A stretch of 33,556 nucleotides of DNA. It comes from a virus. Numbering within the stretch: the first letter of the stretch is position 1; every line of letters starts with the position of its first letter. A model generated the notes under the pieces. The model was given only the letters and a program-made list of their open reading frames with translations. It had not been told where the DNA came from and made no database searches. Positions 1 to 33,556 of the stretch are shown here, piece after piece. The stretch lies in IMG/VR virus record IMGVR_UViG_3300047409_000343, positions 1 through 33,556 of that record, one strand, 5' to 3'. Position numbers and translations under genes: made by a program.

Positions 1-188
1 CCGCCGTAGGTGACCGACACCGTCATGGTGTTGTCTACGCTGGCGTTAGACCCCAACGGCACCGCGACGAGGGCCATCGTCGGCGTACCAACCGGGGTGT
101 GCGTGAACGTCGCACCGGCCGGCGAAGCCGGGGAGGCACCGATGGTGACGGTGCCGGCACTGCCTACGGCATCCCAGGTAGCGGCCAC
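1..188 (-). CDS. Partial structural-type protein, runs off left edge
   Basis: An open frame begins at a GTG (186-188 on the complement) with an ideal AGGAGG ribosome binding site at 196-201, 7 nt upstream. It stays open to base 1, so about 62 N-terminal residues are visible. They are rich in Ala, Thr, Val and Gly (start MAATWDAVGSAGTVTIG, end MTVSVTYGG), the composition of a beta-sandwich virion or decoration protein. The gene lies 19 nt downstream of the GH12-like gene and continues the TerL-linked block. The product cannot be named. It could be a decoration, minor tail or adhesin-like protein. The reading frame and start are well supported; the function is inference from composition. Confidence 0.6.
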   Translation of the reverse strand, partial: MAATWDAVGSAGTVTIGASPASPAGATFTHTPVGTPTMALVAVPLGSNASVDNTMTVSVTYG

Positions 189-207
189 CGGCTGGCCTCC
201 TAGCCGG

Positions 208-1125
208 TCAGCTCACGTTGATGGAGAACCCGGTCAGCGGATACGTCTGCGCCGACCCCCCCGTCGAGGCAATCTCGACCCCGTACTCGAAGGCGTTCGG
301 CACGTCGGTCGAGTGCAACCAACCCTGCGACACCAGCCACTGGTACACGGCGAGCAGGTCAACGCTGCCCGCTTTGACCTGCCCGCCCGTCCTGGCCAGC
401 ACCATGAAGTCCGTGCCGTTCCGCCACGCGCAGTACCCGACGCCGCCGATGGTCACGGGGGTGCAGCCGAGGGGCGGGATCTGGCCGGCCGTCGTCCACT
501 CGTTCCAGACCATGACCTCGATGTTGAAGTTGTTCAGCCAGTTGTCGTACGCCGCGTCCCACTCACCGACCCGGGGGAACTCCTCCGCGAACGTCGACGA
601 GATGGAGGCGTACTGCGCGATCGTCTTCCCCGACACCAGCCGTTGCGAGTCCGGGTAGGACTTGATCGCGCCCGGGTCCGAGGCCAGCTCTTCGAAGCTG
701 GCGTCGACGTACCAGGAGCTTTCGGAGCAGGCGTGCATGACCTGCGACCAGACGCCTTCGCCGTTCCAGACGTTGTTGTTGACGAGCAGGTTGGCGGTGT
801 AGCCGAAGGACCAGAACGGTCCGTCCGAGGTCTGGTTTGGGTTGGTACACGTCCCACCGCCCGTCGGCGTGTTCGAGGCCGTCACGGTTGCCGTGGCCGT
901 CACCGTGGCTGTCGCCGTGACCGTCGAGGGCGCCAGCAGGTCCAGGCGCTTGTCCACGGAGTTCATCGCCGAGTTCAGCGCCGCGAGCTGCGCGTCCCGA
1001 CACGCCGCCGTCTTCGCAGTGCACGGCGGAGTGTAAGACGTGGCGGCCAGCGCAACACCACCCGCGAGCAGCAGCACCGCCACCAGGACGGCGACCAGTG
1101 AGCTGCGCTTCACCGGGAGCCGCAT
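208..1125 (-). CDS. GH12-like endoglucanase-type protein with N-terminal export/anchor segment
   Basis: 305 aa. The start ATG at 1125 overlaps the upstream stop as ATGA. Residues ~7-30 (KRSSLVAVLVAVLLLAGGVA) form a basic-hydrophobic signal peptide or membrane anchor. A short Cys-containing segment follows, then a Thr/Val/Ala linker (repeated TVTATA) at about residues 75-90. The C-terminal ~210 residues carry glycoside hydrolase family 12 hallmarks: an NNVWN strand, YDNWLNNFNIEVMVWNEW with the candidate nucleophile Glu in EVMVW, and YGVEIASTGG near the C-terminus with the candidate acid/base Glu. GH12 enzymes cleave beta-1,4-glucans or xyloglucan. An exported GH12-like protein just downstream of terminase is unusual. 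It may act on host or environmental polysaccharide, or be a moron gene. Family call is from motifs; substrate is unknown. Confidence 0.75.
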   Translation of the reverse strand: MRLPVKRSSLVAVLVAVLLLAGGVALAATSYTPPCTAKTAACRDAQLAALNSAMNSVDKRLDLLAPSTVTATATVTATATVTASNTPTGGGTCTNPNQTSDGPFWSFGYTANLLVNNNVWNGEGVWSQVMHACSESSWYVDASFEELASDPGAIKSYPDSQRLVSGKTIAQYASISSTFAEEFPRVGEWDAAYDNWLNNFNIEVMVWNEWTTAGQIPPLGCTPVTIGGVGYCAWRNGTDFMVLARTGGQVKAGSVDLLAVYQWLVSQGWLHSTDVPNAFEYGVEIASTGGSAQTYPLTGFSINVS

Positions 1126-1676
1126 CAATGCCCCAACACCATCCACAGGGCCTGGATGCTGTTCGTGCCCGACGACGTGCCGCAGGTGGCGTCCAGAACG
1201 AGGCCCTGGTTTGTGGTGTGGTCCGCCGTGGTGACGACGGTGCCGCCCATCGGGATGACCTGACCCGGGAGGATCGCCGTCGTCGGCCACACCACGAACC
1301 CGTTGCCGACAATCGTCGCCAGCGACGCGGCCTGGTTCAACGCGCGGACCACCATGTGGAACTCGGCGTACCACGGCGACGACGCCGGGATAATGCCACC
1401 GGACGGGACCACCGCCGACGCGCCAAGCGACAGGTTCGTCGCCGCCGTCGCCGACTGCCCGAACCGGGGCGTGAACGTCCAGTTGATCCCGGTCGCGGAC
1501 TGGCAGATACCGCCGCAGCGAAGCGTGTACTCGGCGCCGACGACCATCTCCAGCGCCGGAATCGGCGTCCACAGCGCCGGGTTCCACAGTTCGGCCTCGG
1601 CCGTGAACGTCGCCAACGCGGTCGGCGCCGACGGCGGGGCATCCATGTAGGAGGCATAGACGGGGCGTGGGTACAT
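1125..1676 (-). CDS. Hypothetical structural-type protein
   Basis: 183 aa, ATG at 1676, ending in an ATGA overlap with the GH12-like gene, so the two are translationally coupled. It is rich in Ala, Thr, Gly, Pro and Trp, without membrane segments. It has one Cys pair (CGGIC) near residues 55-60 and ends LDATCGTSSGTNSIQALWMV. The composition and the preceding gene suggest a beta-rich virion-associated protein. Small virion proteins of this kind are common in actinophages. I do not recognise a specific family. An internal ATG (MDAPPS, 10 codons in) is a possible alternative start. Confidence 0.6.
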   Translation of the reverse strand: MYPRPVYASYMDAPPSAPTALATFTAEAELWNPALWTPIPALEMVVGAEYTLRCGGICQSATGINWTFTPRFGQSATAATNLSLGASAVVPSGGIIPASSPWYAEFHMVVRALNQAASLATIVGNGFVVWPTTAILPGQVIPMGGTVVTTADHTTNQGLVLDATCGTSSGTNSIQALWMVLGH

Positions 1677-1687
1677 GGCTCAGCCCT

Positions 1688-2059
1688 TCACGTTGCGGAG
1701 AACGAGACCGCGCCGGCCGCGATCGTGATGGACGTCGACGTAACCGACGAGCCGAGCGCGGCGCCGATCGCGTAGTTACCGGCCCCGTACGTGATCGACG
1801 ACCACGTCCCAAAGTGGGTGACTGCGACCGAGCCGCCGGTCGCGAACGTCATCGCCCCGGAGTTCGTCAGCGCCCCCGACGCGGCCGCGTTCCATGCGGC
1901 GGCCTGCCGGGCGTACGAGCCGGAGTTCGCGTTTTCCGACGCCCCCGTTGTTCCCGGGGTCGCGGTGTGCAGTGACGCGTCGGGCATGATGTTCGTGCTG
2001 CCGACACCGGCCATGCCGTTCAGGGCCGCGTTCTCCGCGGCCACACCCGCCAGCGCCAT
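1688..2059 (-). CDS. Tail-fibre-like minor virion protein
   Basis: 123 aa. The pattern of an N-terminal MALAGVAAENAALNGMA helix, then SLHTATPGTTGASE, SGSYARQAAAWNAAASGA and a V(T)HFGTWSS strand matches a small actinophage minor structural family, often labelled phage tail fibre protein, in which Gly-Ala-x-Glu and Tyr-Ala-Arg-Gln segments are conserved. It lies 3 nt downstream of the preceding gene and 11 nt upstream of the next, in one operon with TerL. It is expected to be an exposed or decoration-type virion component. The family resemblance is clear to me; its location on the particle is not. Confidence 0.65.
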   Translation of the reverse strand: MALAGVAAENAALNGMAGVGSTNIMPDASLHTATPGTTGASENANSGSYARQAAAWNAAASGALTNSGAMTFATGGSVAVTHFGTWSSITYGAGNYAIGAALGSSVTSTSITIAAGAVSFSAT

Positions 2060-2062
2060 GTC

Positions 2063-2494
2063 TCAGCCCTTCTGGGTGATGTTCGCGTGGGCGGAGCGGA
2101 TCGCGGCGATCCGCTGCGCGTGCTCGGGATGGTCGGTGTTCGTGCGGGCCTCGAAGCTCGCGAGGCTCTCATCGAGGGGCCGCGCCTGCTCGCCGCAGTG
2201 CCCGTCGTCGCATAGGTGCACGAACGGCGCCGGGTCCGGGTCGGAGACGGAGGGCCGGTGCAGTGGATGGCCCTCCGTCTCGTACCGCAGTCCGATCGCA
2301 TGGGACACGAGGCCGGCGTGCTCGACCGATGCGACCTCGATGAACGGTTCCGTGACGTCGTAGGTGGTGCCGTCCGGCAGCGTCACCGGCCCGCTGATCG
2401 TGTTCCCGGTGAAGACGACGGGGCCGTCGCTGGCGTAGTGATACAGGGGGGTGCCGTCCTCGTTCGTGCCGAGGCGGATCTTGGTCATCGTCAC
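2063..2494 (-). CDS. Hypothetical protein downstream of TerL
   Basis: 143 aa. A strong GGAGGAGG Shine-Dalgarno lies 6 nt upstream of GTG 2494, with an in-frame ATG two codons later. The N-terminal ~60 residues look like a small beta-barrel module (IRLGTNEDGTPLYHY, then PVTLPDGTTYDVT). The C-terminal part has an LCDDGHCG Cys/His cluster and a helical tail (PEHAQRIAAIRSAHANI). The Cys-His cluster could bind metal, but it is too short to assign. It is conserved in position between TerL and the small structural genes. Function unknown. Confidence 0.6.
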   Translation of the reverse strand: MTMTKIRLGTNEDGTPLYHYASDGPVVFTGNTISGPVTLPDGTTYDVTEPFIEVASVEHAGLVSHAIGLRYETEGHPLHRPSVSDPDPAPFVHLCDDGHCGEQARPLDESLASFEARTNTDHPEHAQRIAAIRSAHANITQKG

Positions 2495-2536
2495 GTTGGT
2501 CCTCCTCCAGGCGGGGTGACCTGCCCGGAGGGGCGG

Positions 2537-4015
2537 TCAGTAGGGGACGTTCATCAGGTCCAGGTCCGGGGACTTCGTGGGCGGCAGCGGGTCAGTCGCC
2601 TGCACCCAGTGGGCGGCGGCGACACGGGCGGCGTAGGCGGTGACGTCGACCTGGTCGTCGTTCGTGCCGGTCGGGAACTGCGCGAGCTCGTCGAGGTAGT
2701 CGACCAGCCACGGCGCGTCCGGTGGCAGCCACAGCCGTCCGGAGAACCAGCGGTCCGCCGCGGGCAGCGCCCGGGTCGTCTTGTCCGCGTCCGCCTCGAG
2801 CGGGGCGATCGGGACCCCTTGGCGGCCGGCCTCGTACACGAACGTCGTCCCGATGAACCCCTTCTCCACATACACGACGTCGCCGGGCTGCAGCCAGCGG
2901 GACCGCAATGGGGCTATCAGCTCGAAGTGCTGCGCCTCGGCGACGCGGTCGCGGACCAGGTCCAGCAGGATCAGGTCACCGGCCGGGGCGATCGCCCACG
3001 CGGCGCCGACAGTGAAGTCCGCGCTCGTCTTCGTGGACGCGGCGAGGTCGATGGTGATGAACCGGTAGCAGTCCCGCAGGTCGACGTCGCCGCCGTGGGA
3101 GTCGATGACGAACCGGTCCATCCCGGCGCCGTGATGCCACAGCCTGGCCCGGTCCCGGACGAACAGGGTGCCCTGCGTCTTACCTGGGTGCTGCTGGTAC
3201 ACCGGCTCGAACACCGCCGGGGAGCGGGTCTTGCGCAGCTGCGTGAAGTAGCCCGGTTCGCGGTCCCGGACGGACTTGAACTCCTCGCCCGGCTGCCGGC
3301 CGAGGGGGTCGCCGGCCTCGGCGATCGCGGGGATCGCGACGACCTCCCAGCCTTCCGGTTCCCTGTCGAGGATCCGCCCGGACAGGTCGTCGTGGTGCCA
3401 GCGGGTCTGCACGATCACGACCCGGGCACGACCCGATAGGCGGGGTGTGATCGAACCTTCCCACGTGTCCCACGCGTCGTCGCGGAACACGATCGACGAG
3501 GCCTCGCGCATGCCCTTGATCGGGTCGTCGACGATGACCTCGTCGGCGGGCTCACCGGTGATGCCGCCGCGGATGCCGGCGCAGTAGATGCCGCCGCCTT
3601 CGTCGGTGAGCCACGACCCGGCGGCCTTGGAGTCGGCGCGGAGCCGGATCCGGGTCCGCAGGACCGGGTGCTGCTCGATGTCGCGTTTGATCTCGCGGCC
3701 CCACCGGCGGGCGCGCTGCAGGTCGTATGACAAGATCACGATCCGCAGGGACGGGTCGTCGTACAGCCGCCACGTCGGGTAGCGGCGGGAGACCTTCTGG
3801 GACTTGCCTTCCTGCGGCGGCATGAACCACATGAGCTTGGCGATGCGGCCGTCGGCGAGGTCGACGAGCTTGTGGTCGAGGAGGTCGAGTGCCGGGGATT
3901 GGCGGTGGCGGACGTCGAGCTCGAACGTCATCTCACCGGGGGTTGCCCACCGCCGCCCGAGTGTCGTGGTCGTGGTGAGCTGCTTGAGGGCGGGGAGCCA
4001 TGCGGGTGCGGTCAT
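2537..4015 (-). CDS. terL: Terminase large subunit (TerL)
   Basis: 492 aa, full length for the family. It is the ATPase/nuclease motor that cuts concatemeric DNA and drives it into the prohead. The ATPase domain shows a variant Walker A (PPQEGKS, residues 66-72), a Walker B strand VIVDDP (160-165) and a coupling-type motif IVQTRWHHDD (~201-210). The RNase H-like nuclease domain starts at ~318. Acidic residues D323 (FITIDLAAS), E384 (VYVEKGFIG) and D454/D457 (TNDDQVDVTAY) fit the catalytic metal-binding set. The organisation matches the actinophage 'phage terminase large subunit, C-terminal domain' type. It lies 81 nt downstream of a small HTH gene in the minus-strand packaging operon. The start ATG 4015 has only a weak ribosome binding site. 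Confidence 0.95.
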   Translation of the reverse strand: MTAPAWLPALKQLTTTTTLGRRWATPGEMTFELDVRHRQSPALDLLDHKLVDLADGRIAKLMWFMPPQEGKSQKVSRRYPTWRLYDDPSLRIVILSYDLQRARRWGREIKRDIEQHPVLRTRIRLRADSKAAGSWLTDEGGGIYCAGIRGGITGEPADEVIVDDPIKGMREASSIVFRDDAWDTWEGSITPRLSGRARVVIVQTRWHHDDLSGRILDREPEGWEVVAIPAIAEAGDPLGRQPGEEFKSVRDREPGYFTQLRKTRSPAVFEPVYQQHPGKTQGTLFVRDRARLWHHGAGMDRFVIDSHGGDVDLRDCYRFITIDLAASTKTSADFTVGAAWAIAPAGDLILLDLVRDRVAEAQHFELIAPLRSRWLQPGDVVYVEKGFIGTTFVYEAGRQGVPIAPLEADADKTTRALPAADRWFSGRLWLPPDAPWLVDYLDELAQFPTGTNDDQVDVTAYAARVAAAHWVQATDPLPPTKSPDLDLMNVPY

Positions 4016-4042
4016 CGGCTCACCCGGCCTCGGACATGGAAG

Positions 4043-4074
4043 CGGACCCCCGCCCGGTGGGCATAGAGGGTCCG
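4043..4074. other. Nested inverted repeat upstream of terL
   Basis: In the 81-nt gap between the HTH gene and terL there is a perfect 7-bp inverted repeat (CGGACCC 4043-4049, GGGTCCG 4068-4074). Inside it is a second 4-bp hairpin (GCCC-GGT-GGGC, 4052-4062). It has no T-tract on either strand. It could be an attenuator, an mRNA processing site or part of a terminase recognition region. The last is suggested only by its place between putative terminase genes. Confidence 0.35.
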
Positions 4075-4096
4075 TCTGCAGATCACGTTCACACAG

Positions 4097-4312
4097 TCAC
4101 CGACCGTGGTCAAGCGCCGTGCGATTCGGGGCCGACGTGTCGCGGTCGCGGAGGAACGCGGTGAGCTCGGCCAGGTCCCAGCGGGCCGAGCGAGCCGTGC
4201 CCACGTTGTGGAGCCGGTCTGGCCAGCGTCGCGCCCACATGTGGATGGTGACCGGGCGTACGCACGCGAAGGCCGCAGCCTCGTCAGTACGGAGCAGGAT
4301 CGGCTCAGGCAT
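4097..4312 (-). CDS. Small helix-turn-helix (MerR/excisionase-type) DNA-binding protein
   Basis: 71 aa from ATG 4312, overlapping the upstream stop by 8 nt; an in-frame GTG at 4330 is an alternative. It reads MPEPILLRTDEAAAFACVRP, then TIHMWARRW, then ARWDLAELTAFL. This is the MerR/AlpA/excisionase-like winged helix layout: a helix with 'EAAA', a recognition helix with 'V-x-I-x-x-W', and a C-terminal 'W-D-L-A-E-L' wing/helix. Such proteins are common next to actinophage terminases. It may bind a packaging or regulatory site. The fold call is good; the role is inferred from position. Confidence 0.65.
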   Translation of the reverse strand: MPEPILLRTDEAAAFACVRPVTIHMWARRWPDRLHNVGTARSARWDLAELTAFLRDRDTSAPNRTALDHGR

Positions 4313-5042
4313 GGGCCGCCGCCCGCTCACGTAGCCAGACGGCGTGCGCGGCCCATGCCTCCTCCTCGACCTCCGGCCGGGTCCACAGGTACCGCTCCTG
4401 AGCCGCCAGCTCGATCCAGAACAACCGCGACCACCGCGACCCGCAGCCGGATGCCGGCCACGGGATGCGGGTCCAGTAGCCGCCGACGCACCACACGTCC
4501 GATGAGGCGTCGCGGCGGACCTTCAGCGTCCCGCCGCACTCCGAGCACGACACGCGCAGCTCGATCGCCGGCACCTGGTACGACAGCAGCACGCGCGCCG
4601 CGGCTGTCCAGGAGTAGACGGTTCGGACGGCGGCTTCGACGTCGCGGCCTTTCGCGGTCTGGGCCAGCTGGAGGATGTCCCGGCATGCCTCGACAGGGTT
4701 GCCGCCGGCCCGCCATGCGTGACCTTGGGCTCGGGCCAGGGTCTGGCGTAGCGCGAATGCCGCCGTCGTGATGCGCGCCAGCTCCTCGACGTACACGGAT
4801 CCGGTCGGGGTGCGGCTGGAGGGTTTGGTGTGGCCACCGTCGCCATAGGCGGCGGAGCCGAGGCGGCCGGCCGCGCGGTCCAGGAGCGTCAGGAGGCCGG
4901 CGGCTCGGGTGGTGTGTTCGCGGCTGGTCCACTTCCCGCGCTCGCGTCGGCGGATCCGCTCTCTCGTGGTGACCTGGACGGTGAGTTCGTCGACGAGGAG
5001 CGCCAGGTCCTCGAACGCGGTCAGGTCGTGCCGGTCCTTCAC
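4305..5042 (-). CDS. Actinophage hypothetical protein with C-terminal zinc-ribbon-like segment
   Basis: 245 aa. ATG 5042 overlaps the TerS stop (ATGA). The first ~140 residues are helical and charged (EDLALLVDELTVQV, RIRRRERGKWTSREHTTRAA). A CSECGGTLKVRRD segment with a later WCVGGYW (about residues 168-190) looks like a treble-clef or zinc ribbon, and the Trp/Glu-rich C-terminus is helical (ERYLWTRPEVEEEAWAAHAVWL). It sits between TerS and the HTH gene. I recognise it as a conserved actinophage arrangement but not as a protein of known function. DNA binding during packaging is plausible but unproven. Confidence 0.6.
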   Translation of the reverse strand: MKDRHDLTAFEDLALLVDELTVQVTTRERIRRRERGKWTSREHTTRAAGLLTLLDRAAGRLGSAAYGDGGHTKPSSRTPTGSVYVEELARITTAAFALRQTLARAQGHAWRAGGNPVEACRDILQLAQTAKGRDVEAAVRTVYSWTAAARVLLSYQVPAIELRVSCSECGGTLKVRRDASSDVWCVGGYWTRIPWPASGCGSRWSRLFWIELAAQERYLWTRPEVEEEAWAAHAVWLRERAAAHA

Positions 5043-5683
5043 GCGACCTCCAGTCGGCCGATGGCGTCGACCAGGGCGGTCTGCGTCTCGGGCGCGTCCC
5101 AGCGGTGCCCGAGCGCGTGCGCGAACGCCTGCAGAAGAGTCGTGACCTGCTCGGCGTCCCGTCGGACCACGTCCGCGCTCATCGCGGCGATGCCCAGGCC
5201 CACGAACGACGTCGAAATGTCCGCCGCGATCTTCAGGGACCGCCAGTAGATCTCCAGGTACACGCTGGGGCGCTGGAACTTGCCGGTCATGTCCCGCTGC
5301 GCCCAGCCCTCCGGGTCGTAGGTGGACAGCATGATCGCTGCGGCGCGGACGTCCGCGACCGACCGGTCGAGCATCTCCTGCATGGCGGCCAGCGCGTCCG
5401 TGCCCGTGGCCCGCAGACCCAGCCGCGCCGACGTCGCCGCCATCGCCGCATCCGCCTTCTCAACCTCAGCCGCCTTCTTCCCCGACGGCGAGTTCCCCAG
5501 GTGCAGATAGCAGTGCCCGAACCCGACGTGTTCCGTCTTGAACCCAGCCGGGTTCCGACACTTCCCCGGCCCCTGCTTCTTCGGCGCCCCACACTTCCGC
5601 GCTCCATGACCGGGCACACGCCCCCGACGCTCCACGACGGGCGACACCTTCGGCGCGGTCTTCGATGGCTTGGGGGGTGTCAT
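5039..5683 (-). CDS. terS: Terminase small subunit-like protein
   Basis: 214 aa, with ATG 5683 in an ATGA overlap with the upstream gene; codons before this start are out of character. A basic N-terminus is followed by a Cys-rich segment (KCGAPKKQGPGKCRNPAG, then HVGFGHCYLHLGNSPSG, about residues 28-65). This is the signature I associate with actinophage small terminases. The rest is helical (EVEKADAAMAATSARLGL, ALAAMQEMLDRSVADVRAA). TerS recognises the packaging site and loads TerL. Here it is separated from terL by two genes. The assignment rests on the Cys motif and context. Confidence 0.7.
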   Translation of the reverse strand: MTPPKPSKTAPKVSPVVERRGRVPGHGARKCGAPKKQGPGKCRNPAGFKTEHVGFGHCYLHLGNSPSGKKAAEVEKADAAMAATSARLGLRATGTDALAAMQEMLDRSVADVRAAAIMLSTYDPEGWAQRDMTGKFQRPSVYLEIYWRSLKIAADISTSFVGLGIAAMSADVVRRDAEQVTTLLQAFAHALGHRWDAPETQTALVDAIGRLEVA

Positions 5684-6006
5684 CCGATGAGCCACCGTGC
5701 TGCGCGGTATGTGAGGGCGGCGAGTAGGGCTGCGGCGCTGAGCCAGGCGGTGGTCGCGAACGTGGCTCGTGCATATAGGGCGGCTTGAGAGTGGGTTGAG
5801 AGTTGAGCGGGGCGCGGGCCCGGGTCGGGCGTGGCCGGGGTTTCTAGTGACGTTGAGAGCTGCTGCTCGTCCTGGCGTCGTTGGGCGATGGCGAGGACCT
5901 GGGGGTCCGTGATGGAACCCACGATCTGCTGGCCAAAGAGGAGCCGCCCGTCGGGGTCCACGTGGACGGCGGGAACCGCCGCTAGATGCCGGCGAGACGC
6001 GCTCAT
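5680..6006 (-). CDS. Small membrane protein with single C-terminal TM segment
   Basis: 108 aa from ATG 6006; stop overlaps the terS start (ATGA). The N-terminal half includes AVPAVHVDPDGRLLFGQQIV and a Gln-rich helix, followed by a Pro-rich linker. The C-terminal residues ~82-105 form one hydrophobic helix (TTAWLSAAALLAALTYRAAR) that would anchor the protein with its N-terminus in the cytoplasm. Sequence upstream in this frame is Pro/Ser/Thr-rich noise, so the shorter start is preferred. Function unknown. Confidence 0.5.
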   Translation of the reverse strand: MSASRRHLAAVPAVHVDPDGRLLFGQQIVGSITDPQVLAIAQRRQDEQQLSTSLETPATPDPGPRPAQLSTHSQAALYARATFATTAWLSAAALLAALTYRAARWLIG

Positions 6007-6019
6007 GATCCATTCCGGG

Positions 6020-6266
6020 TCATCGGGTCTCCAGGTTCTTGATGCCGAGCCGGGCTCGGGCTTCGTCGTACTGGTGCTGGCTGGCCCGGCGGCGGCCGTA
6101 GGCGATCGCGCGGTCGTCGACGAGTCCGGATAGGGCCACGGGGGTGAGCTGGTTCGGGTCGCGGCCAGACCGGGGGGTCGTGGTTGACCACGAGTGGTCG
6201 CATGATCGACGCCGGCAGCATGCACCGCTCGACCAGGTGCGGCCCGGCGATCGTGCAGGCGGTCAT
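6020..6266 (-). CDS. Small protein with apparent frameshift at a homopolymer
   Basis: ATG 6266 overlaps the dnaB stop (ATGA). The frame reads MTACTIAGPHLVERCMLPAS, then LVVNHDPP, then turns into Pro/Arg-rich sequence after a C6 run (G6 on the plus strand, 6172-6177). The neighbouring frame from that point is protein-like: GRDPNQLTPVALSGLVDDRA, AYGRRRASQHQYDEARARLG, IKNLETR, ending at TGA 6020-6022. Removing one base from the run joins the two into an 81-aa protein. As written, the unshifted frame would run on to 6003. I read this as a sequencing indel or a real inactivating mutation. Function unknown. Confidence 0.55.
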
Positions 6267-7546
6267 GAGTACTCCGCGAGGTCGACGAACCGCGAGTAGT
6301 GGTCCTGCGCGGCGAGGGCGACAGCGAGCTGCCCGGGGCCGTTGCGCTGCTTCGCTATCCACAGGTCGACCTCGCCCTTGCGGTGGTCGGTGTCAGGTCG
6401 GTGCAGCAGGATCACGACGTCGGCGTCGTTCTCGATGCCGCCGGACTCGCGCAGGTCGGCGAGGTCGGGGCGGCCGTCGCGGCGGTCCACGGACTTGCGG
6501 GACAGCTGCGACAGGAGGACGACGACGACCTGCTCGGCCTTCGCCATCAGCTTCAGGCCGCGGGTAGTCTCTTCGATGCCTTCGCGGCGGGACGCGGCCG
6601 TGGTGGGCATGCGCATCAACTGCAGGTAGTCGACGGCCAGGACCCGCAGCTTGTGCCGGCGCACGAACGCGCGCAGCGAGGCGAGGGTTTGGGTGTCCGA
6701 GTCGTCGACGTATAGGGGGGCGCCGGCGATGCGGTCGCGGGCCTTGGCGATGCGGATCCAGTCGGCTTCCTCGAGCTCGCGTCGCTGCAGCCGGTCGAGG
6801 GGGACACGGGCCTCGGCGGCGAGGCCGCGGAGGGTGACCTCGCGGCGGGACATTTCCAACGATGCGACGCCGGCCGGTTCGCCGGTGTGGATGGCCACGT
6901 ACCGGGCGACGTCCAGGGCCACGATGCTCTTCCCGACCGAGGGTCGGGCGCCGATCACGATGAGCTGCCCGGCCTGCATCGGGTTCAAGTACACGTCGAG
7001 GCTGTTGTAGCCGGTGGGGATGCCGTCCGGGCCTGCCCCGGACTCGATGTCGTCGATGAGCGGGTCGACCAGGTCGCCGAGCTGCTGCGCACCGTTGCCG
7101 GCGGTCTCGGGCATGACCGACCGGAGTGTTTCCTCGGCGAGCTCGAGGCGCTCGACCAGGTCCCCTGGGGTCTTCGCAATCACGGTGATCCGGGAGGCTG
7201 CTGCGACGAGGCGCCGGTCGGTGGCCTGCCCGACGATCTCTCGGGCGTAGAACACGGCGTTCCCCACGGTGGGAACGCCGGCCATCAGGTGGTGCAGGTA
7301 TGGGGCGCCGCCGGCGCGGGCGAGGTCGCCGGCGCGGTGCAGCTCGGCGGCGACCGTGATCGGGTCGGTGGGGGTGCCTTGTTCGTACAGGGCGAGCGCG
7401 GCGGCGTAGATCAGCTGGTGCTTGGGCTGGTAGAAGTCACCGGGCTCGAGCATCGGCGCGAGGTCGGCGATCGCGCCCGGGCCGAGCATCACCGCGCCGA
7501 GAACGGCCTCTTCCGCGGTGACGGTTCGCTCGTCCACGGCGGTCAC
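6263..7546 (-). CDS. dnaB: Replicative DNA helicase, DnaB-like
   Basis: 427 aa from GTG 7546, which overlaps the upstream stop as GTGA; longer in-frame extensions are shadow sequence. The N-terminal domain (EEAVLGAVMLGPGAIADLAP onward) is the DnaB primase-interaction domain. The RecA-like C-terminal domain has Walker A GARPSVGKS (199-207), Walker B AVDYLQL (~304-310), LSQLSR (~345-350) and the H4-type GGIENDADVVILLHRP motif with the arginine-finger region. It unwinds DNA 5' to 3' at the phage fork. It is the last gene of the replication block and probably works with the replisome organiser at 9517-10338, a putative loader. Confidence 0.95.
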   Translation of the reverse strand: MTAVDERTVTAEEAVLGAVMLGPGAIADLAPMLEPGDFYQPKHQLIYAAALALYEQGTPTDPITVAAELHRAGDLARAGGAPYLHHLMAGVPTVGNAVFYAREIVGQATDRRLVAAASRITVIAKTPGDLVERLELAEETLRSVMPETAGNGAQQLGDLVDPLIDDIESGAGPDGIPTGYNSLDVYLNPMQAGQLIVIGARPSVGKSIVALDVARYVAIHTGEPAGVASLEMSRREVTLRGLAAEARVPLDRLQRRELEEADWIRIAKARDRIAGAPLYVDDSDTQTLASLRAFVRRHKLRVLAVDYLQLMRMPTTAASRREGIEETTRGLKLMAKAEQVVVVLLSQLSRKSVDRRDGRPDLADLRESGGIENDADVVILLHRPDTDHRKGEVDLWIAKQRNGPGQLAVALAAQDHYSRFVDLAEYS

Positions 7547-7740
7547 CGGCAGGCCCTCTCGCGGTAGCCGCCGGCCGGGATGCCGACGTAGGTGCCGGCC
7601 TTCGCCCACCACATCTCCATCCGTGACATGTGGGACTTGGGCGCGGGCTTGCCGTTCGACGTGACACACGGCTGGCCGATCAGGGCGCCGCAGTGAACGC
7701 AGGGCTCCTCGCGCTGCTGCTCCGCCGACTGGGCACTCAT
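7543..7740 (-). CDS. Small zinc-finger protein
   Basis: 65 aa from ATG 7740 (ATGA overlap with the DUF4326-type gene). It has a C-x2-C (CVHCGALIGQPC) followed by TSNGKPAPKSHMSRM. This Cys-Cys-Cys-His arrangement is the small phage zinc-finger type with 'G-x-P-C-x-T-x-x-G' and a downstream His-x-x-Arg. Such proteins are often encoded near replication genes in actinophages. It ends directly against dnaB with GTGA coupling. Nucleic-acid binding is likely; a specific role cannot be given. Confidence 0.65.
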   Translation of the reverse strand: MSAQSAEQQREEPCVHCGALIGQPCVTSNGKPAPKSHMSRMEMWWAKAGTYVGIPAGGYRERACR

Positions 7741-8015
7741 CGGTTGGCCAGCTCGAGGAGGACGTCGGCATGGCACGGCTGGTCGAGCGGGCACCAGCAG
7801 GCCAGGTCGCGGCCACGTAGCTCCCAGCCGGCTCTAACCGCCAGCCCGGCGCCGTCGGTCCCTAGCCACGCGCGGTAGTACGCGACGGCCAGCTCTGGCC
7901 CGCCCGTCTCCCACACGGGGTACGGGTTGCCCCAGCGGGTGGGTCGGCCGACGTATACCGCGCCCTCGGGCATGCGCCAGCCCTTCGTCCGCCGGCGCTG
8001 GATCCGCTCAGGCAT
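7737..8015 (-). CDS. DUF4326 family protein
   Basis: 92 aa from ATG 8015 (ATGA overlap with the HNH gene). The conserved features of DUF4326 are clear: a basic N-terminus, MPEGAVYVGRPTRWGNPY, a middle helix (ELAVAYYRAWL) and the C-terminal LACWCPLDQPCHADVLLELA with paired Cys and His. The family is common in actinophages and has no firmly established biochemical role that I can cite. The Cys-His cluster suggests a metal or nucleotide site. It is part of the early overlapping operon between the HNH protein and the zinc-finger protein. Confidence 0.8.
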   Translation of the reverse strand: MPERIQRRRTKGWRMPEGAVYVGRPTRWGNPYPVWETGGPELAVAYYRAWLGTDGAGLAVRAGWELRGRDLACWCPLDQPCHADVLLELANR

Positions 8016-8350
8016 CACGCGGCCTGCCATTCGAGCGGCTCAGCCGGCGTCCAGCCGAAGTCGCCGGGGATCGCCCAGCCGAGCTCGAAGTGCAGCACCG
8101 GAACAGCGAGCGGGTCCGCCCACGACGGGACGATCAGCCCGCGCAGGTGGGCCTCGATGCGGCGCGAGTGCCAGCGGGCGTGGTGGATCCCGGTCAGCGT
8201 GATCAGGTTCCCGAGCGCATCCGAGCCGCCCTGCGAGCGCAGACGGCGGTGGTGGCATTCGTCGACGTCGATCGCCGCGGGGGCGCCGCAGCACACGCAC
8301 CGCAGCTGGTCGCGGTGAAAGACCTCAAGGCGGGTCGCGCGGGGCGGCAT
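8015..8350 (-). CDS. HNH endonuclease-like protein (replication region)
   Basis: 111 aa from ATG 8350 (ATGA overlap). After a basic start (PPRATRLEVFHRDQLRCVCC) comes the beta-beta-alpha-metal HNH core: CVCCGAP, ECHHRRLRSQGGSDALGNLI, then GIHHARWH, with the histidine pair, the Asn and the final His-x-x-x-x-His cluster. The C-terminal ~45 residues are Trp/Pro-rich. HNH proteins in actinophages act in packaging or as free-standing nicking endonucleases. Here it lies among replication genes rather than beside terminase, so a homing or recombination role is possible. Nuclease fold confident, role open. Confidence 0.8.
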   Translation of the reverse strand: MPPRATRLEVFHRDQLRCVCCGAPAAIDVDECHHRRLRSQGGSDALGNLITLTGIHHARWHSRRIEAHLRGLIVPSWADPLAVPVLHFELGWAIPGDFGWTPAEPLEWQAA

Positions 8351-8664
8351 CACGACACCAGCCGCACGCTCGCGCCCGCGTGCTTGGCTGCTCGCTTCTC
8401 TGCCTCATCCTCGCTGCCCCGGTAGCTCACGAACCCATCGGCTAGGACGACCTCGAACACCGGCGCCCGGTCGGCAGCAACTCGGGGCCCTCGCAGTCGC
8501 CCCTGGAAGCGCTCGCCGCAAGAGCAGTACACGCATCGACCGACCTGCCGCAATGTGTGGCCCTCGTGGGCGCCGCGGCTGCGAGTCAGATCGACCAGGT
8601 CAGTGACAGCGGAGACCAGCTTGTGCGTGAACTCGCCGAGAGCCTGATAGTCGCGTTCGGCCAT
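8350..8664 (-). CDS. Hypothetical protein with a CVYCSCG cysteine cluster
   Basis: 104 aa from ATG 8664 (ATGA overlap with 8664-9158). The N-terminal helix (ERDYQALGEFTHKLVSAVTD) is followed by RCVYCSCGERFQG at ~44-56, a possible half zinc knuckle. The C-terminal alpha/beta region reads FEVVLADGFVSYRGSEDEAE then KRAAKHAGASVRLVS. There are no membrane segments. It is cotranscribed with replication genes. I do not recognise a family; double-stranded RNA/DNA-type alpha-beta folds end similarly, but that is a guess. Confidence 0.5.
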   Translation of the reverse strand: MAERDYQALGEFTHKLVSAVTDLVDLTRSRGAHEGHTLRQVGRCVYCSCGERFQGRLRGPRVAADRAPVFEVVLADGFVSYRGSEDEAEKRAAKHAGASVRLVS

Positions 8665-9158
8665 CACTTCTTCACCTCGCCGCGGAACGACGTGGCACGG
8701 TCCCGCGCCGTCGTCAGCTCGAAGATGATGTACGGGTCGAAGCCCGGGCCGTGGTTCGGCGCGAAGGGCCGCTCGACGATGCGGCTAGTGCCGAGGACTT
8801 CGATGCCGACCCGGTTCGGCACCTCGTACTCGAGGCGGAAAAACTCGCACGCCTCATGGCGCTCGACCAGCAGGATCTGCTCCAGCAGCCACCGCCGCCA
8901 AGACTGCTTGTTGTACGTGGCGGCGGGCACCGGGAACAGGTGCCGGACCCTGATCTCCTGCTCGGGATGGTAGGAGTTCGGGGTCACGACGAGCACAGTC
9001 AGCGTCAGGCCGCCGGCGAGGACCACGCCATCATCGGTGTCCCGGTCCTCGTTCGCCAGCCAGAACCGCCACCCCGGCTTGTACGCCAGGGCCTCGACCA
9101 TCCGCTCGAGCTCGACCGGGTACGGCGCGGTCTGCACGTTCCTGTCGGGCGTGCTCAC
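8664..9158 (-). CDS. Conserved actinophage hypothetical protein
   Basis: 164 aa from GTG 9158, which forms a GTGA overlap with the upstream stop. The segments GWRFWLANEDRD, YNKQSWRRWLLEQILLVERH, EACEFFR and RPFAPNHGPGFDPY are hallmarks of a hypothetical protein found widely in actinophage early regions. I recall it by pattern; no activity is known to me. It has no signal peptide or membrane segment. The two Cys are not arranged as a zinc site. Coupled to a small helical protein upstream and the CVYCSCG protein downstream, it is probably an early replication-associated function. Confidence 0.65.
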   Translation of the reverse strand: MSTPDRNVQTAPYPVELERMVEALAYKPGWRFWLANEDRDTDDGVVLAGGLTLTVLVVTPNSYHPEQEIRVRHLFPVPAATYNKQSWRRWLLEQILLVERHEACEFFRLEYEVPNRVGIEVLGTSRIVERPFAPNHGPGFDPYIIFELTTARDRATSFRGEVKK

Positions 9159-9520
9159 GGGGTCAGCTCCTGCAGCGGGCTGACGAGCACGGCGCCGCGA
9201 CGGGCGCCAGCATCGCGGACCAACTTCGCCAGCTCAGCCCGATACTCCAGAACGTTGTCCGGATCGGTCTCCGGCAGCAGCTGCTCCCGGGGCACCCTGG
9301 CCCGCCGGTCGTTTCGGATCGCCTCGACCTCCTCGACGACGTCGCACACGGCGATGTACCGCAGCCACTTCGACAGCGCGCCGACCGCCGCAAGGCAGTC
9401 CTCGAAGTCCATGTCAGCCACCGCCGGGTACCAGGCGTCCGGGGTGTAGTCGTCGATGTCCTGCGACGGGCACGTCGCCTGGATCGCGCGCACCAGGTGC
9501 ACGCACTGGGTAGGGGTCAC
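9155..9520 (-). CDS. Small helical early protein
   Basis: 121 aa from GTG 9520 (GTGA overlap with the replisome organiser). MTPTQCVHLVRAIQATCPSQ, then DDYTPDAWYPAVADMDFEDC, then LAAVGALSKWLRYIAVCDVV are followed by a charged helix and a C-terminal REQLLPETDPDNVLEYRAEL. This architecture (P-x-Q-c-x-L-V-R-A, TPDAW, D-c-x-x-A) is typical of a small actinophage protein encoded directly after the DnaD/organiser-like gene. It may be a loader or partner protein for DnaB. The frame is secure; the role is inference from conserved gene order. Confidence 0.65.
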   Translation of the reverse strand: MTPTQCVHLVRAIQATCPSQDIDDYTPDAWYPAVADMDFEDCLAAVGALSKWLRYIAVCDVVEEVEAIRNDRRARVPREQLLPETDPDNVLEYRAELAKLVRDAGARRGAVLVSPLQELTP

Positions 9521-10338
9521 GCGCTGGCCTCCGCGGCTCGGGCCCGATCCATCGCACCGGACAGGTCGGCGCGCGGACGGCGGGAACTGGACGAGGATCG
9601 CTGCGCGGCGAGGCGCAGCTGGTCGTACTTCTCGCGGAGTGTGGGCATCGACAGGACGTTCGTTCGCCAGAACTCGTCCGCCTGGCTCCACTCGATCGCC
9701 CGCCAAACCTGATCGAACGTGCGGTCGTCGCGGTCGAGCATCAGCCGGGCGGCGTCGTGCCAGCGCTGGGTGATCGTGGGCCGCTTCGAGCCGTTGCGCT
9801 CGATCAGGTCGGCGAGGTGCCGGCACAGCGACTCGACGTCGTCTCGGACGACAGCTACGACGTCAGTCGTAGGTGTTAGGGGTACGGGATCGGGGGCATT
9901 TTCTGCCATGCGTTTGCCATCCGGTGTGCCATCGGTTGTGCCATGGCTCTTGCCATCGCCTTGTCGTGAACCCCACCGGGCCTCGGCTCCCCGCCTCCCG
10001 GCCTCCGATCGCTTCTCCGAGAGGTCCCGTGGTGGGTTGTAGATCTGCCAGTCATGGACCACGAAGGCCCCCTTCGGCGGCTGGGGACACCGGTCGCAGT
10101 CGTGGTCAGGGGCGTGCCACAGACGGACGTCGACGAGGATGGCGGCCCACCGCTGGGCCTTCGACTTCGAGCCGACCTGCGCCACGGCGGCCGCCAGGGT
10201 CACGATTCCCGGCGTCGTCGTGGTAGCCGACCAGCAGCCCCCGAGCTGGTGCAGGGACAGGCATCCGACGTCGCGGAACTTGGCCTCGACCACCTTCGGG
10301 TGATCTGGCCAGCGATCGTCGTACCGGACCCAGGACAT
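9517..10338 (-). CDS. Phage replisome organiser / helicase-loader-like protein
   Basis: 273 aa from ATG 10338 (ATGA overlap). The N-terminal ~120 residues form a winged-helix-type origin-binding region: MSWVRYDDRWPDHPKVVEAK, a helix-rich middle, then FVVHDWQIYNPPRD. A low-complexity basic linker (GRRGAEARWGSRQGDGKSHG) leads to a C-terminal domain with LCRHLADLIERNG, WHDAARLMLDRDDR and EWSQADEFWRTNVLSMPTLR. The 'E-F-W-x-x-N-x-L-S-M-P-x-L-R-x-x-Y' block is typical of DnaD/DnaT-like phage organisers. It would mark the phage origin and recruit DnaB. It is followed by helical partners and dnaB in one operon. Confidence 0.8.
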   Translation of the reverse strand: MSWVRYDDRWPDHPKVVEAKFRDVGCLSLHQLGGCWSATTTTPGIVTLAAAVAQVGSKSKAQRWAAILVDVRLWHAPDHDCDRCPQPPKGAFVVHDWQIYNPPRDLSEKRSEAGRRGAEARWGSRQGDGKSHGTTDGTPDGKRMAENAPDPVPLTPTTDVVAVVRDDVESLCRHLADLIERNGSKRPTITQRWHDAARLMLDRDDRTFDQVWRAIEWSQADEFWRTNVLSMPTLREKYDQLRLAAQRSSSSSRRPRADLSGAMDRARAAEASA

Positions 10339-10730
10339 CAGCCGCGGCCGCCCCGTCCACGCGGCGTACGGGCCCGTGCAGCACCGGTGGGCTGCACCGA
10401 TGACAGGTCGGTGGGCCGGCGTGTGACCTCGCCGGTGGGCTCGACGGAGTCGAGGGTGCCGTCCATGGTGCGGTCCCGGTAGAGCCGCTCCATCAGCGCC
10501 CGGACCTCGGCCTCGTCGTCGGGATTGAGTGCGAGCTCGATCAGCCGGGACCGCAGTCGCACGACCGGGTGCCCGTCGGACTCCGGGTCCGGTTCGGTGC
10601 GGTCCGCGACGACATACTCGACGATGGCGACACGGTGCTTCCCGAGCTGGTCGTACAGCTGGTCGGCGACCGGGTCGATCGACGTCTGGGGTGGCAGCTT
10701 CGCGAGCAGTTTGACGATGGTTCCGTTCAC
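10338..10730 (-). CDS. Conserved actinophage early protein next to RusA
   Basis: 130 aa from GTG 10730, in a GTGA overlap with the RusA gene. LLAKLPPQTSIDPVADQLYD is followed by GKHRVAIVEYVVADRTEPDP and HPVVRLRSRLIELALNP. The acidic-helix part DDEAEVRALMERLYRDRTMD then gives way to a Pro/Arg/Gly-rich, probably disordered tail (residues ~105-130). I recognise the 'VVADRTEPDPES-G..PVVRLR' block as a widespread actinophage early protein without assigned function. The disordered basic tail could contact nucleic acid. Confidence 0.65.
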   Translation of the reverse strand: MNGTIVKLLAKLPPQTSIDPVADQLYDQLGKHRVAIVEYVVADRTEPDPESDGHPVVRLRSRLIELALNPDDEAEVRALMERLYRDRTMDGTLDSVEPTGEVTRRPTDLSSVQPTGAARARTPRGRGGRG

Positions 10731-11167
10731 GGCGAGGTCCTCTCGATGGGGTCGATGCGGATCAGGGCACCGGCGGGGCGCGCCGCGGTGGCCCACCACT
10801 TCCGGCAGTGCAGCGAGACGACGAGCGAGTCGTCGGTGAGCAGCTCGGCGACGACCAGGCCGTCGAGTACCGAGCGGGCGTGTTTGTCGGCGTCGCCGGT
10901 GTTCTTCCGCCACGGCACCGGGTCCCGGTTCGACTCGGCCTGCTCCAGGTACACGTCGATGGCGACGGACACGGGTTCGTCGATGGGGTAGGTGCCGTCG
11001 ATGGTGTCCATGGCGATGCGGCAGGCGGCTGCGACGTTGCGGCGCCACGGCTTGAGGTGCTTTGAGGACTGTTCGGTGAGGACGGTGCGGCCGTCGCCGA
11101 GTAGCCGGGAGATCTTCGACCCCTGGGGGGTTGGTCGGCCGGCGACGGGGATCGTGAACGCGCGCAT
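10727..11167 (-). CDS. rusA: RusA-like Holliday junction resolvase
   Basis: 146 aa from ATG 11167. It shows IPVAGRPTPQGSK near the N-terminus, the conserved acidic core GDADKHARSVLDGL (~91-104, with D92, D94 and D102 as likely metal ligands) and LLTDDSLVV (~109-117). These are the RusA/endodeoxyribonuclease landmarks. The dimer cuts Holliday junctions and resolves recombination or replication intermediates before packaging. The longer in-frame extension to 11422 only traverses the 33-bp repeat of the neighbouring gene in another frame, so it is rejected. It partners logically with the YqaJ/RecT pair. Confidence 0.9.
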   Translation of the reverse strand: MRAFTIPVAGRPTPQGSKISRLLGDGRTVLTEQSSKHLKPWRRNVAAACRIAMDTIDGTYPIDEPVSVAIDVYLEQAESNRDPVPWRKNTGDADKHARSVLDGLVVAELLTDDSLVVSLHCRKWWATAARPAGALIRIDPIERTSP

Positions 11168-11172
11168 CGAGC

Positions 11173-11631
11173 TCACGACGCCCGCGCCTTCGCCTGCTCG
11201 GCCTCCGCGCGACGCGACGCCTTCGCCTGCTCGGCCTCCGCGCGACGCGACGCCTTCGCCTGCTCGGCCTCCGCGCGACGCGACGCCTTCGCCTGCTCGG
11301 CCTTGAGGACCTCGGTGAGGTTGCGGAGTGCCTGCGACGCGCGGATACCGGCTGCCCGCACGCTCGCAATCGACGAGGCGGACGCTGATTCTAGGGCAAC
11401 GGCGTGGGGACAGCGTCCCCACGGTGCGACTGACGGGGCCGTCCGGTGGGACATTCCTGCGGCGACGTGGGCCGGTCGCGGCACGTCAGCGGCGATCAGC
11501 TCAGCAGCGTCGACGACCAGCTTCACCCGCCAGTGGGGAACGCGGAGCATCTGCATGACCTGCTCGGCGTCGTATCCCTCGCAGAGGGCCTCGGCGATCT
11601 GCCGATCAGTCACGGTCACGTGGCTGCTCAT
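11173..11631 (-). CDS. HTH-domain protein with tandem-repeat C-terminus
   Basis: 152 aa from ATG 11631 (overlapping the transglycosylase stop as ATGA). Residues ~8-47 (TVTDRQIAEALCEGYDAEQV, then MLRVPHWRVKLVVDAA) form a helix-turn-helix. A spacer (~50-95) leads to a helix SASSIASVRAAGIRASQALR and then to three-plus copies of an 11-residue repeat (AEQAKASRRAE), a strongly charged, probably single-helix or coiled coil tail. It may regulate the early genes or scaffold a DNA complex. It lies 5 nt upstream of rusA. The repeat number is likely to vary between related phages. Confidence 0.6.
   Translation of the reverse strand: MSSHVTVTDRQIAEALCEGYDAEQVMQMLRVPHWRVKLVVDAAELIAADVPRPAHVAAGMSHRTAPSVAPWGRCPHAVALESASASSIASVRAAGIRASQALRNLTEVLKAEQAKASRRAEAEQAKASRRAEAEQAKASRRAEAEQAKARAS
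11186..11303. repeat. 33-bp direct tandem repeat inside the HTH gene
   Basis: Three complete near-identical units (11186-11218, 11219-11251, 11252-11284) are followed by a 19-nt partial unit ending at 11303. The unit starts GCCTTCGCCTGCTCGG and ends CGACGCGAC. In the minus-strand gene it encodes an 11-aa Ala/Glu/Gln/Lys/Arg repeat. The length is a multiple of three, so copy-number change keeps the frame. The nucleotide identity between copies is complete as far as I can see, which suggests recent expansion. Confidence 0.9.
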
Positions 11632-12122
11632 GCCGGGCCACCGAGTGTCGTGCGGCACATCGCGTATGTGTTGGCCCAGCGGTGCCGGCCGCGGCCGCCG
11701 TCGAACACGGTCAGGAAGGCGCGGTCCTGGATCGCAGCCGAGTAGGAGGAGGCGTGGCCGCGCAGGCCGGTCGCGCCGTGGAACAGGCCGTCCTCGAACT
11801 GGTAGCGGCCCCAATAGCCCGGCCCCTCCGGGTTGTGCGCGAGGAGGTTGCCGTGCGATTCGAAATGCGAAATGCACAATTGCATCGCCCGTACCCAGCC
11901 CCGCGCCGTGACGGCTCTTCGCTGCGTCGCGTGCGGGGCTGGGCGATTGGGGCGGTGGAGCGACCTGGACGCCGCGCGCCACGGCTGCGAATGCGCATGC
12001 GCCCAGGTCCTCCCACCGCTGCTCTGACGGTCGGCGCGCGTTTCATCAGTCGCCTCGCACGCGGCCAAGAGCAGCGACGCCGCAGCGAAGACCAGCGCTG
12101 CAGCGGGCCTTGTGGGGGACAC
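11628..12122 (-). CDS. Lipoprotein lytic transglycosylase-like (Rpf/SLT-type) protein
   Basis: 164 aa from GTG 12122, with AAGGA at 12130-12134, 7 nt upstream. A basic N-terminus and hydrophobic stretch (AAALVFAAASLLLAAC) end in a lipobox LAAC, Cys ~22, predicting a lipid-anchored exported protein. A ~50-residue disordered linker follows. The C-terminal domain shows the transglycosylase-like pattern CISHFESHGN (catalytic Glu in 'ESHGN'), YWGRYQFEDG and ASSYSAAIQDRAF, the landmarks of resuscitation-promoting-factor-like/SLT folds. It would cleave peptidoglycan at the outer membrane face. Its location in the early operon, not the lysis cassette, is odd. Confidence 0.75.
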   Translation of the reverse strand: MSPTRPAAALVFAAASLLLAACEATDETRADRQSSGGRTWAHAHSQPWRAASRSLHRPNRPAPHATQRRAVTARGWVRAMQLCISHFESHGNLLAHNPEGPGYWGRYQFEDGLFHGATGLRGHASSYSAAIQDRAFLTVFDGGRGRHRWANTYAMCRTTLGGPA

Positions 12123-12151
12123 GGTCTGGTCCTTCGGTTGAGGGGGCCTGT

Positions 12152-12238
12152 GCCCGGGAGCGACGCGACGGGGGATGCACGCCGCTCCCGGGCGTTGAAG
12201 GTGGGCGCCGTCACCGGGGGGATGCACCGGCGCCCACC
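12152..12238 (-). promoter_or_regulatory. Two tandem hairpins with a shared loop motif
   Basis: Two perfect 11-bp inverted repeats lie in the 120-nt gap between the Trp-rich ORF and the transglycosylase gene. The first, in transcription order, pairs 12228-12238 with 12200-12210 (17-nt loop). The second pairs 12183-12193 with 12152-12162 (20-nt loop). Different stems carry the same 11-nt loop sequence (GTGCATCCCCC on the minus strand, at 12217-12227 and 12170-12180). There is no T-tract, so a simple terminator is unlikely. A paired RNA protein-binding site, attenuator or processing site is the best reading. Confidence 0.7.
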
Positions 12239-12242
12239 AGCT

Positions 12243-12341
12243 CTAGGGCGGACCGCCTGACCACTCGCCGTGGCGGGTGTTCGCCATCCACTCGCAGATC
12301 GACCAGCCGATGTACGCCGCCCACCCGCGCACCCAGCTCAT
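12243..12341 (-). CDS. 32-aa tryptophan-rich small protein
   Basis: ATG 12341 overlaps the upstream stop (ATGA); stop TAG at 12243-12245. The sequence begins MSWVRGWAAYIGWSICEW and ends GEWSGGPP; 5 of 32 residues are Trp. The first ~20 residues could form an amphipathic or membrane-associated helix. The start-stop overlap, matching every other junction of the operon, is the main evidence that it is expressed. Function unknown; too short for family assignment. Confidence 0.5.
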   Translation of the reverse strand: MSWVRGWAAYIGWSICEWMANTRHGEWSGGPP

Positions 12342-12559
12342 GACGCGGCCGCCGTCTCTGGGACCGCCGCGAGCGCTGGGCGGACCGTGAGGCCGTCGTT
12401 GATGAGCGCGTTCGCGTCGTAGTGGATGAACCGGCGCTTGCCCGACGTGCCGTACCGCAGCACGAGGACCCGATTGCCGCCGCGGTAGTCCTCGACGGTG
12501 CCGCGGATGACGACCTCGACGTCGTCTCCCTTGCGCGGGACGAACCGCTCGGCGCTCAC
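12338..12559 (-). CDS. Small beta-rich hypothetical protein
   Basis: 73 aa from GTG 12559 (GTGA overlap with RecT stop). RFVPRKGDDVEVVIRGTVED, GNRVLVLRYGTSGKRRFIHY and a C-terminal Ala-rich tail suggest a small SH3/OB-like barrel of five strands, seen often as an accessory protein near phage recombination genes. There is no Cys cluster or membrane segment. It is cotranscribed with the RecT/YqaJ pair. Function unknown. Confidence 0.55.
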   Translation of the reverse strand: MSAERFVPRKGDDVEVVIRGTVEDYRGGNRVLVLRYGTSGKRRFIHYDANALINDGLTVRPALAAVPETAAAS

Positions 12560-13596
12560 GACGTGGCCTTGCGGGCCCGGGGGGCCTTCGGAGCGGGCCC
12601 GGCCGGGGGCGGGACGTTCCCAGCGTCACCCTCGGCCGGGGGCTCAGGGTCCGGCTTGGTCCACACGTCCGCCGGGTCGTGGATCTCACCGGTGGCCGTG
12701 TCGACCAGCTCAGCGTCGACGATGTCCTCCCCCACGACCGCGGGCTTCTGCCCCGCCGCCAGCTGCTCGAGGACAGCCGCACGGGCCTCCGCGGCCTCCT
12801 TGATGCGGGCCTTCTCCCGCAGGGAGAACAGCGGCTTGTGGTCCTCGCCCTTCGCCGACATCGCGGTCCGCCACAGGTCCCGCAGCGGGTCGAGTTCGGC
12901 GCACTCCCCGATCTCGGTGAGCACCGCTGCCAGGTCCTCCGACACCGGGATCTCGGCGGCCCGGCCACGGGGATGGTCGACGCGCTCGGCCTGGACCTGC
13001 TCCAGCTCCTCCGGCAGATACGCGACTCCGGCGATGACGTCGGCGAACAGCAGCCGGCACAGGTTGGCCGTGGCGCGGGCCGCGAGCATGTTCTTCGGGT
13101 ACTTCAGGTACATGCTCGGCTTGCCACCACGCGGCAACGTCAGGCCGGCGATCTCGGCATCCTCCATGGTGAACGTGTACGACGCGTCAGTGCCGGTGTC
13201 CGTGCGGCGACCGACCGCGGTGGCGGCCAGGTGGTCGCCGCTGACGCTGACCGAGTGGCCGGCCCGCTGGACCAGGGCCCTCATCAGCTCCGCGGACATC
13301 GCGGCCTTGCCGTCGATGACGTGGATGCCCTGCAGCGCCTGCATCGGGCCGATCCCGATCTCCCGCGACGTGAGCAGGACGACGAGGATGTCCGCCCGCT
13401 TCCCGCGCAACGCGGCCGGGACGATCGACGCTTCGGAAAGCCGCTCCGCGATGACCATCAGCTGCTCGAGCTCGTCCATGCCGGGCGCCGACACCGCACG
13501 CACCAGCTGCGCGTCAGGGCGGGCCAGGTCCACGACGACCTCGGCGGTCGTGTCCTCCTCCACCGGGGTGACCGGCTCTTCGGGCTGTGCGCTCAT
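12556..13596 (-). CDS. recT: RecT-family single-strand annealing protein
   Basis: 346 aa from ATG 13596 (ATGA overlap with the exonuclease stop). A disordered acidic N-terminus (~1-45) leads into ELEQLMVIAERLSEASIVPA. The RecT core has KRADILVVLLTSREIGIGPM, GIHVIDGKAAMSAELMRALV, a beta-hairpin region (HSVSVSGDHLAATAVG), and MYLKYPKNMLAARATANLCR ending LFADVIAGVAYLPEEL (~165-210). The tail (~280-346) is Pro/Ala/Lys-rich and disordered. RecT coats single strands produced by the partner YqaJ exonuclease and anneals homologous DNA in phage replication and recombination. Downstream of its nuclease, the standard pair. Confidence 0.88.
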   Translation of the reverse strand: MSAQPEEPVTPVEEDTTAEVVVDLARPDAQLVRAVSAPGMDELEQLMVIAERLSEASIVPAALRGKRADILVVLLTSREIGIGPMQALQGIHVIDGKAAMSAELMRALVQRAGHSVSVSGDHLAATAVGRRTDTGTDASYTFTMEDAEIAGLTLPRGGKPSMYLKYPKNMLAARATANLCRLLFADVIAGVAYLPEELEQVQAERVDHPRGRAAEIPVSEDLAAVLTEIGECAELDPLRDLWRTAMSAKGEDHKPLFSLREKARIKEAAEARAAVLEQLAAGQKPAVVGEDIVDAELVDTATGEIHDPADVWTKPDPEPPAEGDAGNVPPPAGPAPKAPRARKATS

Positions 13597-14567
13597 GACG
13601 TGCGCTCCTTGCTCAGGGTGAAGCGTCGGGATCCTGCGGCGGGGGTGGTCACGCATGCCGCGTAGGCGTCCGGGTGGTCGCGTTGCAGGACAGCCACGTC
13701 GACGACAGGACTGGGCTTGCTGGTCCGGTAGGTGAAGACAGGGACGCCGCCGATCAGGCCGACCTCGGCGCTGCCGAGTAGCCCCAGCAGCCCCGCCTTC
13801 GCGTTTTCCTTGTCCGCTGCCGCGTCTTTCCCCAGGGCCGCGGCGAACCGGTAGTCCTCCAGGTACCGCTTCGCGTCGGGGCCGAGCTCGACGGCGCCTT
13901 CACGGTCGGGGTACATCCGCTGGTAAAGGCCGACGAGCAGCCCGTCGGGTTCGACGTGCGGCGCGATCTCGGCCTGCACGCACTCCCACACCCGCTCGGC
14001 CTCGGAGACCAGGAACGACTGGACCGACAGGTCCTCGTCGACGACCCGGTCCACGAGCTGCTGCCCGCCGATCAGGACGGCCAGGTGGATGTGGTCCAGG
14101 CCGGTCACGGCGAGCTGCCACTGGACCTGCGCCTCGACGGACTCCGGGACGGCGCCGTTGGCCCACTCGTCGGCCTTCCACGCCGACCGGGTCTTGACCT
14201 CCAGGGCGCACGGGCCGCGGTCGCAGCCGAACACCTTGCGGTCCAGGGAGCACCGCCGCCACGGCTGCCCGATGTGCGCGACCAGGCCGAGCCGGGCGAC
14301 GCGCATCCGGACGCGGTCGGCCCACGCGCGGGCGACGACGTCCTCGAGGTCGATACCCCACTCGGCAGCCTCGGACGGGTCCTCGTCATCGACCAGGCCG
14401 AGCTTGTCTGCCCAGACTGTCATCGCGTTGCCGTACTTGCTCAGCCCGAGGATGGCCGCGAGGTCGGATGAGCCGATGCCGTGCCGGCGCTCGGCCAGCC
14501 ACGCCTCGCGGGACGCGTCCGCGCGCAGCACCAGGGCCGCGGTCGGGGTGACCCGACGGGCCGTCAT
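13593..14567 (-). CDS. YqaJ-like (lambda-type) exonuclease
   Basis: 324 aa from ATG 14567 (ATGA overlap). PD-(D/E)XK features are visible: RHGIGSSDLAAILGLSKYG (~29-47), WGIDLEDVVA with E75, SLDRKVFG with D109, and LEVKTRSAW with E123 and K125. The helix VEAQVQWQLAVTG (144 onward) is the conserved YqaJ Gln-containing helix. The enzyme degrades one strand of duplex DNA to give substrate for RecT. Helical C-terminal extension (~230-324). The two genes form a coupled two-component recombination system. Confidence 0.92.
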   Translation of the reverse strand: MTARRVTPTAALVLRADASREAWLAERRHGIGSSDLAAILGLSKYGNAMTVWADKLGLVDDEDPSEAAEWGIDLEDVVARAWADRVRMRVARLGLVAHIGQPWRRCSLDRKVFGCDRGPCALEVKTRSAWKADEWANGAVPESVEAQVQWQLAVTGLDHIHLAVLIGGQQLVDRVVDEDLSVQSFLVSEAERVWECVQAEIAPHVEPDGLLVGLYQRMYPDREGAVELGPDAKRYLEDYRFAAALGKDAAADKENAKAGLLGLLGSAEVGLIGGVPVFTYRTSKPSPVVDVAVLQRDHPDAYAACVTTPAAGSRRFTLSKERTS

Positions 14568-14860
14568 GACCCGCCGCCATTCGGCGAGCCCGGCACGATC
14601 AGCCCGGACGTGTGCGGCACGGCGAGCCCGGACTTGGCCTGCTTCCCGCTCGATCGCAGGAGCCCCCCGACGGTGATCGCCGCATCCGGGTCCAGGAACA
14701 GCACGTTCTGACCCATCGGGGAGTTGACGACCAGGACCACGAGGTTCCCCGTGGGCGTGGTCATGACCTGGACGGTGAAGGACAGCGGCACCGGCTGGAC
14801 CTGGACCGCCGGCACGGCGCCCGGCGGGATCGCGCCGGCGGGGATCGGCTGCTCGGTCAT
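14564..14860 (-). CDS. Hypothetical Pro/Val-rich protein
   Basis: 98 aa from ATG 14860 (ATGA overlap). A Pro/Ala/Val N-terminus (PIPAGAIPPGAVPAVQVQPV) leads to a beta-strand pair LSFTVQVMTTPTGNLVVLVV, then MGQNVLFLDPDAAITVGGLL, LRSSGKQAKSGLAVP and a Gly-rich tail. No membrane or Cys motif. The C-terminal helix is preceded by a DPDAA-x-x-x-G turn, a pattern I have seen in short actinophage early proteins. Function unknown; coupled to YqaJ. Confidence 0.5.
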   Translation of the reverse strand: MTEQPIPAGAIPPGAVPAVQVQPVPLSFTVQVMTTPTGNLVVLVVNSPMGQNVLFLDPDAAITVGGLLRSSGKQAKSGLAVPHTSGLIVPGSPNGGGS

Positions 14861-15030
14861 GGTGCGCACGTTCCGTAGCCGCCGGTCGGCTGCCAGCACA
14901 CATCGGTGGCGCCGGCCATGAACGCGGCGAAGAACACCACGACCAGCAGTAGGAGGAGGGCGCGGCGGCCGCGGCGGGTGAGCCGGACGGCGGGGGGCCG
15001 ATGCCGAGTGGTCTCGGCGGGGAACCTCAC
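14857..15030 (-). CDS. 57-aa single-TM membrane protein
   Basis: GTG 15030 overlaps the zinc-ribbon stop (GTGA), and its own TGA overlaps the next ATG. A basic N-terminus (HRPPAVRLTRRGRRA) is followed by one hydrophobic helix LLLLLVVVFFAAFMAGA and a short outside tail with two Cys (VCWQPTGGYGTCAP). The positive-inside rule places the C-terminus outside, where the Cys pair could form a disulphide. It is too short to be found by usual length cut-offs. The perfect overlaps at both ends support it. Function unknown; could be a superinfection or membrane modulator. Confidence 0.5.
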   Translation of the reverse strand: MRFPAETTRHRPPAVRLTRRGRRALLLLLVVVFFAAFMAGATDVCWQPTGGYGTCAP

Positions 15031-15191
15031 GACGCCGCCGCCGCATCAGATGTAGGCGCCTGGCCGGAGCCGAGGCAAGGAGCGACGTGGATGCTCGAGC
15101 GGCTGGGGTAGTGCTCGCGGAGGACACCGTTACGGCGCACCGGCACCGGCCTGCCACAGACCGGGCAGGTCGCTCGCGGGAGCGCGCTCAT
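15027..15191 (-). CDS. 54-aa zinc-ribbon-like protein
   Basis: ATG 15191 overlaps the upstream stop (ATGA) and its TGA overlaps the next GTG. CPVCGRPVPVRRNGVLREHY gives a C-x2-C, followed by His and APCLGSG about 20 residues later. This is a 'C-x2-C-x(n)-H-x(n)-C' zinc-finger layout common in very small actinophage early proteins. The C-terminus is Ala-rich. Probably a nucleic-acid or protein adaptor. Confidence 0.55.
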   Translation of the reverse strand: MSALPRATCPVCGRPVPVRRNGVLREHYPSRSSIHVAPCLGSGQAPTSDAAAAS

Positions 15192-15559
15192 GCCGCCACC
15201 ACGCCCTGCGCAGGCCGGGCCAGCCGGGCCACCGAGAACTCGTAGCCCTCCTCGGCGATGCCGGCCATCTCATCGGCCAGCTCCCCCAGCTGGTAGCCGG
15301 GGACCCGCTCGAGCTCGAACGGCTCGCAGTACAGCCACAGGGCCTCGATCGAGCCGAGGAGCCGCTCCTTCCTGACCAGCTGCTCCGCAGCCTCGGCGAC
15401 CGTCACCTCAAGCTCGGCGTCGCCGAGGGTGCCGCCATAGCCGACGTCCCTGATCATGGTCGCGGCCTGCTCGGCGGTGATGAGCTCGTCGACGACGAGG
15501 CGGACGAACGCGGCCGCGATCGTCCGGCCGATGTCGACGGTGTCGCTATGGTTGGGCAT
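15188..15559 (-). CDS. First gene of the early operon, hypothetical
   Basis: 123 aa from ATG 15559, with a purine-rich GAGAGAGG ribosome binding site upstream. Largely helical and acidic: DIGRTIAAAFVRLVVDELIT, AEQAATMIRDVGYGG, then LEVTVAEAAEQLVRKERLLG and a final ADEMAGIAEEGYEFSVARLA. No zinc or membrane motifs. It is the promoter-proximal early gene of the run after the Xis-like gene. Function unknown; position would suit an early regulator or anti-host protein. Confidence 0.55.
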   Translation of the reverse strand: MPNHSDTVDIGRTIAAAFVRLVVDELITAEQAATMIRDVGYGGTLGDAELEVTVAEAAEQLVRKERLLGSIEALWLYCEPFELERVPGYQLGELADEMAGIAEEGYEFSVARLARPAQGVVAA

Positions 15560-15589
15560 CGGGACCTCTCTCTTGGGTGGGGTTCCATC

Positions 15590-15620
15590 GCGGCGCTCCG
15601 GGTACGAGCCGGGGCGCCGC
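15590..15620. other. Inverted repeat between xis-like and early genes
   Basis: A 7-bp perfect GCGGCGC/GCGCCGC pair (15590-15596 with 15614-15620) with a 17-nt loop lies in the 71-nt gap between the excisionase-like gene and the first early gene. No T-tract follows. It could be a leaky terminator or an RNA processing hairpin separating the two transcription units. Confidence 0.35.
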
Positions 15621-15630
15621 ACCTTGTAGG

Positions 15631-15825
15631 TCAGGCGGACTGTTCGGTCAGGAGTGCCTCGACGTCCTCACGACGAAACCGGGGCTGACCGCCGGGTGTG
15701 CGCAGGGCGGTCACTCGGCCGGCTGCGACGTACCGCTGGAAGGTCCGGGGGCTGACCCTCAGGAGGTCGGCGGCCTCGGCCTGGGTGAGGATCGCCGGGG
15801 CGTCCAGGTCATTCCGCTGCGTCAT
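15631..15825 (-). CDS. xis: Excisionase-like (MerR/AlpA HTH) protein
   Basis: 64 aa from ATG 15825. ILTQAEAADLLRVSPRTFQR, then YVAAGRVTALRTPGGQPRFR, then REDVEALL is a complete excisionase-type winged helix: HTH with 'TQAEAADLL-VSPRT', followed by the G-x-P-x-x-R-F/R-R-x-D wing motif. Proteins of this type bind att arms to favour excision or act as Cro-like regulators. It diverges from the repressor and has its own promoter (15832-15860). No ribosome binding site precedes the ATG, consistent with a leaderless transcript. Frame extension to 15888 would overlap the promoter and is rejected. Confidence 0.75.
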   Translation of the reverse strand: MTQRNDLDAPAILTQAEAADLLRVSPRTFQRYVAAGRVTALRTPGGQPRFRREDVEALLTEQSA

Positions 15826-15831
15826 GGATTG

Positions 15832-15860
15832 ACCGTAACGGCGTAGACATGCCACGTCAA
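15832..15860 (-). promoter_or_regulatory. Sigma70-type promoter for the excisionase-like/early operon
   Basis: On the minus strand, TTGACG (15855-15860) and TACGGT (15832-15837) are separated by exactly 17 nt. That is a near-consensus actinobacterial -35/-10 pair. The -10 ends about 7 nt before the ATG at 15825, so transcription would start at or next to the start codon. This is the strongest promoter signature in the window. Confidence 0.75.
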
Positions 15861-15897
15861 GTACGGACAAGGTATGTCGCAGTGGCAAGTTATGGCG

Positions 15898-15903
15898 TAC
15901 GGT
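15898..15903 (+). promoter_or_regulatory. Candidate -10 box for the repressor
   Basis: TACGGT lies 8 nt upstream of the repressor ATG at 15912, the same hexamer as the divergent promoter. There is no convincing -35 (TGTCGC at 15875-15880 is weak). Such short spacing would make the mRNA leaderless, consistent with the missing ribosome binding site. A weak promoter that the repressor itself regulates would fit. Confidence 0.4.
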
Positions 15904-15911
15904 GTCGTGAC

Positions 15912-16231
15912 ATGACTACGGACGAGGCCGTCGGCGCCAAGATCCACGAACTGATCTGGTCTCGACGCAAGACGCAGACAGCCCTCGCCCGCGCCCTTGG
16001 AATCACACAGGGCGCGGCCTCGAAGAAGATCCGGGGGGAGCGCCCCTTCTCGGCCGCCGAGATCATCGGCGCCGCGCGCTTCCTGGACGCCACACCCGGC
16101 GAGCTGCTCGATGAGGTCGCCGCTGCTACTACCCGTGGGTGTTTCGCCGATAGGCGCCAGTCGGGGGCCATTACTCAAGATCACCGGCGCGCATGGCCGA
16201 TGATCTCCCCTGGGGGGGAACCGAGCCATGA
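15912..16231 (+). CDS. XRE-family HTH immunity repressor (C-terminus frame uncertain)
   Basis: Starts ATG 15912. TDEAVGAKIHELIWSRRKTQ, TALARALGITQGAASKKIRG and ERPFSAAEIIGAARFLDATP form a Cro/C1-type HTH of ~70 residues. The downstream frame runs, as written, to 16469 through the integrase in the wrong frame. One extra G in the G7 run at 16212-16218 would instead end the protein at TGA 16229-16231, an ATGA overlap with the integrase start. That gives ~106 aa. It is probably the lysogeny repressor, adjacent to and divergent from the Xis-like gene. Confidence 0.7.
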
Positions 16232-17022
16232 CCTACACCGCCGCGCATCTCGCGCACCTGACTCTGGCCGGTTACTCCGGCCGCACGATCGGCGCCCGCA
16301 AGGACGTCCTACGCCGGTTCCACGCCGAGCTGGGACGGGACCTGCTCACCGCCGACCGCTACGACCTGGCCACCTGGCTGGGCCGGGACCTGGCGCCCGA
16401 GTCACGGCGCGCCTACCGCTCCCATCTGGTCGGGTTCTACCGCTGGTGTGTCGACGAAGGGCTGCTTGAGATGTCTCCGGCGGACCGGATCCCGGCAATC
16501 AAGGTGCCGCGACGACTGCCGCGGCCGATCGCCGCGGACGAGCTGTCGATCGCGCTCCGTCACGCGGACGCCCGGATGCGGGCCTGGCTGACCCTGATGG
16601 CCTACGGCGGGCTGCGCTGCATGGAGGTCGCCGCGCTGCGGCCCCGGGACATCGAGCCCGGCCCGCCAGTGCTGCTGTGGCTTCGCGTGACCAAGGGCGG
16701 GGGAGACGCGGTCGTCCCAGCCCATCCGGCGATCCTCGAAGCCCTGGCCGAGCTGCCTATCCGGGCCGGCTGCTGGTGGGACGTAGCCCCTCAGACCGTG
16801 TCGAAGCTCGTCGGGCTGCACTTGAAGGGCTGCGGGATCGACGCGTCGGCGCACCGGCTGCGGCACTACGCCGGCACCGCCTGGTACCGAGCGTCGGGGA
16901 ACGACCTGCTGGTCACGGCCCAGCTTCTGCGGCACGCTTCGGTTGGAACGACGCAGGGGTACGCGGCCATCAGTCCTGAGCGGGCGGCAGAGGTCGTCCG
17001 GTCCCTACCCACAGTCGCGTGA
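16228..17022 (+). CDS. int: Tyrosine recombinase (integrase)
   Basis: 264 aa. The N-terminal ~95 residues form the SAM-like core-binding domain (RTIGARKDVLRRFHAELGRD, then AYRSHLVGFYRWCVDEGLL). The catalytic domain has R130 (YGGLRCMEV), K156 (TKGGG), H209-x-x-R212 (AHRLRHYAG), H236 (LLRHASVGTTQGYA) and nucleophile Y245. It lacks the N-terminal arm-binding domain of larger phage integrases, resembling XerC/D-size enzymes. It recombines the phage attP with a host tRNA. Plus strand, so co-oriented with the repressor and opposite to the lytic genes. GGGGGG precedes the ATG as a ribosome binding site. Likely tRNA-Thr target at 17773-17845. Confidence 0.93.
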   Translation: MTYTAAHLAHLTLAGYSGRTIGARKDVLRRFHAELGRDLLTADRYDLATWLGRDLAPESRRAYRSHLVGFYRWCVDEGLLEMSPADRIPAIKVPRRLPRPIAADELSIALRHADARMRAWLTLMAYGGLRCMEVAALRPRDIEPGPPVLLWLRVTKGGGDAVVPAHPAILEALAELPIRAGCWWDVAPQTVSKLVGLHLKGCGIDASAHRLRHYAGTAWYRASGNDLLVTAQLLRHASVGTTQGYAAISPERAAEVVRSLPTVA

Positions 17023-17037
17023 TGAAGGGTCGAGAAC

Positions 17038-17259
17038 ATGAAGATCGCCAGTCGCACGCCCCGGGCCGCACCCGGCAACGTCCGTACCCGGTTCGTCGTG
17101 TGCATCGCCCTGGTGCTGGCCGGGCTGGCGTGGGACGCCGTCGCGGGCGGCGCCTCGCTCGGAAACCTGCTGGTCATCGGCGGCGTGATCGGCGCGCTCG
17201 TGGCCGCGTTCGACTGGGCCCGGGCCAAGGACAAGTCTGAGAGGGCCGGCCATGGGTAA
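17038..17259 (+). CDS. Small two-TM membrane protein, lysogeny region
   Basis: 73 aa. It starts with a basic stretch (MKIASRTPRAAPGNVRTR), then two hydrophobic segments: FVVCIALVLAGLAWDAV and LLVIGGVIGALVAAFDWA. A charged C-terminus ends RAKDKSERAGHG. It is transcribed with the integrase (15-nt gap), so it would be expressed with integrase, perhaps in lysogens. It could be a superinfection-exclusion or other lysogenic conversion protein. No sequence family recognised. Confidence 0.6.
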   Translation: MKIASRTPRAAPGNVRTRFVVCIALVLAGLAWDAVAGGASLGNLLVIGGVIGALVAAFDWARAKDKSERAGHG

Positions 17260-17377
17260 CATCGCGGATTCCCCGGTGATCATGCTGCCCGTGCTCATCA
17301 TCGTCGGAGGGCTGATCTGGCTGGTTGTGCGGCTGGTCCGCCGCCGCGACACGCCGAAAGCGCCCCCCATCCCGTGA
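17252..17377 (+). CDS. 41-aa single-TM membrane protein
   Basis: ATG 17252 overlaps the end of the previous gene by 8 nt. MGNIADSPVIMLPVLIIVGG, then LIWLVVRLVRRRDTPKAPPI: one TM helix with a positively charged C-terminal side, so the N-terminus is outside. The stop TGA 17375-17377 sits inside the loop of the terminator hairpin. It is shorter than usual length cut-offs but overlaps tightly with its neighbour. Probably acts with the 73-aa membrane protein. Confidence 0.55.
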   Translation: MGNIADSPVIMLPVLIIVGGLIWLVVRLVRRRDTPKAPPIP

Positions 17378-17393
17378 GGGACAGGGGGCGCTT
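17358..17393 (+). terminator. Rho-independent-type hairpin ending the plus-strand unit
   Basis: AAGCGCCCCC (17358-17367) pairs perfectly with GGGGGCGCTT (17384-17393) around a 16-nt loop, followed by CTCGTCG. It separates the plus-strand integrase unit from the convergent ribbon-helix-helix gene ending at 17405. The stem is strong and nearly symmetric, so it could act on both strands. Confidence 0.75.
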
Positions 17394-17404
17394 CTCGTCG
17401 TCGC

Positions 17405-17563
17405 TCAGGCGGTCTGCAGAGCACCCCGCCGAAGCAGCTCGGGAACAGACACGTTCCGTTCAGCAGCAGCAGACCGGAGCTGCTCGAGCTCCTGCCGCGT
17501 GACGCGGACTGCGATCAGCTCGGGCCGCTTCCGCGACTCGGGCTTGCGGGCGGTGTCGACCAA
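17405..17563 (-). CDS. Ribbon-helix-helix-type small protein
   Basis: 52 aa from a TTG start at 17563, with GGGAGG 5 nt upstream. RKRPELIAVRVTRQELEQLR, then SAAAERNVSVPELLRRGALQ: a basic beta-strand (LIAVRVT) followed by two helices typical of the MetJ/Arc RHH fold, which dimerises and binds DNA. An in-frame open stretch back to 17653 has other starts but no ribosome binding site. It is convergent to the integrase unit, next to the att region, so it could be an att-site or regulatory protein. No toxin gene is adjacent. Confidence 0.6.
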   Translation of the reverse strand: MVDTARKPESRKRPELIAVRVTRQELEQLRSAAAERNVSVPELLRRGALQTA

Positions 17564-17772
17564 GGGGACCTCCCGGTGCGGCGGTGAGACACGCCCAGTG
17601 TGACCCCGGTGTTCCCCGACACGCCGGATATCCAGCGGCGTGGCGGCCACCACATCGGACTGGGTCAGGCGCTAGCCTCCTGACGAGGCCCCGCTCCGGC
17701 AGGGTCTGAACATGGCAGAGGCCCCGTCGGTGTCAGCCGGCGGAGCCTCGTACGGAACGTCGACCCGCAATC

Positions 17773-17845
17773 CCCTCCGTAGCTCAGCGGACAGAGCAGG
17801 GGCCTCGTAATCCCAATGTCGCTGGTTCGAATCCAGCCGGGGGGA
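17773..17845 (+). tRNA. tRNA-Thr (anticodon CGT) or tRNA-like attP core
   Basis: 73 nt fold into a cloverleaf: acceptor 17773-17779/17838-17844 (7 pairs with one T-G), D-stem GCTC/GAGC, anticodon CGT at 17806-17808 in CTCGTAA, and T-arm GCTGG-TTCGAAT-CCAGC. No CCA is encoded. The anticodon stem 17799-17803/17811-17815 has mismatches at both ends (G-A and C-T) with three G-C pairs between. The 3' half from the anticodon loop looks like an actinobacterial tRNA-Thr(CGT). Next to an integrase, this suggests an attP core with a phage-derived 5' half. Confidence 0.7.
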
Positions 17846-17938
17846 CGAGGGTCGGCGTTCCTTGCCATGTCTCCTGACGGTTCCCCCCTGCAAGGGTTTC
17901 CCGCCAGACCGGCACGATACCCACAGATTATGGTCCTA

Positions 17939-17963
17939 CGCCAACACCATCGACAGGTTGGCG
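17939..17963 (-). terminator. Hairpin downstream of the accessory/lysis operon
   Basis: CGCCAAC (17939-17945) pairs with GTTGGCG (17957-17963) with an 11-nt loop, 32 nt beyond the stop codon at 17995 of the last minus-strand late gene. No T-run follows, so this is a candidate terminator only. It may shield the att region from late transcription. Confidence 0.4.
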
Positions 17964-17994
17964 CCAGATCTTCACCTGAGCTCACCCGGGCGGC

Positions 17995-18876
17995 TCAGTG
18001 CAGGGCGGCGGCGATCTCGGCGCCCGTGAGCGTGAAGTCCCCCCGGGTGCCGACCGTGTTCCAGTACTGGACCGAGTGCCCGGGGACGGTCGCGGCGTAG
18101 GCCCGGACCTCCTTGATCCACCCGACCCGGGTCGGGGCGGCCACGGTCCCGAACTCGGTGATCGCGAACTTCAGACCGTGCTCGTGGGCGAGCGCGACGG
18201 ACGGGTCGAAGATCGACGCCGGCGACTTGTACGCCGTCGTCCACTGGTAGCCGTCCATGCCGACGCCGTCCCACACGCCAGCGCCGGGGAACCAACCCGG
18301 GAGCGGGGTGGCGCCGTTGCAGATGAGGACACCCCACAGCTCGATCGGGACCGCGCCGGCGCCGCGGGCGACGTTGGCCTGGTCGACGAGGATCCGGGCG
18401 TGGATCTGCGCGGCCAGGTAGTTCGCCTCTTTGCCGTCCGCCCCGCCCGAGCCGCCACCATTCGGCTCGTGGTGGTAGATCCACTTCAGGGCGTGGGGCT
18501 TCGGCACCGAGGTCAGAACCGGCAGGATCTGCGCGTCGTACTTCCCGGCGGCCATGGCCAGCCAGTCGGCGTCGCCGGTGGTCGCACCCTTGTTGGACCA
18601 GAACGAGATGCGGCCCTTGGCGACGTCCGGTCCGGCCTCGCTGGACGCGAAGTCCTTCGGCCAGGCCCCGATCGGCTTGTAGGTGCGGTGCACGGGGAGG
18701 TCACCGAACTGCGTCTCGTAGTTCTTGGCCGAGGCCGCGCCTACGAGTACCCCCGTGGCGGGGTCCTGCGGCGTGACCTGGACGGTCGCGGACTGGCCGG
18801 TGACCGGGTTCGTGACCGTGACCGTGCTCGAGCTCGCGGTCGAGGTCGCCGGCGCGCCGGGGATGGCCAGGCTCAC
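17995..18876 (-). CDS. GH26-like glycoside hydrolase
   Basis: 293 aa from GTG 18876 (GTGA overlap with the small beta protein). The N-terminus is Thr/Ser-rich (SSSTVTVTNPVTGQSATVQV) and lacks a signal peptide. The (beta/alpha)8 core shows FWSNKGATTGDADWLAMAAG, WIYHHEPNGGG with candidate acid/base E137, and FAITEFGT with candidate nucleophile E241, plus GMDGYQW. This pattern is that of GH26 (beta-mannanase-like) enzymes. Without a signal peptide it would act from the virion or after lysis on surface polysaccharide. It is the second GH26-like domain in the window. Substrate unknown. Confidence 0.75.
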   Translation of the reverse strand: MSLAIPGAPATSTASSSTVTVTNPVTGQSATVQVTPQDPATGVLVGAASAKNYETQFGDLPVHRTYKPIGAWPKDFASSEAGPDVAKGRISFWSNKGATTGDADWLAMAAGKYDAQILPVLTSVPKPHALKWIYHHEPNGGGSGGADGKEANYLAAQIHARILVDQANVARGAGAVPIELWGVLICNGATPLPGWFPGAGVWDGVGMDGYQWTTAYKSPASIFDPSVALAHEHGLKFAITEFGTVAAPTRVGWIKEVRAYAATVPGHSVQYWNTVGTRGDFTLTGAEIAAALH

Positions 18877-19139
18877 GCTGTGCCCTTGTAGTGGGCGGTC
18901 GTGAAGTCGTCGTCCATGAGCGTCCAGGGCCTCCCCGACGAGTCGACGATCTGGAACGGCTGCCCGGGAACGGCCGCGAAGTCGATCGCGGTGTGCCCGA
19001 CCTGGCCGGTCGCCGGGTTCGTCACGTCGATCAGGTCATGCTCAGCCGGGGTCGACGGCCTCGGCGTGTCGGTGATCGTCAGGACGAGCGGGTCGCCCTT
19101 CTTGTACGTCGCCGGCGAGATGCTCAGCGTGGGTGCCAT
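18873..19139 (-). CDS. Small beta-sandwich protein
   Basis: 88 aa from ATG 19139 (ATGA overlap with the peptidase). MAPTLSISPATYKKGDPLVL then DVTNPATGQVGHTAIDFAAV and SGRPWTLMDDDFTTAHYKG: an immunoglobulin/fibronectin-like strand pattern. It shares a 'TNPxTGQ' motif with the GH26-like protein N-terminus encoded immediately downstream. It may be a binding module that was split off, or a structural partner of that enzyme. Function unknown. Confidence 0.55.
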   Translation of the reverse strand: MAPTLSISPATYKKGDPLVLTITDTPRPSTPAEHDLIDVTNPATGQVGHTAIDFAAVPGQPFQIVDSSGRPWTLMDDDFTTAHYKGTA

Positions 19140-19981
19140 CAGCGGTAGCCCTTCTTCTTGGCCCATGCCTGGACAGCGAGGGCGGCGAGGCGGTTCCCGC
19201 CGACGTGGCGTGCGCCAGCCCAGGAGCGCAGCTCCTCCCAGAGCGCCTGGTCGTCATCGGCGGGTGGCACCGGGACCGGTGCGGGCTTGGACAGCGGGAC
19301 GAGGAACGTGGCGTCGCCGTCCTGCTCGAGGAGGAGCGCCATGTCCGACCACGACAGGTACGCGCGGCCGCGCAGCCCATAGGAGTCGCCCCAGCTGTTC
19401 GTGATGCCGATGACCTGCCGGTCGACGTCGATCTCGTCGGCGACGTACTCGTGGCCGCCGCGGACCGAGCCGGTCGCCCGGATCATCCCGGACGAGGTGG
19501 GGGTGTCCATGCCGGTCAGCCACACCGAGCCGATCATCGCCGGCCCGGTCTGCAGGCCGGTCAGGAGCGCGTTCAGGGTGAACGCGTGGGTGAACCCGGA
19601 CGCGAGACCGAGGTTGCGTGCGGCCGTCGCGGCGGACAGGCCGTCCGAGCCGGTGTCGTCCGGCGGGTATGACCCCGGGTAGGGGTCGACGAGGGTCGCC
19701 GCGGAGTACAGGGCGACGGCCTCATGCTCGTCGAGGGTCACGTTCGCCGGAACGGTCGGGTAGATCGGGTCGGTGCCGAGCGCCCCGACGCAGGCGTTCC
19801 CTGTGCAGGAGCCGAGGTTGCCTTGGTCCAGGACCGGGATCCTGCGGGTGTGCGCGACGGACACTAGCGTCGACGGGTCGGACTCCGGTGCCCGGTAGAA
19901 CCGGGACCGTGGGTCGTGCCGGACGTGCCTGCCGAGACGCTTGTCGGAGTAGCCCTCGAGGTCGCGGATCCGATATTCCAT
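19139..19981 (-). CDS. Papain-like (C1) cysteine peptidase
   Basis: 280 aa, GGGAAG ribosome binding site before ATG 19981. A propeptide-like start (YSDKRLGRHVRHDPRS) leads to PVLDQGNLGSCTGNACV with oxyanion Gln53 and catalytic Cys59. GGHEYV gives His177 and GITNSWGDSYG gives Asn195. The GNLGSC and NSWG motifs are diagnostic. The C-terminal ~60 residues have a Pro-rich linker and a helix (WEELRSWAGARHVGGNR). It could cleave cell-surface proteins or virion proteins. Papain-type peptidases occur in some actinophage late regions, without known targets. Coupled to the GH26-like gene through the small beta protein. Confidence 0.85.
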   Translation of the reverse strand: MEYRIRDLEGYSDKRLGRHVRHDPRSRFYRAPESDPSTLVSVAHTRRIPVLDQGNLGSCTGNACVGALGTDPIYPTVPANVTLDEHEAVALYSAATLVDPYPGSYPPDDTGSDGLSAATAARNLGLASGFTHAFTLNALLTGLQTGPAMIGSVWLTGMDTPTSSGMIRATGSVRGGHEYVADEIDVDRQVIGITNSWGDSYGLRGRAYLSWSDMALLLEQDGDATFLVPLSKPAPVPVPPADDDQALWEELRSWAGARHVGGNRLAALAVQAWAKKKGYR

Positions 19982-19993
19982 GGGATCTTCCCG

Positions 19994-20335
19994 TCAGGGT
20001 CGGGCGGCCGGACAAGGCCAGCTAGAGACATGCGGACTCCCGGCAGCCACCCAGCCGTCGTAGGCGAACTCGGCGGTGCTGCGCTCGATCGGGGCGAAGT
20101 GCCGCAGCACCAGCTGATCCCGTACTCCGGTCCCGGTCTCGACGACGTAACGGACCAGGGCGTGCTGACGTCGATGGTGGTTCGGGCAAAGGATCAGCTT
20201 CACCCCGTCGGGGGCGCCGGTCAGGGACAGCGGCAGCTCGTGGTGCTCGTCGAAGCCGCCGTGCCCGAGCATGCCGACCGTGCAGTGCGCGCCGAACGCG
20301 CACCGCGTGCCGGGGGTGTCGATCCCGAATGTCAC
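19994..20335 (-). CDS. HNH endonuclease-like protein in the lysis region
   Basis: 113 aa from GTG 20335 (GTGA overlap with the holin stop). CAFGAHCTVGMLGHGG, DEHHELPLSLTGAPDG, then LILCPNHHRRQHALVRY: a treble-clef HNH with Cys pairs, His-His and the CPNHHRRQH helix. The C-terminal ~45 residues are variable. A second, unrelated HNH gene lies at 8015-8350. Placement right after the holin is not typical of a packaging HNH, so it could be a homing-type endonuclease. Confidence 0.78.
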   Translation of the reverse strand: MTFGIDTPGTRCAFGAHCTVGMLGHGGFDEHHELPLSLTGAPDGVKLILCPNHHRRQHALVRYVVETGTGVRDQLVLRHFAPIERSTAEFAYDGWVAAGSPHVSSWPCPAARP

Positions 20336-20607
20336 GGCGCCAAGTCCGGCCGGGACGTGTGGCGCCCCAGGTAGCCGCCGATCCACGCAAACGCGGCCGG
20401 GACGACCACGATGACCAGCGTCGAGATCTGGTTGGGGACGACGCCATTGTCGGGGGCACCCTTGAACACAAACCGCCCCAGCAGGTACAGGATCGCGGAG
20501 GCGACAGCGCCACCGGCGACGCCGCCGGCCCCGGCGGTCTGCACCTTCGTCTCGATCGGCGTCTTCACCGGGGCGTGCTGCGGTGCGGCGACAGGAAGCT
20601 CGGTCAC
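20332..20607 (-). CDS. Holin
   Basis: 91 aa from GTG 20607, 9 nt after the endolysin. A Pro/Lys-rich N-terminus (VAAPQHAPVKTPIETKV) is followed by two TM segments: a Gly/Ala-rich helix GGVAGGAVASAILYLLGRF and IVVVPAAFAWIGGYLGR. A short charged tail ends HTSRPDLAP. Size, two TMs and place next to a GH25 endolysin are those of class II holins, which make membrane lesions to release the endolysin. Confidence 0.8.
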   Translation of the reverse strand: MTELPVAAPQHAPVKTPIETKVQTAGAGGVAGGAVASAILYLLGRFVFKGAPDNGVVPNQISTLVIVVVPAAFAWIGGYLGRHTSRPDLAP

Positions 20608-20616
20608 GGCAGCCGC

Positions 20617-21483
20617 CTACGTCGGGGCGAGCGGGTGGAGTTTCAGGTCGGCGAGGACTGCAGCCGCGATCGCTTCGTCGTCGACCTTGGGCGGGTTCGC
20701 GGTGATCGCGTCGAAGACGGCCTTACTGATGGCGGCCTGATCGACCGTCAGGCCTGCGGCCTTAAGCGCGCCAGCGATGGCGGTCACCGAGTAGGGCGTG
20801 GTGCTGCCGACGGGGCCAGCCGCCCAGTTGTAGTACGCCTGCAGTCGCATCTCTTCGACGGTCGGTGGCATGTCCCCTCCCGGGGTGGTTCGGATGGAGT
20901 CGAGCGGGACCGCTGCGGCCAGCACGTTGTGGTCGATGTTGGTGCTCGTCGAGTACTGGTGCGCTGACCAGTTCGACACCCCGACCGGGTTCCCGGCCGA
21001 GTCGCCGACAGTGGCGATCCATAGCGGCGAGCGGGCTAGAGCAACCTTCTGTGCCGCACTTGCAACGGCGGCGAAGTTTTTCAGCCAGTCCTTGTTCATG
21101 TACCGCCAGGTCGGTCCGCCGGTGACGCCGTCGACGTAGGCGAGGAAGGCCACCGCGTAGCCGACCCGCTGCGACCAAGTGCCGTTCATGTTCTCTAGAT
21201 CGAGCGCCAGAATGTCGCCAGGCTGCCATCCCGACAGCGCCAGGAAGTGTGCGGCCTCCTGTGTGACCTGGCTGTATATCCGGGCGAAGTGGTAGTGCCC
21301 GACGACCTTTCCCGCAGCCCGGACGATTGCGACCTGCCAGTCGTGCGCTGGGTGGGTCGGGTCGTTCGGGTTGTCGTTGCCCATCCCGTCGGACGTCTTC
21401 ACGATGACGAACGCGCCGCTGGCCGCAGCGGCGGCAACCTGCGCCCTCGTCTGGAAGTGGCTGACGTCGAAGCCTGCGGTCAT
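20617..21483 (-). CDS. GH25 endolysin (lysozyme)
   Basis: 288 aa from ATG 21483, in an ATGA overlap with a 29-aa membrane ORF. The catalytic domain (~1-200) shows GFDVSHFQ with D6, the GH25 'VIVKTSDG' strand, HYHFA, and LALDLEN with D95 and E97 (the DxE pair). It cleaves the N-acetylmuramyl-beta-1,4-N-acetylglucosamine bond. The C-terminal ~80 residues (PTVEEMRLQAYYNWAAGPVG and two helices) resemble a phage lysin C-terminal helical module found in several actinophages. No signal peptide; release depends on the holin. Confidence 0.9.
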   Translation of the reverse strand: MTAGFDVSHFQTRAQVAAAAASGAFVIVKTSDGMGNDNPNDPTHPAHDWQVAIVRAAGKVVGHYHFARIYSQVTQEAAHFLALSGWQPGDILALDLENMNGTWSQRVGYAVAFLAYVDGVTGGPTWRYMNKDWLKNFAAVASAAQKVALARSPLWIATVGDSAGNPVGVSNWSAHQYSTSTNIDHNVLAAAVPLDSIRTTPGGDMPPTVEEMRLQAYYNWAAGPVGSTTPYSVTAIAGALKAAGLTVDQAAISKAVFDAITANPPKVDDEAIAAAVLADLKLHPLAPT

Positions 21484-21569
21484 GGCGAGAAGTGCACGTG
21501 CGGTAGCACGAAGATGAGCAGGGCGAGGATCACCAGCACGCCGATCACGAGCAGCATCCAGCGGGGCAT
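21480..21569 (-). CDS. 29-aa membrane peptide in the lysis cassette
   Basis: ATG 21569 is preceded by GGGAG on the minus strand, and its TGA overlaps the endolysin ATG. The peptide starts MPRWMLLVIGVLVILALLIF and ends HVHFSP, so a single TM helix makes up most of it. Too short for ORF finders but supported by a ribosome binding site and the overlap. It could be an antiholin, a pinholin or a leader that couples endolysin translation. Confidence 0.6.
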   Translation of the reverse strand: MPRWMLLVIGVLVILALLIFVLPHVHFSP

Positions 21570-21579
21570 GGGGGTCTCC

Positions 21580-22227
21580 CTACTTGTGCATGAGTGAGTA
21601 GACGGTCAGGCCGATGGCCACCATAGAAAGCAGCGCCAGAAATGCGGTCACCAGCAAGCCAAACCCAGCGATGACAGCGACAGTGGCCCACTGACCGACG
21701 CCACGCGACTCGGTGCTCTGCTCCTTGCCGCCCTCGGTGCGGGACTGCTCCGTGCGAAGGTCACGAATATCCACACGCATCGGGTCGATAGCTGCGGCGA
21801 GCGCTGCCGTGAACGTCTCCCCGAGCGCGCTGACCAATGCCCGGTTCTGATCCGATACGGCTGTCACTTGGGTCTGCGTCTGCTCCTTGGTGGCGACGAG
21901 CTGCTGAGCCAGCACTGACGCCTGGTCGGCGGCGACCTCTGCAGCCCGGTTGACGTTGCCGACGTCTACGAGCCGGACCGCGTCCAGACGCTTGGTCTCG
22001 CCTTCGCGCATCTCCCGGGCGTGCTTGGCGTAGGTCCGCATCTCGCGCCGCATGTACTTGAGCTCGCGGTGCATGGCCTTGGCTTCCATCTTGCGCAAGT
22101 CGTCGAGGCGTCTGGTCCCGGCCTCATTGAGAGCCTTGACGTTCTCGGTCGGGTCGATCACAGCCCGGCCTTGGGCGTCTACGCCAGGGCCGGGCGGCTG
22201 ACTCGGTTCGGCTGCCCCCGCTGCCAT
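21580..22227 (-). CDS. Coiled-coil membrane protein, holin-like/late
   Basis: 215 aa from ATG 22227 with a GAGGAGG ribosome binding site. A long helical region (NVKALNEAGTRRLDDLRKME through MREGETKRLDAVR, about 30-80, then ADQASVLAQQLVATKEQTQT) forms coiled coils. The C-terminal ~40 residues hold a hydrophobic hairpin or helix (VAVIAGFGLLVTAFLALLSM, VAIGLTVYSL). A protein of this architecture occurs between the tail fibre and lysis genes of many actinophages. It is probably lysis-associated, perhaps spanin/holin-like. Role inferred from position. Confidence 0.65.
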   Translation of the reverse strand: MAAGAAEPSQPPGPGVDAQGRAVIDPTENVKALNEAGTRRLDDLRKMEAKAMHRELKYMRREMRTYAKHAREMREGETKRLDAVRLVDVGNVNRAAEVAADQASVLAQQLVATKEQTQTQVTAVSDQNRALVSALGETFTAALAAAIDPMRVDIRDLRTEQSRTEGGKEQSTESRGVGQWATVAVIAGFGLLVTAFLALLSMVAIGLTVYSLMHK

Positions 22228-22242
22228 GATTGCCTCCTCTTG

Positions 22243-25200
22243 TTAGCGGATGTCGGCGGCGGCACGCCACCCACGCCACGTCGCCGCGATCGCACACTCG
22301 AACTCGAACTCATCGGAGGTGCCCGTCGCCGCGGTCAGCACCGGCGCTGTCGCAGCGGGCCACTTCAACGTTTGCCCTGCACCCGCGGCCCACGCCAGGG
22401 TCCGCGCGGTCCCGCCCTGCCTGATGATCACCCGCATCCGCGCGCCGACCACCGCCGTCGGCAGAGTGATCGTGCAGTTCGCCGACAAGGTGACGTCCTG
22501 CAGCCGATACACCCTCGGGTCTAGCAGGGTCAGTGCAGCACCCGAGGCGGCGACGACGTTGATGTTTCCGACGACGATGAGCGCCTCGAGCTCGTCGATG
22601 ATCGGGTTCACCTTGAATCGTGAGTTTTGCGCGATGTCGCCGGGCTGGAAGTAGGGGGCGCCCGCGTAGGGGGATAGCAGCGGCACCGGTGTGACCGTCG
22701 CGATGACGGTGTGCGTCTTGACCGCGGTGAGCCCGTTGGTGTCCGTGACCGTCAGGGTGACCGTGTAGTTGCCGGGTGCCGCGTACACATATTCGATCAG
22801 GTCTGTGGTCGCGCTCGACGTGTCAGTCACGACCGCGGACCCGTCGCCGAAGTTCCACGCGTACGACACGATCAGGGAGTCTCCCGGGGTCGCGGCCCCG
22901 GCGAAGTCGACGATGAGCCCATTGTCGCCGTTGGGTGCCGCAACGAAGTCGACGGCGGTCGGCGGGGTGTGTGGCGTGACGGTGCCGGTGAACACCGGGT
23001 CGGCGGCCATCGCCCGGAACGCGTCGTAGGTGTAGCTGCGGGCCGCACCGGCGGTCGAGGGGCCGGTTGTGTCGCCGGTCTGGAAGGGGATGGTGTTCCA
23101 CTCCCGCGGCCCGGCGGCCTGACCGTTCCAGTACAGGAGGAGCTTGAAGATCGGCCCATAGGGGTCGGCGGGGACGTTGTTGACACTGTTGGGCGCGGTC
23201 CAGGCGACGCCGTTGATGAACTTGGCGACACCGGTGAACCAGTCGCCCTTCAGGTGCGGGATGCCGGTGTGTGTCTGCGGGGCCGCTAGCGACCCGCTCG
23301 TGATGGTGAACCGGTCGATGTCCTCGGAGCAGGCGAACTCCCCGATCCCCATCAGCACGTCGCGCGGCTGCTGCACACCGGCGACCACCGGGCCGTTCTT
23401 GTACCACGTAATCGGGCTCTGCGCGGGTGACTGCAGCACCTTCCACGCGTCGTTGTAATGCCCCGGTGTGGTGATCGTCCGCCCGGGCTGCGGGACCTGC
23501 CCGGCCTGCGCGTCGGTGCGGGCCTGACTGCCGTGAGTGCTGTCGCCGATGGCCTGCCCGCTGCCCCAGTTGAAGAAGTCGAACAGTGCCCACGTCACGT
23601 ACCCGTCGCCCGGGTAGTACGCCGACGTGCCGGATGAGACGTTCGCGCCGATCTCGATGAACGCCCACTCGACGCCGTCGTACCACGTGCCCGACCAGGC
23701 CGACCCGGGACCGGTGCTGGGATGCGGGCCGCCGCCGAGGCCGTGGTTCTTGAAGAAGTTCACGGCGGCCTGGAAGTACCGCTGGTAGTCCGCGGCGACC
23801 CCGCCGTCGTTCGACGGCTCGTGGTGCGGGCACAGGATGATCTTCCGCTGCGCGGTGGGGACCGTGTTGCCGGAGTCGTCCTTCCACCGCTTCACGTTTT
23901 GGATCATGTTCAGGAAGTCGTTCTGGATCGCGGTCTGCGCGCTGGTCGGCGAGGCCGCGTTCAACGCGTCAGCGGTAGCGCCCCACACCGATGCGCCGGC
24001 ACCGTACTTGAATGAGATCACCAGGGCGGCGCCGGCGTTCGCGATCGCCCGCCAGTCCGACGTGAACAGCCCGCCGTAGGTGCCCGCCGAGCCGGCGACC
24101 CCGGTCGTTGCCTGCGCATTCGTCACGTACACGCGTACGGCAGCGGGTGCCACCCCCCACAGTGCGGCAGCCATGTTGTAGTTCGCGAGGTCACCGGTCG
24201 GCCAGCCGGGGGTCTGCGCGCCCCACCACATGTCGGCGTTCGGGTACGGCACGCTGCCGGGGCCCAGGCTCGTCCCGAGCAGCGATCCGGTCCTGCCGGC
24301 CAGGAAGACGCTGGTCTTAGTCAAGGTGCCCGCCCCAAGGATAGTGATCGTCGTGATGTGTGTGGAGTCGCCGCCGAGCACGATCGGACCGGTCAGGAAG
24401 ACGCCGGTTGGGCTGCGAACGCCGTGCAGGGTGATGTTGCCCAGCCGCGGATAGGAACCGGGTGCGCCGGAGCCGGGGGCGTCGGTAAACGAGCACACGG
24501 CGAGACGGGCAGCGCCGGTCAGCAGCACCGTGTCGTTGACCGAGTTGATGGTGCCAGCGGCCTGGAACGCCTCGGTGAAGGTGCCGTCGGCGAGGACGCC
24601 GACGTTGATGTGGTAGACGTTGTCGTGGGAGTACAGCCCACCCCACGGGCCGGCGCCGTTGCCGTTGGTGTGACTGCCGATACCGCGCCCGCCGTCGGAT
24701 TCGATGGTGGAGAAGCAGACTTCACCCCAGTTGACCTTGCTGTCGCAGATCCCGGAGTCCGAGCTGTGCCCGGCTAGCACGTTGTTGATGTAAAGCGACT
24801 CGCAGGAGGACTCGGCCAGGATCGAGTCGCCTTGCAGGAACCCGGTGGTCGCTGAGGACACAAACCCGGTGACTGTGCTGTTCGTCACCCGCATGTACGT
24901 GCCCGGCACCCACAGGGCGCGGGTGGCCGGCGGGGAAGTGCCCTGCCACTGGAAGACGTGCAGACCTATCGGGGCCGTGTTGGGGCCGCCGCCGAGCAGG
25001 GTGCAGTTGTCGACGTCGATGGTGCCGGCGACCTCGACGCCGACGGCCAGGCCCGTGCAGTAGCAGCCGCGCATGAACACTGCGGCCGTGTTGCCGGCAA
25101 GCATCGTGGTCTTCTGGCCGACGGCGAGCTTCATCAGTCCGCTGCTGGTGAAACCGTTGAAGGTGACGATCGCGGCCGAAGTGTCCGCGAAGGTCACAAA

Positions 25201-25485
25201 CGTGCTCGTCGTGGCCGACGTCGTGGTGTACGTGAACGAGCTGGGCGCGGTAGGTCCGCGTCCTGTACCGGCTGGGGCGCCCGCGCCGATGATGGTCAGT
25301 GCTACGCAGTCAGTCGCCGCGGTGAGTAGACCACCGGTGCCGCCGCCGTCGATCAGGGTGCACGCGGACAGGTCGACGGTGACTGTGCCGTGGCAGGATG
25401 TTTTGCTGGCGGGCAGGGTGTACGCGCCGGCGGGCGCGGTGTACGTGGTGTTGGTCAGCGACGCGGGGATGGCCAGGACGGTCAC
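22243..25485 (-). CDS. Tail fibre with GH26-like and PKD domains
   Basis: 1080 aa from GTG 25485. Residues ~1-400 look like a right-handed beta-helix (many short strands, e.g. VTVDLSACTLIDGGGT, IDVDNCTLLGGG). A GH26-like (beta/alpha)8 domain (~410-830) has PHHEPSNDGG with candidate acid/base E556 and MGIGEFACS with candidate nucleophile E716. A PKD domain follows (~845-935, YAWNFGDGSA, YTVTLTVTDTNGLTA). The last ~130 residues (NINVVAASGAALTLLDPRVY to the end) resemble a distal fibre domain. Probably a receptor-binding, capsule- or polysaccharide-degrading tail protein. Confidence 0.8.
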   Translation of the reverse strand: MTVLAIPASLTNTTYTAPAGAYTLPASKTSCHGTVTVDLSACTLIDGGGTGGLLTAATDCVALTIIGAGAPAGTGRGPTAPSSFTYTTTSATTSTFVTFADTSAAIVTFNGFTSSGLMKLAVGQKTTMLAGNTAAVFMRGCYCTGLAVGVEVAGTIDVDNCTLLGGGPNTAPIGLHVFQWQGTSPPATRALWVPGTYMRVTNSTVTGFVSSATTGFLQGDSILAESSCESLYINNVLAGHSSDSGICDSKVNWGEVCFSTIESDGGRGIGSHTNGNGAGPWGGLYSHDNVYHINVGVLADGTFTEAFQAAGTINSVNDTVLLTGAARLAVCSFTDAPGSGAPGSYPRLGNITLHGVRSPTGVFLTGPIVLGGDSTHITTITILGAGTLTKTSVFLAGRTGSLLGTSLGPGSVPYPNADMWWGAQTPGWPTGDLANYNMAAALWGVAPAAVRVYVTNAQATTGVAGSAGTYGGLFTSDWRAIANAGAALVISFKYGAGASVWGATADALNAASPTSAQTAIQNDFLNMIQNVKRWKDDSGNTVPTAQRKIILCPHHEPSNDGGVAADYQRYFQAAVNFFKNHGLGGGPHPSTGPGSAWSGTWYDGVEWAFIEIGANVSSGTSAYYPGDGYVTWALFDFFNWGSGQAIGDSTHGSQARTDAQAGQVPQPGRTITTPGHYNDAWKVLQSPAQSPITWYKNGPVVAGVQQPRDVLMGIGEFACSEDIDRFTITSGSLAAPQTHTGIPHLKGDWFTGVAKFINGVAWTAPNSVNNVPADPYGPIFKLLLYWNGQAAGPREWNTIPFQTGDTTGPSTAGAARSYTYDAFRAMAADPVFTGTVTPHTPPTAVDFVAAPNGDNGLIVDFAGAATPGDSLIVSYAWNFGDGSAVVTDTSSATTDLIEYVYAAPGNYTVTLTVTDTNGLTAVKTHTVIATVTPVPLLSPYAGAPYFQPGDIAQNSRFKVNPIIDELEALIVVGNINVVAASGAALTLLDPRVYRLQDVTLSANCTITLPTAVVGARMRVIIRQGGTARTLAWAAGAGQTLKWPAATAPVLTAATGTSDEFEFECAIAATWRGWRAAADIR

Positions 25486-25486
25486 G

Positions 25487-25975
25487 TCAGCTGATCGTTT
25501 CGTCGTCGACGATGCGGGCGAGGAGCGCGTCTAGTGCGGTTTGCGCGCTCGGCCCGGTCAACCCGCCCGCGGTGTTGACGACGATCCCGGATGCTGAGGT
25601 CGGCGCTGCGGCCTCTACCGCCTCGAGCCGCGACTCGAACGTGGCGAGCTGTGCGATCAGCGCCGGGGCCGTACCGATCACGGCCTCGAGGGCGACGATG
25701 CGGGCCATCAGGTCGACCGAGTCGATCAGGAACCGGACCCCGAGGCCAGCGTCGATGTAGCCCTGCGACACCGCGTCGGGACCCTGGAAGTGGGCTTTGC
25801 CTGCAGTGTCGGTGGGGATGATGCCGCCGCCGAGCGCACCGCCACCGGCGGTGAGGACGTCGATGTACTGCGCCCCGCTGGTCTCGGAGTCCCAGAACGT
25901 GATGGAGCTCGACGGGATGACGTTGCCGGCCGCGTCTGCGATGTACCAGTCGCCGCCGAACAGGTGTCGGGCCAT
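25487..25975 (-). CDS. Minor tail protein
   Basis: 162 aa from ATG 25975. The start MARHLFGGDWYIADAAGNVI, followed by SITFWDSETSGAQY, GAQYIDVLTAGGGAL and AHFQGPDAVSQGYIDAGLGV, is the small actinophage minor tail protein pattern, in which 'F-D-S/W-D' blocks and a 'Y-D-D/D-G-G' type segment recur. The second half is a coiled-coil (DLMARIVALEAVIGTAPALI, then ATFESRLEAVEA) typical of fibre trimerisation. It precedes the GH26-containing fibre and may link it to the tail tip. Confidence 0.75.
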   Translation of the reverse strand: MARHLFGGDWYIADAAGNVIPSSSITFWDSETSGAQYIDVLTAGGGALGGGIIPTDTAGKAHFQGPDAVSQGYIDAGLGVRFLIDSVDLMARIVALEAVIGTAPALIAQLATFESRLEAVEAAAPTSASGIVVNTAGGLTGPSAQTALDALLARIVDDETIS

Positions 25976-25985
25976 CAGTCCTCCG

Positions 25986-26987
25986 TCAGTGGGTGGGCGT
26001 GACCGCGGCCTTGACGTTGGTCAGGGTCGCGACCGGGGAGCTGGACACGCCGTATGGCCCGGCCACGCGCTGCATGGTCAGGTCGACGGTGTGCGCGGCC
26101 GGGGACAGGGCGATGAAGTGCGACAGGTGCGCGGAGCCGTCGGTGGTTAGCAGCGCCAGGTCGACGTCGACGCCGTCGACGCGCAGCCGCACGTAGCACT
26201 GCTGCGGCGCGCCGGTGAAGTTCAGGAAGGTGCGCCCGGACACAGCCGCGTACCGGTTGGCGCTGCCTCCTGCCGAGGCCGGAATGGTGAGGGTGGCGAG
26301 AACGTACTCGCCGACGTTCGCGCCACCCGGCGACGCGGCGGTCACGGTCGTCGACTGGTAGATCGCCGGCTCCCGCGGGTCGATCAGCCCGGCGATCGTC
26401 CCGGCGTAGGTGAGGACGACCTGCTCGTTGTCGATCCACACCTGGGCGCCAGGCTGGATCTCCGGGGGCAGCGGCGTGGTCCGGGTCTCGATCGCGAACG
26501 TGCGCTGCCCCAGCCATGCCCGGCGGGACAGCGTGACCGTGCCGGCGGCGAGGGACGTGGCGCCGTTCGCGACGAACACGTCGGCGAGGGGGATCTCCTT
26601 CACCGTGGACGTGTTCGTCAGGGTCGGCGGTACTGGCGACGCGCCGGGGGTGCCCTGGTGGGCGGTCGCGATGATGGTGTTCGCGGTCAGGTCGAGCTTG
26701 AGGACGATCGTGTCGATCCGCGGGTTACCGGAGGCGTTCGCGGCCAGGGCGAGGGTCTTGCTGGCGTCGTTCTTGTACCCGAAGCCGTACACGAACGCGG
26801 AGATGGGGCTGGCGCCGGCGGCGACGTACACCTGCCGGGTCCCGACCCCGTCGGCGGTGACCTGCAGGCTGGCAGAGCCGGGGCCGCCGACGACACCGGA
26901 GCCGATGCCGCCACCGGGCCCGAACAGGGCCACCCACTCGGGTTCGCCGGCGTTCGCGGAGTCGAAGGGGTACGAGGACTCAGCCAC
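25986..26987 (-). CDS. Minor tail protein
   Basis: 333 aa from GTG 26987. AESSYPFDSANAGEPEWVAL begins the family motif (the start 'M-A-E-x-S-x-P-F-D-x-G' is common in actinophage minor tail proteins). The middle has beta-rich repeats (ITVT-, 'SKTLALAANASGNPRIDTIV') and a C-terminal jelly-roll-like domain (APQQCYVRLRVDGVDVDLAL onward). A virion baseplate or upper fibre protein. Located between the Gp37-like protein and the smaller minor tail protein. Confidence 0.78.
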   Translation of the reverse strand: MAESSYPFDSANAGEPEWVALFGPGGGIGSGVVGGPGSASLQVTADGVGTRQVYVAAGASPISAFVYGFGYKNDASKTLALAANASGNPRIDTIVLKLDLTANTIIATAHQGTPGASPVPPTLTNTSTVKEIPLADVFVANGATSLAAGTVTLSRRAWLGQRTFAIETRTTPLPPEIQPGAQVWIDNEQVVLTYAGTIAGLIDPREPAIYQSTTVTAASPGGANVGEYVLATLTIPASAGGSANRYAAVSGRTFLNFTGAPQQCYVRLRVDGVDVDLALLTTDGSAHLSHFIALSPAAHTVDLTMQRVAGPYGVSSSPVATLTNVKAAVTPTH

Positions 26988-26990
26988 GGG

Positions 26991-28148
26991 TCACTGCCTC
27001 CCTTCGATGCCGAGGATGCGGCGGCGCAGCGCAGCCAACCGCTTGTAGAGCGCTTTGCCGCCGTCGGCGGGGTTCTGGGATCCGACGACCGGCTTGACTT
27101 TCAGCCCGGCCTGCGCGTCGACGTCGAGCCGGACCTGGGTGAGGACGTCGACGACGGGGATGCCGCGGACGATCGCGGTCACGGTGTCTCCGAGGCCGTA
27201 GTCGCGGCCGTACTGCAGCTGCTCGGTGTCGGTGACGGTGAGCAGCAGCCCGGCGGTGGGCTCGCCGGCGGTGAGGGCCTCGTCGCCGGACTGGTCCAGG
27301 GTCGCAGTCGTCGAGGTGTCGCGCTGGTCGATGAACTCTTCGGCGCGGATCCCCCAGTCGGTCTCCGCAGTGGTGTTCGCTCGTTCGCGGGTGACGCGGG
27401 CGGTGCCCACACCGCCGCCGCCGACGATCGCCCGCGTGACGGTGGGGGCGAGCAGCTGGTAGCTGTACCCGGTCAGGTTGTCGAGCTCGCGTGCGAACCG
27501 GACTGTCGCGGACCGGTCGACGGGGGCGAACACCCGGAACTCCAGCGCCGCCGTGGCGGGCAGGTAGACGACCCGGAAGCCGAGGCCGGCCTGGTCGGCG
27601 AGCGGGCCGATGAGGTCCAGGAGCCGGTCGTAGCGGGCCGACTTGGTGACGGTGGGCCCGTGGTTGCCGTTCGCGGCGAGCGCTAGCCCGGCCAGGCGGC
27701 GGGCCGACAGTGCCCCTGCGGCTGCGTTCAGGTCGACGTAGTGCCGGATGACGGTCTCGGCGTTGCCGGTCTGCACGTCGGCGTAGGCGGTCGACTGGGC
27801 GGTCGATGCGACGGTCGGGTCGGGGTAGCAGACCCGGCCGGTCAGGACCAGCTCGTCGGTCGCCCCGGTGACGGTCAGGATCTCCTGCCGGCCGCCGTCG
27901 GGGAGCTCGACCCGTAGGCCGGTGATGGGCCCGGAGAAGATCGGGTCGGTGACGCCGTCACGCCATACGACCAGGCCGCGGCCGGCGGTGAATAGGTCGG
28001 CCTTGTCGTCGTCGGCGTCGATGGTCAGCGTCCACGAGCCGACGTTGTTGTGGACCGGGATGCCGGTCAGGGAAGTGAACGAGTCGACCTGGTCGAGCAG
28101 GGTCAGGTCACCTTTGCGAACCCTGACTCGCAGACCGGATACGGCCAT
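26991..28148 (-). CDS. ReqiPepy6 Gp37-like tail protein
   Basis: 385 aa from ATG 28148 (ATGA overlap with the Dit-like stop); an in-frame extension to 28256 is shadow. GLRVRVRKGDLTLLDQVDSF, then SLTGIPVHNNVGSWTLTIDA, then DLFTAGRGLVVWRDGVTDPI correspond to the family domain, which has a conserved 'G-x-W-x-L' core. Downstream blocks include ILTVTGATDELVLTGRVCYP and GLGFRVVYLPATAALEFRVF. The family is a siphovirus tail-tip component analogous to Tal/baseplate hub proteins. Its place after Dit is canonical. Confidence 0.8.
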   Translation of the reverse strand: MAVSGLRVRVRKGDLTLLDQVDSFTSLTGIPVHNNVGSWTLTIDADDDKADLFTAGRGLVVWRDGVTDPIFSGPITGLRVELPDGGRQEILTVTGATDELVLTGRVCYPDPTVASTAQSTAYADVQTGNAETVIRHYVDLNAAAGALSARRLAGLALAANGNHGPTVTKSARYDRLLDLIGPLADQAGLGFRVVYLPATAALEFRVFAPVDRSATVRFARELDNLTGYSYQLLAPTVTRAIVGGGGVGTARVTRERANTTAETDWGIRAEEFIDQRDTSTTATLDQSGDEALTAGEPTAGLLLTVTDTEQLQYGRDYGLGDTVTAIVRGIPVVDVLTQVRLDVDAQAGLKVKPVVGSQNPADGGKALYKRLAALRRRILGIEGRQ

Positions 28149-29110
28149 CAGGCGAACGTCGCGTACGGGATCGGGACGCTCACCGTCACCGACGTCCCGG
28201 CACCCGACCCGGCGACGTCGATGGTGCAGACCTGCGCCCCCGGCTGCACCTGCCACAGCGTCGACGCGGTCGATAGGTATGGCCAGAAGTTCGTGCCCGA
28301 CTGGTCACGCACGGTGCCGATCCCGCGGCGGGTGTCGATGGTGACGGTGTCGGTGATCAGCAGGTTCTTCGTCAGGACGAGGGTCTCGCCGGTGCCCTGG
28401 TTCGTCAGCGTGACCGCGGTCGCCGGACCGGTGATCACCCACAGCGGCGACGCCGGAGCGTCGCCAGGGTTCTCCAGCGTGACCGTGCCCAGCCGCGACG
28501 ACACGAGCTTGATCGGCAGGATCGGGAAGAACGCGCCACCGGGGCTGGGGGTGAACACGAGCGGGTACACGTTGGGGTCGTACGCCCACGGGTCCGGGAA
28601 CCGCAGCGTGAACATGATCTTCTGGCGCACGATGCCGTACTGGTCGGCGGCCCGGCTGCCTTCGGCGCCCCCCGCGTACAGGTACTGGCCCTGCCGGGTC
28701 GTTCCATCCGGCTCGACATAGATGAACGTCCCCGGCGACGGCTTGCCCATCCGGTTCGTCAAGAGGGCGCGGAGCAGTCGACGTTTGCGGGCCCTGAAGT
28801 CGGCGCGGTCGGCGCCGACCACGTGGACGCCGCCGATGATGTTCCGCGGCTCATACCGGGCACCGCGTGGGATCCCCCCGTCGAGCAGGGGCGCCGAGTC
28901 CATGTACAGGGTCGTGGGCGGCAGGTCCATGCCGGTCCAGCCCTTGAGGGCCCGGTAGCCGAACCGGTCTGGGTCGGTGTGGACGTCGATCTTGTCCCCG
29001 TCTGGGGCGATGAGGATGAACGAGGCGATGCCATACCCGGGATCGCCGGTGACGACTGTCCCGGCGTCCTCGACGACGACGCCGCTGGGAGCGCCGAGCA
29101 GGGCCCTCAT
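28148..29110 (-). CDS. Distal tail protein (Dit-like)
   Basis: 320 aa from ATG 29110 (ATGA overlap with the tape measure stop). Conserved blocks include FGYRALKGWTGMDLPPTTLY, PRGARYEPRNIIGGVHVVGA and a central KRRLLRALLTNRMGKPSPGT, followed by FRFPDP-type strand MFTLRFPDPWAYDPNV. The C-terminal half is a galectin-like beta domain (LVVITGPATAVTLTNQGTGE-type strands). Members of the siphovirus tail component/Dit family form the hexameric hub at the tail tip between tape measure and baseplate proteins. Confidence 0.82.
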   Translation of the reverse strand: MRALLGAPSGVVVEDAGTVVTGDPGYGIASFILIAPDGDKIDVHTDPDRFGYRALKGWTGMDLPPTTLYMDSAPLLDGGIPRGARYEPRNIIGGVHVVGADRADFRARKRRLLRALLTNRMGKPSPGTFIYVEPDGTTRQGQYLYAGGAEGSRAADQYGIVRQKIMFTLRFPDPWAYDPNVYPLVFTPSPGGAFFPILPIKLVSSRLGTVTLENPGDAPASPLWVITGPATAVTLTNQGTGETLVLTKNLLITDTVTIDTRRGIGTVRDQSGTNFWPYLSTASTLWQVQPGAQVCTIDVAGSGAGTSVTVSVPIPYATFA

Positions 29111-31356
29111 CGGGCCAACGCCAGGAGTGCGTCAGCGGCCACGAGGGCGCGCCACACGTCGTCGCTGCTGCGCTGCCCGGTCCGCCCAGCGGCCTCGTGG
29201 TAGTGCAGGTGCGTCCCGGACCCGCCGATGTCCTGCCCGGAGTTGATGCGGTGCAGGGTCTCCACGCCGACCCGCCGGACCGCCGCAGCGTTCACCATGA
29301 ACTCGTGGTTCGACACCATCGCCGGGATCGAGTCCGATGTGTCCGTCCCGCCCCCGACGATGAGGCCACCGCGGGCGGGATGGATCGGGATGAACGGGTG
29401 CGAGGGCGTGAACGGCCCGACCGGGCCGGACCCGCTGTGGATGCCGGTCGCGTACCTTTCCTGCAGGAGCACCGAGATCGTCGCCCGGTACTCGGCGTCG
29501 ATCTTCGTCTGGACACTCTTGGGGATCTTCAGCAGCCCGTCGGCGTACCGCTTCGCCTCCGCCCTGCTCAGGCCCATCTTCACGAGGAGGTCCTGCAACG
29601 CCAGGTCCTGCGCGTTGTACAGGTCGACGATCTTCTTGTGCGGCGCACCCTCCGCGATGAGGGCCTGCGCCTGCCGGTCGACCGACGACGCGAAATCCAA
29701 GGTCGCGGAACGGGCATCCCGGCCGAGCTGCGTGCTCAGCTTGAGGCTGCCATGGGACGCCTTCAGCGCCTCGTTGACCTTCGCCAGGGAATCGCGGGTC
29801 GCAATGTCCGCCTGCTGCGCGTCGATGTTCGCGCTGTTGAACGTGGTCACCGCGGTGGTCAGCGCGTCGTACGCCTTCTTCGCGTCATCCGCGGCCTTGC
29901 CCATATCGACCGCGCCCTGCGCCGCCGCCTTCTCGGCCGGCGACAGCCCCGCCACCGCATCGGTGTAGCCGGGCAGCAGCTTGTGGAACGCGTCCACGTC
30001 GACCCCGGCGGCTTTCAGGACCCCGTCCATGCGCTGCAGGTCGACCGCCGCGACCCCAGCCTGCCCGTTGTTCACCAGCTGGGTCAGGGCCTGGTCGAGC
30101 TGCTGGACGGCCTGCGTGGACTGCTCCGTCGGACCACCGTGGATTCCGAAGATTCCGGCCAGGCCCTCGGTGAAGCTGTTGAGCCGGTCAACGGCACCGG
30201 GGTTCGTCAGGGTGGCGATCGTCTCGGCGAAGGTCTGTCCGCTGGCGGCGACGTCGTTGAGGTTGCTGCCCACGGTCGGCAGCTGACGCAGGGTCAGCAT
30301 CAACTGGTTGATGCCGCGGCCCTGATCGGGGGCACTCCCGAACGCCTTGTTCAGGAGTTCAAGAGCACCGACGGCGACGGTGACGCCGACCGCGAACTTC
30401 CCGAGCGAGCCGACACCGGACCCGGACAGGGCCGACAGCTTCCCCCGGAACCCTTCGGCCTCCCCGACGGCGGTCCGCATGTTGACGACCAGCCGTGACT
30501 GCAGGATCCCGCCGGCGAGCGCGGTCGCCGCACCGAACCCCTGCAGCCCGGCGCCGACCGGCCCGGCGAAGGTGGCGGCGATGTCGACAGCCTTCGTTTT
30601 CAGTACGTCCAGGCGACCGTTGAACGTGTTCACCGACGCCGCGGCCTGCCCAGCGAACTTGTCGCCCAGCTTCCCCACCGCCGCAGCAGCAGCCGTCGAC
30701 GACGTGGCCACGCCCGTGGTGTCGATGCCGTACTGCTTCAGCAGCCTGGTGTTCCCCTCCAGCGCACGACCGACGAGGGTCGCCGCCGACACCAGGTCGA
30801 TGTGCCGCGCTGCCGCCAGGTTGAACGCCACGCCCAGGAACTGCAGGGCCTTCGCCGGGTCACCCGTCGCCGTCGTAAGGGCCTGCAGCGCGTTCTGCGT
30901 CGACACCGCGCTCTGCGCGAAGTTCTCCCCGGACTTGATCGCCTCTTCGATCCGAGTCTGGTAGTCACCCCACGACTGCCCGGTCGCGGTGATCGCCGCC
31001 TGAAGCTGCTGCTGCGCCGCCGAATCCGCCGACCCGAGGGACCTCAGGGCCGTGCCCAGCCCCAGCGCAGCCCCACCAGCTGCGATCATCTTCAGCCCGA
31101 AGTTGCTACCCGACGAGGAGATCCTGTCGAGGCCATCGCCGACGCGGGAGACGAGGTTCCCGACCTCCCCGCCGATCTGCCCGCCGAGGCTGTGCAGCCC
31201 GTCACCGATCCGCGACGCCAGGGTCTCCCCGGCCTTCGTCGCAGCTGCACCGGCGGAACCCTCGGCTGCGCCCTGTATCCCCGACGACAGGGCAGGACCG
31301 AACCGGTCCATGTTCGGGACGATGTCGACGTACGCCTGGGCCAGGGCGTCAGACAT
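29107..31356 (-). CDS. Tape measure protein
   Basis: 749 aa, the longest helical Ala/Gly/Gln-rich protein of the tail block, starting MSDALAQAYVDIVPNMDRFG. It has TMP core features: LGTALRSLGSADSAAQQQLQ, a KSGENFAQSAVSTQNALQAL region and ARHIDLVSAATLVGRALEGN. Hydrophobic stretches (GVTVAVGALELLNKAF) lie in the middle. The length corresponds to a short siphovirus tail (~0.15 nm per residue gives roughly 110 nm). ATG 31356 overlaps the gpT stop by 8 nt. It sets tail length and may enter the cell at DNA injection. Confidence 0.9.
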   Translation of the reverse strand: MSDALAQAYVDIVPNMDRFGPALSSGIQGAAEGSAGAAATKAGETLASRIGDGLHSLGGQIGGEVGNLVSRVGDGLDRISSSGSNFGLKMIAAGGAALGLGTALRSLGSADSAAQQQLQAAITATGQSWGDYQTRIEEAIKSGENFAQSAVSTQNALQALTTATGDPAKALQFLGVAFNLAAARHIDLVSAATLVGRALEGNTRLLKQYGIDTTGVATSSTAAAAAVGKLGDKFAGQAAASVNTFNGRLDVLKTKAVDIAATFAGPVGAGLQGFGAATALAGGILQSRLVVNMRTAVGEAEGFRGKLSALSGSGVGSLGKFAVGVTVAVGALELLNKAFGSAPDQGRGINQLMLTLRQLPTVGSNLNDVAASGQTFAETIATLTNPGAVDRLNSFTEGLAGIFGIHGGPTEQSTQAVQQLDQALTQLVNNGQAGVAAVDLQRMDGVLKAAGVDVDAFHKLLPGYTDAVAGLSPAEKAAAQGAVDMGKAADDAKKAYDALTTAVTTFNSANIDAQQADIATRDSLAKVNEALKASHGSLKLSTQLGRDARSATLDFASSVDRQAQALIAEGAPHKKIVDLYNAQDLALQDLLVKMGLSRAEAKRYADGLLKIPKSVQTKIDAEYRATISVLLQERYATGIHSGSGPVGPFTPSHPFIPIHPARGGLIVGGGTDTSDSIPAMVSNHEFMVNAAAVRRVGVETLHRINSGQDIGGSGTHLHYHEAAGRTGQRSSDDVWRALVAADALLALAR

Positions 31357-31657
31357 GACTCACCCCAAGCTCCTCGATGAAGTCGTCGACCTCGGCCTGC
31401 TCCGCCTCAGACGGGGCGGCGAGCCACTCATCGACCGCGTCGGGTCGCATCCCGGACTCGACGACCAGCCCGTACACGACGGATAGGGCCGTCCGGCAGC
31501 TCAGGCGTAGGAGCCGTGCTCCTGCGCTGAGTTGCCTGGGACGGCCCGAAGGTCCGGCGGTGGAAGGGGGATCGTCGTCGGCCAGCCACCCGGGGATGAG
31601 GGCGAGTCGGCCCTCGACGAAGGGCCAGTACTCGATGGCCCATCCTGCGAGTCGGGT
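31349..31657 (-). CDS. Tail assembly chaperone gpT extension (-1 frame)
   Basis: An open frame in -1 relative to gpG, ending at 31349 with no good start of its own. It contains TRLAGWAIEYWPFVEGRLAL, IPGWLADDDPP and LSCRTALSVVYGLVVESGMR, with an acidic helical tail (EAEQAEVDDFIEELGVSHV). It is expressed as the C-terminus of a gpG-gpT fusion by programmed frameshifting, the standard arrangement just upstream of the tape measure gene. The exact shift point is uncertain: the frame is open from 31738. The only perfect P-site repairing I see is CCC in a C5 run (31566-31570), but upstream gpT-like residues argue for an earlier shift. Confidence 0.7.
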   Translation of the reverse strand, partial: TRLAGWAIEYWPFVEGRLALIPGWLADDDPPSTAGPSGRPRQLSAGARLLRLSCRTALSVVYGLVVESGMRPDAVDEWLAAPSEAEQAEVDDFIEELGVSHV

Positions 31658-31974
31658 GGCTGCCCGGTAGGGCGGGCAGTGGCCGCCTCGACGGCCGCGT
31701 CGAGGATCTGATCGAACGACGCGTCGTTGTCGATGCACGCCTGCTCGAACGCCCCGAAGTCAGCCGGGTCCAGCACGTCCCGGATGAAGCGGTGCGCGCG
31801 CCGCATGGCGTCGCCCGTCGTGCCGTCGCTGTCGAGGAACCGCATCAGACAGATGACCGGGACCCGATCCCTGAGGCGGTACTCGACGCCGTAGAACTTC
31901 ACGGTCAGCGGCGGCGCAGGCGCGTCGTCGGGCTGCTCGGCCTCGGTCATGGCCGCGGCGAGGTCGGCACTCAT
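31501..31974 (-). CDS. Tail assembly chaperone gpG
   Basis: 157 aa from ATG 31974 (ATGA overlap with the major tail protein stop). SADLAAAMTEAEQPDDAPAP leads to KFYGVEYRLRDRVPVICLMR, FLDSDGTTGDAMRRAHRFIR and DNDASFDQILDAAVEAATAR: the small acidic helical chaperone layout. The Pro/Ser-rich tail (PPDSQDGPSSTGPSSRAD onward) is characteristic of the gpG C-terminus in the dual-coding region. It chaperones tape measure and tube assembly and does not remain in the virion. Confidence 0.8.
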   Translation of the reverse strand: MSADLAAAMTEAEQPDDAPAPPLTVKFYGVEYRLRDRVPVICLMRFLDSDGTTGDAMRRAHRFIRDVLDPADFGAFEQACIDNDASFDQILDAAVEAATARPTGQPPDSQDGPSSTGPSSRADSPSSPGGWPTTIPLPPPDLRAVPGNSAQEHGSYA

Positions 31975-32555
31975 CAGGCCCGTACCACACCGGCGGTGTA
32001 GTAGTTCCACGGGTCACCCGACGCCGGCTGCTCGAGCCGGTAGTCGACGGGGATGGTGGCCTTCGCGGTGCCCTTGCGGCGGGCGGTCTGGACCTGACCG
32101 GTCTGGAACGCCTGGTAGCCGATGAACCGCTCCGTCGCGTCCGTTGACTCCCAGCCCAGCATGATCCGAACCTCGGCGCCGAGCGCCGGCGGGGCCAGCT
32201 TCGACAGGGTCGTGGTGGTCGCACCGGTGACGGTGACGACGCCGCCGTTCACGGCGAGCTTGAAGTTCGTCGCCGAGATGTTGGCCATCGCGAACGCGAT
32301 GCCCTGCGAGCGCCCGGTCGACACGTACAGCAGCGGGTCGAGGTACTCCTCCGCGTCGACCTCGCCGGTGTTCAGCTGGTACGAGAAGGTGGACCCGGCG
32401 TCGGTGATGCCGATCAGGGCCCACGGCGCGGACCAGGCGTCGGTGAAGACTGACCCGACGACGGTGTTCGTGGGGATCGCGGTGCCCAACGGGGCCCAGA
32501 GCAGGTAGCCGGGGCCGAGCGCGAGACCGGCCTTGGGGACGACGGCAGCAGGCAT
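31974..32555 (-). CDS. Major tail (tube) protein
   Basis: 193 aa from ATG 32555, with a GGGAGGAG ribosome binding site at 32563-32570. The blocks GLALGPGYLLWAPLGTAIPT, WALIGITDAGSTFSYQLNTG, EEYLDPLLYVSTGRSQGIAF and VNGGVVTVTGATTTTLSKLA are those of actinophage major tail proteins. It forms the stacked hexamer rings of the tail tube. It has unusual paired hairpins just upstream (32571-32623). Strong ribosome binding site and position (between tail terminator and chaperones) fit its high copy number. Confidence 0.88.
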   Translation of the reverse strand: MPAAVVPKAGLALGPGYLLWAPLGTAIPTNTVVGSVFTDAWSAPWALIGITDAGSTFSYQLNTGEVDAEEYLDPLLYVSTGRSQGIAFAMANISATNFKLAVNGGVVTVTGATTTTLSKLAPPALGAEVRIMLGWESTDATERFIGYQAFQTGQVQTARRKGTAKATIPVDYRLEQPASGDPWNYYTAGVVRA

Positions 32556-32570
32556 GACAGGACTCCTCCC

Positions 32571-32623
32571 GGCCCGCTACGGGCCGCGACAGGGGGATGG
32601 ATCCGGTCCCGCTACGGGGCCGG
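32571..32623 (-). promoter_or_regulatory. Paired hairpins with identical TAG-loop tips
   Basis: Two hairpins lie between the tail terminator and major tail protein genes. 32571-32576 pairs with 32580-32585 (6 bp, loop 3 nt). 32603-32611 pairs with 32615-32623 (9 bp with one T-G). Both loops read TAG on the minus strand between CCCG and CGGG arms. The loop of the larger one is the actual stop codon of the tail terminator gene (32612-32614). They may block mRNA degradation or processing to stabilise the abundant major tail transcript. Confidence 0.6.
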
Positions 32624-33061
32624 TGTGAGCAAGATGACTGCGTCGACGAGGTACCGGTCCTCGGTGCCGTCGGGGACGTAGGTGGGGCCGGAGATTTCGC
32701 CCACGGCTAGGAGCACCGCGGGGACCTCGAGGGGCTTGCCTTCCCGGTCGGTGGTCTGCGTGACCTGGTGCCCGTCCAGGGTCAGGAGCGCGTTCGCGTA
32801 GGCGGCCGCGGCCTTCGCGGCGTGGCGCCGGTTCCGTCCGTACACGTGCCCCGATACCCGGGCGAGAGTGCCCGGCAGCTCACTCGGGTCGGGGGTCCCG
32901 CCGACCTGCTCGAGGTACACGTACGCACCGGAGCCGCCGCGGAGGCGGTTGAGGTGCGCGCCGAGCTCGAGGGGGTTCCCGGCGCCGACCAGGGCTGTCT
33001 GGGTACTCACCCACGCCGCGAGGGCACCCTCGGCGTCGACGAACGCCGGCTCGCCGCTCAC
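32612..33061 (-). CDS. Tail terminator-like protein
   Basis: 149 aa from ATG 33061 (ATGA overlap with the gp10-like stop). AFVDAEGALAAWVSTQTALV, PLELGAHLNRLRGGSGAYVY and ARVSGHVYGRNRRHAAKAAA match the tail terminator/DUF3168-like layout, with an N-terminal helix and a small alpha/beta fold. The C-terminal AVGEISGPTYVPDGTEDRYL ends in a beta strand. It would cap the tail tube and join it to the head. The stop TAG lies inside a hairpin. Confidence 0.75.
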   Translation of the reverse strand: MSGEPAFVDAEGALAAWVSTQTALVGAGNPLELGAHLNRLRGGSGAYVYLEQVGGTPDPSELPGTLARVSGHVYGRNRRHAAKAAAAYANALLTLDGHQVTQTTDREGKPLEVPAVLLAVGEISGPTYVPDGTEDRYLVDAVILLTPAP

Positions 33062-33423
33062 AGTCTCTTGCCCGCCAGGTCATCCAGCGCTGGCCGAAGG
33101 TGCGGCTGCGCCGCCATCTTGCGGGTGCCGACCTCCTGGAACAGGCCGTACGGTGCGCCGTCCACCGATAGTGCAGGGGAGGCGACGCGGGCCTTCACCA
33201 CGTCCTCGAGGACCAGGTCCCAGCCGATCTGCGAGCGCAGGTACCCCGACGGCCGCCCGTTGGACCCGTGTGGGCTGACGGGTGCGCGACGTTTCGCACC
33301 CTGCGCGACGATCTCCCCCGCCGTCTGCATCGCGCGAGCGACAGGACCCTGGTCGCTGGAGGCGAGGGCGTCGATCGCGGCCTGGTTCACGCGGACGACG
33401 ATCCCCCGCCCACCGGCCGCCAT
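33058..33423 (-). CDS. HK97 gp10-like neck/tail protein
   Basis: 121 aa from ATG 33423. IVVRVNQAAIDALASSDQGP then ARAMQTAGEIVAQGAKRRAP and SPHGSNGRPSGYLRSQIGWD are the HK97-gp10 family pattern ('A-x-x-I-V-x-x-A-K-x-x-A-P-x-x-x-G-x-L-R-x-S-I'). The C-terminus YGLFQEVGTRKMAAQPHLRP with 'E-x-G-T-x-x-M-x-A-x-P-x-L-R-P-A' is the family hallmark. It sits at the head-to-tail junction. The gene precedes the tail terminator in the canonical order. Confidence 0.88.
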   Translation of the reverse strand: MAAGGRGIVVRVNQAAIDALASSDQGPVARAMQTAGEIVAQGAKRRAPVSPHGSNGRPSGYLRSQIGWDLVLEDVVKARVASPALSVDGAPYGLFQEVGTRKMAAQPHLRPALDDLAGKRL

Positions 33424-33427
33424 GAGG

Positions 33428-33556
33428 TCACTCCCCGCCGAGAGCTTCGATCAGCTCGTCCTTGGTCATGGCCTCGGCCTGCACGGTGCCGACACCGGCC
33501 GTGGGGGGGGGAGCGCCGCCCGCGGGCGGGCGGGGGGGGGGCGGCCCGCCCCCCCC
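33428..33556 (-). CDS. Partial head-tail connector-type gene, runs off right edge
   Basis: A frame enters from the right edge and ends at TGA 33428-33430, 4 nt before the gp10-like start. The readable C-terminus is VGTVQAEAMTKDELIEALGGE, with a 'MTKDELIE' short acidic helix that resembles the Rho-N/SAP-like tails often found on small connector or head proteins. The segment beyond ~33511 is C/G homopolymer and not trustworthy. Confidence 0.5.
   Translation of the reverse strand, partial: GGGGPPPPRPPAGGAPPPTAGVGTVQAEAMTKDELIEALGGE

Follow-up and report, generated by a model that had tools for sequence, protein, structure and literature searches.

Why should two neighbouring hairpins in a virus genome carry the same loop on stems that have nothing in common, and with what might such loops interact? 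The question arises from the record IMGVR_UViG_3300047409_000343, analysed here over its whole length of 33,556 nt (the window), which carries temperate-phage genes. An earlier note on this DNA had described two tandem perfect 11-bp hairpins with unrelated stems and a common 11-nt loop motif, and had held that selection acts on the loop while the stems merely present it. In this study the pair was compared with that of locus L019, which belongs to a viral contig of 58 kb (phage G002, hereafter the relative), which was reached through homology of the lipoprotein gene next to the hairpins.

Sequence and fold of the hairpin pair

The tandem pair was found as described, at 12152-12238 on the minus strand, and its two stems are unrelated to each other. 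Its parts are as follows.

12238-12200, minus strand: hairpin H1, with stem GGTGGGCGCCG/CGGCGCCCACC of 10-11 bp and a 17-19 nt loop containing CAUCCCCCCGG
12217..12227, minus strand: loop motif of H1, GTGCATCCCCC (RNA letters common to both loops, GUGCAUCCCCC)
12193-12152, minus strand: hairpin H2, with the perfect 11-bp stem GCCCGGGAGCG/CGCTCCCGGGC
12168..12177, minus strand: loop core of H2, CAUCCCCCGU, identical to the relative at 10/10 positions
12135..12146, minus strand: C-rich single-stranded tail CCCCCUCAACCG 3' of H2, with CCCCCUCAAACCG as its counterpart at the same place in L019

The loop of H1 reads GTGCATCCCCCCGGTGA (also written GUGCAUCCCCCCGGUGA), and the stem of H2 extends inward to 17 bp by way of G-U pairs and a single bulged U, with AUCCCCC as the closing loop. 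The predicted probability of UCCCCC being unpaired is 0.72 in the H1 loop and 0.96 in the H2 loop of the window, with 0.86 and 0.97 respectively in the relative. The motif GTGCATCCCCC occurs exactly twice in the 33.6-kb contig, both times in this hairpin pair; it is no dispersed DNA repeat. Unrelated repeats of it elsewhere were what the earlier note had named as speaking against its reading.

Counting nested registers, 12 perfect hairpins of 10 bp or more are found in the window, and H1 with H2 forms the sole tandem pair amongst them. Forty dinucleotide shuffles gave a mean of 0.075 tandem pairs, and none of the 40 had a common loop 10-mer. The minus strand folded with a z-score of -3.9, the plus strand with one of -2.0.

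Gene order and compensatory change in two phages

The genes around the hairpins, all on the minus strand, are listed below.

11628..12122, minus strand: lipoprotein (VSPTRPAAALVFAAASLLLAAC...) with a transglycosylase-like domain, its GTG start 29 nt after H2
12243..12341, minus strand: 32-aa ORF (MSWVRGWAAYIG...), ending with its stop codon 4 nt ahead of H1; L019 lacks this ORF
12338..12559, minus strand: conserved 73-aa gene upstream of the RNA; in L019 a homologue of 52% identity immediately precedes the RNA
12556-13656, minus strand: RecT
13593-14903, minus strand: RecE
15631-15888, minus strand: excisionase-like gene
minus strand: RusA and DnaB genes

In both phages the hairpin pair occupies nearly the whole of an intercistronic gap. 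The layout in the relative is the 73-aa homologue, whose stop itself sits 4 nt before H1, then two tandem hairpins and a homologous lipoprotein-transglycosylase gene. The position before such a gene, which the earlier note had given, is that of both phages, the transglycosylase domain (PF06737) being weak in the window lipoprotein (E 0.0047) and clear in that of the relative (2.3e-13). The lipoprotein gene has diverged between the two phages apart from some 55 nt (window 11930-12060, minus strand; L019 3045-3160) that are nearly identical. This stretch reads GACCTGGGCGCATGCGCA.TC.CAGCC.TGGCGCGC..CCAGGTCGC, encodes the peptide WAHAHSQPWRA and folds as a long hairpin, possibly a DNA or RNA element inside the gene. 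Two other features of the window were observed: an in-frame GEGVASRGGRA / EQAKASRRAEA repeat, visible in several frames, at the N-terminus of the RusA-type ORF (11173-11330), and a strongly G/C-homopolymeric contig end (33503-33556; GGGGGGGGG..CCCCCCCC), which is possibly an assembly artefact.

The hairpins of the relative fold in nearly the same way as those of the window, and its H2 (L019 2884-2925) has the same 42-nt length and the same dot-bracket string. MAFFT misaligned H2 because the stems have almost no sequence in common, a difficulty solved by an ungapped comparison together with a structure-guided alignment. In the ungapped comparison, 13 of the 17 pairs of H2 were changed on both sides, four were unchanged and none was broken; stem identity was only 6/32, as against 10/10 for the loop CAUCCCCCGU. 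The 10-bp stem of H1 showed two double changes and eight unchanged pairs, with a loop core of CACUCCCCCGG in the relative versus CAUCCCCCCGG in the window. The identity of the 11-nt motif thus holds for both loops of the window, whereas only the core of its 11 letters is kept in the relative.

The structure-guided alignment, which used a model from the window alone, gave 100% paired cells compared with 35-51% for slid-partner controls, with 8 double changes, even though it prefers a shifted register. The RNA model built from the window alone also detected L019, at 34.6 bits (E 1e-4). Both the covariation and the recurrence of the loop on different stems, which the earlier note had proposed to look for in related phages, were hence observed. 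In the minus-strand reading H2 contains two G-U pairs per phage, which would be A-C mismatches on the plus strand, indicating a minus-strand RNA. It is well supported by these sequence comparisons that the element is a selected, structured minus-strand RNA, in which the stems would serve as scaffolds and the loops are the conserved part, much as had been suggested.

The window and L019/G002 are the only two members found. Scans of viral contigs for exact patterns (double GTGCATCCCC; CATCCCCCG..CCCCTCAA; TCCCCC..CATCCCCCGT; double CATCCCCC, the last judged among the matches listed) returned, besides L019, only coding tandem repeats, palindromic arrays and scattered matches, and a two-hairpin filter over the collected loci retained only the copies of the window and L019. 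Tandem C5-loop hairpins are rare, since over 1.96 Mb a laxer filter gave, apart from copies of the two known members, a single pair. This pair, in Thermobifida phage P1312, was dismissed because it lies inside an annotated coding sequence, and a peptide-motif DNA pattern gave three matches in genome contigs, all unrelated. A palindromic GGGGGTGCATCCCCC repeat array with long stems in IMGVR_UViG_2862507626_000003 (L005 12210-12330) resembles the element in sequence and differs from it in architecture. For the 73-aa protein, no relative was found in phages, plasmids, GTDB contigs and 396 Actinomycetota genomes, and a further 396 genomes gave two weak matches, both without the RNA. RNA model R2 gave no match in 396 Actinomycetota genomes under strict filters, with 10 candidates scored in each genome, and the locus of TunaTartare, a Streptomyces phage with a related hydrolase domain, gave no match.

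The integrase leader as a candidate pairing partner

The earlier note had advised a search for a partner RNA complementary to the loop, and a candidate G-tract is present in the integrase leader of each phage. The features concerned in the window are the following.

15849..16469, plus strand: ORF with a repressor-type HTH (phrog_4583, E 7.1e-12), upstream of the integrase and overlapping its start
16202..16230, plus strand: integrase leader ATCTCCCCTGGGGGGGAACCGAGCCATG, with a G7 ribosome-binding site, the proposed partner of the C-rich loops
16228..17022, plus strand: tyrosine integrase (PHROG_1 / PF00589), the proposed target

In the window GGGGGGGA immediately precedes the integrase start codon, and the leader of the homologous integrase in G002 is ATCTCCTGGGGGGGATGATG. 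The two integrases are 39% identical and lie on the strand opposite to the RNA in both phages; the repressor-type HTH ORF directly before the integrase is found in the same order in G002. Common to both leaders is ATCTCC(CC)TGGGGGGGA (window 16195-16235, L188 8739-8779). The GGGGGGA of the window leader complements UCCCCCC of the H1 loop over 7 bp, while in G002 it is the H2 loop UCAUCCCCC that would pair over 9 nt with GGGGGAUGA (match to GGGGGATGA), spanning the integrase start codon. About 750 nt downstream of the window integrase there is a tRNA-like gene with no clear anticodon (17773-17846), perhaps the remnant of an attachment site.

When genes were ranked by duplex energy at their called starts, the integrase came first of 42 in the window and second of 70 in G002, on gene lists from a crude gene caller and with similar energies reached by other G002 genes. 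GGGGGA within 25 nt before a called start was found for the integrase alone in each phage, and counting internal starts added one further gene per phage. G-rich sites are common in high-GC DNA. The integrase was chosen as target after inspection, and by our own estimate the chance of one orthologue topping both lists is a few per cent. Immediately before the G-runs in both leaders stands CUCC(CC), with which they can also pair in cis, and such a leader hairpin, masking the ribosome-binding site, may alone account for the conservation of the G-run. Five relatives of the integrase (MagicMan, Rem711, Hedwig and the bacterial genomes G141 and G280) had no G-run at the start, and their sequences gave no RNA match above chance. 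In another record (IMGVR_UViG_2740891882_000003, L055 2235-2350), a single 11-bp hairpin with apical CAUCCCCCGU was observed; it follows an integrase-like gene and precedes an HTH gene, the leader of which holds GCGGGGGAU, complementary to the hairpin loop; this is possibly a cis version of the same pairing.

C-rich loops that pair with G-tracts are known from the 6C/B11 RNAs of actinobacteria, which have two such loops (PMC4046766). Their pairing with the G-tracts of ribosome-binding sites was demonstrated by loop and target mutations with compensation in M. abscessus (PMC10470900) and M. marinum (PMC12395582). The phage element resembles them in its two stem-loops with C-run loops, its length of about 100 nt and its actinobacterial setting, but it is phage-encoded and intercistronic, is without a terminator U-tract, has the loop core AUCCCCC and not a pure C-run, and has unrelated stems. 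Tandem stem-loops with about six C per loop are a trait of 6C (PMC4046766), and the loops here hold six and five C in the window and five and five in L019, at the lower edge of that trait. No Rfam family matched over the element at gathering thresholds. The 6C model (RF01066) gave no match in the window at the cut-off of 47 bits, in the whole contig or in L019, nor in 11900-12500 with E up to 10. Scr3202 (RF02833), which likewise consists of two hairpins with C-rich loops, was the best-scoring bacterial family in both phages once the threshold was made permissive, with 21.0 bits in the window and 15.5 bits in L019 against a cut-off of 52. By their models, the element is outside both 6C and Scr3202, and it likely works like 6C/B11.

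The Streptomyces sRNAs scr5583 and scr1434 are expressed and combine a stable stem with a C-rich terminal loop; unlike the phage element, they are chromosomal and are described with a single C-rich loop (PMC3765725). Amongst phages, the small RNAs sar of P22, OOP of lambda and c4 pair with messages of the lysis-lysogeny switch, in a 2025 review of phage sRNAs that makes no mention of integrase or of C-rich loops (PMC12197685). Those RNAs act on ant, cII and similar messages, whereas the pairing considered here is short and loop-based. The sib retroregulation of lambda acts in cis on the int message through RNase III. The proposed system would be like sib in that integrase output falls while lytic transcription runs, and unlike it in acting in trans, at the ribosome-binding site.

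The mechanism that we propose is as follows. The RNA would be transcribed together with the leftward recombination genes, and the functions of these minus-strand genes suggest that they are expressed in the lytic cycle. Its two rigid GC-rich hairpins would each display a single-stranded C-rich loop with the core AUCCCCC, and the loops would pair with G-runs at ribosome-binding sites, blocking translation in the manner of actinobacterial 6C/B11. The leader of the phage's own integrase on the opposite strand is the best-supported partner. As the RNA is on the strand opposite to the HTH ORF and the integrase, the effect would be in trans, and lytic transcription would switch off integrase synthesis. 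That the phage RNA is 6C/B11-like and silences its own integrase in trans by pairing with the leader is given a little under an even chance. In our analysis a partner made of RNA, namely a G-rich ribosome-binding site, is favoured over a protein, with the integrase leader as the best candidate. A fuller proposal is put forward only tentatively: a new family of actinophage trans-acting RNAs, the C-rich loops of which, encoded in a lytic operon, would pair with the G7 site of the integrase and silence lysogeny, with the leader hairpin that masks the SD as a second layer.

Other explanations of the paired loops

Instead of pairing in trans, the element may act in cis within the operon mRNA, its loops binding a phage or host protein or controlling processing, stability or translation between the 73-aa and lipoprotein genes. 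This seems unlikely, if still plausible, and it agrees with the position of the hairpins, which fill nearly all of the intercistronic gap from 4 nt past a stop codon in both phages. One loop motif placed twice in different stems is also the typical pattern of a protein-binding site. The 73-aa gene adjoins the element in both phages and the homologue in the relative showed a very weak Lsm match (E 0.16), but no RNA-binding family was identified, the window protein having no significant family match in profile searches and a structure model (pLDDT 59) too poor for interpretation.

It is rather improbable that a 6C-like RNA is directed at host messages, repressing G-rich ribosome-binding sites or competing with the 6C of the host. 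The loop chemistry is the same as that of 6C/B11 and Scr3202 (PMC10470900) and B11 acts broadly on G-rich leaders, yet the match with the integrase leader of the phage itself would be left unexplained.

The two hairpins, very stable, GC-rich and lying between genes, might also be taken for tandem transcription terminators or barriers separating two transcription units, and terminators without U are thought to exist in high-GC Gram-positives. The C-rich loops would not be foreign to such a role, as they are present on the terminator of B11 too (PMC12395582). We consider it quite improbable, however, as there is no U-tract and no intrinsic terminator site was found in 11900-12700, an invariant loop is not needed for termination, and the downstream gene is close and co-directional. 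A promoter search at the site gave no sigma-70-like match, which, like the missing U-tract terminator, says little in an actinobacterium.

A role in DNA, as single-stranded hairpins for replication or recombination or as a fold-back protein site, would suit the location among RecE/RecT/RusA-type genes and is very improbable, given that the G-U pairs are formed in one strand only and that the minus strand folds better; wobble confined to one strand, together with compensatory changes, speaks for RNA. Some mycobacteriophages have an RNA-based replication origin with counter-transcribed RNAs (PMC7157519). An origin of that kind was rejected here, since its loops should differ from phage to phage rather than remain identical.

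The preferred reading, pairing of the loops with the integrase leader, would, if true, mean that phages, too, employ the C-rich-loop pairing of the mycobacterial 6C/B11 RNAs. The locus offers a system in which such pairing could be tested, as its two loops and single G-tract are short and natural variants differ entirely in their stems. It would also give an actinophage a simple RNA route to stop integration once its lytic genes are on.
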